The notes under the pieces: generated by a model
Seen by the model: only the letters and a program-made list of their open reading frames with translations
Database searches by the model: none
What the model was told of the DNA's origin: nothing
NCBI RefSeq assembly: GCF_016924835.1
Contig: NZ_CP070480.1
Location: forward strand, 186,001-250,000
Origin: Rothia sp. ZJ932
Lineage (GTDB): Bacteria; Actinomycetota; Actinomycetes; Actinomycetales; Micrococcaceae
Length of the DNA stretch: 64,000 nucleotides
Direction: 5' to 3'
Made by a program: the position numbers and the translations under genes
In this document: positions 1-64,000 of the stretch, piece by piece
Numbering within the stretch: the first letter of the stretch is position 1
Layout of the letters: each line of letters begins with the position of its first letter

Positions 1-27
1 GAGCCCGTCAGAAACCCAGTCATCGCA

Positions 28-303
28 CTAAAGAACACTACTGCCGATGAACGTGCCAGAATAGTTTTTGCCGGATTTTATCACCGCAGTGTGGTGGGCA
101 CGGTATCGTTCAAAGGGTGTGAGCTGCCGGCACCTGTCGGCAGATATATAGATACCGTGGCGCAGTTTAACAAGCTGCCCTTGGCACGCCTTGCGGACGG
201 TGGCTGAGCGGCTCATTCCCTCGGCGACGAGCTGGGTTGAGGTCTTGACATCGTGACGTGCTTCTATGCTCACCAGTGTGTATGAAAGGTGCCGTGCTCG
301 CAC
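28..303 (-). pseudogene. AbiEi-like antitoxin/regulator N-terminal fragment
   Basis: The 91 codons read like the N-terminal winged-helix domain of AbiEi-family type IV antitoxins: a helix-turn-helix stretch (TSTQLVAEGMSRSATVRK), then the turn LVKLRHGIYI, then a conserved TPFERYRAHH segment. The frame stops at 28 right after GSSVL, while another frame carries on with a plausible SAMTGFLTG toward base 1. I therefore read it as frameshifted and also cut by the window edge. The start at 303 is GTG and uncertain; a later ATG (MSRSA) is possible. Family assignment is from motif memory only. It lies downstream of pheA on the same strand, 140 bp away, with no obvious functional link. Confidence 0.4.
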
Positions 304-440
304 CCGGTAGGTCTGTAACCTATGGATAACTCAGAAGGTCGCACCAAGAAAAAATCTAAGCGCCACACCAGGGGTTAAATACGCTCCCTTGTGGCACTTT
401 CGTGCGGAGTAAGCCTGCACAGTGCGTCCATCATATAGCG

Positions 441-1400
441 TTAAATACCGTGGCGCAGGTGTTCCGGACGTCCGTGGGGAAAGAGCGATTCAACCCAGTT
501 GCGCGCCGCATCGAAGGCATCATCGCGATGGAACTCAGGGGTTTCTACATGCCGCAAATCAGCGCGGGGGTAAGAACCCAAGAACTGGATGCCCGGCGAT
601 ACGCGGTGAAGCCCGCGCAGGGCATCGCGCACACGTGCGTCGTAGATGTGACCGTCTACGTCAATAGAGAAAAAGTAAGAACCCAAGAACTCGCCGGTCG
701 GTCGTGACTCAATGCGCGAAAGGTTGATGCCGCGGGTTGAAAATTGCTCCAGCAGATCAAGCAGAGCACCCGGTCTATCAACCGGTAGGGGAATCACGAG
801 GGTCGTTTTATCAGCCCCGGTCGGCTCAGGGATCTGCCCGTTGCGTGCCACCAGCACAAAGCGGGTTACTGCCTGCTTATTATCGCCAATATCCTCGGCG
901 AGCACCTGTAACTCGGGGTTTTGCTGGGCAACGATGGGGGAACAGATAGCAGCGTTATAACCCGGCGACTCGTTATGAATCAGCCCCAGCGCAGCCGCTG
1001 CAGTAGAAGAACCGGGCAGGTACTCAACCTGCGGCAGGGTATCAGCTGCCCACTGGCGCACCTGCGCCCAAGCATGGGTGTGGGTTGAAACGGTAGTGAC
1101 ATCAGTCAGAGTCACGCCCTCTCCCGCCACCAAAACGAAGGAGACGGGTACGAGCACTTCAGCGATAATCCGTGCGTCCTGAGCCTGAGCAATAGCGTCG
1201 AGAGTAGCAGTGACACCACCCTCCACAGAGTTCTCAATGGGCACCATCGCGGCGTCTACTTCACCGTTTGCCACCATCTCCAAAGCCGCCGGAACCGACA
1301 CCGCAGGCACGCGCGGCACGTCCGCCCCCGTATACGAGAGCAGGGCTTGTTCAGTGAAAGTTCCGGCGGGACCGAGAAAGGTGTAACGCATGGTTTTCAT
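441..1400 (-). CDS. pheA: Prephenate dehydratase
   Basis: Cytoplasmic enzyme that converts prephenate to phenylpyruvate in phenylalanine synthesis. The first 185 residues form the dehydratase domain, opening with the FLGPAGTFTEQAL segment; the catalytic TRF motif is at residues 179-181 (KQAVTRFVLV). An ACT regulatory domain follows from about residue 200, with the phenylalanine-binding GALLDLL stretch (211-217) and ESRP motif (231-234). There is no chorismate mutase domain, so this is the short monofunctional actinobacterial type, 319 residues. Start is ATG at 1400 or at 1391 (MRYTF). It lies 38 bp downstream of the kinase gene on the same strand and may be cotranscribed. Feedback inhibition by phenylalanine is expected from the ACT domain. 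Confidence 0.95.
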   Translation of the reverse strand: MKTMRYTFLGPAGTFTEQALLSYTGADVPRVPAVSVPAALEMVANGEVDAAMVPIENSVEGGVTATLDAIAQAQDARIIAEVLVPVSFVLVAGEGVTLTDVTTVSTHTHAWAQVRQWAADTLPQVEYLPGSSTAAAALGLIHNESPGYNAAICSPIVAQQNPELQVLAEDIGDNKQAVTRFVLVARNGQIPEPTGADKTTLVIPLPVDRPGALLDLLEQFSTRGINLSRIESRPTGEFLGSYFFSIDVDGHIYDARVRDALRGLHRVSPGIQFLGSYPRADLRHVETPEFHRDDAFDAARNWVESLFPHGRPEHLRHGI

Positions 1401-1438
1401 TGTAGGACGCGCCCACCCACACCCGCGAATAGTGACCG

Positions 1439-2557
1439 CTATTCGGTGGGTGCTTTGTAAACCTTTACGTTCAGCACCTTCGGGTGTACCGTGGCGTGCA
1501 GGCTAGCTGCTTCACCCACAATGTCGCCATCTACCTCAACGGGCTGCGGATCTTTCAGGAAGTCCAGGTGAACCTCCTCGCCCACAATATGCTCAAGTAC
1601 CGGGGTGCGCCCGCCAAACTGGCGGGTAGCGATACGAATAACGAGGTTCAGCCAACCCAGCAGGGTACGCGGTGACAGCACAATAACCTCAAGTTTGCCG
1701 TCGGACGCGGTGGTGGTAGACGCCAGATTAATACCGCCCTGAATCTCACCGCAGTTGGCGATTAGAACTCCGCGCATCTTGCGCCCAAAAGATTTCTGCC
1801 CATCAATGGTGATACGCACGCGCTTACGCCGAGCCAACAGGTGCTTACCAGCAGCCACAAAGTAGGCAATAGAACCGAACTTAGATTTAAGGTCGGGGTC
1901 TGTGTCGGTCATAACCAGCGCATCAAAACCAGCACCACCCATCACCAGAAAGTCGCGCCGGCCGCGGCTACCGTCAGAGAACACCGTATTGAGCCGCACC
2001 ATATCGACCGGGCGTTCACTGCCGAAAAGGGCAATATTGACGCAGGCGGGAATGTCATGCACGTCTAACCCGAGGTTGCGTGCCAGCAGGTTGCCGGTGC
2101 CCATAGGAACAATGCCCATCGGAATATCGGTATCGCGCAGGGCAGCTGCGACCGCACCTACCGTACCGTCACCTCCGACGACCAGAACAATCTCTGCGCC
2201 CTCGTCCACGGCTTGACGTGCTATTGAAATGCCGCCGTCCTCAACGGTGGTTTCGTACATTTTGGCGGGTTGCCACCCTGCCTCAGATAGCGCCCGGTAA
2301 ATGACCTGCAATGCAGGCTGCGCGCGAGCTTTTGAGGGGTTGTAGACAATACCTACACGCTGAGCGGCGGTGGGGGTAAGCGGCCGGTAGGTGAAAGAAT
2401 GTACCGGCAGCAGGTCTGGTCGGTGGTAGAGCACCGTCCGCAAACTAATCGCACTCAGCGCTGTGAAGCCCAAAAATGCAAGACCGGCACCGGTAATGAG
2501 GGTGCGCTTAGCCAGCAGCTTCTCGGCAAGAGTAGATAAAGACATACTCCTAAGCAT
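1439..2557 (-). CDS. Diacylglycerol kinase family lipid kinase
   Basis: Likely phosphorylates diacylglycerol or a related lipid at the membrane. A hydrophobic segment at about residues 21-43 would anchor the N terminus. The DAGK catalytic fold follows: the phosphate-binding VVGGDGT motif at residues 127-132 and PMGTGNLLARNLGL from residue 151, both diagnostic of the DagK/LCB5 family. Length is 372 residues, slightly long because of the membrane leader. Start ATG at 2557 has a GAGAGG ribosome binding site about nine bases upstream. The true lipid substrate cannot be read from sequence. Followed closely by pheA; the divergent serS promoter region lies upstream. Confidence 0.88.
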   Translation of the reverse strand: MLRSMSLSTLAEKLLAKRTLITGAGLAFLGFTALSAISLRTVLYHRPDLLPVHSFTYRPLTPTAAQRVGIVYNPSKARAQPALQVIYRALSEAGWQPAKMYETTVEDGGISIARQAVDEGAEIVLVVGGDGTVGAVAAALRDTDIPMGIVPMGTGNLLARNLGLDVHDIPACVNIALFGSERPVDMVRLNTVFSDGSRGRRDFLVMGGAGFDALVMTDTDPDLKSKFGSIAYFVAAGKHLLARRKRVRITIDGQKSFGRKMRGVLIANCGEIQGGINLASTTTASDGKLEVIVLSPRTLLGWLNLVIRIATRQFGGRTPVLEHIVGEEVHLDFLKDPQPVEVDGDIVGEAASLHATVHPKVLNVKVYKAPTE

Positions 2558-2749
2558 AATTGCTACCTCTCTTTATTACGTGCGCGGGCGTAACGCCTTT
2601 CCGCAGGATAAAAGACACCACAGTGGGGCGTCTTATCAGTACCCACTATGCGGACGCACGTGGTCGCTGTGGAATCGTCCAGCAGGTTTTCCCCGTGACA
2701 ACGCCTCATTATTGGGCAAGGATTAGGCGCATACGGTAAATTTAGAGGC

Positions 2750-4054
2750 GTGATTGACATTAACCTCCTGCGCGAAAACCCTGACCTGTTCCGTAATTCT
2801 CAGCGTGCCCGCGGCGCTGATGAGGGAATTATCGACCAAATTCTTGAGGCTGATGCTGCCCGTCGATCAGCTATCGGCGAATACGAGACTCTGCGCGCCC
2901 AACAGAACGCTTTTGGCAAGAAGGTTGCTAAGGCGCAGGGCGACGAGAAGAAGGCTCTGTTGGCTGAGGTCAAAGAGCTCGCTACCCGTGTAAACGCTGC
3001 TAAAAGCGCTAATGAAGAGGCTCAAGCGACCACGGATGAGCTGCTCGGTCAGGTCAAGAATCTCATTATTGAGGGTGTTCCTGCCGGTGGCGAAGACGAT
3101 TTCACTGTTGTAAAGACCGTGGGCACTCCCCGCGATTTCGCCGCTGAGGGTTTTGAACCCCGCGACCACCTCGAAATCGGTGAGCTGGTTGATGGTATTG
3201 ATATGCAGCGCGGCGCTAAAGTATCGGGCGCTCGCTTTTACTTCTTGAAGGGTCAGATTGCCCGCTTGGAGCAGGCACTGATGTGGATGGCGCTGGATCA
3301 GGCAAGCGCTAACGGCTTCACCATGATGACCACCCCCACTCTCGTGCGTCCTGAAGTCATGAACGGCACCGGGTTCAACGTTGAACACGATGACGAGATT
3401 TACCGTCTTGAGCGCGATGACCTTTACCTAGTAGGTACTTCTGAGGTGGCGTTGGCTGGCTACCATGCCGATGAGATTATTGACTTTGAAAAGGGTGCTA
3501 AGAAGTACTTGGGCTGGTCATCCTGTTACCGCCGCGAGGCAGGTTCGGCGGGTAAAGATACCCGCGGCATCATTCGTGTACACCAGTTCAATAAGGCAGA
3601 GATGTTCGTCTACTGCCCCGTTGAAGAGGCTGAAGAGATGCACGCTAAGATGCTGGCGTGGGAAGAAGAGATGCTGGCTAAGTGCGAGCTTTCCTACCGC
3701 GTGATTGACACTGCTGCCGGTGACTTGGGCACTTCAGCTGCCCGTAAGTTTGACTGCGAGGCGTGGGTTCCGACTCAGGACACTTTCCGCGAGCTGACCT
3801 CTACTTCTAACTGCACCACCTACCAGGCACGTCGCCTGAATATTCGTGAGCGCATGCCTGACACCGTAGACGTCAACGGCAAGACCAAGAAGGGCGCAAC
3901 CCGCACAGTGGCTACCCTCAACGGCACCTTGGCGACGACCCGCTGGCTGGTTGCCATTATGGAAACCCACCAGCAGGCAGACGGCTCAATCCGCATTCCC
4001 GAAGCCTTGCGTCCCTACATGGGCGGCGCTGAGGTTATTCCGGTAGTTTCCTAG
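2750..4054 (+). CDS. serS: Seryl-tRNA synthetase
   Basis: Charges tRNA-Ser with serine using ATP. Residues about 1-110 form the long antiparallel coiled-coil arm that grips the tRNA long variable arm. The class II core follows: motif 2 at [15 protein letters not shown] and motif 3 at [18 protein letters not shown]. Length is 434 residues, normal for the family. Start is GTG at 2750 ([12 protein letters not shown], the usual SerRS N terminus). I saw no T-box leader upstream. The last nine codons (GAEVIPVVS) are nearly repeated 133 bp downstream; see the repeat entry. The synthetase itself looks intact. Confidence 0.97.
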
Positions 4055-4191
4055 CTCTATAAAGCTGAGGTGCTGCGTCCGTAGATGGGCTGAACGCGAA
4101 TTTTCCGAGTGTGCGAGGAAGCAGAAATTTGTGCTCAGGGGCGAAGCGTTAGCGGAGCAGGCGGATGTTATCCCGGTAGTTTCCTAGCTCT
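4031..4191 (+). repeat. 28-bp direct repeat of the serS 3' end flanking a hairpin element
   Basis: Positions 4031-4058 (end of serS, stop codon and six more bases) recur at 4164-4191 with two mismatches out of 28. The second copy in frame would read ADVIPVVS-stop, as if it were the original end of serS. Between the copies sits a hairpin of the CCGAG-loop family (4091-4137). This is the layout expected if a small element inserted at the end of serS and duplicated its target, or if a local tandem duplication occurred. Mechanism is inference. Confidence 0.7.
4091..4137 (+). repeat. Stem-loop repeat with conserved CCGAG loop, copy 1
   Basis: A stem (4091-4104 with 4124-4137) holds the 19-nt loop CCGAGTGTGCGAGGAAGCA. 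The stem has two G-T pairs and one mismatch. The loop matches the two copies after pstB at 16 of 19 positions, while the stem sequence is different, so the loop rather than the stem is conserved. It lies just after serS. Function unknown: REP-like, terminator-like or a small mobile element. Confidence 0.65.
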
Positions 4192-4240
4192 GCAAGGTCG
4201 AGCACGGACGCGTGCTGTTGGCTCAGATGGGCGCGGTATG

Positions 4241-4286
4241 GCGCGGGGTGAGAAACGTTGTGAGTTTCTCATCCCGCGCTTTTCTT
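4241..4286. terminator. Bidirectional terminator between serS and the glutamate-synthase-like gene
   Basis: Inverted repeat with arms 4241-4256 and 4264-4279 (15 of 16 pairs, GCGCGGG at the base), followed on the + strand by TTTTCTTT. The neighbouring genes converge here. Confidence 0.8.
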
Positions 4287-5869
4287 TATTCGCTTGTGGC
4301 GGTGTGTTTGCTGACTGAACGCTGGTGCTGTTTGTGCGATACGGCGAAGGAGCGCGCGTCCGCCCTGTCCCACCAGCTTTGCCAGTCTTCGTGGGCGGTG
4401 CCGGTGAGGAATGATTCGGGTTCTAGCCAGTTGTAGATTTGGGCGAGGGACTGGCTGTGGGTGACGCTGGTGCGGTGCATGACGTGCTCGGGGCTGAGAT
4501 CGTCGAAGGAGCGCAGACCCATGGACGCGAGCAGGCGGGTTGCTGAATGAATGACGCCCGCGTGGTAGTTGCGAATACGGGTGCCTTTGTCATCAACGTC
4601 GAGGCTGCGCACGAGCCAGGGGTTTTGGGTGGCGACGCCGGTGGGGCAGGTGTTTTCGTGGCATTGCTGGGTTTGCAGGCATCCGGCTGCCATCATCATG
4701 CCGCGTGCTGAATTGGTGAAGTCAGCACCGAGCGCGATGCGTTTGATGATGTCCGCGCCGCCGGCGATCTTGCCTGCCGCGCCGATAACGATTTTGTCGC
4801 GCAGACCTGCGGCAACGAGGCTGTTTTGCAGAATATAGAGACCATCGGTGAGGGTGGTGCCCACGGTGTCTTCAAATTCGATGGGTGCCGCGCCGGTTCC
4901 ACCTTCGGCGCCGTCCACGGTGATCCAGTCGGGGGTGATGCCGGTTTCGAGCATTGCTTTGCAGAGCGAGAGCACCTCAATGGTTGAGCCAACGCAGAAC
5001 TTCAAACCGATGGGCTTACCCCCGGAAAGTTCGCGCAGCTGCTTGACGAAGTGCATGAGTTCTAGCGGGGTGGAGAACGCTGAGTGCGCCGAGGGGCTTA
5101 GGCAGTCTTCGCCTTCGGGGACGCCTCGGGCAGCAGCAATTTCTGCTGTCACCTTAGCTGCCGGCAACAGACCGCCCATGCCCGGTTTGGCGCCCTGAGA
5201 GAGCTTGACCATGATGCCCTTAACCTGCGGGTACGCTGCCTTTTCGGCAAAGATTTCAGGGCTGAAGTTGCCTTCTTCATCGCGGCAACCAAAGTAACCA
5301 GAGCCGAACTCCCACATAAGATCAGCATCGTATTTCAGGTGGTAGTCGGTAATGCCGCCCTCACCGGTTTCTTGCGCGAAACCACCCATAGCCGCTCCCT
5401 TGTTCATCGCCAATACTGCATTCGATGAAAGCGAACCGAAGCTCATCGACGAGATATTGAAAATAGAAATGTCATAGGGCTGGGTGCAGTCGGGTCCGCC
5501 CAAACGTACTTTGGGCGCGTCCTTCATCTGCTCCACCGGTGCCATTGTATGCCGCAGCGTCTCATAACCCTCGGTCTGGGGTTTGCGTTCGGTGCCGAAG
5601 GCTTTCTCACCGCCCAAACCCTTGGAATACTCGTAAATCATGGAGCGGGTGTCGCGGTCAAAGGGACGACCGTCGTAGTTATTTTCGATGAAGTATTGGT
5701 GCATGGGCGCTCGCATGTGCTCCATGAAGTAGCGGCCGTGACCGAGCACGGGAAAACTGCGCAGCAGAGAGTGCTTTTTCTGCGTCAAGTCGTGGGCTGC
5801 CACCGCGGTGACAGCGGCGCCGGTTGCCACCGCAACACTGCGTAGAATCTTGGGCAAGTGTGTAGTCAT
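4286..5869 (-). CDS. FMN-binding glutamate synthase family protein
   Basis: Contains the FMN/glutamate-synthase barrel of GltB-type enzymes but no amidotransferase domain. Seen: the flavin-site stretch VDGAEGGTGAAP, the phosphate-binding IVIGAAGKIAGGADI, and a cysteine cluster QTQQCHENTCPTGVATQNP like the iron-sulfur region of glutamate synthase. An N-terminal hydrophobic segment (SVAVATGAAVTAVAAHD) suggests membrane association. I chose ATG at 5869 (MTTHLPKIL, 527 residues); a GTG at 5902 would add 11 residues. Such stand-alone homologues are common and their reaction is often unproven, so glutamate synthesis is only a possibility. It is transcribed alone, converging on serS. Confidence 0.85.
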   Translation of the reverse strand: MTTHLPKILRSVAVATGAAVTAVAAHDLTQKKHSLLRSFPVLGHGRYFMEHMRAPMHQYFIENNYDGRPFDRDTRSMIYEYSKGLGGEKAFGTERKPQTEGYETLRHTMAPVEQMKDAPKVRLGGPDCTQPYDISIFNISSMSFGSLSSNAVLAMNKGAAMGGFAQETGEGGITDYHLKYDADLMWEFGSGYFGCRDEEGNFSPEIFAEKAAYPQVKGIMVKLSQGAKPGMGGLLPAAKVTAEIAAARGVPEGEDCLSPSAHSAFSTPLELMHFVKQLRELSGGKPIGLKFCVGSTIEVLSLCKAMLETGITPDWITVDGAEGGTGAAPIEFEDTVGTTLTDGLYILQNSLVAAGLRDKIVIGAAGKIAGGADIIKRIALGADFTNSARGMMMAAGCLQTQQCHENTCPTGVATQNPWLVRSLDVDDKGTRIRNYHAGVIHSATRLLASMGLRSFDDLSPEHVMHRTSVTHSQSLAQIYNWLEPESFLTGTAHEDWQSWWDRADARSFAVSHKQHQRSVSKHTATSE

Positions 5870-6054
5870 GAGTATCAGGTCTTTCTCGCAAGTGCCGCTC
5901 ACCGTCGGTGAGGGGCTAAGGGCTATCTAAAAGTAGATTACCCTTAGTTTCTACCTAGCTGGCGCAGGTGAACTAGGGAACATTACCATTCTTTTGGCAC
6001 CTCCAAAGATGTAGGCTTAAGCCCTGGGTTTCAGATCGGCAGAAAGCTATAACA

Positions 6055-6993
6055 ATGACGTTTTTCTCTTGCGTACAGGCACACTCACGCGGTGTCACTG
6101 GGATTTTGACAGCATCTGCTCTGCTACTTGCGGGGTGCTCTTCGACGGATACGCCCGGCGCAGGTTCGGCGGCGGGCAGTGAGGACGCCCCGCGCGTCCT
6201 GACAACCTTTACAGTGGTTGAGGATATCGCTCAGAACGTTGCCGGTGAGCACCTGGTGGTGGAGTCTTTGATTAAGCCCGGTGTCGAGGTGCATGAGTAT
6301 GACCCGACGCCCAGCGACATTCGCCGGGTGCATGATGCCGATGTGGTGCTTAATAACGGGTTGAACCTTGAGGCATGGTTTGAGCGGTTCACCCGCGAGG
6401 CCGATGTTCAGCATGTCACGGTGAGCGAGGGCGTTGAGGTTATTGATATCGCCGGTGAGCCGGGCACCCCTAATCCGCACGCGTGGATGAGCCCCAGCAA
6501 CGTGCAGGTTTACGTTGATAATATCGCTGAAACTTTTGCGGAACTTGACCCCGAGCACGCCGATGAGTTCCGCGCGAATGCAGATACCTACAAACAGCAG
6601 TTACAGCAGGTGCGCGATGATCTGGTGCAGGGTCTTGAGAGGTTAGAGCCGAACCAGCGTACCTTGGTGACCTGCGAGGGCGCGTTTAGCTACCTGGCAC
6701 AGGATGCGAGTTTGAATGAGGCGTACCTGTGGCCGGTGAACTCTGAGGAGCAGGCTACTCCGGCGCAGGTCGCTGAGGTTATTGAGACCGTTCGTGAGGG
6801 CAAGATTGCCGCGGTGTTCTGTGAGTCCACAGTGAATCAGGACGCGATGCGGCAGGTCGCTGAGGCTACCGGGGCAGAGTTCGGCGGCACCCTGTACGTG
6901 GATTCTTTATCTGATGAGGGCGGGCAGGTGCCTACCTATTTGGATCTGTTGAAACATGACGCTGAGCTGATTCGTCAGGGGCTAACGCGTTGA
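6055..6993 (+). CDS. Metal ABC transporter substrate-binding lipoprotein
   Basis: Cluster A-I binding protein of the ZnuA/TroA/SitA type that captures Mn, Zn or Fe outside the membrane. The N terminus has a signal peptide ending in the lipobox LLAGC (cysteine about residue 28). Metal-ligand positions visible are the histidine in VEVHEYDPTPSD, the histidine in GTPNPHAWMSPSN, the glutamate region LVTCEGAFSYLA and the late aspartate in VDSLSDEGG. Length is 312 residues, normal. It is first in a three-gene operon whose genes overlap or nearly touch. The region 5940-5990 contains short inverted bases that could be a metal-repressor site, but I cannot name one. The exact metal is not readable. Confidence 0.9.
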   Translation: MTFFSCVQAHSRGVTGILTASALLLAGCSSTDTPGAGSAAGSEDAPRVLTTFTVVEDIAQNVAGEHLVVESLIKPGVEVHEYDPTPSDIRRVHDADVVLNNGLNLEAWFERFTREADVQHVTVSEGVEVIDIAGEPGTPNPHAWMSPSNVQVYVDNIAETFAELDPEHADEFRANADTYKQQLQQVRDDLVQGLERLEPNQRTLVTCEGAFSYLAQDASLNEAYLWPVNSEEQATPAQVAEVIETVREGKIAAVFCESTVNQDAMRQVAEATGAEFGGTLYVDSLSDEGGQVPTYLDLLKHDAELIRQGLTR

Positions 6994-7763
6994 TGGCGGA
7001 TTCTGTTGCTGATCGGGCCTTGGCAACGCGTCCTGTCTTAGAGGTGCAGGCGGTGAGCGTGCGTTACCGTGAGGTTCAGGCGTTAGAGCGGGCAACGTTG
7101 AGCTTGAACCGTGGCACAATCTGCGGGCTGGTGGGTATGAACGGCTCGGGCAAATCAACTCTTTTTAAAGCGATTATGGGCGTGGTGCCGTCCGTGGCGG
7201 GCACTGTTCAGATTGCCGGTATGCACCCTGCGAAAGCGCGGGCGCAGGGGATCGTCTCGTACGTACCGCAGAGTGAAGATATCGACTGGACTTTCCCCGT
7301 ATCTGTGCGCGATGTGGTGTCGATGGGTGTTTATCAAAACCTGGGGTTTACCCGGCGTATGAACGCGCAAGCGCACGCTCGGGTTGATCGGGCTTTGGCG
7401 CAGATTGAGCTGACTGATTTCGCCGACCGTCAGATTGGTGAGCTTTCGGGCGGTCAGCGCAAGCGTGCTTTCGTGGCGCGCGCTATTGCCCAGCAGGCGC
7501 AGCTATTTCTGCTGGACGAGCCTTTTGCAGGTGTTGATAAGCGCAGTGAGGCAATGCTGGTGGAGGTTCTTAAAGACCTGGCTGCTGCCGGTGCCACGGT
7601 GCTTGTCTCTACCCACGATCTGCAGTCGCTGAGTCAGATGGCTGATGAGGTGGCTTTGCTCCGAAAGACTATTGTGATGCACGGGGAACCGCAGCAGGTG
7701 CTGGCTCCCGAAAATCTGGTGACGGCTTTCGGCATGAACGTTCTAGGTGGGGAAGGGCAGTAG
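6993..7763 (+). CDS. Metal ABC transporter ATP-binding protein
   Basis: Energises import through the partner permease. Walker A is GLVGMNGSGKSTLFKA, the signature is LSGGQRKRAFVARAIA and Walker B is LFLLDEPFAGVD, with the switch histidine in STHDLQSL. Length is 256 residues from ATG at 6993, which shares its A with the preceding stop codon, so translation is coupled to the binding protein. A TTG three bases earlier is an alternative start. The permease follows after two bases. Family membership is sure; the metal (Mn, Zn or Fe) is not. Confidence 0.93.
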   Translation: MADSVADRALATRPVLEVQAVSVRYREVQALERATLSLNRGTICGLVGMNGSGKSTLFKAIMGVVPSVAGTVQIAGMHPAKARAQGIVSYVPQSEDIDWTFPVSVRDVVSMGVYQNLGFTRRMNAQAHARVDRALAQIELTDFADRQIGELSGGQRKRAFVARAIAQQAQLFLLDEPFAGVDKRSEAMLVEVLKDLAAAGATVLVSTHDLQSLSQMADEVALLRKTIVMHGEPQQVLAPENLVTAFGMNVLGGEGQ

Positions 7764-7765
7764 TA

Positions 7766-8623
7766 ATGGAATTTTTGATTGATCCCCTTGCCTACGATTT
7801 TATGGTGCGTGCCCTAGCGGTGACCGTTCTTGCCGCGCTGACCTGCGCCCTGCTCTCATGCTGGTTGGTACTAATGGGCTGGTCGCTGATGGGGGACGCG
7901 ATTTCTCATGCGGTGTTGCCCGGCGTAGTGCTCGCCTACATTTTTGGTGCGCCCTTTTCAGCAGGTGCGCTTGTGGCTGCCTTGGTTGCGGTGGGCTTGA
8001 TTGGGCTGGTGCGCCGCGGTAGCCCGCGCATCCGTGAGGACGCAGCAATCGGTATTGTTTTTACCACCCTGTTTGCCTTGGGGCTGGTGCTGATATCAGT
8101 GACGCCCTCGAACACTGATTTACACCATATTCTTTTCGGTAACGTGCTGGGCGTTTCTGCGGGTGATCTGCTACAGGTGGGCGGTTTGGGTGCGCTGGTT
8201 GCCCTGGTACTGCTTATCAAGCGCAAAGACCTCACTCTGTACGCTTTTGATCCGGGGTACGCACACGCTATTGGCATGCGTCCGCACCTTTTGGGGGCTC
8301 TGCTGCTGGTGGTGCTTGCGCTAACCAATGTGATTGCCCTGCAGGTGGTGGGCGTGGTGTTAGTGGTTGCCATGCTCATTATTCCCGGTGCAACGGCTCG
8401 GATGCTGACCAACCGTTTTCCGCGGATGCTGCTGGTTTCGTGCGCGGTTTCTGTGGTGGGGTCTGTCACCGGGCTCTACGCCAGCTACTATCTGGATGTT
8501 TCCCCCGGCGGTGCCGTGGTCTTACTCCTTGGCGGTCTTTTCTTCATCGTCTATCTTTTCAGCCCCACCTACGGGGTCATCAGCTCGTACCTGAGATCTA
8601 AGGGCACCTACGGTCGCTTCTAG
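7766..8623 (+). CDS. Metal ABC transporter permease
   Basis: Integral membrane protein of the ABC-3 (ZnuB/MntB) family with about eight hydrophobic segments over 285 residues. Conserved family stretches seen are SLMGDAISHAVLPGVVLAYI near residue 40 and VVGVVLVVAMLIIPGATAR near residue 195. It starts two bases after the ATPase gene and ends the operon; an 8-bp perfect stem-loop lies at its stop codon. Together with the two preceding genes it makes a complete importer. Confidence 0.93.
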   Translation: MEFLIDPLAYDFMVRALAVTVLAALTCALLSCWLVLMGWSLMGDAISHAVLPGVVLAYIFGAPFSAGALVAALVAVGLIGLVRRGSPRIREDAAIGIVFTTLFALGLVLISVTPSNTDLHHILFGNVLGVSAGDLLQVGGLGALVALVLLIKRKDLTLYAFDPGYAHAIGMRPHLLGALLLVVLALTNVIALQVVGVVLVVAMLIIPGATARMLTNRFPRMLLVSCAVSVVGSVTGLYASYYLDVSPGGAVVLLLGGLFFIVYLFSPTYGVISSYLRSKGTYGRF

Positions 8624-8645
8624 AGGTTGCGAGGAATACCTCTAG
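8620..8645 (+). terminator. Stem-loop at end of metal transporter operon
   Basis: CTAGAGGT (8620-8627) pairs perfectly with ACCTCTAG (8638-8645) across a 10-nt loop that contains GCGAGGAA. There is no T tract, so intrinsic termination is uncertain; the left arm includes the stop codon. Confidence 0.5.
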
Positions 8646-8871
8646 GAGAGCGCCGGAGAAGTTTACTTCGCCTCAAAATGCCGTGCTGGGGGGAGAGATA
8701 AAAGTACCCGTGTATGGCACTTTCGGGCGTCATAAGGTGAAGCAACCGGTGAAAGGGGCAACGCGCGTCCCCCTACCGCCAGTCTCAACACCCCCTTTTC
8801 TTCATGTACCGTTTACCACCGCGTTACGTGCAGGTAAGCGATAGGCTTAGAAGATAGTAGACACTGAAGAA

Positions 8872-9732
8872 ATGGTGAACACAATGATTGAAAAGATGCG
8901 CGTACACCCGCCCGTCACCAGCGACTGGGCGAAAGAGGACGCCACCTATCTGGTGGCAATTGATATCGACGGTACCCTGGTGCATCACGACGGCACCATG
9001 AGCGAGACCGTCAAAAAGGTGGTACAAGAGGTGATGGCGGCGGGGCACCACGTCATTGTTTCCACCGGACGCTCGCGCCAAGCTGCTTTCCCCATTGCCC
9101 AAAAGCTGGGTCTGACCGACGGGTACATGGTCACCTCAAACGGTGCGGTCACCCTAGAACTCAACCCCCGCCTTATTGACGGTTGCCGGGTAGCAGACAG
9201 CGTTGTTTTCAACCCCAGCCGAGCTCTGCACCTTCTTGCCGAGAAAGTGCCCTACGCCCAGATGGCGCTGGAATCAGAAGACGGCACTATCTATGCCACC
9301 GCTAATTTTCAGGACGGCTCCTTCGGTGCAACTTCAGTGCCTGTCACCAAGGATCAGCTGCTGCAGATGGACGCCGCCACGCGCGTCGTTATTTTCGCTG
9401 AAGACGTCGATCAGGACGAGTTCAAGCAGGCTATCTATCAGGCTGGTCTGCACGGTGTGAACTACGCGGTGGGGTGGAGCGCATGGCTCGATATTGCCGC
9501 CCATGGTGTTTCTAAAGCATCAGCCCTGGAGCAGTTGCGCCGCCAACTGGGGGTGGATCCCGCTTACACTATCGCTATTGGCGATGGGTATAACGATAAA
9601 GAGATGATTCACTGGGCAGCGCGAGGCGTCGCCATGGGCGAGGCACCCGATGAGGTTATCGCCGTGGCGAAAGAAGTGACCCTGAGTGTTTATGAGGACG
9701 GGGTCGCCCACACCCTGGCAAGCCTGCTGTAG
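8872..9732 (+). CDS. HAD-IIB (Cof-type) phosphatase
   Basis: A cytoplasmic haloacid-dehalogenase-like phosphatase, probably acting on sugar phosphates or flavin-type phosphates. All four motifs are visible: motif I AIDIDGTLVHHDG (nucleophile Asp), motif II VSTGRS, motif III lysine in HGVSKASALEQL, and motif IV IGDGYNDKEMI. The C2 cap lies between motifs II and III, as in Cof proteins. Length is 286 residues. Start ATG at 8872; a second ATG five codons in is possible. It stands alone, with a terminator-like hairpin 31 bp after its stop. Confidence 0.88.
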   Translation: MVNTMIEKMRVHPPVTSDWAKEDATYLVAIDIDGTLVHHDGTMSETVKKVVQEVMAAGHHVIVSTGRSRQAAFPIAQKLGLTDGYMVTSNGAVTLELNPRLIDGCRVADSVVFNPSRALHLLAEKVPYAQMALESEDGTIYATANFQDGSFGATSVPVTKDQLLQMDAATRVVIFAEDVDQDEFKQAIYQAGLHGVNYAVGWSAWLDIAAHGVSKASALEQLRRQLGVDPAYTIAIGDGYNDKEMIHWAARGVAMGEAPDEVIAVAKEVTLSVYEDGVAHTLASLL

Positions 9733-9762
9733 GAGGCGTCCGTGCTACTGAGAGGGCTGATG

Positions 9763-9790
9763 TTTCAGATATACCTGAAATTTTCTTTCT
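9763..9790 (+). terminator. Terminator after HAD phosphatase gene
   Basis: TTTCAG (9763-9768) pairs with CTGAAA (9775-9780), followed by a T-rich run TTTTCTTTCT. Short stem but well placed. Confidence 0.55.
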
Positions 9791-9897
9791 AGGGTGGGGA
9801 GGAGGGCGACCGGCGCAGACTAGGTAGGTCTTAACCAGCGTATAGAGCGCATTGCCCATCAACTGGTGCAGCAGATTCTCACACGAAAGGACGCTCG

Positions 9898-10080
9898 ATG
9901 AAACAGGCATTTATCGGGGCTCTGCTCTATGACCTCGATTGCGGGTTCTGCGAAAAAAGCGCCTCTTTTACCCAAAAATACCTGAATCTTGCGGCAGAGG
10001 TGAAGCCTGCCTACCCCGACGAGCTGGTTGCCTACCGTGTAGACCGGGCGCGCTTTGAGAGCGCCATCCCTTATGAATAA
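9898..10080 (+). pseudogene. DCC/DUF393 thiol-disulfide oxidoreductase-like gene, 5' half
   Basis: The first 56 or so residues carry the family hallmark LLYDLDCGFCEKS (the DxxCxxC region, thioredoxin-like site). Full-length members have roughly 120-140 residues; here the frame ends at 10080 just after ESAIPYE, where the AT-rich island begins. The missing C-terminal half lies at 14561-14794 in the same orientation and resumes with IPFVTAERQ. The gene was therefore split by the island. The ribosome binding site GAAAGGA is intact. The truncated product keeps the cysteine pair but probably does not fold. Confidence 0.8.
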
Positions 10081-10083
10081 CCC

Positions 10084-10112
10084 TCACACAATCCAAATAA
10101 ACCCTTGTGTGA
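10084..10112 (+). repeat. Stem-loop at left edge of the island
   Basis: TCACACAA (10084-10091) pairs perfectly with TTGTGTGA (10105-10112) over a 13-nt loop. It sits directly after the truncated DCC frame and could end that transcript or be a remnant of the inserted element's terminus. Confidence 0.5.
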
Positions 10113-10246
10113 TGTAGATTGCTATGGTAAATTTTTTCCAATGAGGCATAAATACAATAGTTAATTCCAGGAAAATTAAGTAAATATTTAGCTGATACCT
10201 GTCTATTACATTTGATGTGTAGTCCTCATGGAAAGGAGGTGAAAAA

Positions 10247-10324
10247 ATGAACCAAGAACTAAATCTCGACAACGTTGAAATGATTCTTGAAGAAGTTACT
10301 GAGAAAACTCCGGCGCTGATTTAG
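10247..10324 (+). CDS. Putative RiPP precursor peptide, 25 residues
   Basis: A 25-codon frame (begins MNQELNLDNVEM, ends EKTPALI) preceded by AAAGGAGGTGA, a near-perfect ribosome binding site spaced correctly before ATG at 10247. The product is strongly acidic in its first 20 residues (leader-like, amphipathic pattern LxLxxVxMILEEV) and ends in a short neutral tail TPALI. It contains no Cys or Ser; the only hydroxyl residues are two Thr near the C terminus. A 12-bp stem-loop follows, then two dehydrogenase genes, an exporter and a peptidase, all same strand. This is the usual order precursor, attenuator, tailoring enzymes. Precursor status is inference; I recognise no known family. An alternative is a leader peptide controlling the operon. 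Confidence 0.6.
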   Translation: MNQELNLDNVEMILEEVTEKTPALI

Positions 10325-10363
10325 CAGGGAAACGTTATTCGTTAGAACGCAATAATTTATAGT

Positions 10364-10397
10364 GTGTCGCATTTTGGATATCTCTAAAATGCGACAC
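10364..10397 (+). terminator. Perfect 12-bp stem-loop between peptide gene and dehydrogenases
   Basis: GTGTCGCATTTT (10364-10375) pairs exactly with AAAATGCGACAC (10386-10397) over a 10-nt loop, and is followed by AATTTCCC rather than a long T run. Such hairpins between a peptide gene and its modification genes often act as partial terminators that make the peptide transcript more abundant. Confidence 0.7.
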
Positions 10398-10417
10398 AAT
10401 TTCCCATTAAGGAAGAA

Positions 10418-11253
10418 ATGAAAAACAATACGAAAAAGAGAGATGGGAAAAACTGGGATGGCGTCAGGCTTATAGATACACAAGAATATCTTGGAACTAC
10501 CCATTCAATGACTACTCATCTAATGGTCAATCATTAGATAAAAGACAAATGATGGATTATGAAAAAATTCAAAATGATACGAAAAGATACATTGAACCTA
10601 AAAGCGATAACTATATAGATTTACCTAATTTCGATGAATCTCTTCAATAGTAAGTGAACCATCTTTTGACGATTTAGATATATTGGAAAAGGCAAAAGTT
10701 GTGTCGGTATTAGTAGCATTTCCAAGAGGTAAATATCCGTCTAAAACAAATGGAACTGATCACCTAAGCAGAACCAGTCCTTCAGGGGGGAGCGCGGCAT
10801 CCTTCAGAGCTTTATTTAATTGTAGTAGAAAGCGAATTTTCTGGAGTTTATCAAGTTAGTATTGGCACCGAAGACCTTAGAAAAATTTCTGAAGCTCCTA
10901 CAGTAGAGAAACTTAAGAAAAATATTCCTGGAGCTTTTAGATTACCTGTTACTCCTAAATTAATTTTTATAGTTGCATCAGACTTCGAGAGGAATATGTA
11001 TAGGTACAGGGAGCCTCGCACTTTTAGGACTTTATTTTATGATGCAGGGCATCTAGGAGGCCTAGTGGAATCTCTGATGGATACCGGGAATACAATTTCT
11101 CATGGGCACCAAGGATTTAATGATAGTTATTTGCAAAGAATTATATCTTCTGAGAGTCTTGCATCGGAAAGCCCCATATACATCATTTCTGCCGGATACA
11201 GAATAGCTAATTCCAAAGAAGTACAAGTAGGAAAGTCGTTTATATCAAAATGA
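10418..11253 (+). pseudogene. SagB-type flavin dehydrogenase, frameshifted
   Basis: Reading across frames gives a continuous SagB-like (nitroreductase-fold, FMN) dehydrogenase of about 278 residues. It starts MKNNTKK, shifts near 10437 to ERWEKLGWRQAYRYT and YIDLPNF, shifts near 10645 to SEPSFDDLDILEKAK, then shifts at the six-G run 10785-10790 to reach the family signature RTSPSGGARHPSELYLIV and a C terminus ending at 11253. Each break is explained by a one-base change: loss of A in an A run, loss of one base near CTCTTC, and gain of G in the G run. SagB enzymes oxidise azolines or other peptide bonds in modified peptides. Either a real pseudogene or a base-calling artefact; the last part overlaps the next start by ATGA. 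Confidence 0.7.
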
Positions 11254-12215
11254 AACTAACAATTATTTCTCAGTATAAATTTAATAATGGTAAAGTTTTC
11301 CTAAACCCACTTGGTTCATCAAAAAAATATACAATTGATGCTAAAAAACTTGCAATTTCAATTTCAGAAAAACATTTCGATTTTCGAGGATTAGATAAGG
11401 ACATTATTAGTTATAAAAAATGGTACGAAAATGGCTGGGGTGAAAGTGTCCCATTTTACTTGTCAACACTTGACGGCAAATATGAGGATGCTGGTTTCAA
11501 CTTTAATGATGTGCATAAAAAAGTATTGGCTGGCTATGCAGATAAAGATGAATTTCCGTCTGAATTAATCCCAAATTCAGAAACTGTATATGAATTAAAA
11601 AATGATATAGATCAGAATTTTTCCAGAAAAGATATTCTTGTTAACAGAAGAACTACTTACATCCCTCAAGGTTCGCGTTTAAAGTACTCTGATATTTCTC
11701 ATATTTTACTAGACGGGTTCGATAAATTAAGTAAATTTAGAACGATAGACAACCAAAAGAATCCCTTAAATGCATTAGTAAATTTTGGGCCGTCTTTGGA
11801 TGTATATGTTGTTGTTTACTCTGTTGAAGGGATGGATGAAGGAATCTATAGATATGATTTGGTCAATAAAAATTTATTGCAGATTGATAACAAAGCAGAT
11901 CGTAAAGAATTTCAAGAAGCCTTAGTCGGCCAGCCTGCACCCTTAACATCTAGCGTATCTGTTATTTATGTATCTGACATAAAAAGACATCAGTGGAGGT
12001 ACCGTCATGAACGTGCACTACGTGGCTTGTGGATTGATACTGCAAAAGTTACAAATGAGTTGCTTTGGAAGTTGGCATCACTGGCAATAACTCCGCATAT
12101 AACACCTGCATTCAGGGATTCTAGAATCCTTGGATTATTGGGACTACCTGCTGATCTTAGTTATCTACCTGTATATGCTGTATCATTCAAGGGGTCAGAG
12201 AAAAACCATGAATAG
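11250..12215 (+). CDS. Second SagB/nitroreductase-like dehydrogenase
   Basis: An intact 321-residue protein. The C-terminal two thirds resemble SagB-type dehydrogenases: RRTTYIPQGSRLKYSDISHI (the usual RRSxRxF-like entry to the fold) near residue 130, VYVVVYSVEGMDEGIYRYD near 190, and a late block KRHQWRYRHERALRGLWID followed by ITPHITPAFRDSRILGLLG. The first 120 residues are divergent and may recognise the substrate peptide. ATG at 11250 overlaps the stop of the first dehydrogenase (ATGA), so the two are translationally coupled and may form a heterodimer. No YcaO cyclodehydratase or E1-like partner is present in the island, so classical azole formation is unlikely; dehydrogenation of another kind is a guess. 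Codon use is AT-rich like the rest of the island. Confidence 0.7.
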   Translation: MKLTIISQYKFNNGKVFLNPLGSSKKYTIDAKKLAISISEKHFDFRGLDKDIISYKKWYENGWGESVPFYLSTLDGKYEDAGFNFNDVHKKVLAGYADKDEFPSELIPNSETVYELKNDIDQNFSRKDILVNRRTTYIPQGSRLKYSDISHILLDGFDKLSKFRTIDNQKNPLNALVNFGPSLDVYVVVYSVEGMDEGIYRYDLVNKNLLQIDNKADRKEFQEALVGQPAPLTSSVSVIYVSDIKRHQWRYRHERALRGLWIDTAKVTNELLWKLASLAITPHITPAFRDSRILGLLGLPADLSYLPVYAVSFKGSEKNHE

Positions 12216-13524
12216 CAAGAATAAAACTAAAAATAATTTACTTAAATATGTCTGGCCTTCTCTTCTTGCAACTTTAGGAAGTATAGTTGTTGGTTTAACA
12301 GATTCAGCATTAATTTCTTATTACTCAACTTATGCTCTTGCGGGTGTATCCTTAGGAGCTTCATTCTATGAGCTTCCAGTAAATTGTATTCTCGGTGCCT
12401 TAATGGCCTATAGAATTCTCGCACCACGAGTAAACTCTGATTCGAGTCACGAAACTATTGGAATAAAACTATTTTTTAAAATATTTGTTCCTATTTCGCT
12501 GTTTATTTCTTTTGTGGGTATAGTATTTTCAATACTGATTTATCGAAATAATTCTGATCCTGTTTGGACCGCTGCACTTTTATACTTTGCTGCTAGAGTA
12601 CCTAGTCTCGTTGCCGAAACTATCTCAACACTTGTGGCAATACAATTGGTTTCTTGGGGTAAAACAAAAGTTCCAATTATCATATTCTGTATAACTGCTC
12701 CATTTAATTTAATTATTGATCTTTTTCTTATCTACGGATTATTTTTCTTTCCTGAGTTAGGAGTTTTTGGGGCAGGTTTAGGAAGCGCCATCGCTTCATT
12801 CATCCCTCTTGCATACCTTTTCATGGTATTCAGGAAGGAAAAGAAAAAATACAATAAAAAATCAGAGATCATCGTTAGTAACTATAAAGGTTGGGAAAAA
12901 ATTTCTTTACCTTCACTTGGTTCTGCTTTCGTGGATTACGGAGGTAATATAGTTTTTACAGCATTGATTTCTGCTGCTGGAATTATTGAACTGGCGGGAA
13001 TGAGATTTGCTATTCAATTCCATATAGTTATTTTTATAATAATATCGAGCTTCTCTGGTGGAATTTTATTTGTGCTGGGCAGTAAGCATAAAGAAGAAAT
13101 GCGAAATGAAGATTTTATATCTATAAAAAATTATATAGATAAGGTATTTGCTAAAGTTTTTGTCTTTACTCTTATTCTATTTATTTCTTTCTGTGTAATT
13201 TTTGGGCGCTTTGTATCTCCAAACGAGGAGGTTGTTCATGCATTTTACAAACTAGCTATATTCTTAGTACTTATCATTCCTTTTGCCTGTATTGCGTACT
13301 CAAATATTACGCTGCAGCGCTTTTATGGAATTACTTTAGATGACTTCAAATCCAACTCTTTGGCAGTCTGGGGAGTTCAAATTCCTGTTGCGCTTCTTTT
13401 GTTAAACATGTTTTCTGGTATCTGGCCTTTTACTGGACTCCTTGGGTACTGGATTTTTAGAGCATTCTGGAGTAGGAAGCAGGTTAGAACTAGGTTTTAT
13501 AAGGCGTGTGATCTAGAAAATTGA
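12208..13524 (+). CDS. MATE-family multidrug/peptide exporter
   Basis: About 438 residues with roughly twelve hydrophobic segments arranged as two halves, as in MATE efflux proteins. Near the N terminus WPSLLATLGSIVVGLTDSALI matches the MATE pattern for helix 1-2 (P..x..l......vD...v). It overlaps the upstream dehydrogenase by eight bases and the downstream peptidase by four, so all are one operon. A longer frame from 12130 exists but is shadowed by the dehydrogenase; ATG at 12208 (MNSKNKTKN) is chosen. In this setting the likely job is export of the modified peptide or self-protection; that is inference. Lysine-rich and AT-rich coding unlike the host genes. Confidence 0.8.
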   Translation: MNSKNKTKNNLLKYVWPSLLATLGSIVVGLTDSALISYYSTYALAGVSLGASFYELPVNCILGALMAYRILAPRVNSDSSHETIGIKLFFKIFVPISLFISFVGIVFSILIYRNNSDPVWTAALLYFAARVPSLVAETISTLVAIQLVSWGKTKVPIIIFCITAPFNLIIDLFLIYGLFFFPELGVFGAGLGSAIASFIPLAYLFMVFRKEKKKYNKKSEIIVSNYKGWEKISLPSLGSAFVDYGGNIVFTALISAAGIIELAGMRFAIQFHIVIFIIISSFSGGILFVLGSKHKEEMRNEDFISIKNYIDKVFAKVFVFTLILFISFCVIFGRFVSPNEEVVHAFYKLAIFLVLIIPFACIAYSNITLQRFYGITLDDFKSNSLAVWGVQIPVALLLLNMFSGIWPFTGLLGYWIFRAFWSRKQVRTRFYKACDLEN

Positions 13525-14470
13525 AAAATATTGCATATACGAACCCTATAGATCATCTAGTTTTTGGTGAGTGGTGGAAATATGACTACGAAGGTGTCCT
13601 TCATGGCCTGAATAGAGATAAAATAATTTTCTACAAAAGCCTACTTGCTGAAAATTTATCGAACCCAGAACTCTATCATTTTGGTAAAAGTAAACCGCTT
13701 AATAATAGTAAGTTAGAACTTAGTTACTCATTTATAATTAATTTGTTGAATTTACTTGAAGATGAATTCTTGGAATCTCGAGAAATTGTAGCTAACAACT
13801 ATAATAGATATTTAGATAGATGGGAATTCCTTGGCGATACCCCTCTGGAAGTTATTGATTCATTGAAAAAAATTTATAAATATAACCTCCCTGAAAATCA
13901 AGCAAGAATTATCGATGAAACAAATTTTTTATTTTCACCGCCTGAGCTAAATAATAGTGTTGATTTAGCTTGTTTTGTGCCAATGCCTGACAGTCATCAG
14001 CCAGTTATTTTGTTAAACCCTGGTATTATTAAAAACTTTAGCAAGGATAAGATGTTTAGAATGAAGATGTCATTAATTTTTGCTCATGAATAGGGCATGC
14101 TCTGCAGCATCGTCTACAGGTTATTGATAACACTGATGGGATGTTTCTTGACTATGAGCTCATGGAGGGGTGCGGCATTGTTGCTGAGAGTTCTTTAAGG
14201 TTATTTGGTGATTTTGGTAAAGCTGCTGCTACTTTATATAAAGTCAAACGCATTCTCCCTTTTGCTTTTACTATGCTTGAAAATCCATTAATCTATCAAA
14301 AGATTATTTCATTTAAGGAAATTTGGCCTGATTTCTTTTGCTCAGATGATTTTAATATTTTCAGACGATCTACCCGAAGACATTCAGAAGGAATATTGAA
14401 AACATATTTAGAGTTTAATAATTCATCAAGCACTTGTGAAATTACTCCATGGAAAACCATCACCAGATAA
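13521..14470 (+). pseudogene. Gluzincin-type zinc peptidase split at its active site
   Basis: The first frame (13521-14093, TTG start overlapping the MATE stop) ends MKMSLIFAHE-stop. A -1 step at 14090 gives HEIGHALQHRLQ and continues in frame 2 to 14470, with a second conserved block ELMEGCGIVAESS about 30 residues later. HExGH plus a downstream EGxGxxAE is a gluzincin arrangement, resembling the DUF885/M32-like folds, where the later Glu is the third zinc ligand. One missing A or T between GAA and TAGGG would restore HEIGH or HELGH and a product of about 316 residues. Role in the island is probably leader removal or peptide degradation (inference). Sequencing error, recent decay and phase variation are all possible. 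Confidence 0.65.
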
Positions 14471-14560
14471 ACTGTAGTCTCAGTCAAATTTAAATAACTA
14501 TGGATATGCGTAATAATATTTATTTTACAATATCTCTAGTAGCATGTAAGAGTAATCTTC

Positions 14561-14794
14561 CAGCTGCCGAGAACGATCCCTTTTGTAACCGCCGAACGGC
14601 AGCTAGCATACGGGGCACTGGGTATCGGGCTTGCCCTACGTATTAGCGGCACCGCCTGGGTACGCTGGGCGGGGGCGCTTATGGTGAGCTGGCCCGTGCG
14701 TCCTATCGCTGAAAGAGTCTATGCGCTCATTGCTACCAACCGTTACCGCTTACCCGGTGCTTCCGGGGCGTGCGCCCCACCGCCGTCTTTCTAG
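14561..14794 (+). pseudogene. DCC/DUF393 gene, 3' half
   Basis: In the frame of ATC at 14576 the sequence reads IPFVTAERQLAYGALGIG, then RISGTAWVRWAGALMVSWPV and VYALIATNRYRLPG, ending at TAG 14792-14794. This is the conserved C-terminal half of DCC-family proteins, including the helical tail with the VYxxIAxNRxRLPG pattern. It lacks a start codon and a ribosome binding site and pairs with the 5' half at 9898-10080. Base composition returns to host level here. Exact upstream limit is uncertain. Confidence 0.75.
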
Positions 14795-14873
14795 TCTGCT
14801 TGCTTCATAAAGATTCGGTACTCACCGGTAAACTCTAGAATAATGGGTAACTGAGGTGAACAGGGGTGCTAAC

Positions 14874-15800
14874 GTGGGCGGTATTTTAGAGGGCTTTGCC
14901 ATTATCGGCATCGTGATTCTGGTGGGTTACTGTGTAGCGCGCCTGAAGATTTTACCCAAGGACGCAGGTTTCACCCTCAACCGCTTTGCCTTCTTCGTGG
15001 CGATGCCCGCCCTCATGTATACTACCCTCGCAACCGCCGATGTCAGTATCGTTTTTTCCTCCAGATTACCGGTGGCTGCCTTGAGCTTCACTCTTGTTGC
15101 AGGGCTTTACACGCTGATTTTCGGTGTGTTACTGCGGCGAGGGGTAGGGCGCGTGACCATGGGAGCAGTCTCTTCTGCCATGCTGAATGCCAATAATATG
15201 GGTGTGCCCGTGGCGGTCTATATCTTTGGTGATGCCGCGCAGATTGCCCCGATTCTACTCTTCCAAATTATTGTGGTGACACCCATTTTGCTGGCAATCA
15301 TGGACGTTATCGCCAACGGCAGGCTCAGGCTCAAAGACGTCCTCACCCAGCCTGTGCGTAACCCCCTAGTGATTGCCTCCATGCTGGGAGTTACTACCAA
15401 CCTGGTGGGTTTTCAAACCCCCAGCGTTGTCATGGAACCCATGGAAATTTTGGGTGGAGCAGGTATACCCCTGGTGCTCGTTTCATTCGGTATGTCTTTG
15501 CGCGGTAGCACTCCGCTGACGGTGGCTGACCAGCGCCTTGAAACTATTACTGCGGCGCTGTTCAAGGTAGTGCTCATGCCCCTGGTCGCCTACCTCTTAG
15601 GCCGGTTCGCTTTTGACCTGCAACCCGATGATCTTATTGCCGCCGTCATGCTAGCAGCCCTACCCACCGCACAGAACGCCTACAACTACGCCTCGCGCTA
15701 TCAACAATCTGTGATTCTGGTGCGCGATATCGTCCTGGTCTCAGCCTGCATATCTCTACCGGCAATGCTGGTGATTTCCTGGCTGCTGCACAGCGTTTAG
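14874..15800 (+). CDS. AEC-family transporter (auxin efflux carrier-like)
   Basis: Membrane carrier with about ten hydrophobic segments in two inverted halves; family features include the early GYCVARLKILPKDAGFTLNRFAFF region, TMGAVSSAMLNANNMGVPVA with the conserved N-N-G at the first-half break, and PTAQNAYNYASRYQ in the second half. Bacterial AEC proteins export or exchange malate and other organic anions; substrate unknown here. I prefer GTG at 14874 (AGGGG seven bases upstream); GTG at 14856 would add six residues. It converges with the next gene, whose stop codon overlaps its end by four bases. Confidence 0.85.
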   Translation: MGGILEGFAIIGIVILVGYCVARLKILPKDAGFTLNRFAFFVAMPALMYTTLATADVSIVFSSRLPVAALSFTLVAGLYTLIFGVLLRRGVGRVTMGAVSSAMLNANNMGVPVAVYIFGDAAQIAPILLFQIIVVTPILLAIMDVIANGRLRLKDVLTQPVRNPLVIASMLGVTTNLVGFQTPSVVMEPMEILGGAGIPLVLVSFGMSLRGSTPLTVADQRLETITAALFKVVLMPLVAYLLGRFAFDLQPDDLIAAVMLAALPTAQNAYNYASRYQQSVILVRDIVLVSACISLPAMLVISWLLHSV

Positions 15801-16411
15801 GGCTCAATAAGACCTGAGTTCAGTTGCTTGAGAAGACGGTAGACCACCGCACGTGAGGCGATCTCTTCGTGCCAGGACGCGCGGTTCAGCGCGCGACTGA
15901 CTGCCTGCGACGTAATACCCAATGCTTGGGCGACCGCTGCGGTCTGACCGCGTACACCGGGTATCAGTAAGTCAATGACGCGGTTTTCTGCAACGCTGCG
16001 TTTGGCAATGACGCGATAAAGCAGGCGCATCATGCCGGTGAGGTTCTCTGCTAACCCCTGATCGTCAGCACAGACCGCCACCGAACGCACGGGCATGCCG
16101 GTGCGGGCTAACTCAACAGCGCGGCGTGAGAGCTGTAAGCCCTCCCCACTACATTCGGCGGTGGAGACAGCGCCCAGAGCACCCGCCAAACGGGGCACCT
16201 TCACCTCGCCCACCCCAATACCAATCCAGAAATTTTGGTCGCGGGCAGCAAGCGCGAACGTTGAATACACCTCTTCGGGGTGTGCGAAAACTCCCTGAAT
16301 TTCATCGTTGTGCAGGGCAGCAAAAGGCACGGCGGGGTCAAGGTCATTGAGCCGCTTGAGCAGCGGCGTCACGTTGTTGGTTGTGCGTGTTATGAGCGTG
16401 AGAGTATACAT
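15797..16411 (-). CDS. SatD-like protein with C-terminal helix-turn-helix
   Basis: 204 residues. The N-terminal part has the look of SatD-family proteins: HNDEIQGVFAHPEEVYS (GDEFQ-like motif) near residue 35, FWIGIGVGEV near 62 and an ARRAVELA-like helix near 95. The C terminus (about 150-200) has a helix-turn-helix, QTAAVAQALGITSQAVSRALNRASWHEE. SatD members are linked to acid or stress responses, but the mechanism is not known, so a regulator is only suggested. Its ATG is 30 bp downstream of the unknown gene that follows in these coordinates; same strand, possible operon. Confidence 0.5.
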   Translation of the reverse strand: MYTLTLITRTTNNVTPLLKRLNDLDPAVPFAALHNDEIQGVFAHPEEVYSTFALAARDQNFWIGIGVGEVKVPRLAGALGAVSTAECSGEGLQLSRRAVELARTGMPVRSVAVCADDQGLAENLTGMMRLLYRVIAKRSVAENRVIDLLIPGVRGQTAAVAQALGITSQAVSRALNRASWHEEIASRAVVYRLLKQLNSGLIEP

Positions 16412-16441
16412 AGGTTCCTGAAGGTGCGAAGTGCGGGTGTA

Positions 16442-17155
16442 CTATTCCCAGAAAAGCGATTCTGTGTCTACCCCGGCAAGGTAGAACTCTTCTTCCAGAG
16501 CCCCCCGGCAGATCATGGGTAAGGCAATGGAACTCATGCGCAGGTCGTACCCCAAATAGGCAGTGGTTTTCTCAAAACCATCGCGATAGTGGGCTAGATC
16601 CAGGCACAGCTGGTGGACTCGCTCTAGGTCATCGGCAGAGCCCAACACCCAGAAAGAATCAGGGTCAGTCAGCTGAAACAACCCGACCGGTTGGCCTGCC
16701 CTCTCGCGTCCGCGGGTGCGTACCCAGCCGCCTATATTGCCCGTGCCTTGAGCCGGTGCCACAGGGTCAAAAAACCAGCTACGAGCGTGAGACATCCACC
16801 CAGGAACCTCCGGCATCAGCAGTTCCTCACCCTGCGCGGGCCAGCTCATCTGGTCAAACAGCGGCGACTCAAGGGCGCTCCAGAACTCGTCCTCGGTGAG
16901 CTCAACACCCACACTGTTCATCATTTCCTGCATGCGCGAGCTTTCTTCAATCAGCTGCGGTTTGTTGCCCTCAATATCATCATCGAGCTGGGCTAAATAC
17001 ACCTGGTCCCAGTAGGTAATCTGCGGGTGGTAACCCTGTTCTTTCAGGTTGTGGGCAATAATATTCAGAAACCGCGGCTCGCCCAGGGCAACGCTGCGCT
17101 CACCAAAATGAAAGATATAGGGGGAACGCGAGGCGTGGGTAGGAACAAGTTTCAT
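16442..17155 (-). CDS. Hypothetical protein, 237 residues
   Basis: I do not recognise this family. The protein is soluble, acidic, rich in Trp and Tyr, with no signal peptide or membrane segment. It has a mid-region of aromatic motifs (GWMSHARSWFFDPV, GNIGGWVRTRG) and ends with GVDTESLFWE. A strong ribosome binding site AAAGGAGG lies upstream of ATG 17155, and that ATG overlaps the stop codon of a 15-codon frame that has its own good ribosome binding site. The gene lies between the SatD-like gene and the large helicase. Confidence 0.75.
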   Translation of the reverse strand: MKLVPTHASRSPYIFHFGERSVALGEPRFLNIIAHNLKEQGYHPQITYWDQVYLAQLDDDIEGNKPQLIEESSRMQEMMNSVGVELTEDEFWSALESPLFDQMSWPAQGEELLMPEVPGWMSHARSWFFDPVAPAQGTGNIGGWVRTRGRERAGQPVGLFQLTDPDSFWVLGSADDLERVHQLCLDLAHYRDGFEKTTAYLGYDLRMSSIALPMICRGALEEEFYLAGVDTESLFWE

Positions 17156-17199
17156 CTGCGTTCCTCCTTTAAACGGTCGCGATCAGGGGTGTGGTTCAT
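17152..17199 (-). CDS. 15-residue upstream frame, translationally coupled
   Basis: ATG at 17199 with AAGGAG eight bases upstream encodes MNHTPDRDRLKEERR and stops at TGA 17154-17152, overlapping the ATG of the 237-residue gene as ATGA. The second gene's Shine-Dalgarno lies inside this frame. This is a typical layout for translational coupling or a leader peptide. The peptide is very hydrophilic and probably has no independent role. Confidence 0.45.
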   Translation of the reverse strand: MNHTPDRDRLKEERR

Positions 17200-17279
17200 G
17201 GTTTTCTCCTTAGCTCACAGGTAGCCCTGCGCTGCTTCTTTCTATCGTAGCGGTTTGTAGTGCGGTTATTTCTGTAGGC

Positions 17280-20200
17280 TTACCCCAACTGTTTGAGCTT
17301 GCGCGCCCGCGCGAGCAGGCGGGTAAATCTGCCCAGGAGCAAAAGCGCGTCCGGGGTGGCGGGTAGGTACTGGGTGAGGGTGGGCGCGTGAACGATAACG
17401 GCACACCATTTACCGCGTGAAATAGCAACATTGAGGCGGTTGGGTGAGAGAAGGAACTCCGCGCCGCGGGCGGAATCCCCGGCGTTGGAGGCTGCCATAG
17501 AGACCAGCACTACCGGGGCTTCTTGCCCCTGGAACTTATCGACGGTACCCACACGTACGTCCTGCAAACCTGCATGAATCAGATGTTCCGTGATGAGATC
17601 AACCTGAGCGTTGTAGGCGGCAACCACCAGAATATCGGCAGGTTCGAGAGGTCTGGGCTGGGGATTAGTAGTATCGCCCACCCACTCTAAACCGAGAAAG
17701 CTGAGTGCTAGTTTCACGATTTCTTGGGCTTCTTCACTCGACGCGGTGGTGTTACCGGTGTGAGGTACCGCCAGGGCATAAACTCCGGGCAGACGCCCCT
17801 GCAAGGACCGCTGTTCACCAGCCGGTGCTGAGCGCAGTTTATCGCTGTAGGAAAGTTGCGAGACGGGGCTGGTAAGCTGCGGGTGCATGCGCCAGGTGAC
17901 ATCGAGAAAGTATCCCAAGGTATTGGGCAGAGTGGTGTGCCCGGCAGAGAGCCAGCCGAGTGCTGATTCATCTACGGGGTAGGGGTGTGAGCCCTGGGTG
18001 ACCTGGGGGAGCTGCTGGGGGTCGCCAAGAAGCAGCAGGTTGCGAGCTGCCCGCGAGACAGCAAGGGTGTTCGCCAGTGAATACTGCCCTGCCTCGTCAA
18101 TGACAAGCAGGTCTAGTTCTGCTTCACTGAACTTGCTGCGGTTGGCAAAGTCCCAGGCGGTGCCACCAAAGAGTACCCCCGGTTGTTGCATGAATTTGCC
18201 AATGTCGAAGGTCGAAAGCTCCCACCAGCCGTGGGGGTTGGGGTCTTTGCCGCGTTTTTGGGCCTTGGCAATGCGTGCGGGTGGAATCTTACCGTTGCTG
18301 ATGCACCCGGCGAGCATGTTATCAACCACCGCGTGGGATTGGGCAACGACGCCTACTCGCCAGCCATCGCGTACGAGACGGCTAATGACGTGTGATCCCA
18401 CGAAAGTTTTCCCTGACCCTGGTGGACCCTGCACCGCCACATAAGAGTTGTCGAGTTCTTTGACCGACCGGTAGATAGCCTCTGCGGTTGCCATGCTGCC
18501 CTGAGCCTCAACGAACTCCTCTGGGCGCGGTAGTGAAAACCCGGTGGTGAGCTTGGGCGGACGCTTGCGCAAGATATCTACCCCGGCATGACGCGGCAGA
18601 GTGGGCAGGGCTGAACCCACGCGCAGGGCGAGCTCTACCAGTGAGCCCTCTTGCGCCGCTGTGTGCAACGGGGCTGCCGGGGTGAGGGCTATGGGCAACT
18701 CGTGGAAGGGCTGTGCTACCTGCGGCAGGGTTTCCTGCAAGACCACCCGCACTGTGACAAACCCTGCGGAAATTCCCTGCTTCTCAAAATCTAGAATCTC
18801 ACCGGTAAAGTGCCCCGCTCTATCCATGACGCGCGGTAGTGCCCCCGTGCCATTAGTGGCGGCAAAGTGGGTAGCTTGAGCCATGAGCATCTCTTCAAAG
18901 TAAGACGGCAGCGGTGCCCCGTACATCAGGTAGAGATTACGCTCGCCCACCTTTAGTGAGGAACCCTCAGCCATGCGCGCGCGTGCCTCAATAATACGCA
19001 CCATCGATCTTTTACGCGGGGGAACATGCCAGTTCTCCCGCACCGCGATGCGATCAAAAATAAGGGTATTGCGGGTTTCTGCCCAGTCTTCAACGGGTGC
19101 CGCCAGCCGGTCGAAATGATCCCACCAGAACTGCTTACGTTCACGGCGGTGGTAACCGGTAGCAGAAGCGACCATGGCAACCGCCTGCTCATCAGCGCTC
19201 AAATCAGCATCTGGCCCCAACTGATCCAAATAGTTATGCAGGGTGAGCTCGGCAGCTGACGCTGTTTCTTCTGCATCCACCTGGTTGGCTTCTAGAAGCT
19301 CAACGGCAGCCAGCACCTCAGGTTCACGCTCATACTCGCGGCTCACGTCGCGTTCTGCCAGCCCCAGCAACCACTGACGCAATTCCACCAAAGACGCGCA
19401 ATGCCGGTGAGCGCCTTCAGATAAGGATGTCAAAAACTGCTGGGCTGATTCTTCCTCACCCACCTCTCGCGCCTGACAAAACTCAGCGTAGGTGATAGCC
19501 AAAGCACCCGCGTCCTTGGCTTCGCGAACCTGAAAATTCTCACCTTTGTACAAAGGTTCTAGCTTCTCCAGACCGTAGGAACCTTCAGTAATATGCAAAG
19601 ACTCCCGCACAGTATCAAAGAGATCAACCAGCACATTCTCACGCAAAAGCTGATCAATAATGTCTTCACCGACACCGTGCGAAGCTGCCAGGTTCCGCAA
19701 GGCTTGCTTAGGGGCGCTGGTGTAGTGGTAGATACGCATTCCCGGAAACTGCGCTCGACGCTGAGCAAGGTACTCCACAAAGTTCACTAAAGCGGTGCGC
19801 TCTTGAGCGCGCGTATGAGCCCAAAAAGAAGTAAAACGCCCCTGCATGGGGTTATTCGGGTTAGTCTCAAGGGCACCTAATAGGTATTCCAGCCCCCAGC
19901 TGCCTTCACTGCCCTGCCACAGAGAATCACCCAGGGTCTCAATAAAAAGATCACCTGCATTAGCCAGCGGCAACCCATCTAGCACCGACCGGTTCATCAG
20001 GGTATAGCCCATACTCTTGAGTTCATCACCCTCGCGGTAGGTCACCGCACCGTCAGGTTCAAGGACGCCGGTTTGCAAAGCAGCCTGCACCTTTAGCTTC
20101 GCTACAGTACTCGAAAGCTGCCGACCGGCAGGTGCCTCCAACACCGCCAACTCATCAATGGTACGTACCCCAAAGTTCTGCACCAGCGCGGTACGCTGGC

Positions 20201-21008
20201 GCACGGTCAGCCCGGCGGTGAGCAGCACATCCCGGTGACGCTGAGCTTCAGCAAGACAGCGCTCGCACCTTCCACACTGGCTCAGTGTACTTACTGCCTG
20301 CGAGCCCTCCCACCAATGAACCGGGCTAGTACCGCTAGCGCCGTGGGCTGCTACCAGCTGCCTCAGCCGTCTACGGCGGTCAGCTACCACATAGAGCACA
20401 CTGTCAATATCAAAGAGGGCACGCTCTCCGGTGCCCAGAATAAGCCCGGCATGTGGGGCAACGGAGATGCCGTTTTTGTGTAGCTGATCAGCGTAAGCCG
20501 CCAGCTGTAACAGTGCGGTAGCCTTGGCGGTGCGAGCAAGTTTGGTGTCGTAGACCGCGTACGAGTCATCTTCTTGCTTAACTAAGAAGTCCGCGCGTCC
20601 GAAAAACTCGCCGTCAAAAAAAGAACCCTGAAAAACAACGTCCGCTCCACCTTTTAGCGTGGCAATCGTTTCGGCGTTCTTGGCGGTGAGTTCCTCAAAG
20701 CTGTACCCGTGGCGGGTATCAACCTCATAGACGCCACCGATGTGCCCCGGCGTAAACTCCCCGAACTGCTCGCGATAACCAGCGAGCACCGCAGCTTCGT
20801 GGTTTTCGCCGAGAGCTATAGCGCGCTCCAGCATGGAGTTTTCAAGGGCGGGGGAGGGGGCTGATCGACCTAATTTTTCATCGAGTGCCTGAACAATAGC
20901 GAACTCACAGCTAGTAGCTGCCACTAAGTCAGTTGCCGAAAAAACGAGGTCTTGAGATTCCCTGCCCTCAAAAGAAATGCGGGGTATGGGGGTATCAACA
21001 AAGAACAT
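17280..21008 (-). CDS. TM0106-type RecB-like nuclease fused to a superfamily 1 helicase
   Basis: A 1242-residue protein. The first 450 residues have a RecB-like nuclease core (GRADFLVKQEDDSYAVYDTKLAR, the D-(x)-DxK pattern near residue 135) and a cysteine pair cluster (QCGRCERCLAEAQ), as in the TM0106 family. The C-terminal part is a Dna2/UPF1-like SF1 helicase: Walker A VQGPPGSGKTF near residue 860, Walker B LLVIDEAGQYSLA, then GDPQQLPQVTQG, TVDKFQGQEAPVVLVS and NRLNVAISRGKW. Together this resembles a bacterial Dna2-style nuclease-helicase for DNA or RNA-DNA processing; the true substrate is unknown. It is monocistronic, with a 670-bp AT-rich gap upstream. Confidence 0.85.
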   Translation of the reverse strand: MFFVDTPIPRISFEGRESQDLVFSATDLVAATSCEFAIVQALDEKLGRSAPSPALENSMLERAIALGENHEAAVLAGYREQFGEFTPGHIGGVYEVDTRHGYSFEELTAKNAETIATLKGGADVVFQGSFFDGEFFGRADFLVKQEDDSYAVYDTKLARTAKATALLQLAAYADQLHKNGISVAPHAGLILGTGERALFDIDSVLYVVADRRRRLRQLVAAHGASGTSPVHWWEGSQAVSTLSQCGRCERCLAEAQRHRDVLLTAGLTVRQRTALVQNFGVRTIDELAVLEAPAGRQLSSTVAKLKVQAALQTGVLEPDGAVTYREGDELKSMGYTLMNRSVLDGLPLANAGDLFIETLGDSLWQGSEGSWGLEYLLGALETNPNNPMQGRFTSFWAHTRAQERTALVNFVEYLAQRRAQFPGMRIYHYTSAPKQALRNLAASHGVGEDIIDQLLRENVLVDLFDTVRESLHITEGSYGLEKLEPLYKGENFQVREAKDAGALAITYAEFCQAREVGEEESAQQFLTSLSEGAHRHCASLVELRQWLLGLAERDVSREYEREPEVLAAVELLEANQVDAEETASAAELTLHNYLDQLGPDADLSADEQAVAMVASATGYHRRERKQFWWDHFDRLAAPVEDWAETRNTLIFDRIAVRENWHVPPRKRSMVRIIEARARMAEGSSLKVGERNLYLMYGAPLPSYFEEMLMAQATHFAATNGTGALPRVMDRAGHFTGEILDFEKQGISAGFVTVRVVLQETLPQVAQPFHELPIALTPAAPLHTAAQEGSLVELALRVGSALPTLPRHAGVDILRKRPPKLTTGFSLPRPEEFVEAQGSMATAEAIYRSVKELDNSYVAVQGPPGSGKTFVGSHVISRLVRDGWRVGVVAQSHAVVDNMLAGCISNGKIPPARIAKAQKRGKDPNPHGWWELSTFDIGKFMQQPGVLFGGTAWDFANRSKFSEAELDLLVIDEAGQYSLANTLAVSRAARNLLLLGDPQQLPQVTQGSHPYPVDESALGWLSAGHTTLPNTLGYFLDVTWRMHPQLTSPVSQLSYSDKLRSAPAGEQRSLQGRLPGVYALAVPHTGNTTASSEEAQEIVKLALSFLGLEWVGDTTNPQPRPLEPADILVVAAYNAQVDLITEHLIHAGLQDVRVGTVDKFQGQEAPVVLVSMAASNAGDSARGAEFLLSPNRLNVAISRGKWCAVIVHAPTLTQYLPATPDALLLLGRFTRLLARARKLKQLG

Positions 21009-21700
21009 GGGTGTGAAAGATCTCTTGCTAGGGGGCGGACGCTACACCCCGGCGCGGGGTTTACTTTCAGCCTAGCAAGGGTGGCTGACATTTTAGGGTT
21101 GAATGTGCCGGGTGCAACTGGGGTACTGAGTATCATCGACCTGCTTCGCAGGCGGTGCATCTGGTAGGTGTTTTATGCAGGGTGTTTTGTCGCTTGCAGG
21201 TGGGTCTGCCACAGGCAGCGTGGGTAGCTATATGAGGGGTGACGGTAGGCGTTCGTATATTTACATACAAAATAAAAAAGTAATCCTATATTCGATAAAA
21301 TCGAATCTTTATTCGATAATAGGGTGAAAGATGTTAATGTTTGGTGAAGATTGCCGAGATTTTTTGAGGTCTATTAAGGGGGCAATTTTTATCAAATCTA
21401 TATATTTGGTGGGGTGTAAATGCCGCCAAAGGGTGATTCAAAATCAGCGCGTCTAGCGCGCCGAAACCACCAAAACCCTTGTAGATAAAAGGTTTTATGG
21501 TTTTGATAAGCAGTATTTCTTTTATTCTTGTTGAGGTAGAGCCGTAGAGAGCGAATACGCAAAAATATCGAATAAATAAAAATTTTTAAGAGGTAGCGCA
21601 AAAGGTCACGATTCTATAAACTGTCACAAACAGAACGTATCCCTGATAGTCAGAGCCCCTCGTTATCGGCTATCGCGAGATGAAAGTGCTTTACCTATCA
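21009..21700. other. AT-rich intergenic region with ATTCGAT repeats
   Basis: No gene seen in about 690 bp. ATTCGAT and its complement occur four times (21290-21296, 21300-21306 as a perfect hairpin with a 3-nt loop, 21311-21317, and 21567-21573). A second weak hairpin AAAACC..GGTTTT lies near 21475-21500. Promoters for both the helicase and the CAP-domain gene must be here. The repeats could bind a regulator or Lsr2-type silencer; that is a guess. Confidence 0.5.
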
Positions 21701-22822
21701 ATGAGTAACCCCATCACCCGCTTGTCCCCCACCCGCCGTCAATTTGGCGCTCTTGCTTTGGCATCAGTGGCAACCACCGTTGCTGGCGCAACCGCTGCTT
21801 CTGCTGCGCCCTCAGATCTACGCTCCGTCTCAGCAGCCCAGCGTGAAGCTGATACTCAGGCTTTACTGAAACTGATCAACGACTACCGTGCAGCTCACGG
21901 ACGCGGTCCCCTGCGTCACTCAGCTACACTGGCAGCTATTCAGGAGCCCGAGGCTAGCCGTCAGTTCACCCAGGGGTACATCTCACACGGCACTGCCTTT
22001 TTGAACGATGGTCGCGCATCGGGCTACTCCTTCGCTCGTGAAGTCATCGCTCTGTCGTACAACAATGATCTCGGTCAGCTGATGTATTTCTGGAAGAACT
22101 CACCTGCTCACCGCGCAGCAATCCTTGCCCCCGAAGCTAACGCAGCTGGCATTGGTTTGGCGTACGGTCATGGCAGAGGCTTGCCCTGGCGCGTCCTGGG
22201 TAACGTCAGCATCTACCGCTATGAGAACGGACGCGGCCCTGCAGACTTGCGCGGTGCCGTATCACGCGGTGAAGTCGCTCCTACCCCTGCTCCCGCCTTT
22301 GCCCTTCGCGGTGGCATTGGTGCGGCTTACCACTCCTACGGTGGTCACGCCCGCTTCGGTCACCCCATTATGAACGAAACACTCACCAGCAACGGTGGTT
22401 ACTACCAGCGTTTTGAGAAGAACGGTGATATTACCCGTTTCATCTGGTCAGCTGATACTGGCGCTCACTTTATTCGCGAAGCCAGTGGTATCGGTTCGTA
22501 CTGGCTCAACAACGGTGCCGAAAGTGTTCTGGGATTCCCGGTTATGGAGGAGCGAGGCGGTCTGCTTAACGGAGGCACTCACCTGGTGTTCCGTCGTGCA
22601 GATGGTTTGCGTAACCGTGTCATTTGGAGCCCCTTCACCGGAACCTCCCACGTGTATGAGAACGGCGCAATTGGCAACCATTGGCGCGTTACCGGTGCCG
22701 AGCGTAACCTGGGCTACCCCACCACCACTGAGTACTGGGACCGTCACGAGGTCAAGCAGCACTTCTCCAGCGGTGCAACCATCGCGTGGAGCTCCATCGA
22801 CGGTTCGGTAGCTGTTCGGTAG
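21701..22822 (+). CDS. Tat-exported CAP-domain protein with LGFP repeats
   Basis: The N terminus MSNPITRLSPTRRQFGALALASVA is a twin-arginine signal followed by a hydrophobic stretch and an ASAAPS cleavage site. Residues about 50-190 form a CAP/SCP domain (LLKLINDYRAAHGRGPLRH, then YFWKNSPAHRAAIL and GIGLAYG). After a proline linker come LGFP-type repeats (ARFGHPIMNE, VLGFPVMEE, NLGYPTTTEYWD), modules thought to bind cell wall in mycolata and relatives. It is thus a secreted wall-associated protein, 373 residues. ATG at 21701 is chosen; ATG at 21680 would add seven residues before the Tat signal. It converges with the PBP4-type gene across a strong terminator. Confidence 0.88.
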   Translation: MSNPITRLSPTRRQFGALALASVATTVAGATAASAAPSDLRSVSAAQREADTQALLKLINDYRAAHGRGPLRHSATLAAIQEPEASRQFTQGYISHGTAFLNDGRASGYSFAREVIALSYNNDLGQLMYFWKNSPAHRAAILAPEANAAGIGLAYGHGRGLPWRVLGNVSIYRYENGRGPADLRGAVSRGEVAPTPAPAFALRGGIGAAYHSYGGHARFGHPIMNETLTSNGGYYQRFEKNGDITRFIWSADTGAHFIREASGIGSYWLNNGAESVLGFPVMEERGGLLNGGTHLVFRRADGLRNRVIWSPFTGTSHVYENGAIGNHWRVTGAERNLGYPTTTEYWDRHEVKQHFSSGATIAWSSIDGSVAVR

Positions 22823-22849
22823 TTTTACTCAATATCCATTCCCTTGACA

Positions 22850-22921
22850 CCTCGGTAAGTATCTTCACCTCTCATATTTTTTTAGGGCGTATCCCTAGCG
22901 TGGCGAAGACACTTACCGAGG
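22850..22921. terminator. Bidirectional terminator between CAP/LGFP and PBP4-type genes
   Basis: Arms 22850-22866 and 22905-22921 pair at 16 of 17 positions (CCTCGGTAAG at the base) around a 38-nt loop that itself contains a T7 run. The two genes converge here. Confidence 0.7.
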
Positions 22922-22932
22922 AGTTTCATACC

Positions 22933-24306
22933 CTACCGGCGTCCGGCAATAAGTGCCGCGGCGCGGTCGAGGGTATTTTTTGCTTGGCTGGTGTTATCGA
23001 CATCGTTGGTAATGATAGAGAACACCAGCACCTGCTCACCGGGGGTGACAGTGTAACCGCTGAGTGAGAGAACGTCGTTGAGCGTGCCGGTTTTAGCGCG
23101 CACGTACCCTTGAGCGCCGCTTTCGTCGGGGTCATCGAACCGGCTGGTAAGAGTGCCGGTGCCACCTGCGATCGGTAAAGAGTCAAGACCGTGAGCGGTG
23201 CCGTGCTCGTTCTGCATCATGCTGGTGATGATTTCGGTGATGAGCTGGTTGGTGACCTTGTTGGTGGGCAGCAGACCGCAGAGGTCTTTAAGGGTTAGCC
23301 CCTGGGTCGTGAATCCGTCGTGGGTGAGTACTTCTTCAACGTGGCTAATGGCACCGTCAATGGATCCCTCTTTGCCGCTTTTGAGGGCGGACGCGCGTCC
23401 TAAGGTTTCTGCGAGCAGGTTATCTGAGACTTGCATCATGTAGGCGCTCTGCTCATAGACGGGCGCTGATTCTACAGTGCTGAGCTGCTGGGCATCCGGT
23501 GAGGCGGGTGTATTGTCACCGGTGGTGAAGCTGGTATCTTGCGGTGCCAGGGCGTTGAGAGCGTCTATGAAAGCTCGGTGAGCACTGTCAGCGGCGTTGT
23601 CGTAGCGGTTTTCGGTGGGGGCACCGTTTACGGGAATCGAGTGGGAGTAGAGGGCGATAGGGTGAACGTCTGAGACAAAGCCCGATGCAGTGTCTTCTTG
23701 ACTCCACTTGGGGTTGGCGGAGGGGCCACTGAAGGCAGAGGTATCGAGGTTCACTTCGTAGGTTCCAGAGCCGCCCTGGGCTGTCAGCGCGTCGATGGTG
23801 TCTTGCGCTAGGGTCTGCAGACCGGCACGCCCCACTATCGACTGCGGATCAGAAACACCGGTAGAAAGCAGGGTGTCACCGCCTGCTACCAGGGTGATGG
23901 TTTCACCTTCGAGCACGGTTGATGTGGTGAAAGTGTCAGTGAGTGAAAAGGTGCGTAGCACGGTGTAATCTATCAAGAATTTGAGGTTGGACGCTGGGGT
24001 ACGCGGCTCTGCGTCATTGCGGCTGTAGAGCACTTCACCGGTGGCGGGGTCTTCAACGCGGGCGCTTACCGTTCCCTTGAAGTCTTTAAAAATATCGTCG
24101 AGCGCTTGGGCGAGAACCTGCGCGTTGGTGGTACTTGAAACCTGCGGGGGTTGCGGTGAAATGGGGGAGTGGGTGGCGTAGCGCGGCTGTGCCTGCTCTT
24201 CAAGGTTGTTCGCTGCAACCATCTGTGGAACAGCCCATACTCCAGCGCCTACACAGGCAAGAGTTGCAACACCGGCGAGGGAACCTATAGCTTTTTGTGA
24301 TACCAC
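22933..24306 (-). CDS. dacB: D-Ala-D-Ala carboxypeptidase/endopeptidase, PBP4 (DacB) family
   Basis: Penicillin-binding protein that trims or cuts peptidoglycan stem peptides outside the membrane. An N-terminal membrane segment (about 8-30) anchors or exports it. The three active-site motifs are visible: SNLK at residues 106-109, SDN in MQVSDNLLAETLG, and KTG at 405-407 (VRAKTGTLNDV). Length is 457 residues, as in actinobacterial DacB. GTG start at 24306 has GAAAGG upstream. In many actinobacteria it is divergent from the DUF2342 metalloprotease and tilS, as here. Confidence 0.92.
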   Translation of the reverse strand: MVSQKAIGSLAGVATLACVGAGVWAVPQMVAANNLEEQAQPRYATHSPISPQPPQVSSTTNAQVLAQALDDIFKDFKGTVSARVEDPATGEVLYSRNDAEPRTPASNLKFLIDYTVLRTFSLTDTFTTSTVLEGETITLVAGGDTLLSTGVSDPQSIVGRAGLQTLAQDTIDALTAQGGSGTYEVNLDTSAFSGPSANPKWSQEDTASGFVSDVHPIALYSHSIPVNGAPTENRYDNAADSAHRAFIDALNALAPQDTSFTTGDNTPASPDAQQLSTVESAPVYEQSAYMMQVSDNLLAETLGRASALKSGKEGSIDGAISHVEEVLTHDGFTTQGLTLKDLCGLLPTNKVTNQLITEIITSMMQNEHGTAHGLDSLPIAGGTGTLTSRFDDPDESGAQGYVRAKTGTLNDVLSLSGYTVTPGEQVLVFSIITNDVDNTSQAKNTLDRAAALIAGRR

Positions 24307-24464
24307 GCTTTGACCTTTCTCAATTACTGCTAAGAGCCTACCGGCTATCCCTGCCCAAGTACATTGCCCCGTGCAGCAGGTACACTGTTGCCCCGTTGAG
24401 CTATTGGCTCAAAACCGCAGGCTCAGGATGCACAGGTTCTATAAAGTGTGCTTGCATAGATGCT

Positions 24465-25595
24465 ATGACACTTAGACGTTCGCCCATTAGCCGGAGTACC
24501 GCAAGCAAAATCGCAGGGTTCTTAGCCCCTGCCGGCCCGAAACTCAAAGGTGAAGACGCGACAAAAGCCGTGGAGTCGATGCGTGCCGCTGCCGATGCCG
24601 CTGTTGAGCATGTGTACGCTATCACCCGTCTTGAAGCTGCCCACAATCTGCGTGACTCTGAAGTTCTTATTGTTGACCGCGCCAGTTGGGCGAAGGCGAA
24701 CGTGCAGTCCTTCAGCGTGCTCCTTGCACCGCTGGCGTCCTCACCCATGGGCAAAAAGCTTGAGAGCATGAGCGCTACCGAGTACAAGTTGGCTACCTCT
24801 GCCGCGTCAGCTGAGCTGGGCGCTATTCTCGCTTTCCTCTCGGGCAAGGTACTGGGGCAGTATGACCCTTACGCCCAGGACGCCGGGGTGAGCGATAAGG
24901 TTGGTCGCCTCATGATTGTCGCCCCCAACCTGGTTGCTCTTGAGAAAGAGCTCAACCTTGAGCCCGAGGACTTCCGCCTCTGGGTCTGCTTGCATGAGCA
25001 GACCCACCGCGTACAGTTCGCCGCTGCACCCTGGCTGAAAGACTATATGCTCGATCAGGTGCGCGCCCTGACCAACGAAATGGGCGATTCACAGAAGTTC
25101 ATGGAGCAGTTAGTTAGCTCATCTAGGAAGGCACGTGCTGAGCTTAAAGGCAAAAAGCTGGCAGATACCGCGCCACCGTCTCGAGTTTTTGACCAAGGGT
25201 TCACTGAGGAAGGTCGCGCTCGCATCAGTCACCTGACCGCCATTATGAGCTTGATGGAGGGGCATGCCAACGTGGTCATGGATTCTGTGGATCGTTCGAT
25301 TGTGCCCACTGTCAAAACCATCCGCCAGCGTTTTGAGCGCCGCAGTGCCGCGCAGAAGTTCCTCACCAAGTTCATCTACTCCCTGCTCGGTATGGATGCC
25401 AAGAAACGTCAGTACCGCGACGGCCAGAAGTTTGTGCAGTACATCGTTGATGAGCGCGGTATGGACGCTTTCAACCGCATCTGGACCAGCCCCAATACTC
25501 TGCCCACCGAAGATGAAATTCACGACCCTCAAGCATGGATTGACCGCGTGCTGGGGCAACCCAAAGAAACCTCTAGCAACAGCGCGGAGGCGTAA
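24465..25595 (+). CDS. DUF2342 zinc-dependent metalloprotease family protein
   Basis: Contains HEQTHRVQFAAAPWLKDYM, an HExxH zinc site, with a later EGHANVVMD stretch giving the likely third ligand, as in the DUF2342 'F420 biosynthesis associated' family of actinobacteria. Start ATG at 24465 (MTLRRSPISRS) gives 376 residues and matches the family N terminus (SKIAGFLAPAGPK); the open frame reaches further upstream to 24297 but that part overlaps the divergent dacB start. Despite the family name, no F420 role is shown. It precedes tilS with no gap (stop at 25595, next GTG at 25596). Confidence 0.85.
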   Translation: MTLRRSPISRSTASKIAGFLAPAGPKLKGEDATKAVESMRAAADAAVEHVYAITRLEAAHNLRDSEVLIVDRASWAKANVQSFSVLLAPLASSPMGKKLESMSATEYKLATSAASAELGAILAFLSGKVLGQYDPYAQDAGVSDKVGRLMIVAPNLVALEKELNLEPEDFRLWVCLHEQTHRVQFAAAPWLKDYMLDQVRALTNEMGDSQKFMEQLVSSSRKARAELKGKKLADTAPPSRVFDQGFTEEGRARISHLTAIMSLMEGHANVVMDSVDRSIVPTVKTIRQRFERRSAAQKFLTKFIYSLLGMDAKKRQYRDGQKFVQYIVDERGMDAFNRIWTSPNTLPTEDEIHDPQAWIDRVLGQPKETSSNSAEA

Positions 25596-26795
25596 GTGGT
25601 TCAGGACGCGCGTTCCGGACGCTTGCACCCGGCGGTGGGCGCCGCCCGTGTTGAGGCTGCCCGTGCCCTCAACGATGCCCTTGGCACTGACACTGTTGCC
25701 GCATCGGGTAAAACGCGGGCACACACGGATGGTACAGCACCGCTGATTCTTGTCGGTCTCTCAGGCGGAGCCGACTCCTTAGCCCTGGCTGCAACCCTCT
25801 CCCACTTCGCCCGCCGCGGCGAGTTGCGCGTGGGCGCAATCATCGTGGACCACCAGCTCCAAGAAGGCTCAGCTCGGGTAGCTCGCACCGCCGCAGCCCA
25901 GGCAACTAAACTCGGTCTAGACCCCGTGCTGATCGAAACCGTCACCGTCGCCACCGGCACTGAAGGTCCCGAAATGGCAGCCCGCCAAGCCCGCTACGGT
26001 GCCTACAAAAAAGCCGTGTACGCCACCGGCGCCCGCGCCGTAGCCCTTGCCCACACCCGCAACGACCAAGCAGAAACCGTCCTCCTCGGCCTCGCCCGAG
26101 GCTCCGGCACCCGGTCGCTGGCAGGCATTCCGCGCGTCCGCACTGAAAACGGCGTCACCTACCTACGCCCCATTCTCAACACCACCCGCGCCAAAGTTGA
26201 AGACATCTGCGCCGCAGAAAACCTCACTCCTTGGCACGACCCCACCAACTCAGATGAAAGCATGATGCGCGCTCGCGTGCGTCACCGCATCATGCCCTAC
26301 CTTGAAGAGAATTTGGGCGGGGGAGTGGCAGATGCTCTTGCGCGCACCGCGCACATTGTTGCCGCAGACGCTGATTATTTGGCGGTTACCGCGGAGCAAG
26401 AACACTCCACAGTAACCCTGAATCTGAGCGAACTAACCAGCACTGTACCGGGTGCAGCCCAGCACAGTGCGGCAAAAAAACTGCAGGTGCCTGCCGAGGC
26501 TCTGGAGGGGGCAGAGCTCGTACTGGCGATGGATCGTGATGCTGTAAGCCAGCTGCACCCTGCTGTGCGCCGACGGGTTCTTGCCCACGCGGTTGTACAG
26601 GCAGGCGGAGAAACCCCGGGCTTCGAGCGCCTAGAGGCACTCGACGACTTCGCGCTCACCACCGCTAAAGGTGGTCCCTTGCAAATGGCAGGGCACATTT
26701 CCGTCTACAAAACCCGGCCACCAGTGGCAGGTAAACACGGCAAATCTTTGAGTAAAAGCGGCGTTCTGGTATTCCTACGAACCGATAACCGTTAG
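25596..26795 (+). CDS. tilS: tRNA(Ile)-lysidine synthetase
   Basis: Modifies C34 of tRNA-Ile(CAU) to lysidine so it reads AUA. The PP-loop SGGADS is at residues 56-61, and family stretches AIIVDHQLQEGSA and ALAHTRNDQAETVLLGLARGSG follow. Length is 399 residues; the first 45 residues are an extension lacking clear homology. GTG at 25596 has GGAGG in GCGGAGGC just upstream. It is followed 45 bp later by hpt, the usual actinobacterial arrangement. Confidence 0.95.
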   Translation: MVQDARSGRLHPAVGAARVEAARALNDALGTDTVAASGKTRAHTDGTAPLILVGLSGGADSLALAATLSHFARRGELRVGAIIVDHQLQEGSARVARTAAAQATKLGLDPVLIETVTVATGTEGPEMAARQARYGAYKKAVYATGARAVALAHTRNDQAETVLLGLARGSGTRSLAGIPRVRTENGVTYLRPILNTTRAKVEDICAAENLTPWHDPTNSDESMMRARVRHRIMPYLEENLGGGVADALARTAHIVAADADYLAVTAEQEHSTVTLNLSELTSTVPGAAQHSAAKKLQVPAEALEGAELVLAMDRDAVSQLHPAVRRRVLAHAVVQAGGETPGFERLEALDDFALTTAKGGPLQMAGHISVYKTRPPVAGKHGKSLSKSGVLVFLRTDNR

Positions 26796-26840
26796 ACTTG
26801 TACCCTAAGCACCAAGCACTCATATCCAAGGATTATTCTC

Positions 26841-27392
26841 GTGGACGCAAACGACGTAAAGGACGACATCAAGCACGTACTCTTCAGCAAAGAAGAGATC
26901 GACGCGAAGATAGCAGAGCTTGCAGCTCGCATTGACGAAGACTACAAGGGCAAAGACGTTCTGCTGGTAGGTGTTCTCAAGGGCGCCATCATGGTCATGG
27001 CAGACCTCTCCCGTGCGCTCAAGAGTCACTACACCATGGACTGGATGGCTGTGTCATCCTACGGATCGGGCACCAAGTCATCGGGTGTTGTTCGTATTCT
27101 CAAAGACCTCGACACCGATTTGACCGGTCGCGATGTGCTAATCGTTGAAGACATTATCGATTCTGGTCTGACCTTGCAGTGGTTGCAGGGCAACCTGAAG
27201 TCACGCGGCGCTAACTCCGTTGAAATCTGCACCTTGCTGCGCAAGCCCAAGAGCGTCAAGACCGACGTTGAGGTCAAGTATGTGGGTTGGGACATCGAAC
27301 CCGAGTTCGTAGTTGGCTACGGTCTGGACTTCGCTGAGCGTTATCGCAACCTCGATTGCATCGTGACTTTGGCACCGCACGTTTACTCCTAA
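26841..27392 (+). CDS. hpt: Hypoxanthine phosphoribosyltransferase
   Basis: Purine salvage enzyme that makes IMP or GMP from hypoxanthine or guanine and PRPP. The PRPP-binding motif VLIVEDIIDSGLTL lies at residues 99-112, and LKGAIMVMADLSRAL near residue 46 is the flexible purine-side loop. Length is 183 residues, normal. GTG start at 26841. A GGACGCG-based hairpin terminator follows its stop; ftsH is next. Confidence 0.95.
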   Translation: MDANDVKDDIKHVLFSKEEIDAKIAELAARIDEDYKGKDVLLVGVLKGAIMVMADLSRALKSHYTMDWMAVSSYGSGTKSSGVVRILKDLDTDLTGRDVLIVEDIIDSGLTLQWLQGNLKSRGANSVEICTLLRKPKSVKTDVEVKYVGWDIEPEFVVGYGLDFAERYRNLDCIVTLAPHVYS

Positions 27393-27416
27393 GGGTTTTT
27401 ACTTTTTGTAGTGTCT

Positions 27417-27470
27417 AGGACGCGCCCATCGGCTCTTTTACAGAAGAGTGGGTGGGCGCGTCCTTGTTGT
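27417..27470 (+). terminator. Terminator made of an inverted pair of GGACGCG repeats
   Basis: AGGACGCGCCCA (27417-27428) pairs perfectly with TGGGCGCGTCCT (27453-27464), with a nested CTCTT..AAGAG stem, followed by TTGTTGT. The arms are two head-to-head copies of the genome-wide GGACGCGC motif, as Neisseria uses paired uptake sequences as terminators. Confidence 0.75.
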
Positions 27471-27703
27471 CTTTGCCTTCAACCCCACTGGAATAGAGCA
27501 ACTTTCGGTGAGGGCAGAGACAAATAGTGTTTTGCTTTGAGGTGAAGAACGCCCCCCACCGAGCAAAATATCAGCTTTATTGGGTACATTGGATAATTGC
27601 AGCTTTTTATCTGCGCGCGTTGCCACCTCAGCTCAACACCTTGGCGGGTGTGGACGCGCGTGTTCAACAGTTGGCGGGACGCCGCCGCACACGGAGGGTA
27701 GCT

Positions 27704-29842
27704 TTGGCTCAGAATTCTGATAACAAGCCCCAGGGTGAGAAGAAGGGCTTTTTCTCGAAGCTCTTTTCTGGTCCTTGGTTCTTTGTCATCATTGCGCTGG
27801 TAATTTTTGGTGGCATGTTCGCAGGCCCGCTGTTTTCGGCGACCAACCGCGTTGATACCAACGTCGGTATGAACCTTCTGAATGAGCAGAAGGTGGTGAG
27901 CGCGAAGATCCACGATGGCGATCAGCGTGTTGATCTTGAGCTGAGAGATGATTACACCAACGCTGCCGGTGACAATTTGGGTAAGGCGCTGACTTTCTAC
28001 TATGTAAAGCCGCGCGCTACTGAGGTTGTTGAGGCGATGAACGGCGCTGACCTTGAGAGCTACACTGACCAGCCGGTGCAGACTAACTGGTTTACCACCA
28101 TGTTCTCGTATATGTTCCCGCTAATTGTTGTGATCGCTATTTTTTGGTTCTTGTTGAGCCGTATGGGTGGCGGTAGCTCACAGATTATGAACTTCTCGAA
28201 GTCGAAGGCTAAGAAGTTCAATAAGGACAACCCGACCGTTCGTTTTGCTGATGTTGCCGGTGTCGATGAGGCGTTAGCTGAGCTTGAAGAAGTTCGCGAG
28301 TTCTTGGCTGAGCCTGAGAAGTTCACCCGTTTGGGCGCGAAGATTCCCAAGGGCGTTTTGCTGTACGGCCCTCCGGGTACCGGTAAGACTTTGCTGGCGA
28401 AGGCTGTTGCCGGTGAAGCTGGCGTGCCTTTCTATTCCATTTCTGGTTCTGACTTTGTTGAGATGTTTGTGGGCGTGGGTGCTTCTCGCGTGCGCGATTT
28501 GTTCAAGGAAGCTAAACAGAACCCCGCAGCTATTATCTTTGTGGACGAAATCGACGCTGTTGGCCGTCAGCGTGGCGTCGGCATGGGCGGCGGTAACGAC
28601 GAACGTGAGCAGACCCTGAACCAGTTGCTGGTTGAGATGGATGGCTTCGACGGAACCTCCAACATTATCGTGATTGCCGCGACCAACCGTCCTGACGTGC
28701 TTGACCCTGCGCTGCTGCGTCCCGGTCGTTTTGACCGCCAGGTGGGTGTGGACGCCCCCGATTTTAAGGGTCGTCAGCGTATTCTTGAGGTTCATGCAAC
28801 GGGTAAGCCCATTGATCGCAGTGTTGAACTTTCATCGGTGGCTAAGCGCACCCCCGGTTTCACCGGTGCTGATTTGGCGAACGTGATGAACGAGGCAGCT
28901 CTACTCACCGCCCGTGACGGTGGCAACGTGATTGACGAGCGCGCTATCGATGAGGCTATTGATCGCGTCATGGCGGGCCCGCAGCGTTCTTCACGCATTA
29001 TGAACGAGCACGAGCGTAAGGTGACTGCTTACCACGAGGGCGGTCACGCTCTGGTGGCTGCTGCCCTGCGTAATTCATCCCCGGTTACTAAGATTACGAT
29101 TCTGCCACGCGGACGCGCCCTGGGCTACACCATGGTTATGCCGCAGGACGATAAGTATTCAACTACCCGTCACGAGCTGCTGGATCAGATGGCATACGCC
29201 ATGGGCGGACGCGCGGCTGAAGAGGTCGTGTTCCATGACCCCTCGACTGGTGCGTCCAACGATATTCAGAAGGCAACTGATACTGCCCGCAAGATGGTGA
29301 CCGAGTACGGTATGAGCGCCAAGGTCGGTTCTGTGCGTTTGGTATCGCAGGAATCTGATCCCTTCTTGGGAGGTGGCTCCGGCGGTGGTAACCAGCACTC
29401 AGACGCTTTGGCTTTTACTGTGGATCAGGAAGTTCAGGCTCTGCTGGAGAACGCCCACGACGAGGCATTTGAGATTCTGACTGAGAACCGCGACGTTCTT
29501 GACCGTCTTGCCTTTGCCCTTTTGGAGCGCGAGACCCTGCTAGAAAACGAGATCGCTGAGATCTTCAAGGACGTCCGCAAGCGTCCTGAGCGCGAACACT
29601 GGTACTCCAAGCAGACTCGTGAGAAGACCGAGATTCCTCCGGTGAAGGCTCCCAGCGAGCTTGCCGGTGAGAAGACCTCTGAGGAACCTGCCGAGGGCAT
29701 CGTTCAACAGCCCGTGGTTGACCCCGACATGGGGGTTGAGAAACCCGCTACCGATGTGAACCCGACCCCCGGTTTGGGTGATAACGGTGGTGTACAGAAC
29801 CCCGGCGGTCCGGCTGATAATCCCTTCGGTGGTGCTCGCTAG
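27704..29842 (+). CDS. ftsH: ATP-dependent zinc metalloprotease FtsH
   Basis: Membrane-bound AAA+ protease that degrades misfolded and regulatory membrane proteins. Two membrane segments flank a short external domain ([17 protein letters not shown] near residue 17 and [15 protein letters not shown] near 140). The AAA domain has Walker [13 protein letters not shown] and Walker [13 protein letters not shown], with the SRH region [17 protein letters not shown]. The zinc site is HEGGH ([10 protein letters not shown]). I chose TTG at 27704 because GGAGGG lies six bases upstream and the product starts at the usual point; the frame extends to 27527 without a ribosome site. Product 712 residues with a proline/glycine-rich tail. 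Its stop overlaps the folE start. Confidence 0.95.
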
Positions 29843-30438
29843 TGGCTGGTGTTAAAGACACTTACGCTCCCGAGATTGACCAGCCCCGCATTGAAGCTGC
29901 GGTACGTGAAATCTTGGCTGCCATTGGTGAGGATCCTGACCGCGATGGTCTGGTAGATACTCCCGCTCGTGTAGCGCGTGCCTACGCTGAAATGTTTGTG
30001 GGGTTGCATCAGGATCCGGCTGAGATTCTGGGTACGACCTTCGATATTGAGCATTCAGAGCTGGTGTTGGTCAAGGATATTCCTTTTTACTCGACCTGCG
30101 AGCATCATCTGGTGCCCTTTCACGGAGTAGCCCATATCGGTTACATTCCGGGATCCGGTGGCAAGGTGACGGGCTTGAGCAAGCTGGCGCGCACGGTGGA
30201 CGTGTTTGCCCGCCGTCCTCAGGTGCAGGAGCGTCTCACCACTCAGGTCGTGGAGGCACTGGAAGAGAACCTGAAGCCCCTGGGTGCCATTGTTGTGGTG
30301 CAGGCGGAGCACATGTGTATGTCGATGCGCGGGGTGAAAAAGCCCGGCGCGAAGACGGTCACTAGCGCGGTGCGCGGTGCTTTGCGTGACCCTGCGACCC
30401 GCGCTGAGGCAATGAGCCTTATTATGAGTCAGAACTAA
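29842..30438 (+). CDS. folE: GTP cyclohydrolase I
   Basis: First step of folate synthesis, GTP to dihydroneopterin triphosphate. Zinc/active-site residues are in [12 protein letters not shown] (Cys and His ligands) and the second cysteine region [17 protein letters not shown]. Length is 198 residues, normal for the bacterial enzyme. GTG at 29842 shares a base with the ftsH stop, so the genes are cotranscribed. A 26-bp hairpin separates it from folP. Confidence 0.96.
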
Positions 30439-30471
30439 ACCCACCCCAGAGGTGACCACGAAAACTAAGAA

Positions 30472-30532
30472 GTGACCACGAAAAGTAATGCTGACCGTAC
30501 ATCTCGCGGTCAGCATTACTTTTCGTGGTCAC
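30472..30532. terminator. Perfect 26-bp stem-loop between folE and folP
   Basis: Arms 30472-30497 and 30507-30532 are perfectly complementary over 26 bp with a 9-nt loop; a further direct copy of GTGACCACGAAAA lies at 30452-30464. There is no T tract downstream. It is far longer than an ordinary terminator; it may stop transcription, or be a repeat element. A folP promoter would lie just after it. Confidence 0.75.
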
Positions 30533-30561
30533 CTTGATGATCTATCGTTAGGCTAAAAACC

Positions 30562-31446
30562 ATGAGCACCCTCTCTTCCCTTCATCAGTTGTCTCTGCCC
30601 ACTGACCGCACCCTCGTGATGGGTATTCTCAATGTCACCCCCGATTCTTTTAGCGACGGTGGGTTGCATTTGGCAGTTGAGGACGCGGTAACACATGCCA
30701 AGACCATGATGGCTCAGGGCGCTGACATCATCGACGTAGGCGGTGAATCAACCCGCCCCGGCGCGACCTCGGTAGGGCTAGAAGATGAGCAGGCGCGCGT
30801 CCTGCCCGTAATTGAAGCCCTAGCTAAGACGGACGCTGTCATCAGCATTGATACGAAGAACTGGCAGACCGCTCGGGCGGCTATTGAAGCTGGCGCGCAT
30901 ATTATCAATGACGTGTCAGGTATGGAAATCACGGACGGCATGATTGCCACTGTCGCCGACCTGCAGGTGCCTTACATTCTCATGCATTCTCGCGGTAACT
31001 CGCAGACTATGGATTCCCTGGCAGCCTACACCGACACCGTTGCCGAGGTAAAGGACGAGCTGATACAGCTGCGCGAGCGTCTCTATGCTGCTGGGGTGAA
31101 GCCCGAGAACCTGATTCTTGACCCCGGCTTGGGTTTTGCCAAGGGCGGGCAACAAGACTGGCAGCTGGTCGCTGCCACCGCTGAACTTGCTCAGCTCGGC
31201 AACCCCCTACTGGTGGCAGGCTCACGCAAGCGCTTTATCGGCACTGCCCTTGCTGAAGCCGCGCAAGCGCGTCCTGGCGTCCGCGCAGAAGATCAGCAGA
31301 AGGACGCGCGTACCCGCGACGGTGCAACGGCGGCTATTACTGCTCTGGTGGCTGCTGCTGGTGCCTGGGCGGTGCGAGTGCATGATGTTCCTTCGAGCGT
31401 GGATGCTGTGACTGTTGCCCAGTATTTCTCGCGCAACTCCTCATAG
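30562..31446 (+). CDS. folP: Dihydropteroate synthase
   Basis: Joins p-aminobenzoate to the pterin diphosphate; the sulfonamide target. Conserved blocks are GILNVTPDSFSDGG near residue 21, GGESTRPGA, DPGLGFAKGG and GSRKRFIGTAL. Length is 294 residues. Start ATG at 30562. It lies in the folate cluster with folE upstream and folB and folK downstream after a 274-bp gap that has no gene. Confidence 0.96.
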   Translation: MSTLSSLHQLSLPTDRTLVMGILNVTPDSFSDGGLHLAVEDAVTHAKTMMAQGADIIDVGGESTRPGATSVGLEDEQARVLPVIEALAKTDAVISIDTKNWQTARAAIEAGAHIINDVSGMEITDGMIATVADLQVPYILMHSRGNSQTMDSLAAYTDTVAEVKDELIQLRERLYAAGVKPENLILDPGLGFAKGGQQDWQLVAATAELAQLGNPLLVAGSRKRFIGTALAEAAQARPGVRAEDQQKDARTRDGATAAITALVAAAGAWAVRVHDVPSSVDAVTVAQYFSRNSS

Positions 31447-31720
31447 GCTGGGGCGGTGCGTCCGTAAAGTGCCTGACAAACAGTTGGCGTCGTAACTTCA
31501 CATAGACGTAAAGTCAGTGTGACCTTAAGCTCGGCTGTGGATACCCATATAGAAACGGTCTGCCTGCGATGCCCTATTTTTCCTAGCAAAAGCGGCAATT
31601 AGTAGGTGTTTCATTAAACCTGTGGTGTAACTCGCCCGCGCTGACGCGGGTGTTCGGTGGCGAATTTGGGTGATAATTACGAGTAGCTACCAACAGGCGA
31701 TGCAGAAAGGTAGAAAGTGC

Positions 31721-32128
31721 ATGCGCGGTACTTTTTCGGCGGACGCGATGGAGCGTTACGCTACGGCAGATCGTATTACGCTCACCGGTGTTGAATGTCT
31801 GGGCTACCACGGCGTTCTTGAATCTGAGAAGCAGAACGGTCAGCCTTTTATCGTTGACGTGACTCTTTTGACCGATTTTTCATCGTCTGCCAGTAGCGAT
31901 GATATTGGTAAGACTGCCAATTACGCTGAGGTCGCTGAGACTATTCGCGAGGTTGTCAGCGACGGTTCGGTGGATCTTGTTGAGACCCTGGCAGAGAAGT
32001 TGGCGGCAACTATTTTGAGTCGTTTCGCAATTGATGCGCTAGAGCTGACTGTTCACAAACCGCAGGCGCCGATTGAGGTTCCGTTTGCTGATGTTGCGGT
32101 TACTATTTTTAGAAAGAAGCAGGCATGA
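31721..32128 (+). CDS. folB: Dihydroneopterin aldolase
   Basis: Converts dihydroneopterin to 6-hydroxymethyl-dihydropterin. The family opening DRITLTGVECLGYHGVLESEK and the late ELTVHKPQAPIEVPFADVAV are present. I chose ATG at 31721 with GAAAGG and a second GAAAG upstream; this gives 135 residues, about family length, with a 17-residue lead-in. ATG at 31700 is an alternative. Overlaps folK by ATGA. Confidence 0.93.
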   Translation: MRGTFSADAMERYATADRITLTGVECLGYHGVLESEKQNGQPFIVDVTLLTDFSSSASSDDIGKTANYAEVAETIREVVSDGSVDLVETLAEKLAATILSRFAIDALELTVHKPQAPIEVPFADVAVTIFRKKQA

Positions 32129-32631
32129 GCGTAGAGGCTGTACTTGGTCTGGGTTCTAACTTGGGCGAGAAGCAAGAGACTTTGTTGCGGGCGATTGTTG
32201 ATATTTGTTCGCATCCTAAAATTAGGGTGAAGAAGGTTTCTCCCGTTGCAGTGACTGCTCCTGTGGGTGGGCCTGCGCACCAGCCTGATTTTGTGAATCT
32301 TGTGGTGCGTATTGAGACTGATTTGAGTCCTTTTGATTTGCTGGATTTCACCCAGTCTGTGGAGAATAAGCATCACCGGGTGCGTGATGTGCGCTGGGGT
32401 CCTCGTACCCTTGATATCGACATTATTGACTACTCCACTCTTGAGATGGACGAACCCGATTTGACTCTGCCTCACCCGCGGGCGGCGGAGCGCGCTTTTG
32501 TGTTGGAGCCGTGGGCTCGTATGGAACCTGAGGCGGTGCTGAGTGGCGCGAGCGTGCGTGATTTGGCAAAGACTGCCGATGATGCTGATGGTATTAGAGA
32601 GTTCTTCCCCGCCCCAGTGGTGTGTGAATGA
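32125..32631 (+). CDS. folK: HPPK, 6-hydroxymethyl-7,8-dihydropterin pyrophosphokinase
   Basis: Transfers pyrophosphate from ATP to the pterin made by FolB, giving the FolP substrate. Seen: AVLGLGSNLGEKQETL at the start, FVNLVVRIET, the signature RWGPRTLDIDIIDYS and LPHPRAAERAFVLEPWA. Length is 168 residues. ATG overlaps the folB stop, and the next gene overlaps its stop, so translation is coupled along the operon. Confidence 0.96.
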   Translation: MSVEAVLGLGSNLGEKQETLLRAIVDICSHPKIRVKKVSPVAVTAPVGGPAHQPDFVNLVVRIETDLSPFDLLDFTQSVENKHHRVRDVRWGPRTLDIDIIDYSTLEMDEPDLTLPHPRAAERAFVLEPWARMEPEAVLSGASVRDLAKTADDADGIREFFPAPVVCE

Positions 32632-33143
32632 ATCAGGTGCGTGCCCGAGCTCTTCTCTTATGCGCGTCTGTTGCTTTAGCCGCAGGGGCGGTGCTGAACG
32701 GGTTGTCGGTGGCAGCCGGTGGCGCTGAGTTGCTGTTGCCTCAGGCGACTGTTTTTCTTGCCCTGATAGTGGGCGCTGTGGTGCTTTTTTATGCCCGCCA
32801 GGTGGCAAAGTTTCAGGATGTTTCAACCCGCGCCCAAGCACCGCGTATGAATGCTTTGTTAGCGGCGCGCGTGGCAGTTTTTGCTCAGTCGAGTGCGTTC
32901 TCTGGGGCACTTATTCTTGGCTGGCATGTGGCACTGTTGGGTTTTGAACTGACTCTTTACACCCAGCGCGGTGCGTTTGATCCCGTGATAACTGCTGTTC
33001 TGGGTCTGGTGACGGGCGGTATTTTGCTGGGCGCTGGTTTGTGGGCCGAGAGCATGTGTAAGATTCCGCCGAATAAGGACGCGGGTACCTCCTCTGCGTC
33101 GTCGCCGCGTACGGGCGAAGGTTTTGTGGCTCGAAACGATTAA
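32628..33143 (+). CDS. DUF3180 membrane protein
   Basis: 171 residues with four hydrophobic segments, ending in a hydrophilic tail. The position directly after folK, overlapping by four bases, and the pattern RMNALLAARVAVFAQSSAFSGALILG match the actinobacterial DUF3180 family, which is regularly found there. Function unknown; location in the membrane is clear. Confidence 0.8.
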   Translation: MNQVRARALLLCASVALAAGAVLNGLSVAAGGAELLLPQATVFLALIVGAVVLFYARQVAKFQDVSTRAQAPRMNALLAARVAVFAQSSAFSGALILGWHVALLGFELTLYTQRGAFDPVITAVLGLVTGGILLGAGLWAESMCKIPPNKDAGTSSASSPRTGEGFVARND

Positions 33144-33226
33144 CCCAGCCTACTGAGTGATGCCAAGAGGCAGTTTCTTTGAGAGTATGGGGTTATAACT
33201 TTTTGCCCCGTTTCCTAAGGACGTGA

Positions 33227-33955
33227 ATGATGACCGACCACCAGCCGCATCGAGTGGGCACTACTTCTGCTGAACCTCTTGGCTCTGAGACATTTTATGA
33301 TTCTTCTGCGCTGGTACCAGAAACTGCTGATGCTCCCTGGGAATCTGCGGCAAATACACCTGAGACAACACCCGCTGAACAGATTGAAGCCACCCCGGTT
33401 GCAGCCGCGTCCTTTCCCGCTACTTTGCCCCCTTTGGAGATTGATGAGCGCGGTGGTGAAACCATAGAACCTGCTGAGATTAGCTGGAAGAGGGTGTCGC
33501 CGCGCTATGTTAAAGTGCGCTTGCTGGGTCGCGCTCTCTGGTCGGTAATAATGGTGGCAATCTTCGCGCTTCCTCTGATTTTTACCGAAGTTTTGAACTG
33601 GTGGAACTGGCCTCTGTGGGTAACGGTTGGCTTGGTAGCGATCATGCTGGTCTGGCAAATCTGGTTGACGCTTTTGGTGAGTCGTCAGGTAAAAGCTATT
33701 GGTTATAGTGAACGTCAAGACCACATTCTGCGTACCAGCGGCATTATGTTCAAATCAATGCGCGCTATTCCCTACGGCAGAATCCAGTACGTTGACGTAA
33801 AATCTGGGCCTATTGAGGGTAAACTTAAGCTGGCGAGCGTCACTATAACAACAGCCTCTGGCACTATCAGCATTCCCGGCGTGGAGCGTCCTGAGGCCGA
33901 ACGCTTACGCGAAATCCTCACTGACCTCAGCGACGCCAAGATGGTGGGGCTGTAA
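33227..33955 (+). CDS. PH domain-containing membrane protein (YdbS-like)
   Basis: 242 residues. An unstructured, acidic, proline-rich N terminus (1-85) precedes two membrane segments (about 100-145) and a bacterial PH-like domain (bPH2) with RQDHILRTSGIMFKSMRAIPYGRIQYVDVKSGP and late PGVERPEAERLREIL. It pairs with the next, larger PH-domain gene, three bases apart; the two probably form a membrane complex as the YdbS/YdbT pairs do. The start could be ATG 33227 or 33230. Function unknown. Confidence 0.82.
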   Translation: MMTDHQPHRVGTTSAEPLGSETFYDSSALVPETADAPWESAANTPETTPAEQIEATPVAAASFPATLPPLEIDERGGETIEPAEISWKRVSPRYVKVRLLGRALWSVIMVAIFALPLIFTEVLNWWNWPLWVTVGLVAIMLVWQIWLTLLVSRQVKAIGYSERQDHILRTSGIMFKSMRAIPYGRIQYVDVKSGPIEGKLKLASVTITTASGTISIPGVERPEAERLREILTDLSDAKMVGL

Positions 33956-33958
33956 ACC

Positions 33959-35497
33959 ATGAACACCGAAAACCTCACTCCCGTTGAGGGGGAGCAACCG
34001 GCGTCCGCCCTCGTATGGCGTCGTGCCCACTGGCTCTCACCCATTATTAACGCGTGGCTGCTGATCGCTGTTTTCCTTTTTACGTTTGGTCGAGAGTTCG
34101 TAGAGCTTATTGTTGAGGACGGCGAGCTGCCCGATGTCTCTCAGGTACCTGATTTTCCCGATGCCCTGAGCTTTTTGGGTCAGTTGGGTACGCTGTGGTT
34201 GCCCGCGCTGTTTCTGCTGATTTTTGCGGTCTTATTGCTGCCCTACTACATCGGCTGGTGGTTCTATTCCTTCGCGGTGGACGCCCGCAACGTCTACGTT
34301 CGCTCTGGTATGTTGAGTAAAACTGAGCGTCAGGCGCGCCTTGATAGGGTGCAGTCCATCGATATTAATCGTTCACTCCTTGCCCGGTTGCTGGGCTTGG
34401 CTGAGTTGAAGTTTGATGTGGCTGATGGTGATTCTTCTGCTCTTGCGGTGAAGTTCTTGAAGTATAAGGACGCGCGTGAGGTGCGCACTCGCCTGCTGAG
34501 CCAGGTGCGGGCGCTTAAGGAAGAGCTACCCACTGCCCCTGCGAATGTGAGTGCGAAGAACCCGCAGGCTGAAATCGCACCTGGGTCTCAGACCCCTAAC
34601 CGTCGTGAGCGTTTGCACCAGCACCTAGTGGATAATCTGGGCGCGGGTATCACGGATGCTGATGAGCGTCAGGTACTGCACGTACCTGTTGCCCGACTGC
34701 TGGCGTCTATGGCGCTGAGCGTGGGCACTATTTTTTCGGTACTGTTCATCATGTCAATGGTGGCGCTCCTGGTACTTCAGGGCGGGAATTTCGTGGCCAA
34801 TATTGCAGCGATTTTCGGCGCCGTTTCATTATTGTGGAAGCGTTTTAATGCCGGTTATAACTTTCGCCTCTCTATCAGCCCCGATGGGTTGAAGACTCGC
34901 TACGGGTTTACCGATACCCTCACTCAGACCCTCCCTAGCGGGCGAGTGCAGGCTATTTCTGTGACTCAGCCACTGCTGTGGCGAAAGATGGGCTGGTATC
35001 GGGTGAGCGTTGCGTTGGCTGGTAAGGGCGAGGGCGAAGATGCTGCGTTCGCCGGGCAGCTTCTGCCCGTTGGCACTTACGATGATTTGTTAGCTGTTTT
35101 GCCGCTGGTGGTTCCCGGTGCCGATGTTGGTGGTGCGGACGCAACAACTCTGCAAGCTGGGCTTGTTGGTACTGGCGTTGAGGGTGGGTTTACCGTTTCG
35201 CCGAGTCGCGCCCGTATCTTTGACCCGCTGACTTATAAACGTAATGGTTTCACCCAGTTGCCCGCTTTGTTGCTGACTCGCAGTGGCAGGTTTACTCGTC
35301 GGCTATCTATTGTGCCCCATAGTAAGATTCAGAGCTTGGAGATTGAACAGGGTCCGCTGGCTCGCCGCCGCGCCCTTGCCAATATCACCGTGCAAACCGC
35401 AGGGGGCGCGTTCGCCCGGGTACATAATGCCGATGCGGCAACCGCCCGCGCTCTTTTTGTACGCCAGGCACAGTTGGGTGTACTCGCCACCCACTAG
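33959..35497 (+). CDS. PH domain-containing membrane protein (YdbT-like)
   Basis: 512 residues with about four membrane segments and three PH-like repeats; each repeat shows the pattern R-(x)-R-(x)-SI/Q (ERQARLDRVQSIDINRSLLARLLGLAEL near residue 120, TLPSGRVQAISVTQPLLWRKMGWYRV near 325, RFTRRLSIVPHSKIQSLEIEQGP near 440). This is the YdbT architecture. Follows the smaller partner after three bases and ends at a strong GC-rich terminator. Function unknown in bacteria. Confidence 0.82.
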   Translation: MNTENLTPVEGEQPASALVWRRAHWLSPIINAWLLIAVFLFTFGREFVELIVEDGELPDVSQVPDFPDALSFLGQLGTLWLPALFLLIFAVLLLPYYIGWWFYSFAVDARNVYVRSGMLSKTERQARLDRVQSIDINRSLLARLLGLAELKFDVADGDSSALAVKFLKYKDAREVRTRLLSQVRALKEELPTAPANVSAKNPQAEIAPGSQTPNRRERLHQHLVDNLGAGITDADERQVLHVPVARLLASMALSVGTIFSVLFIMSMVALLVLQGGNFVANIAAIFGAVSLLWKRFNAGYNFRLSISPDGLKTRYGFTDTLTQTLPSGRVQAISVTQPLLWRKMGWYRVSVALAGKGEGEDAAFAGQLLPVGTYDDLLAVLPLVVPGADVGGADATTLQAGLVGTGVEGGFTVSPSRARIFDPLTYKRNGFTQLPALLLTRSGRFTRRLSIVPHSKIQSLEIEQGPLARRRALANITVQTAGGAFARVHNADAATARALFVRQAQLGVLATH

Positions 35498-35514
35498 CTT
35501 CCTTGGATTCTGTC

Positions 35515-35550
35515 ATACCGCCGGGGGCTAACTGTAGCCCCCGGCGGTAT
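35515..35550 (+). terminator. GC-rich terminator after PH-domain operon
   Basis: ATACCGCCGGGGGCTA (35515-35530) pairs perfectly with 35535-35550 across an ACTG loop, a very stable 16-bp stem. No T tract, which is common in high-GC terminators. Confidence 0.8.
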
Positions 35551-35598
35551 AAGCTGTAGTAAACCCCCGTAGAAAGGCACGGTGTAAAGTGGTGAGCC

Positions 35599-36495
35599 AT
35601 GAGTAATTACCTCAAACCAGCCCGTCTGGGTATCGGCATCATCAGCGCCGGTAAGGTTGGTGCTGTACTCGGTGCAGCTCTGACCAGCGCGGGTCACGCC
35701 ATCGTGGGTGTCTACGCTAAATCAGAAGAATCGCAAGAACGCGCCCGCACCCTCCTGCCGCAAGCCCCCCTCATGGAAATCCCCCAGATCGTTGAAAAGT
35801 CTGAGGTAATTTTGCTTGCTGTGCCCGATGACGCGCTGGCTCCCCTAGTCGCCTGGATCGCAGAACACACCCCCCTGCAATCGGGCCAGATTATTCTGCA
35901 CACCTCCGGACGCTACGGGGTAGGAATCCTCAAACCCGCCACAGATAAGGGCGCTATCGGCCTAGCAATCCACCCCGCCATGACCTTCACCGGGCTCTCC
36001 CTCGACCTCGCCCGCCTCCACAACACCAGCTTCGGTGTTAGTGGCGCTGCACCATTTTTGCCCATAGCGCAAGCCCTAGCTGTAGAAATGGGTGGTGAAC
36101 CCGTTATTATTGCTGAAGGCGATAGACCGCTTTACCACGCGGCTTTAGCTCACGCATCGAACCACCTCGTTACTATCACGGGGCAGTCGATGCAGATACT
36201 AGCATCGCTGGGAATCGAGAACCCTGCACGTTACCTAGAACCCCTAGTGCGTGCCTCGCTCGATAACGCGCTTGCATCCGGTGAATCAGCACTCACCGGG
36301 CCTGTGGTGCGCGGAGATTCCCAAACGGTAGAGGCTCACACTGAGGTTCTGCACGGCTTTGCTGTAGAAGAGAATGCTCAAGATATTGAGGTAGCCTACC
36401 GGGCGTTAGCTCGCGCAACCGCGCAACGAGCCCACGCCCACCAGGCTTTGAATGATGAGCAATACGCGCGCATCATTGACGCCCTCGATAGCTAA
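35599..36495 (+). CDS. Rossmann-like/DUF2520 domain protein
   Basis: 298 residues. Residues 10-130 form an NADP-binding Rossmann-like domain (GIGIISAGKVGAVLGAAL), followed by the DUF2520 C-terminal domain (GLAIHPAMTFTGLSLDLARLHNTSFGV, then HAALAHASNHLVTI). Such proteins sit beside panC in many bacteria and resemble ketopantoate-type dehydrogenases, but the reaction is not settled. ATG at 35599. panC follows 33 bp later. Confidence 0.85.
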   Translation: MSNYLKPARLGIGIISAGKVGAVLGAALTSAGHAIVGVYAKSEESQERARTLLPQAPLMEIPQIVEKSEVILLAVPDDALAPLVAWIAEHTPLQSGQIILHTSGRYGVGILKPATDKGAIGLAIHPAMTFTGLSLDLARLHNTSFGVSGAAPFLPIAQALAVEMGGEPVIIAEGDRPLYHAALAHASNHLVTITGQSMQILASLGIENPARYLEPLVRASLDNALASGESALTGPVVRGDSQTVEAHTEVLHGFAVEENAQDIEVAYRALARATAQRAHAHQALNDEQYARIIDALDS

Positions 36496-36527
36496 AAGCA
36501 CACATTCATGAAAGGACCGTTCACACC

Positions 36528-37448
36528 GTGACGAGCCAACCCGTGATTACCCGTACCACGGCAGAATTTCAGACGGCTGTTGCCCAGGCACTTGCAACAG
36601 CGCAGCGCGAATTTGATGCACAGGCAACCGATGAGACACCGGCTGAGGCTGCGCGTCTTGGCTTTGTACCCACCATGGGTGCCCTGCACAACGGCCACGC
36701 CACCTTGATGCGTCGCGCCCGCGAACAGAACGCCGTCGTTGCTATATCTATCTTTGTGAATCCTCTGCAATTTGGCCCCGATGAGGATTTCGAGAAGTAC
36801 CCCCGCACCCTCGAAGCCGACGCACAACTTGCCGGTGAAGCGGGCGTCGATATTATCTTTGCCCCCGATGTCGAAGAAATGTACCCCGGCGGTAGCCCGC
36901 TCATTACCGTTTCTAGCGGCTCTTTGGGTGGTCTCTTTGAAGGTAAAACCCGCCCCGGTCACTTCGACGGTGCGCTCACCGTCGTTAACAAGTTCTTCAA
37001 CATTCTTGAAGGCTGCGTGGGCAACCACGAGATCCTCGCCTACTTCGGGCAGAAGGACGCGCAGCAGCTCTCACTCATGCAGCGCATGGTCACAGACTTC
37101 AACCACCCCGTCACCATCAAACCGGTGGCTATCGTCCGCGAAGACAACGGGCTGGCACTCTCATCGCGCAACCAGTACCTCTCAGACCAAGAGAAAGAAG
37201 CAGCACTCGTGCTCTCCCGCACCCTGGCTCTGCTGCGCGAACAGAGCATCTCCCGCGGTTTTGAGAACCTTGATCTCAAATCAGCGCGTGATTACATCAA
37301 CAACGCAGAAGGCGTACGCTTGGACTACCTCGAAGTCGTAGACCCCGAAAACTTCGTAGCTCCTACCGAGAACTCCAAACGGGCACTGGCACTGGTCGCC
37401 GCCTACGTGGGCGACACCCGCCTCATCGACAACATGGAACTAAGCTAG
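36528..37448 (+). CDS. panC: Pantothenate synthetase
   Basis: Condenses pantoate and beta-alanine using ATP to make vitamin B5. Class signatures: FVPTMGALHNGHATLMRRA (contains the HxGH-like NGH motif), SIFVNPLQFGPDEDFEKYPR, and SLMQRMVTDF, ending with KPVAIVREDNGLALSSRNQYL. Length is 306 residues, including a 30-residue N-terminal extension. GTG at 36528. It lies between the DUF2520 gene and lysS, a common actinobacterial order. Confidence 0.95.
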   Translation: MTSQPVITRTTAEFQTAVAQALATAQREFDAQATDETPAEAARLGFVPTMGALHNGHATLMRRAREQNAVVAISIFVNPLQFGPDEDFEKYPRTLEADAQLAGEAGVDIIFAPDVEEMYPGGSPLITVSSGSLGGLFEGKTRPGHFDGALTVVNKFFNILEGCVGNHEILAYFGQKDAQQLSLMQRMVTDFNHPVTIKPVAIVREDNGLALSSRNQYLSDQEKEAALVLSRTLALLREQSISRGFENLDLKSARDYINNAEGVRLDYLEVVDPENFVAPTENSKRALALVAAYVGDTRLIDNMELS

Positions 37449-37467
37449 CAAAGAAGGTTATAGAAGG

Positions 37468-39024
37468 TTGAGCACTGAGAACACAACCCCCGAAGAAACC
37501 GCGCAGACCGAAAACGCTGACCGCGCCTCTGCCCAGCAGAAAGCAGCCGCAGAAGTTTCAGAGCAGATGCAGATTCGCATGGAAAAGCGCGAGAAACTGC
37601 TGGCAGCAGGGCATGAGGCTTACCCCGTAGGTCTTGAAATCACCCACAGCATCGACGAAATCCGTGCCCAGTACGAGGATAAACTCGAAGCAGGCGACGA
37701 AACCGGCGACATCGTGGGTGTCTCAGGACGCGTAGTCTTTGTCCGCAACACCGGCAAGCTCTGCTTCGCAACCCTGCAGGCTGGCAACGGCACCCGCATT
37801 CAGGCAATGATTTCACTGGCAGCAGTGGGGGAGGACGCGCTCGCCAGCTGGAAGGCTCTGGTCGACCTGGGCGACTTCGTCTTCGTTCACGGTGAAGTGA
37901 TTTCTTCTCGTCGCGGTGAGCTCTCCATCATGGCTGATAGCTGGCAGATGGCTTCCAAGTCACTGCGTCCGCTACCCACCCTGCACAAGGATCTGAACGA
38001 AGAAACCCGTGTGCGTCAGCGTTACCTCGATTTGATGGTGCGCGATGAAGCGCGCGAAACCGTTATTCGCCGCGCGAAGATTACCCGCACTGTACGCAAG
38101 GTACTTGAGGACCGCGGCTACATTGAGGTAGAAACCCCCATTCTGCAGCTGATTCACGGTGGCGCGGCGGCACGCCCGTTCGAGACTCACCTGAACGCTT
38201 TTGACCAGGACATGACCCTGCGCATCGCTACCGAGCTTTACCTCAAGCGCGCTGTTGTCGGTGGTATCGAGCGCGTGTACGAGATTGGGCGCGTGTTCCG
38301 CAACGAAGGTGTGGATTCAACCCACAGCCCGGAGTTCACCACCCTAGAAGCCTACGAGGCGTATGCTGATCAGTTCGTGATGGCTGAGCGCATTAAAGAA
38401 ATTATTCTTGCCTGCGCTGATGAACTGGATATTCACCAGATTGAAACCGACAGGGGCACCATTGACCTCGCCGGTGAGTGGAAGTGGGTTGGCGTTTACC
38501 CCGGTCTGTCAGAGGCTGTCGGCGTAGAGATTACCCCCGCTACTTCACTGGAAGACCTGCAGGCTATCGCTGAAAAGCACGAGGTTGATTTTGACCCCAA
38601 GTGGGACGCTGAGAAGCTCGTGGTCGAACTCTTCGGTGAGATTGTTGAGCCTACGCTCATCAACCCCACCTTCGTCTACGACTACCCGCCCTCGGCACAG
38701 CCGCTGGCGCGTCCGCACCGCGAAAAGGAAGGCCTCATCGAAGCATGGGACCTGATTATCGGTGGCATGGAACGCGGCACCGCGTTCTCCGAGCTGATTG
38801 ACCCCGTCATTCAGCGTGAGCGTCTGACCGAGCAGTCAAAGCTGGCTGCCGGTGGTGATGATGAAGCGATGCAGCTTGATGACGACTTCTTGCGCGCGCT
38901 GGAACACGGCGCTCCCCCCATGGGTGGCTTGGGCTTGGGTATTGATCGTCTCATTATGCTCTTCACTAACCTGGGTATTCGCGAGACAATCCTGTTTCCG
39001 CTGATGAAGCCTGAAGCTGAGTAA
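37468..39024 (+). CDS. lysS: Lysyl-tRNA synthetase, class II
   Basis: Charges tRNA-Lys. An OB-fold anticodon domain (about 60-170, VSGRVVFVRNTGKLCFATLQ) is followed by the class II core: motif 2 YEIGRVFRNEGVDSTHSPEFTT and motif 3 GGLGLGIDRLIMLFTN. Length is 518 residues. TTG at 37468 follows AGAAGG. 19 bp after panC. The cognate tRNA-Lys lies far away at 60.7 kb. The N-terminal 35 residues are Ala/Glu-rich and likely disordered. Confidence 0.96.
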   Translation: MSTENTTPEETAQTENADRASAQQKAAAEVSEQMQIRMEKREKLLAAGHEAYPVGLEITHSIDEIRAQYEDKLEAGDETGDIVGVSGRVVFVRNTGKLCFATLQAGNGTRIQAMISLAAVGEDALASWKALVDLGDFVFVHGEVISSRRGELSIMADSWQMASKSLRPLPTLHKDLNEETRVRQRYLDLMVRDEARETVIRRAKITRTVRKVLEDRGYIEVETPILQLIHGGAAARPFETHLNAFDQDMTLRIATELYLKRAVVGGIERVYEIGRVFRNEGVDSTHSPEFTTLEAYEAYADQFVMAERIKEIILACADELDIHQIETDRGTIDLAGEWKWVGVYPGLSEAVGVEITPATSLEDLQAIAEKHEVDFDPKWDAEKLVVELFGEIVEPTLINPTFVYDYPPSAQPLARPHREKEGLIEAWDLIIGGMERGTAFSELIDPVIQRERLTEQSKLAAGGDDEAMQLDDDFLRALEHGAPPMGGLGLGIDRLIMLFTNLGIRETILFPLMKPEAE

Positions 39025-39156
39025 GGTTTTTTCTACAGGTTTTCTTTGGTAAGGACGCCGCCAGGTACTTTTATGGAGTACTTGGCGGCGTTTTTGCCGT
39101 GGCGTAAACTGATGAAACAGATAAGCCTTACACGTCTCTTGCAGAAGGAACCTTTC

Positions 39157-39354
39157 ATGGATTACCTCATTGCCCTTGTGCCCTCAGTATTTGCCGGAAT
39201 TATTCTTTATTTCATTCTCAAATGGATTTCCAGCGCTGATAGGGCAGAACGTCAGGCACAAAAGGACGCCGAAGCAGATGCCGCTTTGTGGTATGAAAAT
39301 GTTAAGAAGTCTTCGGGAAACTCTAATCCTTTTGGCAGTAGGAAAGATGACTAA
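39157..39354 (+). CDS. Small single-pass membrane protein
   Basis: 65 residues: a hydrophobic span LIALVPSVFAGIILYFILKWI (about 3-23) followed by a charged helix (DRAERQAQKDAEADAALW) and a polar tail. AGAAGGA lies seven bases before ATG 39157. I do not know its function. It sits between lysS and lsr2. Confidence 0.7.
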   Translation: MDYLIALVPSVFAGIILYFILKWISSADRAERQAQKDAEADAALWYENVKKSSGNSNPFGSRKDD

Positions 39355-39522
39355 ATTTTAATTCTTTTCTGGTTTCGTTTCTTCCCGGTTTATTTGCTAT
39401 TATGTGAATGCACTTAGCAAATACATGGTGCATCATTAATGCGTCATAATTCTTGAAGAATCAGCACCTTCAAGTAACCCCGTGATGTATCGTGTTTAAA
39501 CTACTCCAAGGAGAAATTCCCC

Positions 39523-39864
39523 ATGGCTCAGAAAGTTAAGATTATTCTTGAAGATGATCTCGACGGCGGTCCCGCAGACGAAACCGTGCGTTTCGGTCTC
39601 GACGGTGCTCAGTACGAGATTGATCTTTCAGGCGCTAACGCAGCTCGCTTGCGCGATGCGATTCGCCCCTTCGCGGCAAAGGCACGTCGTGCAACTACCG
39701 CTAACCGCCTCGGTCGTCCCCGCTCAAAAGCCTCAGCTGGCGTTAACCGCAACCCCGAAATCTCGGAAATCCGTCAGTGGGCTAAAGAAAACGGTTATGA
39801 GGTATCAGACCGCGGTCGTATTCAGCAGCACATCCAGGACGCTTACTACGCAGCGAAGAAGTAA
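39523..39864 (+). CDS. lsr2: Lsr2-family nucleoid protein
   Basis: 113 residues; the H-NS-like silencer of actinobacteria. The N-terminal dimerisation part (AQKVKIILEDDLDGGPADETVRFGLDG) and the C-terminal DNA-binding domain with the AT-hook-like RGR (VSDRGRIQQHI, near residue 96) are classic. Lsr2 binds AT-rich, often acquired DNA and would be expected to coat the 10-14.5 kb island; that is inference from the family. ATG at 39523 with AAGGAG upstream. A clear terminator follows. Confidence 0.95.
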   Translation: MAQKVKIILEDDLDGGPADETVRFGLDGAQYEIDLSGANAARLRDAIRPFAAKARRATTANRLGRPRSKASAGVNRNPEISEIRQWAKENGYEVSDRGRIQQHIQDAYYAAKK

Positions 39865-39899
39865 ACTGATTTAGTATTTAGCTCTCCAGGAGCTATATA

Positions 39900-39935
39900 A
39901 AGGGAAGGTTCTTGCCCCAAAGAGCCTTCCCTTTT
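39900..39935 (+). terminator. Intrinsic terminator after lsr2
   Basis: AAGGGAAGG-TTCTT (39900-39913) pairs with AAGAG-CCTTCCCTT (39919-39933) and is followed by T residues. Confidence 0.85.
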
Positions 39936-40203
39936 TGTGCCTTAAAGTGTTTTAGGGGTAGAACCTTGAAAATATGGTCGGAATATTCTAGAAGTTAGCT
40001 CAGGGTTGGTGTGGTAGGGATTAGACCAGTACGGGCTTAAGAAATGGGTTTCGGTGCAGGGTGTCGTGGCCGGCAAGCTGAGAACGCAGTGGATATTGTC
40101 CTCTCTCGCATGGGTGTGACTCTACCTCTGCCTTACCTGTAGAAAGGCAGCTCACCCCTATTAATGTGGTGATTGGCACGGGCGCTTTCAAAGGCACCCT
40201 TGC

Positions 40204-40221
40204 GTTCACTCTCTAGCGAAC
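40204..40221. promoter_or_regulatory. Possible ClgR-type operator upstream of clpC
   Basis: GTTCACTCTCTAGCGAAC (40204-40221) is an imperfect inverted repeat with GTTCGC on the minus strand. Actinobacterial clp genes are often controlled by ClgR through GTTCGC-containing palindromes; one half here is imperfect, so this is tentative. The rest of the 350-bp gap 39936-40288 shows no gene. Confidence 0.3.
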
Positions 40222-40288
40222 ACAGACGAAAACCTGCCTGAAGATGCGTAATCTGGAGGGTAAGAAAAACTGTTTGAGGGAGAGTTCT

Positions 40289-42946
40289 ATGTTTGAACGA
40301 TTTACCGACCGTGCTCGTCGCGTGGTGGTTTTAGCGCAGGAGGAAGCGCGCATGCTGAACCACAGCTACATCGGCACGGAGCATCTCTTGCTGGGGCTGA
40401 TTCATGAGGGCGAAGGTATTGCTGCTCGTGCGCTGGAATCTCTTGGTGTTACCCTAACCGCTGTTCGCGAGCAGGTTCAGGACATCATCGGTTCGGGGCA
40501 GCAGGCTCCTAGCGGTCATATTCCTTTTACTCCGCGTGCTAAAAAAGTGCTTGAGCTATCAATGCGTGAGGCTATTCAGCTCAACCACGGCTACATCGGT
40601 ACCGAGCACATCCTGCTGGGTATGGTGCGCGCAAATGAGGGCGTCGCTAACCAGGTGCTGACCGCGCTGGGTGCTGACCAGGCACGCATCCGACAGACCG
40701 TGACCGACCTGATTTCGGGCTACCCCGGTGCTGGCGAGAACAAAGAGACCGCAGGTGTTGGCGCGGGTAACTCTAAGGAAGGCACCCCCGCAGGTTCGGC
40801 TATTCTTGACCAGTTCGGCACCAACCTGACTGCCGCTGCCCGCGAAGGTAAAATTGACCCCGTCATTGGTCGTCAGCGCGAGATGGAACGTGTCATGCAG
40901 GTTCTCTCACGCCGTACCAAGAACAACCCGGTGCTCATCGGTGAGCCCGGCGTCGGTAAGACCGCCGTGGTTGAAGGTCTAGCGCAGGCTATTGTGGCAG
41001 GTAACGTTCCCGAAACCCTCAAAGATAAGCACCTCTACACCCTCGATTTGGGTTCACTGGTTGCCGGTTCACGCTACCGCGGTGACTTTGAAGAACGCCT
41101 GAAGAAGGTTTTGAAAGAAATCCGCACTCGCGGCGACATTATTCTTTTCATCGACGAGATTCACACTCTGGTGGGCGCTGGCGCGGCTGAGGGCGCTATT
41201 GATGCGGCATCAATCCTCAAGCCCATGCTGGCTCGCGGTGAGCTGCAGACTATCGGTGCAACCACTTTGGACGAGTACCGCAAGCACATTGAGAAAGATG
41301 CGGCGCTGGAACGTCGTTTCCAGCCCATCCAGGTCGATGAGCCTTCGCAGGCAATGGCTATTGAGATTCTCAAGGGTGTGCGCGATAAGTACGAGGCACA
41401 TCACCGCGTCACTATCACTGACGAGGCTATTGAGTCTGCGGTGAACCTTTCAGCGCGTTACATTTCTGACCGTTTCTTGCCCGATAAGGCAGTGGATTTG
41501 ATTGATGAGGCGGGTGCGCGTTTGCGTATTCAGCGCATGACCGCTCCGCCCGAAATCAAGGTGCTTGAAGAGCGAATTGCCAAGGTGCGTAGCGAAAAAG
41601 AAGCCGCTATTGGTGGTCAGGATTATGAGAAGGCAGCTTCACTACGCGATAAAGAGCAGAAGCTCATTGCTGAAAAGGACGAGAAAGATGCGGCATGGCG
41701 TGAAGGCGGCGACGCTTTCGGTCAGGTAACCCCCGACGTTATCTCTGAGGTTTTGGCTGTCTCAACCGGTGTGCCCGTCTACAAGATTACTGAGGAAGAA
41801 ACCGGCCGTCTGCTCAAGATGGAAGACGAGCTGCACAAGCGCGTCATCGGTCAGGACCACGCGATCAAGGCTCTTTCCCGTTCAATCCGCCGTACCCGCG
41901 CGGGTCTGAAAGATCCAAACCGTCCCGGTGGCTCATTTATCTTTGCAGGCCCGACTGGTGTGGGTAAGACTGAGCTTGCTAAGGCTTTGGCTGAGTTCCT
42001 CTTCGGCGACGAGTCAGCTCTGATTACCCTTGATATGTCGGAGTACCAGGAGAAACACACCGTTTCACGTCTGTTCGGCGCCCCTCCCGGATACGTCGGC
42101 TACGAAGAGGGCGGTCAGCTTACCGAAAAGGTGCGCCGCAAGCCCTTCTCTGTTGTGCTGTTCGATGAGGTTGAAAAGGCTCATGCTGACCTCTTTAACT
42201 CCCTGCTGCAGATTCTTGAAGACGGTCGTCTGACCGACTCTCAGGGTCGCGTCGTTGACTTCAAGAACACCGTTATCATCATGACCACCAACCTCGGTTC
42301 ACGCGACATGGCACGTAAGGTGCCTGTCGGTTTCCAGAGCGTTGGCGACCACGAGGGTGATTATGAGCGTATGCAGGCACGGGTGATGGAGGGTCTCAAG
42401 GAGCACTTCCGCCCCGAGTTCCTCAACCGCGTGGACGACATCATCGTATTCCCGCAGCTCTCAGAAACCGAGATTCTGCAGATTGTTGACCTCTTTGTAG
42501 GTCGCCTGGCTAAGCGTCTCGCTGAGCAGGATATGAGCATTGAACTCACCCCCGCGGCGAAGGCTCTGATGGCAACTAAGGGTTACGACCCGTCGATGGG
42601 CGCGCGTCCGTTGCGTCGTGAAATGCAGCGCAATATTGAGGACGTCCTTTCAGAGAAGATTCTGTTTGGTGAGGTCAAGAGCGGTGAGAAGATCACCGTT
42701 GATACTGTAGGTGAGGGCGACCTGGCGAAGTTCACCTTCTCTTCACAGCCGATGAGTCAGATGGAAGCTGACGCGCTGGACGCGTGGGCCAAAGACTCCG
42801 ATGATGATGAAGAGGCACCGGCAGAGCCCGTTTCGGGTATTGCTAATGCGGCAGCTGAATCGGCTGTAGAAGCTGAGGACGCCCAGGAGCCCGGCGATAG
42901 CGCTATCGCTCAGGAGCAGCCGCGTACCGACAATGACACCCTCTAA
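40289..42946 (+). CDS. clpC: ATP-dependent Clp protease ATP-binding subunit ClpC
   Basis: Class I HSP100 unfoldase that feeds ClpP. Order of domains: two ClpN repeats (1-145, starting [20 protein letters not shown]), AAA-1 (Walker [12 protein letters not shown] near 215), a UVR/coiled-coil middle domain (425-470), AAA-2 (Walker [12 protein letters not shown] near 550; [22 protein letters not shown]) and a C-terminal domain, then an acidic tail. Length is 885 residues. ATG at 40289 after GGGAG; an upstream frame to 40244 is ignored. ClpP-loop IGF-type residues were not checked. A terminator follows at once. Confidence 0.95.
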
Positions 42947-42973
42947 TCTAAGAGACTGAAGAAGTTCCTCTTC

Positions 42974-43013
42974 AAGGGCCTGTCTTTCCAGTCCGGCGAG
43001 ACAGGCCCTTTTT
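42974..43013 (+). terminator. Intrinsic terminator after clpC
   Basis: AAGGGCCTGTCT (42974-42985) pairs perfectly with AGACAGGCCCTT (42999-43010), and T residues follow at the end of the stem. Confidence 0.9.
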
Positions 43014-43064
43014 GTTCACATTACTCATATGTTCACATATTATGAACATGTGAGTAACGTGAAC
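43014..43064. promoter_or_regulatory. 51-bp palindromic operator of the AbiE locus
   Basis: Two 22-bp arms (43014-43035 and 43043-43064) are reverse complements at 20 of 22 positions around a 7-bp centre CATATTA. ATGTTCA..TGAACAT forms the core. AbiEi antitoxins are known to bind inverted repeats in their own promoters, and the degraded abiEi starts inside or just after this palindrome. The operator therefore outlived the genes, or is still recognised by another AbiEi. Confidence 0.7.
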
Positions 43065-44065
43065 ATAGGTAGTGTGGGTGCTGTCGAACCCATTCTCGAG
43101 GAATTTTTCGAGGGCGGGGTATTTATGGAGGGCACTGAGGGTCTATTGTTCAGTCCTTTTGGTGGCGAACTAACCTATGAGTTGACCTGACGAAGTGCTA
43201 CGAAGAATTCAGTCAAGGCTGAGTTGTTCAACCGAGCGGTAGTTCCCCGACAGTCACAGGAATACCAGCAGGTGCTACTTTGTTTTCCGCACGTGACCAG
43301 AGGGGTTCAGCAGTGGCTCCACAGTAAAAATATTCAGTTTGTTGACCCATCTGGTAATGCTTGGATTGAAGGGAAAAACTACAAGATTTGGGTCGAAGGG
43401 CGCAGACCAAAAAATGTTCCTGACCTAGACGGTCGTCAGCAGATGTCTCGGGCTTTTACTGCAACCGGACTGCGGGCGGTGTTTATGCTTTTAGTTAATC
43501 AGGATTTACTAGAACAGCCGGTGCGGAGCCTTGCAGATGCAGCCGGAATATCGGTGGGGGCTGCCTCGAACGTGTTAAAAAGTTTGGAGCACGAGGGCTT
43601 TATTCGCATCAACGGCAGAAGGTCCTTTATACAAAAATCTAAGCTGGCAAAGCGTTGGATTGAAATGTACCCGGTGGCGCTCAAACCTAAATTACGAACT
43701 CGCATAAGTGCTGGCTCTGAGCCAGCAGAGGTGATAAAACGGCGCGACGAATGGTCTGACAGTATTCAACTGGGTGGTGAAGTTGCCATGTTGGCTAAGG
43801 GGTATGGTATTCGCCCTGTCGAGTCGCTTTTGTATGGAGGTTTCCCGTGGGGAGACGTTACACACGAGCTCTTCGCCTGCGACCTTCTCAGGGAGGAAAC
43901 GTTATTCTTACTGAGCGGTTCTGGAATCCTGACTACCTACCTGAATCGGATGTAGTCCCCTCGTTATCGATTTTTGCTGATGAATCTATAGATGGTGATG
44001 AACGTCAGACACTTATAGCCCAAGATATGTGGAGAGACGATGAAGACCTTCAGAAATTCCACTAG
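43059..44065 (+). pseudogene. AbiEi-family antitoxin, decayed
   Basis: From GTG 43059 or 43074 the frame reads VGAVEPILEEFFEG..SPFGGELTYELT, then an in-frame TGA at 43188-43190, then continues in the same frame as RSATKNSVKAELFNRAVV to the winged-helix LRSLADAAGISVGAASNVLKSL type region and on to about 43890. The C terminus ERFWNPDYLPESDVVPSL to 44065 is in another frame, so there is a further one-base shift between 43860 and 43910. A nonsense codon plus a frameshift means no working product unless translation restarts at TTG 43224. Type IV antitoxins of this kind repress and counteract AbiEii. Confidence 0.75.
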
Positions 44066-44851
44066 AGATGAAGTATTTACATTTCTTGAGACAAAAATTT
44101 AAGAGGCTGATGCCCTACTGGGGCATCATTCCTACATGATGATTGGTTCGTATGTGCGTGACCTGCACTTGAGCAGGGCGGATATGCCGAGTCCGCGGGG
44201 TACCCAAGACCTAGACCTGAGTTTGGTCGCAGAAAATTTTGAGGGGTTTGAGCGAACCTTAGAAAGGTTGGGCTCTTCACATGGGGTTATTACACGTGAG
44301 CTTTAGGTGATACTCCGGTGGGTGTTATCCCCTTTGGAGCTATTGCAGAAGGCGGATCATTTGAATACGGAGATAGTCATTGGGAGCTGCGTGGTTTGCA
44401 AGAGTCTTATGATGCTGCTGAAGCTTTTACTGTTGGAACGAGCAGTGTGAAGATTCCTCCCATCCAAGCGATGATGGTTTTGAAGATCATTGCCTGGGGT
44501 GAGCGTACATTTCCCACAGACTGCACTGATTTTTACCACTTATTAGTTGCCGCCTGCAAGATTGCAGATGAAGATGGAACACTGCGGGAGTCAGAGATGT
44601 GGGATAGCTACACCATCGTAGAGCTGTGTGAAGGAAACCCACAACTCATTGCTGCCGTGATTCAGAGTCAAAGGCTTAGAAATATTTTTGAGGGCGAAGC
44701 AGCTGATAGGTGTCGAGAGATTCTCAGTGATATAGATGCGCGAGAGAACTTTATAGCAATGGCGCTGCGGGAGCAGAGAGACGAAACAGTTATTGCTAAT
44801 GATAGAAAACTGTGTGAGGCTTTTATTACCGGGCTAGAGTTAGTTTCATGA
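44040..44851 (+). pseudogene. AbiEii-family nucleotidyltransferase toxin, decayed
   Basis: ATG 44040 overlaps the antitoxin C terminus. The frame reads MKTFRNSTRDEVFTFLETKI, then an in-frame TAA at 44100-44102, then EADALLGHHSYMMIGSYVRD and GTQDLDLSLV, the nucleotidyltransferase GS..(D)xD core of AbiEii. A second stop (CTT TAG, about 44307) coincides with a one-base loss in a T run; frame 2 then carries LGDTPVGVIPFGAI to the intact C terminus at 44851. AbiEii toxins modify tRNA or GTP-linked targets and abort phage infection. With two lesions it is very probably dead. Its end overlaps the argA-like start (ATGA). Confidence 0.75.
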
Positions 44852-45366
44852 CTGATCTTCTTGTGCGTTCTGCGACTGTTTTTGATGTGCCTGCTATTGA
44901 GGGTTTGGTGGCTCCGTTGGCGCAGCAGAAGATTCTGATTGCTAAAGAGACTGTTGCCTATTATGAGGGTATTCAGGAGTTCGTTGTGGTTGAGGTGCGT
45001 GAGGCGGACGGCTCAGCTCGGGTGGTTGCGTGCGGTGCTTTACATGTGATGTGGAGGGATATCGCTGAGGTGCGCACGCTGGCGACCAGCGCGTCCTACC
45101 GAGGTAAGGGGTTGGGGCGGATGCTTGTTGCCGTTTTGTTGGAACGCGCCCGCGACTTGGGGGTGAAGCAAGTTTTTTGTCTGACCTTTGAGGTTGCTTT
45201 CTTTGAGCGTATGGGTTTTCGGGTGATGCCTGAGCAGTCGCAACTAGACCCTGAAATTTTTGCTGAACTGTTGCGCTCCCCAGATGAAGGAGTGGCGGAG
45301 TTTCTGGATCTTGCCCGCGTGAAGCCTAATACTTTGGGCAATACCCGTATGATTATCGACCTCTAG
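44848..45366 (+). CDS. argA: GNAT N-acetyltransferase, ArgA-like amino-acid acetyltransferase
   Basis: 172 residues with the GNAT fold: ARVVACGALHVMWRDIAEVRTLAT (beta strands around the acceptor site) then the acetyl-CoA loop SYRGKGLGRMLVAVLLERA near residue 88, and late CLTFEVAFFERMGFRVMP. This resembles the short actinobacterial ArgA (Rv2747 type) that acetylates glutamate for arginine synthesis. ATG overlaps the AbiEii stop, suggesting it is read from the same transcript. Exact substrate not proved. Confidence 0.75.
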   Translation: MTDLLVRSATVFDVPAIEGLVAPLAQQKILIAKETVAYYEGIQEFVVVEVREADGSARVVACGALHVMWRDIAEVRTLATSASYRGKGLGRMLVAVLLERARDLGVKQVFCLTFEVAFFERMGFRVMPEQSQLDPEIFAELLRSPDEGVAEFLDLARVKPNTLGNTRMIIDL

Positions 45367-45445
45367 CGCGGATTTTTTGTCTGTTAGACTGATAGGAACC
45401 ATAGTGACCTAAAGCTCATCATAAATGTAAGGATGTGATTGCGCT

Positions 45446-45958
45446 ATGGCTTATGTGGATTTGAAGGGGCAGCCACAAAAACGTGCCCGCCTGGTTACGA
45501 TTACCCTGGCGGTGATGTGCTTGGTAATTGTTATACCAATGGTTCTTGTCTCTGTACTGACGATGTCTATTATTACCCCGCCGACTTTTGAGATGCGACA
45601 AGGCGCGGTCGAGACAACCGCCCGAGGCAAGAGTGAAGACCAGCAGTGCTGGATGGTTGCAGACCACCTGAAAAAAGACAATATCTTTGGCGCTGAAGTT
45701 CTCTCGGTGCGCTACGAAACATCGTGGTGCGCTGAGAATGATGAGATCACAAATATTTCAGCAAATTATATTATTGAACGACGCTTCGGCAAGTGGGCGA
45801 TTGAAGCGCCAGAGGTAAAAGTACTCGAAAAAACCGACCGCTCAGCCCTTGTTCAGCTGACTGCGCCCCTTTCTTTCAACTCAGCCATCTACTCCATGGG
45901 TGGCGATATCGGACGCTCCTACGAGCTACATTCAGATGGCACTGCTGAGTATAAGTGA
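45446..45958 (+). CDS. Hypothetical membrane-anchored protein
   Basis: 170 residues: cytoplasmic N terminus, a single hydrophobic span (VTITLAVMCLVIVIPMVLVSVL, about 17-38), and an extracellular domain with two cysteines (DQQCWMV and TSWCAENDE) that could form a disulfide. I recognise no family. The next small membrane protein starts 10 bp later, so the two are likely cotranscribed. Confidence 0.65.
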   Translation: MAYVDLKGQPQKRARLVTITLAVMCLVIVIPMVLVSVLTMSIITPPTFEMRQGAVETTARGKSEDQQCWMVADHLKKDNIFGAEVLSVRYETSWCAENDEITNISANYIIERRFGKWAIEAPEVKVLEKTDRSALVQLTAPLSFNSAIYSMGGDIGRSYELHSDGTAEYK

Positions 45959-45968
45959 GGTAGAAAAA

Positions 45969-46283
45969 ATGACTCAAACACTACCCTCAGGTAACATCCG
46001 CTACCCCAGTGATAAGATGCCTCATCGCGAGGAGCTCACCTTCGCACGTGCGCGCCCTGGGTTCTTCGCTAGCTGCTGGTATCCGTTGCTTTACTTAGCC
46101 TCATTCGCCATCGGTGGGCTGGTGCCCATCATCGTGGTTCTGGTGGGGCTCTATAAAAACGGTTACCAGTACCCCAGCCGATATCAGGTTTACTACCCCC
46201 TATATTTCTGGGGATCGGTTCTTCTTGCCCTGCTCTACATGATTTATCTGCTTTACAGCCTTCCCATGAGTTTAGGCGGCTAA
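45969..46283 (+). CDS. Hypothetical small membrane protein
   Basis: 104 residues with two hydrophobic segments (YPLLYLASFAIGGLVPIIVVLVG and FWGSVLLALLYMIYLLYSL) around a Tyr-rich loop (GYQYPSRYQVYYPLY). ATG at 45969 is chosen; the open frame reaches further up but overlaps the previous gene. Family unknown. It converges with mutY. Confidence 0.6.
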   Translation: MTQTLPSGNIRYPSDKMPHREELTFARARPGFFASCWYPLLYLASFAIGGLVPIIVVLVGLYKNGYQYPSRYQVYYPLYFWGSVLLALLYMIYLLYSLPMSLGG

Positions 46284-46328
46284 GACAACCAACAATCGCC
46301 TTCACGGGGTGTGCAAGAGACTGTAAAG

Positions 46329-47288
46329 CTAGAGTGAAACGTGCCCCTCGTATTCGCGGGTAAGACCGTCGTTGAGTAGACCTGCGTAGCAGCGTTCAAT
46401 TTGTTCAGGTGATGAGTTGAGCGCTGCTAACTTTTTAACCGCTGGCACCAGCTCTTGCGGTATGGCAATGTCCACGCGTCCGCCCGTTTGCAGTAAGGAC
46501 GCGGGCACCGGCGTAACTGCTGCGCGCAACACCGCCATCATTGCCCCGCGTAGCTGACGGTCGGTGCCCTGCCACGCCTGACCGGTGGGTACATAGTCAG
46601 CCTCGGGTTTACCCGCAGCCACCCAAGCGCATAGATCCGCAACCGGGCAAAGCTCGCATTTGGGGGACTTAGCGGTACAGATTAGCGCGCCGAGTTCCAT
46701 CGTCGCTGCATTCCACAGCACCGAGGTTGCCAAATCAGCGGGCATGAGAGATTCCGCCAGACGGGTTTCAGCGATATTGAGAGACTTATGAGGCAGAGCC
46801 TTACCCTCAACTGCTCGGGCAAAAACCCTACGAATATTGGTGTCAATAACTGTGGCACGCTGACCGAAAGCAAACACAGATATAGCTGCTGCGGTATATG
46901 TTCCAATACCGGGCAAAGCTAACAACTCATCGTAGCTGTGGGGAACCTCCCCACCGTGCTTCTCAACAATAGCTTGCGCAGCAGCGTGCAACCGCAACGC
47001 TCGCCGGGGGTAGCCTAAGCGACCCCACGCGCGCACCGCTTCACCCGACTCAACCGCCGCTAAATCAGCTGGAGTCGGCCAGCGGTCCATCCATGCCTCC
47101 CACACCGGCAAAACGCGCACCACCGGGGTCTGCTGCAACATAAACTCGCTTACCATCACCTGCCAATCGGTGCGATCATCAGCACGCCACGGCAAATCAC
47201 GGGCATTGGCTTCAAACCAAGAATTAATACGTTCGTGCAACTGTTCTACGCGCGCACGGTCAAGAGAAAAGTCCGAAGAAGAGGTCAT
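46329..47288 (-). CDS. mutY: A/G-specific adenine DNA glycosylase
   Basis: Removes adenine mispaired with 8-oxoguanine. Opening WFEANARDLPWR, the MLQQTPV loop, the HhH motif LPGIGTYTAAAI, and the catalytic Asp in ATVIDTNIRRVFAR are present. The [4Fe-4S] loop has C-x6-C-x2-C-x5-C (CTAKSPKCELCPVADLC). Length is 319 residues. The C-terminal MutT-like domain is short. ATG at 47288 or GTG-type start at 47297. Confidence 0.94.
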   Translation of the reverse strand: MTSSSDFSLDRARVEQLHERINSWFEANARDLPWRADDRTDWQVMVSEFMLQQTPVVRVLPVWEAWMDRWPTPADLAAVESGEAVRAWGRLGYPRRALRLHAAAQAIVEKHGGEVPHSYDELLALPGIGTYTAAAISVFAFGQRATVIDTNIRRVFARAVEGKALPHKSLNIAETRLAESLMPADLATSVLWNAATMELGALICTAKSPKCELCPVADLCAWVAAGKPEADYVPTGQAWQGTDRQLRGAMMAVLRAAVTPVPASLLQTGGRVDIAIPQELVPAVKKLAALNSSPEQIERCYAGLLNDGLTREYEGHVSL

Positions 47289-47378
47289 CACGTCCACACT
47301 CTAAACCATCTCAGTAACCTGCTACAAAGTGCGCTGTTTAAATGTCTCATTCAGCATAAAAACCGGTACTCTATATAT

Positions 47379-48215
47379 ATGTCTGAACACGATTACGAAG
47401 AACTGAACGGATCTCAAGCAGCACCCGTTGGCGAAGAGACTTACCGTAAGCGCCGCATCGCGGCTGCCATTGTTGCTATTCTTGCTATCCTGCTGCTCAT
47501 CTGGGGCCTTACCTGGCTCTTTGGCAAAATAATGGGTGGCTCCTCTGATGAGAACGCTGCCGGTGCGGCCAGTACTTCGGCGTCTTCAGAACCCTTTGAT
47601 AGCTTCAGCGCACGTCCGTCTGAATCGGACGAGGCTACCGACAAAGCAACAGATGAGGCTGAGGCAAGCGAGTCAGCTGATGCAGAAGCTACTGCTGAAC
47701 CCAGCAATTCCGATGAAGCAACTGTTGAGGCTACCGAAACCGCAGAGCCCACTGCTAAGGCAACCGTAGAAGAAACTGTTGAACCCACCGTTGAAGCAAC
47801 CCCGACTCCCACTGAGACTGTCGCCGTTGCTCAGGCATGTTCAGCAGCTAACATGAACGTGGTTTTGACTCCCAGTCAGACCACCTACACCGCAGGTCAG
47901 AACCCCTCTATGGCACTGACCTACACCAACACTTCAGCTAACCCCTGCGAAATTCCTGCGGCGGCTCAGGCAGCGGTTATCAACATTACCTCTGGCCCTG
48001 CCCAGGTATATAACACTGCTACCTGCAACCTTTCACCTGCAACCGTAGCTGAGCTTGAAGCCGGTCAGGTCGGTCAGGCAGCTTTCACATGGGATCGCAC
48101 CCTGAACTCGCTGGGTTGCAACAACCTGCGTAACGTTCAGCCCGGTCACTACTGGGCAACTGCAACCGTGAACGGCGTAACTTCACAGCCCGCTCGCATC
48201 ATTATTGCTGGCTAA
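47379..48215 (+). CDS. Membrane-anchored envelope protein with Ala/Glu/Thr-rich stalk
   Basis: 278 residues. A short cytoplasmic part, one hydrophobic span (IAAAIVAILAILLLIWGLTWLF), then about 100 residues of low-complexity acidic sequence rich in A, E, T and S (TEATETAEPT and similar), and a compact C-terminal domain with paired cysteines (AQACSAANMN, ANPCEIP, ATCNLSP, LGCNNLRNV) resembling bacterial Ig/DUF4232-like folds. The stalk would carry the domain across the wall. ATG at 47379 chosen; the frame upstream overlaps mutY. Function unknown. Confidence 0.7.
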   Translation: MSEHDYEELNGSQAAPVGEETYRKRRIAAAIVAILAILLLIWGLTWLFGKIMGGSSDENAAGAASTSASSEPFDSFSARPSESDEATDKATDEAEASESADAEATAEPSNSDEATVEATETAEPTAKATVEETVEPTVEATPTPTETVAVAQACSAANMNVVLTPSQTTYTAGQNPSMALTYTNTSANPCEIPAAAQAAVINITSGPAQVYNTATCNLSPATVAELEAGQVGQAAFTWDRTLNSLGCNNLRNVQPGHYWATATVNGVTSQPARIIIAG

Positions 48216-48243
48216 GCGCGTGCAGTAATTTTCACGCATCTTC

Positions 48244-48281
48244 AAAAGGCTCCCCGAGACACTGTTTCGGAGGAGCCTTTT
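48244..48281. terminator. Bidirectional terminator, envelope protein / disA
   Basis: AAAAGGCTCC (48244-48253) pairs with GGAGCCTTTT (48272-48281), giving A/T-rich ends on both strands between convergent genes. Confidence 0.8.
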
Positions 48282-48317
48282 GAGTTTCTTACAGGTTTAT
48301 TGAAGTGCGGCGGTGCC

Positions 48318-49388
48318 TTACTTAAACTGTTCAAGCAGTAAAGTCTCCGCCATTCGTGAGAGAGATTCACGAATGATGCGCGCCCGCTGTTCACCGATAC
48401 CGTCGACAGTACGCAGCTCATCGATGGAGGCTGACATGAGGGCGGGGATTCCATTAAAACGGTTAACCAAGCGAGCAGCCACAGCACCGGGCATATTCTT
48501 AATACCCGAGAGCAGGCGGTAACCGTGAGGGGCGAGCAGAGCATCGAGGTCAGCTGAATCAAAACCACATGCCTTCGCGATGGCTTCAATGCTCACAATG
48601 TCTTTGTCTCCTAAACTCACCAACGCCTCTACCGAGCGGGTAATCTGCTCGCGGGTCGTATCGATGGGGGAGTAGTCCTTCAAAATCAGCTTGGCATCAG
48701 GCAAGCTGTGATTAATGAGTTCCTCTAACTGCAAAGAGACGAGCCTGCCGTGAGTGCCCAACTCCAGGACGTAGTACCCGGCTTCTAACGAAATGCGGCG
48801 TACCATCTCCATCCGTTGAACCGCGAGCACCACATCGCGTACCGTTGCGCTACCTTCAATCTCAAGCGCTGAGAGGTTATCGAGTACCTGCTCTAGGCGG
48901 TTGCGGTAGCTTTCAAGGGTCTGAATAGCTTGGTTGGCGCGGCTCATCAGCGACTGAGTATCTTCTACCGTGTACCGCTGCCCGTCAACGTAGACAGAAA
49001 TCATTTGGGTGGAGGCACTCACCGCTATCACGGGAAACCCCGTTTGCTGGGCAACGCGGTGGGCGGTGCGGTGGCGGGTACCCGACTCATTGGTTTCCAA
49101 GGTGGGGTCGGGCATCAGCTGCACTGCGGCATTGAGCAAAATGCGCGCGTCCTTATCGCAGATGATTGCGCCGTCCATTTTTGAAAGCTCACGTAAACCC
49201 GTGGGGGTAAAAGCGGTGTTGATTTCAAACCCGCCCGATGAGATTGAGTTAACCGTTTTATCTGAACCGAGAACAATGAGCGCACCGGTATGACCGCGCA
49301 TGATGCGTTCTAGGCCTTCACGCAGTTCGGTGCCGGGCGCTATGCGGGCGATGGTTTTGAGCAGACGCTCACTATAAACAGTTAGCAC
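48318..49388 (-). CDS. disA: DNA integrity scanning diadenylate cyclase DisA
   Basis: Makes c-di-AMP from two ATP while scanning DNA. The DAC domain (1-150) holds the DGA motif (SKMDGAIICD) and the RHR motif (SGTRHRTAHRV). A helical spine follows and the C-terminal HhH domain (about 290-350, LSGIKNMPGAVAARLVNRF..VDGIGEQRARII) binds DNA. Length is 356 residues, normal. It lies next to radA, its usual partner in actinobacteria; 35 bp apart. Confidence 0.95.
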   Translation of the reverse strand: MLTVYSERLLKTIARIAPGTELREGLERIMRGHTGALIVLGSDKTVNSISSGGFEINTAFTPTGLRELSKMDGAIICDKDARILLNAAVQLMPDPTLETNESGTRHRTAHRVAQQTGFPVIAVSASTQMISVYVDGQRYTVEDTQSLMSRANQAIQTLESYRNRLEQVLDNLSALEIEGSATVRDVVLAVQRMEMVRRISLEAGYYVLELGTHGRLVSLQLEELINHSLPDAKLILKDYSPIDTTREQITRSVEALVSLGDKDIVSIEAIAKACGFDSADLDALLAPHGYRLLSGIKNMPGAVAARLVNRFNGIPALMSASIDELRTVDGIGEQRARIIRESLSRMAETLLLEQFK

Positions 49389-49423
49389 CTATTTAGTATA
49401 CGGGGGTGAACACCGCATGAGCC

Positions 49424-50830
49424 TTAGCCTGTTTGCGGAAACAGCAGAGCAATAGCTTCTTGCAGGGAGGCAACCTCGCGCACTGCCACTCCGGCGGGTA
49501 CCTCGCCCACGCCAGAGGGCGAGGCGGGCACAATGACGTGCGTGAAACCTAACCGGGCGACTTCTGCGATGCGTTGGCGAATACCGGGCACTGCACGTAC
49601 CTCACCGGCAAGACCTACTTCACCGAAGACTGCGAGTTTGCGCGGCAGGGGTTTATCTTGGGCAGCTGATGCTAGCGCCATGACGGCGGCTAGATCAACG
49701 GCGGGTTCTGAAATTTTCGCGCCGCCCACCGTTGAGATGTAGCAGTCTAGCTTGCCCACACCAAAACCTGCGCGTTTTTGCAGCACTGCCAATAGCATGG
49801 CGATGCGTGATGAGTCTAAGCCCGAGGTTGCGCGGCGTGGTTGAGGGGTAGCTGACTGATCGAGTAGCGCCTGAATCTCAGCCAGCAGCGGGCGGCGTCC
49901 CTCCATAGTTACGGTGACGCAGGTGCCAGAGACAGGGTGGGCGGTTCGCGAAACAAACAAACCGGAAGGGTCGGTCACCGGCGCAATACCGTCTTCGTGC
50001 ATATCAAAACAGCCGACCTCATCGGTGGGGCCGTAGCGGTTTTTGATAGCGCGCAGCATACGAATGGCTGAGTGCTTATCGCCCTCAAACTGGCAGACAA
50101 CATCGACCAGGTGCTCCAAGAGACGCGGACCAGCGATGGTTCCCTCTTTGGTGACATGGCCAACCAGCAGGGTACACATGTTGCGTTTTTTGGCGGCGGC
50201 AATAATGGACGCGGCAACCTCGCGTACTTGCGTCACACCGCCGGCACTGCCCTCAACCTCTGTGGACGCGAGGGTTTGCACGGAATCTACAACCAGTAGG
50301 GAGGGATTGACCTCTTCAATGTGAGCAAGGGCAGTACCTAGATCTGTTTCACTAGTCAGGTACAGGGTCTGAGCTACTGCTCCAATGCGGTCAGCGCGCA
50401 GTTTCACCTGGGCAGCAGATTCCTCGCCCGTCACGTAGAGAACGTTGTGGGTGCGTCCTTCATGCGGGGTGCGCGCGAAAGTTGCAGCCACATCGAGTAA
50501 GAGGGTGGATTTACCAACGCCGGGTTCGCCCGCCATCAAAATAACGGCACCGGGCACCAAACCGCCGCCCAAGACCCTGTCAAATTCGGGATTGCCCGTA
50601 GACATGTAACGGGCGATTGTTGAATCAACCTCAGCAATAGGTTTCGCAGGAACCTGCACCTTTGATGCCACGGTTGTTTTTGCGACAACACCGCCGCCAG
50701 CTTCTTCTACGGTGCCCCAAGACTGGCACTCACCGCAGCGACCCACCCATTTAGCGGTGGTCCAACCACACTCAGTACATTTGTATGCATTGGCAGAACG
50801 GGAACGTTTAGTGGTTGCGCGAGGAGTCAT
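49424..50830 (-). CDS. radA: DNA repair protein RadA
   Basis: RecA-like helicase/branch-migration protein. An N-terminal zinc finger (YKCTECGWTTAKWVGRCGEC) precedes Walker A (MAGEPGVGKSTLLLD) and the RadA-specific KNRYG motif (AIKNRYGPTDEVG); the C-terminal part is Lon-like. Length is 468 residues. Cotranscribed upstream of disA, consistent with RadA modulating DisA. Confidence 0.95.
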   Translation of the reverse strand: MTPRATTKRSRSANAYKCTECGWTTAKWVGRCGECQSWGTVEEAGGGVVAKTTVASKVQVPAKPIAEVDSTIARYMSTGNPEFDRVLGGGLVPGAVILMAGEPGVGKSTLLLDVAATFARTPHEGRTHNVLYVTGEESAAQVKLRADRIGAVAQTLYLTSETDLGTALAHIEEVNPSLLVVDSVQTLASTEVEGSAGGVTQVREVAASIIAAAKKRNMCTLLVGHVTKEGTIAGPRLLEHLVDVVCQFEGDKHSAIRMLRAIKNRYGPTDEVGCFDMHEDGIAPVTDPSGLFVSRTAHPVSGTCVTVTMEGRRPLLAEIQALLDQSATPQPRRATSGLDSSRIAMLLAVLQKRAGFGVGKLDCYISTVGGAKISEPAVDLAAVMALASAAQDKPLPRKLAVFGEVGLAGEVRAVPGIRQRIAEVARLGFTHVIVPASPSGVGEVPAGVAVREVASLQEAIALLFPQTG

Positions 50831-50935
50831 AGAACAACCATAGAATAGGCGACCGACAATTTAGGGCGTTTTCGCTCTGGGAAGTTTTCGTACCCAAGAA
50901 AGCCACACAAAGCGCTCTAATCCTAACGACCTTTT

Positions 50936-52258
50936 CTACCTGCTGTCAGTTGTTGAATCTTTAGAGTTAGCTGCCCGCGTGCGTAAAACCGTGTTAATAG
51001 CAGCGGTATCAACCGGTTGCTCCGCCTCTTCCTGCGGTACATCGTGCAGGAGCGACTCAACGCGTACCGCGCTTGTCTGCGGTGCTGCAATGACCGGCAG
51101 AATGTTGGTCTTGGGTGCTCGCTCGGTAATTGACTCACCCAGCGGCACTAGTTGATCTACCGCGTCCTCGTGGCTGAGACCCGTGACCTCTAGCAGATCA
51201 ACCACGAGCGGTCTGGTCATCAGCACCAAAGACTCACCTTCGAGGGTTTCTACCTTCATCTGATGGGGTTCGAGAGTCGCTGCGACGTGTTCAAGTTCGG
51301 TACGTGCTTTGTGCATCATGCCGCGTCGAGTTTCGCGTTCTTTCGCACTCATACCCTCACCGAGAGTGTGTACGGCGTTGCCAATATCTACAAAAACTTG
51401 GGCGAGAGAATCAACTGCCGTGGAGGAAAGCTGCACGTTTTCTAGGGTTGATGCCATGCGTCGGTTCAACACACGGGTATTGCGAATCGCCAGGTCGGTA
51501 GCCGAGAAGCGCTTTGACAGGGTTTTGAGCTCACCCTGTTGAGACTTACCCACGATCGAGAGCTTCGCCAGACCTATAGCGGTCACAACATCAGCTTCGC
51601 ACTTGTTGAACAGCGGTTGGAGCTGTCGCGCCTCAGAAAGTGCCAACCAGGCAGCCTTACCATCGTATTCCTTCATGGCTTTTGCCGAAGAGTAGAAAAC
51701 ATCAGCAAAGGCATTCATGAGGGCGGACGCGTTACGCCGGGGTTCTTTGCGGGGATCTTTGGGAAAAATGAACATGAGCAAAAAGGCGCATAAGCCACCC
51801 ACCACGCCATCGAGACTGCGGGCAAAAACCCCGTCAGGGCTGGGCGGTAGCAACACCACCAGCGTTGATTGCAGTCCCATCTGAATGGTGAACAGAATGC
51901 CTTTATCGAGAAAACGGGCAATCTGAATAGATATAAACAATACAAAAGTTGCCTGCCACATACCCTGCCCCATGAGCAACATCAGCACATCGCCAATGGC
52001 AATACCCAAAATAACGCCCAGCGAAACCTCAAGAATACGGCGCGCGTGGGTGGCGCCCGAAACATAGCCCAAAGAAACAATTGCTGCTGTTGCCGCAAAG
52101 ATAGGCTCATGGTGACCCAGGAACTGCTCTGCAATGTAGTAGGCACCCACACCCGAAGCCACAATTTGAAGTGACTGAAAGAAATCTTTGCGTACTCGGG
52201 CAATACGAGTAGAGAGTTCATCACGCAGGCGGGTCTTAACGGCAGCAGAATCTGGCAT
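50936..52258 (-). CDS. FUSC-family membrane protein
   Basis: 440 residues: two hydrophobic hairpins in the first 180 residues (about six segments) with the family-like IFAATAAIVSLGYVSGATHARRILEVSLGVILGIAIGD, then a long cytoplasmic helical region. This matches the FUSC/aromatic-acid-exporter-like family. The substrate is unknown. ATG at 52258; diverges from pstS. Confidence 0.8.
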   Translation of the reverse strand: MPDSAAVKTRLRDELSTRIARVRKDFFQSLQIVASGVGAYYIAEQFLGHHEPIFAATAAIVSLGYVSGATHARRILEVSLGVILGIAIGDVLMLLMGQGMWQATFVLFISIQIARFLDKGILFTIQMGLQSTLVVLLPPSPDGVFARSLDGVVGGLCAFLLMFIFPKDPRKEPRRNASALMNAFADVFYSSAKAMKEYDGKAAWLALSEARQLQPLFNKCEADVVTAIGLAKLSIVGKSQQGELKTLSKRFSATDLAIRNTRVLNRRMASTLENVQLSSTAVDSLAQVFVDIGNAVHTLGEGMSAKERETRRGMMHKARTELEHVAATLEPHQMKVETLEGESLVLMTRPLVVDLLEVTGLSHEDAVDQLVPLGESITERAPKTNILPVIAAPQTSAVRVESLLHDVPQEEAEQPVDTAAINTVLRTRAANSKDSTTDSR

Positions 52259-52393
52259 ACCCCCAGTTTACCGAGGTCATCGCACCGGCACCGGCTGATG
52301 AGACGCACAGCGTACAAAGGCGGTGGGGTACCCGCCAGCGAATGCGCGCGTCCCCCCCATACTCCCGCAGAGATGAAGACCTCTTACTCTTAA

Positions 52394-52415
52394 GTTAACT
52401 TCTTGTTTACCCGTT
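52394..52415 (+). promoter_or_regulatory. PhoP/RegX3-type direct repeats upstream of pstS
   Basis: GTTAACTTCTT (52394-52404) and GTTTACCCGTT (52405-52415) are adjacent 11-bp units with the GTT(A/T)AC-like start of actinobacterial phosphate boxes. Placement 120 bp before pstS fits control by a phosphate two-component regulator. The match is partial and by eye. Confidence 0.4.
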
Positions 52416-52536
52416 AAAACCCATCAGGTCACCTGGCGCTCCTAGAGTTTATTTCCGATGGTGATACAAAAAACACCGTGATCCTCGCTCGACTCGTTAT
52501 CGAGACACGCAGTTTTACAGCTAAGGAAAAGATTTC

Positions 52537-53646
52537 GTGAAAGCTTTGGGAATAGCGCGCTGGGGCGCATTTGCAGCAGTAGGCGCACTGGCGCTCACCG
52601 CTTGCGGTAGCGACAACGCAACCGGCGCCGCAACTGATAACTCTAATGCAGGTACCTCATCTGTATCAGGCACCCTTTCAGGCATCGGTGCCTCATCACA
52701 GCAGGCAGCAATCACCGCATGGCAGTCAGGTTTCTCCTCAGTAGCTTCAAGCGCAAACATGCAGTACTCGCCCGATGGTTCAGGTGCAGGTCGCAAGGCA
52801 CTCATCGCTGGTGCAGCTGATTTCGCTGGCTCAGACGCTCACCTCAATGAAGAAGAGTACAACAGCTCCAAAGAGGTCTGCGGCCCCGACGGCGCAATTG
52901 ACATACCCGTCTACATCTCCCCAATCGCAATCGCCTTCAACCTCCCCGGTATTGACTCACTGAACCTTGACAGCGAAACCATCGCCAAGATCTTCAAGGA
53001 CGAAATCACCAACTGGAACGACGGCGCAATCGCAGCTCAGAACCAAGGCACCGAACTTCCCGACCTCAAAATTACCGTTGTTCACCGTTCAGATGACTCA
53101 GGCACCACCGAGAACTTCACCGACTACCTCGCAGCAGCATCAAACGGCGCCTGGGACAAAGAAGCTGACGGCAACTGGCCCGGTAACTACGCAGCAGAAG
53201 CTAACAAGGGCACCAGCGGCGTAGTAGCAACCACCACCTCAACCGAAGGTGCAATCACCTACGCTGACGCATCAGCAATCGGCGATCTGGGCAAGGCAAA
53301 CATCAAGACCGAAGACGGCTCATACGCAGAGATCTCAGCTGAAACTGCAGCAAAGACTGTAGAAAACTCAGAGCGCATCTCAGGTCTGCACCCCAACGAC
53401 ATGTCAATCGATCTTGACCGCACCCCCGCAACCTCAGACGCATACCCTGTAGTTCTCGTTTCCTACCACATCGTCTGCTCCAGCTACGATTCGCAGGAAA
53501 AAGTTGACCTGGTCAAGGAATTCGGCAAGTACGTTGTCAGCAAGCAGGGTCAGCAGGACGCAGCAGAAGCAGCGTCATCAGCGCCCCTCACCAGCGCACT
53601 GACTGAAGACGCCAACAAGGTATACGACGCAATCACCGTCAAGTAA
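52537..53646 (+). CDS. pstS: Phosphate ABC transporter substrate-binding lipoprotein
   Basis: High-affinity phosphate receptor. The signal peptide ends at the lipobox LTACGSD (Cys about residue 24). Phosphate-binding stretches typical of PstS are IGASSQQAAITAW, SPDGSGAGRKALIAGAADFAGSDA, and VHRSDDSGTTENFTDYL. Length is 369 residues. GTG at 52537. First of pstSCAB; a 120-bp gap separates it from pstC, which often gives PstS higher expression. Confidence 0.96.
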   Translation: MKALGIARWGAFAAVGALALTACGSDNATGAATDNSNAGTSSVSGTLSGIGASSQQAAITAWQSGFSSVASSANMQYSPDGSGAGRKALIAGAADFAGSDAHLNEEEYNSSKEVCGPDGAIDIPVYISPIAIAFNLPGIDSLNLDSETIAKIFKDEITNWNDGAIAAQNQGTELPDLKITVVHRSDDSGTTENFTDYLAAASNGAWDKEADGNWPGNYAAEANKGTSGVVATTTSTEGAITYADASAIGDLGKANIKTEDGSYAEISAETAAKTVENSERISGLHPNDMSIDLDRTPATSDAYPVVLVSYHIVCSSYDSQEKVDLVKEFGKYVVSKQGQQDAAEAASSAPLTSALTEDANKVYDAITVK

Positions 53647-53767
53647 CAACACACCTGCAGCACCGTCATGCGGTCGCTCTACACTTTCACCAGGTAGGCG
53701 GTCTCATTATGCACGAAAATAAACCTTTTGATTATCGGTCACAAACACTAGAGGCGGCAGTCCAAAC

Positions 53768-54742
53768 ATGTCTATAACCTCAGAACAGCCGACTGGACCA
53801 GGAACAACCCGCACTAAAACGGGTAGCCTCTCCAACTTGAGTGGTCACGGGAACCCAGCAGCAGACAAAATTTTCTCTGGCATCTCACTGGCAGCAGGCG
53901 TCCTGATCCTCGTTGTTCTAGCAGCGGTAGCTATCTTCTTGGTCGCTATGGCATCAGATACGTTCGCTGCCGACCCCGCCGATCTCACCGGCGGTAAGGG
54001 CTTCGCCAACTACATCTGGCCCCTGGTCACCGGTACCCTCATCGCAGCAACTATCGCGCTGATTCTTGCAACCCCCATCGGCGTGGGCGTAGCGCTGTTT
54101 ACCTCGCACTACGCACCGCCCAAGTTCGCTAAGACCATCGGCTACATTATCGACCTTCTGGCAGCGATCCCCTCAGTTATCTTCGGCGCTTGGGGCGCAT
54201 CCGTCCTAGCACCGGCAGTTGTTCCCTTCTACAACTGGCTCGCAAAATACTTCGGCTTCATTCCAATCTTTGAAGGCCCCGCCTCACAGACCGGTAAAAC
54301 TATCCTCACCGCGAGCGTTGTTTTGGGCATCATGATTCTACCGATTATCACCGCAATGTGCCGCGAAATCTTCTTGCAGACCCCCAAACTTCAAGAAGAA
54401 GCAGCCCTCGGCTTAGGCGCAACCCGCTGGGAAATGATCCGCATGACCGTGTTCCCCTTCGCACGCGCCGGCATCATTTCATCCGTCATGCTCGCACTCG
54501 GTCGCGCACTGGGCGAAACCATGGCAGTCACCCTAGTACTGGCAGGTGGTCCCTTCAAAGCGTCTCTGATTCAATCAGGTAACCAGACGGTCGCCTCAGA
54601 AATCGCCCTGAACTTCCCCGAAGCATACGGTCTGCGCATGTCAGAACTTATCGCAGCCGGCCTGGTGCTCTTCATTATCACCCTGCTGGTCAACGTACTA
54701 GCACGCTTCATCGTGAGCCGCTACAACACAGGAAACGAATAA
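53768..54742 (+). CDS. pstC: Phosphate ABC transporter permease PstC
   Basis: 324 residues with six hydrophobic segments and the permease EAA loop (EEAALGLGATRWEMIRMTVFP). ATG at 53768. Three bases before pstA. Pairs with PstA to form the channel for phosphate imported by PstS/PstB. Confidence 0.95.
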   Translation: MSITSEQPTGPGTTRTKTGSLSNLSGHGNPAADKIFSGISLAAGVLILVVLAAVAIFLVAMASDTFAADPADLTGGKGFANYIWPLVTGTLIAATIALILATPIGVGVALFTSHYAPPKFAKTIGYIIDLLAAIPSVIFGAWGASVLAPAVVPFYNWLAKYFGFIPIFEGPASQTGKTILTASVVLGIMILPIITAMCREIFLQTPKLQEEAALGLGATRWEMIRMTVFPFARAGIISSVMLALGRALGETMAVTLVLAGGPFKASLIQSGNQTVASEIALNFPEAYGLRMSELIAAGLVLFIITLLVNVLARFIVSRYNTGNE

Positions 54743-54745
54743 ACC

Positions 54746-55846
54746 ATGAGCCTAGTAGCTACCAGTTCCTCACGCCTCACCTCATGCCAGGCACCTAAGT
54801 GGCTGGTACCGGTTATCGGCTTGTCAGCCCTGATCTTGGGTGCTGCACTCTCAGCCCTCAACGGATTCAACCTGGGGCTGTGGGCACTGTTCACCTTCCT
54901 GATTTTCGTGACTGCAAGTCCGTTTGCAATCGGCGCTATCGAAGGCGCTCGCAAGGGTAAGGACGCGTTCGCCCGCATCTTAGTCTACGGTGCTTTCTTG
55001 CTGGCACTAATCCCCCTGATTTCAGTACTGTACGTGGTTATCGCCAAAGGCGTACCCGGTCTTTCATCCAACCTGCTCACCACCTCTATGAATGGCGTGA
55101 CCGGTGTACACGATAACAGGGCAGCAACCGGTGAAGCTCCGATTCTCGGCGGTATCTACCACGCAATCATCGGTACCCTCGAAACCACCCTGCTCGCTAC
55201 CCTCATCTCGGTGCCCGTTGGTCTGATGACCGCCATCTACCTAGTGGAATACGCCACCGGCGGTATTTTGGCGCGCTCTATCACCTTCTTCGTAGACGTG
55301 ATGACCGGTATTCCCTCCATCATTGCGGGTCTGTTCGCGGCATCCTTCTTCACCTGGGCATTCAACGACCCCTCAATGCGCATGGGCTTCGTTGCCGCTC
55401 TAGCGCTGTCAGTGCTCATGATTCCCACCGTTGTTCGTAACGCAGAAGAAATGCTGCGCATTGTTCCCAACGAGCTACGCGAAGCGTCCTACGCTTTGGG
55501 CGTCCGCAAATGGCGCACCATCACCAAGGTCGTTATTCCTACCGCGATCTCGGGTATCGCATCGGGTGTTACTTTGGCGATTGCCCGCGTGATTGGTGAA
55601 ACCGCTCCGATTCTGGTGACCGCAGGTTTCGCGACCTCCATCAACTGGAACGCATTCGGCGGCTGGATGGCGACCCTGCCCACCTACATCTACTACCAGA
55701 TCATGACTCCGACCTCACCGAGTTCGGCAGCAATCTCAGAGACCCGCGCCTGGGCGGCGGCTCTGGTGCTGATTGTGATCGTGATGTTGCTGAACCTGAT
55801 TGCGCGTCTTGTTGCTAAAATGTTCGCACCCAAGACCGGCCGCTAA
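54746..55846 (+). CDS. pstA: Phosphate ABC transporter permease PstA
   Basis: 366 residues with about eight hydrophobic segments; the EAA loop is LREASYALGVRKWRTITKVV. An N-terminal extension of about 90 residues has two extra spans, as in other actinobacterial PstA. ATG at 54746. pstB follows after 45 bp. Confidence 0.95.
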   Translation: MSLVATSSSRLTSCQAPKWLVPVIGLSALILGAALSALNGFNLGLWALFTFLIFVTASPFAIGAIEGARKGKDAFARILVYGAFLLALIPLISVLYVVIAKGVPGLSSNLLTTSMNGVTGVHDNRAATGEAPILGGIYHAIIGTLETTLLATLISVPVGLMTAIYLVEYATGGILARSITFFVDVMTGIPSIIAGLFAASFFTWAFNDPSMRMGFVAALALSVLMIPTVVRNAEEMLRIVPNELREASYALGVRKWRTITKVVIPTAISGIASGVTLAIARVIGETAPILVTAGFATSINWNAFGGWMATLPTYIYYQIMTPTSPSSAAISETRAWAAALVLIVIVMLLNLIARLVAKMFAPKTGR

Positions 55847-55891
55847 AGATCACCTACAATTTCAGGATTTTAGAGAAAAAGGAAAACTACA

Positions 55892-56671
55892 GTGTCTAAG
55901 CGCATCGATATTGAAGATTTGAATGTTTACTACAGCGACTTCTTGGCGGTAGAGGACATCAACATGGTGATTGAGCCGCGTTCTGTGACAGCGTTCATTG
56001 GTCCTTCTGGCTGTGGCAAGTCAACTTTCTTGCGTACTTTGAACCGTATGCACGAGGTTCTGCCCGGTGCTCGCGTTGAGGGTAAGGTTTTGCTGGATGG
56101 CGAGAACCTGTACGGCAAGGGAGTTGACCCGGTAGCTGTGCGTACCCACATTGGTATGGTGTTTCAGCGTCCTAACCCTTTCCCGAGCATGTCGATTCGT
56201 GAGAACGTGCTGGCGGGCGTGAAGCTGAATAATAAGAAGATTTCGCGTACTGATGCGGATGGTTTAGTGGAGAAATCGTTGCGTGGCGCTAACCTGTGGA
56301 ATGAGGTGAAAGACCGCCTGGATAAGCCGGGTGCTGGTCTTTCAGGTGGTCAGCAGCAGCGTTTATGCATTGCGCGTACGATTGCGGTGAAGCCTGAAGT
56401 TATTCTTATGGACGAGCCGTGTTCGGCGCTTGACCCGATTTCTACTTTGGCTGTTGAGGATTTGATTAATGAGCTGAAGGAGGAGTTTACTGTGGTGATT
56501 GTGACTCACAATATGCAGCAGGCGGCTCGTGTATCTGATAAGACTGCGTTCTTCAATATCGAGGGTACGGGTAAGCCGGGTAAGTTGATTGAGTATGCGC
56601 CGACGCAGGAGATTTTCAATAATCCGCGTGAGAAGGCTACTGAGGATTACGTCTCGGGAAGATTTGGCTAA
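55892..56671 (+). CDS. pstB: Phosphate ABC transporter ATPase PstB
   Basis: 259 residues. Walker [18 protein letters not shown], signature [15 protein letters not shown], Walker [16 protein letters not shown] and the switch histidine in [13 protein letters not shown] at 55892. The stop codon lies inside the first of three hairpins downstream. The usual phoU is not next door; a Pit-type system with a DUF47 partner is instead 0.9 kb away. Confidence 0.96.
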
Positions 56672-56715
56672 ACACAAATTTTCCGAGTGAGCGAGGAAAT
56701 AAAAATTTGTGTTTA
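56669..56715 (+). repeat. Stem-loop repeat with conserved CCGAG loop, copy 2
   Basis: Perfect 14-bp stem (56669-56682 with 56702-56715), loop CCGAGTGAGCGAGGAAATA. The stem contains the pstB stop codon. Likely ends or protects the pst transcript. Confidence 0.8.
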
Positions 56716-56795
56716 GGCTCGGAGCATGGCGAAGCGGCAACGAGAGAAGCGCGTGAGCGTAGCCAACTCGTAGCGGGAGCCCCTGCGTGTGGGCT

Positions 56796-56838
56796 GAACT
56801 AGAAAATTCCGAGTGAGCGAGGAAATAAATTTTCTGTT
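56796..56838 (+). repeat. Stem-loop repeat with conserved CCGAG loop, copy 3
   Basis: Left arm GAACTAGAAAATT (56796-56808) and right arm AATTTTCTGTTC (56828-56839 region) pair with one bulged base. The 19-nt loop CCGAGTGAGCGAGGAAATA is identical to copy 2 although the stem is unrelated. Confidence 0.75.
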
Positions 56839-56842
56839 CTAG

Positions 56843-56889
56843 AGGCTTATTCATAGGGGGGTGTGTCCTAACCCCCTATGAATAAGCCT
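56843..56889. terminator. Perfect 18-bp hairpin containing TTATTCATA
   Basis: Arms 56843-56860 and 56872-56889 are perfectly complementary around an 11-nt loop; T residues (CATTTTT) follow shortly. The arm carries TTATTCATAGGGG, a variant of the 13-mer at the MITE ends and at the DCC break. Confidence 0.75.
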
Positions 56890-57197
56890 TCCATTTTTGG
56901 AGCAGAGGGAGAATAACATTGAAATTAGCTGCCGCAACACGGGAGATTAGCAGTACTGCACCCCAGCGAGAAAGCTAATAAAGTGGTAAAAGAGATGATA
57001 TTTTTTTGAAGAACATGGCAACCTCACAGGTTGGTAGGGGTAGAAAACAGGTGGAAATCGACCACGTTATCTAAGGGAGTAAAGTAAAAGGTTCAGAATA
57101 AAACTAAGATTCATCTGTTACTTGTATCATGCTTATGGATTTAGTGTTTTCAATGAAATTATTGAATTTTTTATTTGTACTGTTGTTCTTGCGAGAC

Positions 57198-57407
57198 TTA
57201 TTCATAAGGGTCGAGGCAAGCAGCTGAAGACGGCCGCTCGTCAAGCGCTAACTGGCTTCTAGCCTCGCAAGCTCGTCTGGCTCGGAATCTTCGCGGATTT
57301 TATCCCCTTGCCTGGCGTGAATTGCCTCGCTGCATCGCGAAGCGGCGGCTCCGGCAAGAGGGCTGTTGGTGGGTGCGCGTCCGTTGGAGGTCGCCCCTTA
57401 TGAATAA
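57198..57407. mobile_element. MITE-like element with 17-bp terminal inverted repeats
   Basis: TTATTCATAAGGG (57198-57210) faces CCCTTATGAATAA (57395-57407); extended four bases inward the ends match at 16 of 17. The 210-bp interior has no gene but contains GC-rich patches that resemble the CCGAG hairpin repeats (TTCCGAG..GCGAGG on the minus strand). No target duplication was clear. Size and structure suit a non-autonomous transposable element; the mobilising enzyme is not in view. Confidence 0.55.
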
Positions 57408-57567
57408 TCCTCTCTACTTCCCGATTTTTGTTTTCTCGCTTGCTTCTGAAAATCGTGAATGAGCGAACTTCTTGCATGAGCCTCCACCTTTGGGTGGAGC
57501 TTTTTCCTGTATGCGGTGTGGACTTGACCTGCTAGCCGGGGGGGATCGCGCGTCCTAATGCTGGTGT

Positions 57568-58578
57568 TTAGACCAAGGGTGAGAGCGCCAGCATGATGAT
57601 AGCTGAGAGGCAGAAGGTTGCTGGTATGGTGGCTGCCCAGGTGATGAGTACATGACTGATGATAGGTAGGCGTAGGGCGTTGAAGCGTTGGTTGACTCCG
57701 GCACCGACTACTGAGGATGCGGCAACGTGGGAGGAAGAGACGGGTGCGTTGAGCGCTAGCCCGCCAAAGAGCATGACGCTTGCTGTAGTTAACTGTGCGA
57801 TGGCTCCGCGAAAGGGGTCTATGCGGACCATTCGGGTTGAGATAGTGCGTCCGATGCGCCAGCCCCCGAGCACGGTGCCGAAGGCGAGAACGATGCCGGT
57901 GATGATGAAGCTCAGTGCCAGTACTGAGGGGGTTAGTTCATAGTTAGCTGCGGTGAACATGAGCAACAGAAGAATGGTTGCTTTTTGTCCGGTTTGAATG
58001 CCGTGTCCTAGCGAAATTGCTGAGTTGGAGAGTGAGAGGGCATACCTCGATAGGGAATTGACGGCGCGGGGGTAGGAGCGCCGCGCGATAGCGTAACCGG
58101 GAAATACGAGTGCCCAGGAGGCGACGAATACGAGGGCGGGTGCTAGCAGCAGGGGCAGAAAGACGAGCGTCCAGAAGCTCTGGTGGAAGACGTCCTGGTG
58201 GTGTAAATTGACTGCGCTGGCTGCCCAAGACGCGCCGAAGAGACCCCCGATAATAGCGTGGGTTGATGATGAGGGCATACGCAAGAACCAGGTGAGCAAT
58301 CCCCAGAGGATAACGCTGATGAGGGTAGCGATGAGCATTGCTAGACCGGCTGAGGTGGAGGGGACGTTGATCCACCCTTGGCTGTAGTTGGCAAGTACAA
58401 AGCCGGCGAGGAGTACTCCTACGAGGTTGAAGAAGGCACTCACGGAGACAGCCCGCATGGTGGTGAGGGCACGTGAGCGCACGGCGACTGCTACGGCGTT
58501 GGGTGCGTCGTGAAAACCGGTGATGATGAGGTGGACGGCAAGTAGTAGCACGCCTGAGGTGAGCAGGGTGAGGGTCAC
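57568..58578 (-). CDS. pit: Inorganic phosphate transporter, Pit family
   Basis: 336 residues with about nine to ten hydrophobic segments; the two Pit signatures GFHDAPNAVAVAVRSRALTT near the start and LALSFIITGIVLAFGTVLGGWRIGRTISTRMVRIDPFRGAIAQL in the second half are present. It is a low-affinity metal-phosphate symporter. GTG start at 58578 is right after the stop of the DUF47 gene (TAAGTG), so they are coupled. Confidence 0.92.
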   Translation of the reverse strand: MTLTLLTSGVLLLAVHLIITGFHDAPNAVAVAVRSRALTTMRAVSVSAFFNLVGVLLAGFVLANYSQGWINVPSTSAGLAMLIATLISVILWGLLTWFLRMPSSSTHAIIGGLFGASWAASAVNLHHQDVFHQSFWTLVFLPLLLAPALVFVASWALVFPGYAIARRSYPRAVNSLSRYALSLSNSAISLGHGIQTGQKATILLLLMFTAANYELTPSVLALSFIITGIVLAFGTVLGGWRIGRTISTRMVRIDPFRGAIAQLTTASVMLFGGLALNAPVSSSHVAASSVVGAGVNQRFNALRLPIISHVLITWAATIPATFCLSAIIMLALSPLV

Positions 58579-59214
58579 TTACGACTCCTGCACGATGATG
58601 CGCCCGATGTCGGTGGAAACATCACGCATTGAGTTTGAGGTTGCCACCAGCTGCCTGATGAATTTGGAGGTTTTTTGGTAGCGGTCGTGTTTGTAGGAGT
58701 CGATGATTTCGGCGTCGTAGACCTCTGCGGTTCGCGCTGCTTGTTTGGTGATGCGTAGCATGTCGATCCAGTATTCATCGAGACCGTGGAGCTCACCCAT
58801 GCGGGGAATGATGGCGGCGGTGAGCACCGATTCGCGTTGAATAATGTCGAGCAGGGTTGTTGCGTGCGGGGTGAACCTGTCAATTTTGTGCAGGTTGAGA
58901 ATGTGCGCTGCGCTGGTGAGGTGCTCGACTGCGCGGTTGAGGTGTAACGCTAGTGAGTACATGTCTTCGCGGGGGATCGGCGTTGCGAAGGAGCTGCGGG
59001 TTGTCGTCATTGTTTCGAAGAACTTGTTGGTGGTTTGGGTTTCGTGGTCGAGCATCCGGTCAAAGAGTTCGGAGTACTGATCGGGGGTTGAACCCAGCAT
59101 TTCAGAGAGTAAAGCTGCTGCGTCTGCGACTTTTTTGGCGAGGTCAGCAAGTGATACGAGGGCTGCATTCTGGTGCGGAAAGATGCGCTGAAGCATGGTG
59201 AAAGCCCTTTGCAA
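58579..59214 (-). CDS. DUF47 (PhoU-like) Pit accessory protein
   Basis: 211 residues, all helical, with MLQRIFPHQNAALVSLADLAKKV at the start and PREDMYSLALHLNRAVEHLTSA in the middle, the DUF47 pattern related to PhoU. Such proteins regulate or assist the adjacent Pit transporter. Directly precedes pit on the same strand. The 410-bp gap upstream carries no gene. Confidence 0.88.
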   Translation of the reverse strand: MQRAFTMLQRIFPHQNAALVSLADLAKKVADAAALLSEMLGSTPDQYSELFDRMLDHETQTTNKFFETMTTTRSSFATPIPREDMYSLALHLNRAVEHLTSAAHILNLHKIDRFTPHATTLLDIIQRESVLTAAIIPRMGELHGLDEYWIDMLRITKQAARTAEVYDAEIIDSYKHDRYQKTSKFIRQLVATSNSMRDVSTDIGRIIVQES

Positions 59215-59624
59215 AGAACAGGTTAATACGAAACGCCTTCAACGATAACGTATGAAGGTTAATAAGTTGCTGTAGCGGGTAGGGGGAGGACGCGCGTGAT
59301 GGGGCGTCTGCCCTGTGTAGTTAAATGGGGCGGTAGGGGTGCAGTGAGCAGAGTGTGGTCACACCGGCATGCTACCGCAGAACCCACCGAACCTCTTCAT
59401 CTGTGACCAGAAATTGACGGTTGCGGATGCATGATGCCCCGCTTCTGCGATAAGAAGCGGGGCATGATACATATGAAAGTTTAGGGGCATCGGACTGGGA
59501 GCGCCTCTCGGCGGAAGGCCGCTCGTAGCGGCTAAAAAATGGAGCCCGGGGCTACCTATTAACAGCCCGACACCTGATAACCAGTTTTCTAGTTTTGGGT
59601 GTGGGTGTCAAATTATGCGGCAGG
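59215..59624. other. Intergenic region with hairpins, no gene seen
   Basis: Holds a perfect 13-bp hairpin (59434-59446 with 59453-59465, ATGCCCCGCTTCT) between the DUF47 gene and the next minus-strand gene, a smaller GCCGCTCGTAGCGGC palindrome near 59519, and one GGACGCGC motif near 59288. Confidence 0.5.
59434..59465 (-). terminator. Hairpin, likely terminator of the gene at 59625
   Basis: Thirteen-base arms pair perfectly around GCGATA. No T tract on either strand, so it may be Rho-assisted or another structure. Confidence 0.5.
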
Positions 59625-60341
59625 TTAGTCTAGAGTTCCTAGGCGCCATTTTGCTGCGGCTGCTTCTAATTCTGCGGCGACGGTGGTGAGCCTGTTGGCT
59701 CCTGCGCGTAGGTTGCGTGCTTTACGATCTACTTCTTTGCGTACTTCAAGGGAAGGTTCTAGCGTCGGCGGGTTGTTAGCTGGCTGGGGTGCTTCAGGGG
59801 AGCTATTGATAGTCTCCCCAAAATGCAGGTGGTGGGCGACCGCGTCCTGACCCAAAGCTACGACCTTACAGAAAGCCGCGAACCGTTCTAAGGCAACATC
59901 GAATTCGCCGGTATACGCGCCGGTGAGAATAGTGTCTACGGTGCTGACGATTTCGCGGTCGGTGGGTGGATCAGCAACGCCGGAGACCACTCGCGAGACT
60001 TGGTCTGATTCCATACCCAGGGTGTAATAATGGCTAATCAAACTTGGATTTTTGCGGATGGTGTGCCGCAGCGCGTACATGCGCCAGAGCACACCGGGTG
60101 TAGAGACTGCGGCGGCCTGCGACCACATCTCTGCAATGGTTTCTAGCCCGTAGTGATCGGTGAACTCCACGAGACGGGTGATGACAGTGGGATCGGAGTG
60201 GGTACGCGCGCGTCCTAGAATAGCGTGGGCTGATTCGTAGGCAGCAGCAGAGATGAGGGCGGGATCGGCTCCGCCTAGTTGGTTGGCGAACTTTTCGGGG
60301 CCAAAGACGATGGGTTTGTGGTGTCTGGGGTGGGCGCTCAT
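59625..60341 (-). CDS. Conserved hypothetical protein
   Basis: 238 residues, soluble and helical, with no motif I can name. N terminus KPIVFGPEKFANQLGGADPALISAAAYESAHAI is regular enough to be a conserved family; the C terminus is a coiled helix (KEVDRKARNLRAGANRLTTVAAELEAAAAKW). It may be a helical-bundle protein. Stands alone upstream of tRNA-Lys. Confidence 0.7.
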   Translation of the reverse strand: MSAHPRHHKPIVFGPEKFANQLGGADPALISAAAYESAHAILGRARTHSDPTVITRLVEFTDHYGLETIAEMWSQAAAVSTPGVLWRMYALRHTIRKNPSLISHYYTLGMESDQVSRVVSGVADPPTDREIVSTVDTILTGAYTGEFDVALERFAAFCKVVALGQDAVAHHLHFGETINSSPEAPQPANNPPTLEPSLEVRKEVDRKARNLRAGANRLTTVAAELEAAAAKWRLGTLD

Positions 60342-60395
60342 AGGATTTCTAGTTTAATACTATTGCCTTAGAGGTGGTGCAGGGTTCACTCTGGG

Positions 60396-60590
60396 CTATC
60401 GGTGGGTAATGGGGGGGCTATTCACGATTGCGGTGAAGATAAGCGCGGCTATGGCTCCACCTAGGGTTTGCCCGGCGAGCACCGCTATTTGCAGTTGGGT
60501 GGCAAAGACGGGGGACGCGCCACCCTGATGAAGCCCACGAAGGTTCCTGGTAGGGCGACCAGACCTCTTGCTTTTGTCTGATCAAGATAA
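60396..60590 (-). pseudogene. Remnant of a FetB/UPF0014-type permease C terminus
   Basis: Reading minus from 60590, DQTKARGLVALPGTFVGFI then, after a frameshift near 60530, GGASPVFATQLQIAVLAG and TLGGAIAALIFTAIVN to a stop at 60396. DQTK..GLVxLPGxFVG..GGASPxxAxxxQ is the hallmark of iron-export permeases of the UPF0014 family. Only the last 60 or so residues remain; the rest of the gene and its ATPase partner are absent. It ends next to tRNA-Lys, so a deletion linked to element insertion is possible. Confidence 0.55.
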
Positions 60591-60742
60591 GGGGGGCAGA
60601 ACCTCAGCGATTCATTAGAGCACACAGCGATGAACAGCCGGGTGCCAGTCAGATCATGCCCCCAGCATCGTACGCCCGGAGCCTCGTTTGAAAAGTAGTT
60701 TTCAAGAGTGTATAGTTGTGTTCGCTGACTTTGTCAGTGGAT

Positions 60743-60815
60743 GCGCCTTTAGCTCAGTTGGTAGAGCATCGGACTTTTAATCCGTGGGTCGTGGGTTCGA
60801 GCCCCACAGGGCGCA
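60743..60815 (+). tRNA. tRNA-Lys (anticodon TTT)
   Basis: Seventy-three bases with a 7-bp acceptor stem (GCGCCTT with AGGGCGC, one G-T pair), D arm AGCTCAGTTGGTAGAGC, anticodon loop CTTTTAA giving TTT, and a T arm GTGGGTTCGAGCCCCAC. Discriminator base A at 60815; CCA is not encoded. The 3' half is the usual target of site-specific integrases, and phage-like genes follow. Confidence 0.95.
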
Positions 60816-61119
60816 CATTGTCACCCCGTTCCGGCGATGCCGGGGCGGGGTTTTCTGCGTCTGGGCTGAGAAGCGGGATGTGAACTAGGCTCCCAAGTAG
60901 GTCAGCTAGGGTGATTCCCAATGCCGCGGCGATGGTGCCGAGATCATTGATGGAAAAGGCATTGATGCCACGAAGCTTCTTAGAAGCGTTCGATGGGGAA
61001 ATGGAGAGAATTGTGGCTAGGTCTTTACCTGTTAGGCTTCGTCTTCCCATCCACGCTTTGATTTCATCGCGAATGGCAAGCTCGAACTCTGACACGGGGG
61101 AAGTCGTTGACTTGGGCAT
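60754..61119 (-). CDS. XRE-family helix-turn-helix regulator
   Basis: The first 95 residues form a helix-turn-helix protein (LTGKDLATILSISPSNASKKL) resembling a phage or element repressor. The frame then runs through the tRNA on the opposite strand; the tail RPVGLEPTTHGLKVRCSTN is the translation of antisense tRNA and is not evidence of a real domain, although no earlier stop exists. ATG at 61119 has AAAGGAG upstream. Divergent from the next regulator, as in a lysis-lysogeny style switch. The annotated end is uncertain. Confidence 0.65.
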   Translation of the reverse strand: MPKSTTSPVSEFELAIRDEIKAWMGRRSLTGKDLATILSISPSNASKKLRGINAFSINDLGTIAAALGITLADLLGSLVHIPLLSPDAENPAPASPERGDNVRPVGLEPTTHGLKVRCSTN

Positions 61120-61232
61120 AAGCTTTCTCCTTTGTTCTTCTAGGAAGATTTTACACCTAGAAAGACAAAAAAGGAGTTAAAAGTGCAGTAAATTTCTTGC
61201 TCAATGTCTCTTAAGGACATACCATGTAGTTT

Positions 61233-61472
61233 ATGGACATTCGAGAAGAAGTTACACGAGAAACCATCGCCCGCAACGTCCGCCGAGCCATGTTCGAAGC
61301 AGAGCTAACCCAAGCAGCCCTCGCAGAACAAATGACCATCACCCGCGAGACTCTGCGCCACCGGCTCAGCGGCAAAAAACCCTTCACCACCGACGAACTA
61401 ACCCAGATAGCAACCGCTACCGGCGTATCCTTATCTGAACTGGTCCGCGTAAACGAAGCGGTGGCAGCATGA
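61233..61472 (+). CDS. Small XRE-type helix-turn-helix protein
   Basis: 79 residues, almost only an HTH: TQAALAEQMTITRETLRHRLSGKKPFTTDELTQIA. Divergent from the 61119 regulator with about 110 bp between; the pair likely controls the element. ATG 61233; an ATG at 61219 is immediately followed by a stop. Phage Cro/CI-like role is inference. Confidence 0.75.
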   Translation: MDIREEVTRETIARNVRRAMFEAELTQAALAEQMTITRETLRHRLSGKKPFTTDELTQIATATGVSLSELVRVNEAVAA

Positions 61473-61497
61473 TTCATGGCTATAGCACAAAAATAAA

Positions 61498-62187
61498 CTA
61501 TCTGTCTTCAGGGGCTTTATCCTCAAAAGATTCTCTTCTCAGCAGCTCCCTGAAATCGGCTTCCGTTAAAGAGCGAATCGTTATCTCTCCCGCTGAGGCA
61601 TCACATGTATGCCCTAAGGTCTCGGTTCTGCGCCAAGAACCATCGTCCTCATTATCTTCAATAGAATTTCTGGTCGCAGTAGGGGAATCATTGGGAGGAA
61701 CCGCCTGTTGTAAGGCGTTCCTTTTTTGGATTTCTTTCGCCAAAACTTGCTTGATGCCTCCATAGAGGGCACCTATGCCTAGAACCATGCCATAGATGAA
61801 CCACTCAATGAAATACAAAAGCAGCGACAAGTAGAACACCGCAGAAAGCCCTCGTCTCCATCTAAGGTACTGCTGATATAAAGCCGGTGAAAACTCATCG
61901 TGAATTTGATGCGAATAAACGTACAGAGTTGGACGCTTATGATGTGGTCCATAATCTACCTCGGAAGAAACCATGAACACGCTTCCTTGGGGCGGCCACA
62001 TCCCATGAAACCAAGCATCTTGTCTCAGTAGCTTTCCTTTTTGTTTGACAAAAGCCTTCTCGCCTCTGTGTGCATATTGATAAACGTTTTTAACTTGAAT
62101 AATTTTCATCTGATGATCTCTTGCATACAGGTGAGCACCGTGCATGTAATCCACGCGAGTTGGGACACGCAATATGGGTTTCTTCAT
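61498..62187 (-). CDS. Hypothetical membrane protein of the integrated element
   Basis: 229 residues from ATG 62187, which has TAGGAG upstream. The N-terminal 110 residues are soluble and basic (KKPILRVPTRVDYMHGAHLY), with WFHGMWPPQGSVFMVSSEVDYGPHHKRP; one or two hydrophobic segments follow (about 125-160), then a polar acidic tail. I know no family. Accessory gene of the element, possibly a superinfection or exclusion factor (guess). Confidence 0.55.
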   Translation of the reverse strand: MKKPILRVPTRVDYMHGAHLYARDHQMKIIQVKNVYQYAHRGEKAFVKQKGKLLRQDAWFHGMWPPQGSVFMVSSEVDYGPHHKRPTLYVYSHQIHDEFSPALYQQYLRWRRGLSAVFYLSLLLYFIEWFIYGMVLGIGALYGGIKQVLAKEIQKRNALQQAVPPNDSPTATRNSIEDNEDDGSWRRTETLGHTCDASAGEITIRSLTEADFRELLRRESFEDKAPEDR

Positions 62188-62375
62188 CTTTACTCCTAAC
62201 AAATAACTAGTTCTTTGTCAGTTTATAGCTGCTGACAAGAAAAGAAAGCATAAAAGTCAATTGCAGGTTATAAACATCAATAATTTTTCGTGTTTTTGTT
62301 CGCGCTCTGGCTATCAAACAGCAATGCAGAACATCAACTCAGTCTCCTGAGCTCACTAGCAGGACGTGAACCAAT

Positions 62376-63557
62376 ATGACACTTGAACACATCTCCTGGG
62401 CCATGAAACAAGACATCAAAGGCGCAGAATACAAAGTACTCCTACAACTAGCCAACCGATGCAACGGCCGCGGAATCTACTCCCAAGGACAAGAAATACT
62501 CGTCGCCACCACCGGCTACAAAGAACGAGCAATCCGCGAAGCTATCAAAAGCCTGCGCGACCTAGACCTGCTACACACCGAACGCCAACGCAGCGAATTT
62601 GGGATAGGACGCTCTGCCGACCTCATCATCTTGCACCCCTCAAACAACAGGTACACCCTGCCTGACTACATCGAATCACCCGAAGAAATCGAGTACCTCC
62701 GACGCTCCCGCGCCGAAAACGAGACCTTCGGTGAATGGGGTATTTGCCCTAGTCAGCCCCTACCGGCAGAAAATGCCGGTAAAGCAAAAGAGCCTGTGGA
62801 TAACTTCGCCCCAAAAAACGTTTTGCCTAGTCAGCCCCTACCGGCAGAAAATGCCGGTAAGCCTAACCTTACCGGCACTACAGTGCCGGTAGAAAACGCG
62901 ATTCTGCCGGTAGAGCAAAAAAGCGCCTTAATAGGAACCGCGCGCGCGACGCGCGCGTTAAAAGGAAATCTTTTGACTGATAATCAATCAATCAGTCAAT
63001 CAGTCACCTCAAGTACAGGCGCGCGAGAAAAAATGACTGACGGACTGACTGAAGCGAACCAAGCTTTGAAGACTTACCCGAGCCAGCCCATCGGCACCAT
63101 GCCCGCAGAAGTCGCCCAGCTCCAGCTGCGAACCGCAATCAACCGCACCACCCCCGGCCTGCTGGATGCCGTGGACACCGCAACTCTCGATGCCATCATG
63201 CGCCTGCTGGTTAGCCGTGAAGAGCGCCGAGGCAAGCAGGTTCAGAATCCTGTCGGCTTTTGCATCCGTGCTATCGCCAACGAGCCTGGCGGTATCGAAG
63301 CGCTCACCGCCCTGGCTACCATCGAACGCTACACTGCCCAAGAAACCCAGCCAGCCTACGCCCCTGCACCGCTGCCCTCAGCTCCCGTTGCCTTCTGCCA
63401 GATGCACACCCGTGAGTACACCGGCACCTGCCCCCTGTGCCTCAAAGAATCCACCGGTGCCCTGACTATCGTCAGCCCTGAGATCCCAGCAGATCCTGAA
63501 GCTGGTAAAGCCTTCCGCGACCAAATCCGCGCCCGCCGAGAGCAGAAAGCAGCCTAA
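62376..63557 (+). CDS. Helix-turn-helix replication initiator-like protein
   Basis: 393 residues. Residues 1-90 are a winged-helix region (EYKVLLQLANRCNGRGIYSQGQEILVATTGYKERAIREAIKSLRDLDLL), as in phage and plasmid replication starters. A Pro/Ala linker with two in-frame repeats PSQPLPAENAGK follows, encoded by iteron-like DNA; then a C-terminal helical domain (QLRTAINRTTPGLLDAVDTATLDAIMRLL) and a CxxH..CxxC-like cluster (CQMHTREYTGTCPLCLKES). The lambda-O-like layout is notable. ATG at 62376, AGGA upstream. Confidence 0.6.
   Translation: MTLEHISWAMKQDIKGAEYKVLLQLANRCNGRGIYSQGQEILVATTGYKERAIREAIKSLRDLDLLHTERQRSEFGIGRSADLIILHPSNNRYTLPDYIESPEEIEYLRRSRAENETFGEWGICPSQPLPAENAGKAKEPVDNFAPKNVLPSQPLPAENAGKPNLTGTTVPVENAILPVEQKSALIGTARATRALKGNLLTDNQSISQSVTSSTGAREKMTDGLTEANQALKTYPSQPIGTMPAEVAQLQLRTAINRTTPGLLDAVDTATLDAIMRLLVSREERRGKQVQNPVGFCIRAIANEPGGIEALTALATIERYTAQETQPAYAPAPLPSAPVAFCQMHTREYTGTCPLCLKESTGALTIVSPEIPADPEAGKAFRDQIRARREQKAA
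62748..63060 (+). repeat. Iteron-like repeats inside the replication gene
   Basis: A 35-bp unit ending TACCGGCAGAAAATGCCGGTAA occurs twice, at 62748-62782 and 62826-62860 (period 78 bp, identical). A third palindrome TACCGGCAC..GTGCCGGTA is at 62870-62891 and a half site CTGCCGGTAG at about 62904. Next come a GCGCGC-rich palindrome and an AT-rich tract with repeated AATCA/TCAGTC and inverted GACTGA units (62975-63055). This is how an origin inside an initiator gene looks. Confidence 0.6.
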
Positions 63558-63563
63558 GAAGCC

Positions 63564-63881
63564 ATGACCGAAAAACACCAACCCCCACGCACCATCGAAG
63601 AAGCCCTCAACCTTGCAAGCAAAGACCCGAACATCGAAAGCAAAATCAAAAGCTTCGAACACCTGCGTCAGATGCCCCCTTTGAGCTACGGCACTGCTGC
63701 ATCGGTGCTAGAAGCACGCACTATCCGCTACATCCTCATGAGCAATAACCGCGAAACCATTCTCATGCACACCGCCCGGCAAATAACCCACCCTCAGCTG
63801 TGGTACGCCCTCGCAGGAATCCCTGACCCGACCGTAGATTCATCCAACGCCCTCTGGAAACACCGACAGCCTCGACACTAA
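63564..63881 (+). CDS. Hypothetical element-encoded protein
   Basis: 105 residues, soluble, starting 6 bp after the previous stop. Conserved-looking block RTIEEALNLASKDPNIESKIKSF near the start and ITHPQLWYALAGIPDPTV near the end. Family not recognised. Same-strand neighbour of the replication gene suggests one operon. Confidence 0.6.
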   Translation: MTEKHQPPRTIEEALNLASKDPNIESKIKSFEHLRQMPPLSYGTAASVLEARTIRYILMSNNRETILMHTARQITHPQLWYALAGIPDPTVDSSNALWKHRQPRH

Positions 63882-63923
63882 CCCCCACCAAGGCTCTCAC
63901 ACGCATAGTCACGAAAGAAAACC

Positions 63924-64000
63924 ATGCAAACCATCACCAAGCCCACCATCAAGACCCCAGCTCACGCTCAATGGGACGAAGACATGCTCACCAGCTGGCA
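63924..64000 (+). CDS. Partial gene cut by window end
   Basis: ATG at 63924 after GAAAGAAAACC opens MQTITKPTIKTPAHAQWDED and runs off the window. The WDED pattern could be the N terminus of a WhiB-like regulator found in actinophages, but this is too short to decide. Confidence 0.4.
   Translation, partial: MQTITKPTIKTPAHAQWDEDMLTSW

Follow-up and report, generated by a model that had tools for sequence, protein, structure and literature searches.

At positions 10247–14470 of the analysed stretch of Rothia DNA (64,000 nucleotides, referred to here as the window) is a cassette encoding a short peptide, two SagB-type dehydrogenases, a MATE-family exporter and a putative zinc peptidase. We consider it likely that this is a YcaO-free RiPP cassette built on a split, heterodimeric SagB, acquired horizontally and now decaying. 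We infer its product and mechanism from the anatomy of the cassette and from relatives in other genomes.

Boundaries, gene content and decay

The cassette interrupts a native gene, and its G+C content is 34.3%, as against 55.1% for the rest of the window. Its features and flanks are as follows.

9898..10075, + strand: native DCC1-like (PF04134) gene, 5′ half, 60 aa; the cassette splits this gene
10066..10075, no strand: left copy of a 10-base imperfect direct repeat, ATCCCTTATG
10230..10242, + strand: Shine–Dalgarno region GGAAAGGAGGTGA, containing AGGAGGT
10247..10324, + strand: candidate precursor peptide, 25 aa, MNQELNLDNVEMILEEVTEKTPALI; ATG start; carries a motif common to the Thermoplasmata peptides
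10363..10398, + strand: perfect 13-bp hairpin between precursor and SagB-1; candidate terminator or processing element
10411..11253, + strand: SagB-1 (PSGG-type half), broken; pieces at about 10411–10650, 10640–10835 and 10785–11253; N-terminal domain absent
11250..12215, + strand: SagB-2 (RR[ST]-type half), open, 321 aa
12208..13524, + strand: MATE-family exporter, open, 438 aa; PF01554 at 38.6 bits, above cut-off
13521..14470, + strand: putative zinc peptidase (HExGH), broken; pieces 13521–14093 and 14093–14470
14576..14585, no strand: right copy of the 10-base repeat, ATCCCTTTTG
14586..14794, + strand: DCC1-like gene, 3′ half

The 10-base imperfect direct repeat may be a target duplication or att-like. 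An unsplit homologue of the interrupted gene is found in relative G030 (L069:4891–5265, 124 aa; PF04134 at 42.6 bits), and frames judged by eye to be similar also follow in relatives G028 and G020; the 60-aa 5′ half alone gave no Pfam match. The best reading of the block is a foreign cassette, horizontally acquired and decaying in this strain. No Rfam family reached its gathering score between 9700 and 14900. The genes overlap by 4 bp (SagB-1/SagB-2), 8 bp (SagB-2/MATE) and 4 bp (MATE/peptidase). The initial annotation had described four AT-rich, overlapping genes on one strand, which holds for the overlaps and the low G+C, but SagB-1 and the peptidase gene are broken.

SagB-1 is in three pieces, the frame changing near 10645 and again near 10786 so that two frames are used, and by eye there is no counterpart of the first ~100 residues of its homologues between the hairpin and the frame. 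The missing N-terminal domain is one of the two proposed to hold the leader. The final piece scores 34 bits with the SagB-1 profile and is identical to Thermus at 17 of 20 residues. SagB-2, with identities to its homologues of ~25–31%, scores 48 bits against TIGR03605, below the cut-off of 78.4; PF00881 is above cut-off in the relatives but below it in the window's SagB-2, and an alignment of the relatives supports the SagB fold. The MATE protein scores 92 bits against TIGR00797, below the cut-off of 147, and is 24% identical to the Thermus MATE over 401 aa. The frame of the peptidase gene changes near 14090, within the HExGH motif, which the initial annotation had read across both frames. Neither piece gave a meaningful family match or significant similarity to the Thermus metallopeptidase, whose motif is HEIVPGH, not HExxH, and a plasmid search with the first piece returned no match.

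With two of the four large genes broken, the strain probably makes no product. Sequencing error as the source of the frame changes, with an intact cassette in the strain, is unlikely: one change of the three does sit at a run of six G, but when 263 ORFs from three relatives were used as a screen (128 had hits), native genes showed no frame change across the 35.7 kb of the window lying under full-length matches of at least 40% identity, and the N-terminal domain of SagB-1 is missing too. Owing to this absence of frame changes from native genes, genuine decay is a more probable cause than sequence of poor quality.

SagB pairs and the distribution of FMN-site motifs

By the initial annotation, its reading would be refuted if no other genome had the gene set or if homologous loci lacked any short frame. 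Neither is the case: the SagB pair occurs in other genomes, and short frames lie beside it. A Thermus plasmid encodes, in order, SagB, SagB, ThiF, MATE and a putative metallopeptidase, which is the gene order of the window except for the added ThiF. Both SagBs also occur with MFS genes nearby in Anoxybacillus, Thermoplasmata and two haloarchaea. An insertion sequence lies between the Anoxybacillus SagBs; the Thermoplasmata pair is carried by one named MAG and further genomes of its order (SagB-1 in 5 of the 117 genomes of that order); Halorussus has a pair; and in Natrinema both SagBs lie in one region and are not adjacent. Short frames with Shine–Dalgarno sites adjoin the Thermus, Anoxybacillus, Thermoplasmata and Halorussus genes; that of Natrinema has none. 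A hairpin follows the peptide at all four bacterial loci that were folded, three of which are pair loci.

Scans of 59 genomes (its own included), of 396 Actinomycetota, and of samples drawn from the phylum (398 genomes), order (299) and class (398) to which Anoxybacillus thermarum belongs turned up nothing closely related to the island; the sets share members, and each takes in a small fraction of its group. In one 398-genome sample 66 genomes matched; the listed matches outside A. thermarum start at profile position 120 or later, covering the dehydrogenase part only. Scanning viral contigs with SagB-2 matched five stretches, none confirmed. Among the open-licence PubMed Central matches listed, the titles and the openings of the abstracts hold no description of a SagB pair with this gene set.

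A Geobacillus-like tandem (G1136, G967; L099, L100) was rejected as a split pair, since each copy keeps both FMN motifs. Also examined and not counted as pairs were loci of Maritalea, Roseateles, Streptomyces, Nonomuraea, Priestia and a Heimdall MAG. The Heimdall MAG carries a YcaO.

By alignment, all six SagB-1 proteins keep PSGG and lack RR[ST], and all seven SagB-2 proteins keep RR[ST] and lack PSGG. In the window's SagB-2 the third Arg of RR[ST]xR is Tyr, whereas most relatives have Arg. Under the final pattern, both motifs occur together in 0 of the 13 paired SagBs, compared with 56 of 64 other SagBs; three paired proteins match neither, having variant letters, and one has an R match elsewhere. 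The count of 56 is low because seven of the eight remaining controls carry RRSTR with a PCSGAT loop. This pattern is looser than the first and has a position rule added. The first, free of that rule, found both motifs in 35 of the 64 controls (10 R only, 19 P only) and in 3 of the 13 paired proteins, where the matches overlapped the loop or sat elsewhere. The controls include four proteins of Geobacillus-like tandems; the paired set omits the broken window SagB-1, the broken A. thermarum copy, a third Anoxybacillus SagB-like protein and near-identical Thermoplasmata copies.

The loss of RR[ST]xR and PSGG is complementary, as expected of the proposed split pair, and judged by these motifs SagB-1 and SagB-2 look like complementary halves of one FMN site. 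A passage on BmdC describes R145, R146, S147 and R149 as coming from one protomer and residues 182–186 from the other (PMC8795117). A HMMER alignment places BmdC 182–186 on ASAGG, that is, on the PSGG loop. The best PDB match of both the SagB-1 query and the SagB-2 profile is 3EO7, and from BmdC and 3EO7 we infer that the two proteins may form a physical heterodimer with one FMN.

The candidate precursor peptide and its possible target

The 25-codon frame begins with ATG and, as initially annotated, has a near-perfect ribosome binding site: it is the only one with a 7-base Shine–Dalgarno match among the 11 frames listed in the 64 kb (18–60 codons, match of at least 6 bases). Behind it, the perfect stem first reported as 12 bp extends to 13 bp, and folding of the region gives z = −8.1. 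Taken alone, this stem is not rare in the window, because eight perfect inverted repeats (arms of at least 11 bp, loop 3–20) are listed there, itself included. The peptide has no Cys, Ser or His, two Thr and one proline.

The Thermoplasmata peptide (23 aa) is present in five of five genomes, in two versions that agree at 13 of the 23 positions, with the motif (hydrophobic)-E-E-(V/I)-x4-P-(A/T). Written as [ILV]EE[IV]x4P[AT], this matches once in the 127,996 six-frame codons of the window, inside the 25-aa frame, and in 116 of 500,000 shuffles of the 25-aa peptide; Leu at the first position was added after the window peptide had been seen, and with Ile or Val alone the window gives no match. 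EE[VI]x4P is absent from the Anoxybacillus and Thermus peptides and occurs in those of Halorussus and Natrinema with other spacing only. Beside the modifying enzymes is thus a conserved precursor peptide, as in RiPPs, with the exceptions given for Natrinema, Thermus and Anoxybacillus.

The initial annotation had taken the two Thr and the tail TPALI as the likely targets. Nothing supports Thr, which was dropped as the modified residue; the residue common by position to the window and Thermoplasmata peptides is the proline. Exactly one proline is present in each of the window, Thermoplasmata, Halorussus, Natrinema and Thermus peptides, and none in that of Anoxybacillus. Proline is the only coded residue that already bears a five-membered ring, which is azoline-like, so its dehydrogenation would need no cyclodehydratase. 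A YcaO-free RiPP class of bacteria and archaea, in which a half-and-half SagB heterodimer dehydrogenates the single proline ring behind EE[VI], is a bold and unlikely reading, and the Anoxybacillus peptide, having no proline, speaks against it. If it were true, the product would contain a dehydroproline or pyrrole and might serve as a metallophore in some hosts.

Proposed pathway, alternatives and known systems

In the pathway proposed here for the split SagB cassette, the 25-aa peptide would be made in excess because the hairpin behind it would limit read-through, and the N-terminal domain of one of the SagBs, SagB-1 or SagB-2, would bind its leader part. The two SagBs would work as an obligate heterodimer sharing a single composite FMN site, to which SagB-2 contributes an RR[ST] phosphate grip and SagB-1 a PSGG loop. 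This enzyme would itself dehydrogenate one of the residues in the C-terminal tail, YcaO playing no part. Removal of the leader would fall to the HExGH protein, and export of the product to the MATE protein. Processing and export of the peptide by these genes had been suggested at the outset; the other genomes favour the peptide part of that suggestion, but the genes are not intact and the exporter and peptidase roles stay putative. If the proposal is true, bacteria and archaea would both contain a distinct line of peptide chemistry, in which a SagB split into two unlike halves acts, in the absence of YcaO, on a peptide of 23–30 residues; this would also suggest a function for the solved 3EO7 fold. 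Genome-mining searches that start from YcaO, LanB or radical SAM enzymes would be expected to miss such loci.

One alternative is a metallophore, in which the modified peptide would bind Ni or Zn and leave the cell through MATE or MFS. Pointing towards it are a Priestia row of short peptide, hairpin, single SagB, MFS and nikABCD, and Natrinema, where the peptide contains HQHH and nikBC-type ABC genes lie within a few kb of SagB-1 and MFS. The window cassette, however, has no metal-uptake gene, the metal ABC genes at 6990–8623 lying outside it, and its peptide offers neither His nor Cys; no metal-uptake gene is annotated in the Thermus stretches or recognised by eye in the Thermoplasmata stretches, and nik names are annotations of a family that also carries peptides. 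We regard a metallophore as unlikely.

A regulatory role for the short frame and hairpin, as leader peptide and attenuator of oxidoreductase and efflux genes, with a small molecule and not the peptide as substrate of the SagB-like proteins, is improbable. A short frame and strong hairpin ahead of an operon do resemble an attenuator, and MATE proteins frequently export small molecules, but attenuation is not possible for the Thermoplasmata peptide gene, which is divergent from SagB-1, or for the two Halorussus copies, which lie behind the SagB genes on the opposite strand, and the motif is kept at the amino-acid level across domains. Peptide-clamp domains in the related ThcOx and an RRE-like domain in BmdC, as described in passages of PMC5108345 and PMC8795117, also speak against it. 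In the present families, recognition-domain (RRE) profiles gave weak matches, to one member out of six in either family, at E 0.0034 and 0.0017.

SagB enzymes are known to carry out the oxidation that follows a YcaO cyclodehydratase, acting on the azolines it makes, and same-genus relative G016 has YcaO and SagB genes side by side; an ordinary azole-forming RiPP (TOMM/LAP) with its YcaO partner elsewhere in the genome is nevertheless highly improbable, as the whole genome gave no YcaO match (the control search was positive in 5 of 14 named genomes) and the peptide has no Cys or Ser. The lack of YcaO first seen in the window thus extends to the genome, making azole formation unlikely, in line with the initial expectation of a different chemistry.

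Compared with SagB, McbC and ThcOx of the TOMM/LAP and cyanobactin systems, the cassette shares the FMN nitroreductase fold and an operon with a short peptide, but has no YcaO, two unlike subunits with split FMN motifs and no Cys or Ser in the peptide. Cluster Os1348–1351 of Pseudomonas sp. Os17, in the passages available of PMC7726476, likewise combines a small protein, a gluzincin-type peptidase and a SagB-type dehydrogenase with no SagC or SagD homologues, but differs in its single SagB, 85-aa precursor and acetyltransferase. Likeness to mycofactocin MftA is confined to one Thermoplasmata peptide, which matches TIGR03969 below cut-off (12.5 bits, cut-off 25; E 0.099) over 11 residues around EEVS; the window peptide gave no match to this model. 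The cyclodipeptide oxidase AlbAB is, as a passage of PMC11055893 puts it, a hetero-oligomeric flavin dehydrogenase requiring both subunits, but AlbB is a helix bundle and not nitroreductase-fold, and the substrate is a cyclic dipeptide. BmdC, the bacillamide thiazoline oxidase, has RRE-like and Ox domains and an inter-protomer FMN site, but is a homodimer whose substrate is carried on a non-ribosomal synthetase (passages of PMC8795117). 3EO7, a putative nitroreductase of Anabaena variabilis called unpublished in a passage of PMC8795117, unites in one chain two SagB-like halves, with PSAGG in the N half and RRSTR in the C half, as seen in an alignment that starts at residue 81; it differs in that its halves are fused, and it has no known substrate.

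The AT-rich block and its genes

Splitting a DCC1-like gene (PF04134) is a block with a G+C content of 34.3%, set in surroundings of 55.1% within a host genome of 2.26 Mb. The homologue of the split gene in the relative G030 is whole, at 124 aa (PF04134, 42.6 bits), and by eye, frames resembling it are also present in the relatives G028 and G020. An imperfect 10-base repeat is found once at each block junction, and the block opens with a short frame and a hairpin:

10066-10075 and 14576-14585: repeat ATCCCTT(A/T)TG, one copy per junction
10247-10324: 25-aa frame, the candidate precursor
10363-10398: hairpin

These are followed by SagB-1, SagB-2, a MATE protein and an HExGH protein, the putative peptidase. 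SagB-2 scores 48 bits against TIGR03605 (cut-off 78.4) and 15.7 bits against PF00881 (cut-off 23.5), and the MATE protein lies above the Pfam cut-off and below that of NCBIfam; profile searches of Pfam and NCBIfam gave no meaningful family match for the peptidase pieces. Judging by gene content alone, the MATE protein and the peptidase would serve in export and trimming, respectively.

Decay is the best reading of the cassette. SagB-1 is broken into three pieces by two frame changes, with no counterpart of the first hundred residues of its homologues seen by eye in the window, and the peptidase frame breaks within HExGH; no comparable break was detected across 35.7 kb of the window when it was screened with the ORFs of three relatives (263, of which 128 gave hits). 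SagB-2 was found in one of the 59 genomes searched, the window's own being both that genome and one of the 59, and the only other match, in the congeneric relative G016, is weak (26% over 122 residues). Genome and plasmid searches with SagB-2 found no donor.

Elsewhere in the window are two perfect inverted repeats longer than the cassette's hairpin (30472-30532 and 56843-56889; arms of 26 bp and 18 bp). Near the island but outside it are metal-type ABC transporter genes (6990-8623), whose matches to manganese/iron and zinc models all fall below cut-off.

SagB pairs in other genomes

A tblastn search of plasmids identified a Thermus thermophilus plasmid with the order SagB, SagB, ThiF, MATE and a 519-aa protein carrying HEIVPGH (PF05960, DUF885, 24.1 bits; below the cut-off of 32.4). 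This last protein occupies the same place in the order as the window's peptidase, albeit with no significant similarity to it and with HEIVPGH rather than HExxH. Identity between the two MATE proteins is 24% over 401 aa (E 2e-16). For SagB-1, the window's last piece agrees with the Thermus protein at 17 of 20 residues, MYRYREPRTFRT..DAGHL. In Anoxybacillus amylolyticus, insertion-sequence genes stand between SagB-1 and SagB-2, and the locus also encodes a third SagB-like protein and a membrane protein reading like MFS.

A profile search of genome contigs with a three-sequence SagB-2 alignment gave 111 stretches, of which five were confirmed: a Thermoplasmata MAG, with a SagB pair and an MFS-like gene; A. 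thermarum, with a broken SagB-2 and no SagB-1 within the stretch read; two loci from Streptomyces; and a Heimdall MAG, which has a YcaO. Within the phylum of the Thermoplasmata MAG, 4 of 194 sampled genomes have a full-length SagB-2 and 15 have any match at 1e-20; within its order, SagB-1 is present in 5 of 117 genomes. The two genes are adjacent in Halorussus, where MFS is encoded about 3 kb off, and Natrinema holds both, with an MFS gene, within one region.

Two genomes from the order of Anoxybacillus (L099 and L100) carry a SagB tandem followed by an MFS-like gene, each copy having both FMN motifs; this is a different kind from the split pair, and no convincing short frame was seen near L099.

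Short peptides of the paired loci

Short frames accompany the paired loci as follows:

Thermus: 52 aa; AGGAGGT; strong hairpin behind
Anoxybacillus: 39 aa; AGGAGGT; strong hairpin behind
Thermoplasmata: 23 aa; divergent from SagB-1; GGAGGT; 5/5 genomes; two versions, 13/23 identical
Halorussus: 30 aa; two copies, 87/93 bases identical
Natrinema pallidum plasmid (L073): 10036-10122, minus strand; 28 aa, upstream of SagB-2; IEEVDDEEAPAL

The Natrinema frame, which contains IEEV...APAL and HQHH, lacks a Shine-Dalgarno sequence and is possibly leaderless. The motif [ILV]EE[IV]x4P[AT] was built on the two Thermoplasmata versions, its first position being widened to Leu to accommodate the window peptide. 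It occurs once in the window's 127,996 six-frame codons, within the 25-aa frame. Among 1.52 million codons of other loci it has 13 matches, 12 of them the same peptides seen in overlapping loci (the window's own included) and one an unrelated frame of 224 residues. It is absent from the Thermus and Anoxybacillus peptides; in those of Halorussus and Natrinema, EEV is followed by a proline at a different spacing. The position that the window peptide, which has neither Cys nor Ser, holds in common with the Thermoplasmata peptides is the proline.

On a Maritalea myrionectae plasmid (L074), a 25-aa frame (4237-4314) with AAGGAG lies 60 bases upstream of a single SagB, behind which stands MFS; by eye it has no homology to the other peptides.

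Divided FMN-site motifs and related systems

YcaO has no match in the window's whole genome, and no description of such a paired-SagB class appeared among the papers listed in searches of an open-licence library. A YcaO gene (PF02624, 240 bits) does stand in G016 (C1:1300000-1311000, L112, 5844-10525), in a row with a 277-aa SagB, a methyltransferase and two unassigned proteins, an azole-type peptide locus that differs from the window cassette. A Priestia sp. J2 plasmid (L124, 5764-8285 and onward) has in a row a 29-aa frame, a hairpin (z -2.7; 4/200 shuffles as good), one complete SagB, an MFS exporter and nikABCD, with genes for a GTP-binding protein, TIGR03943 and a permease upstream. It is possibly a peptide metallophore locus and hints at a metal-binding branch, a reading not transferable to the window cassette. 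In Natrinema, nikBC-type ABC genes lie some kb from the 28-aa frame.

The N-terminal domain may recognise the leader: its matches to NF033536 (E 0.0034) and PF04738 (E 0.0017) are weak and each comes from one of six members, and the winged-helix chains matched include one of PqqD type, at E 0.23.

In an alignment of 13 paired sequences, PSGG is kept and RR[ST]xR is missing at its place in all six SagB-1 proteins, and RR[ST] is kept and PSGG missing in all seven SagB-2 proteins. The final pattern located both motifs in 56 of the 64 other SagB sequences fetched, seven of the remaining eight having RRSTR with a PCSGAT loop; an earlier, poorer pattern had located both in 35 of the 64 and in 3 of the 13. 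The third Arg of RR[ST]xR is replaced by Tyr in the window SagB-2 and by Gln in that of Anoxybacillus. Residues of the thiazoline oxidase BmdC were matched via alignment (chain numbers being those of the paper plus 2), and Tyr at the place of its Tyr260, proposed as catalytic (PMC8795117), is kept in 6/6 SagB-1 and 5/7 SagB-2 proteins.

According to the same paper, the two motifs at one FMN of BmdC are supplied by different protomers. In 3EO7, a putative nitroreductase of Anabaena variabilis, both half-types lie in one chain. From the splitting of the motifs and these two arrangements it is predicted that, of the FMN sites in a SagB-1/SagB-2 dimer, one would be live and the other dead.
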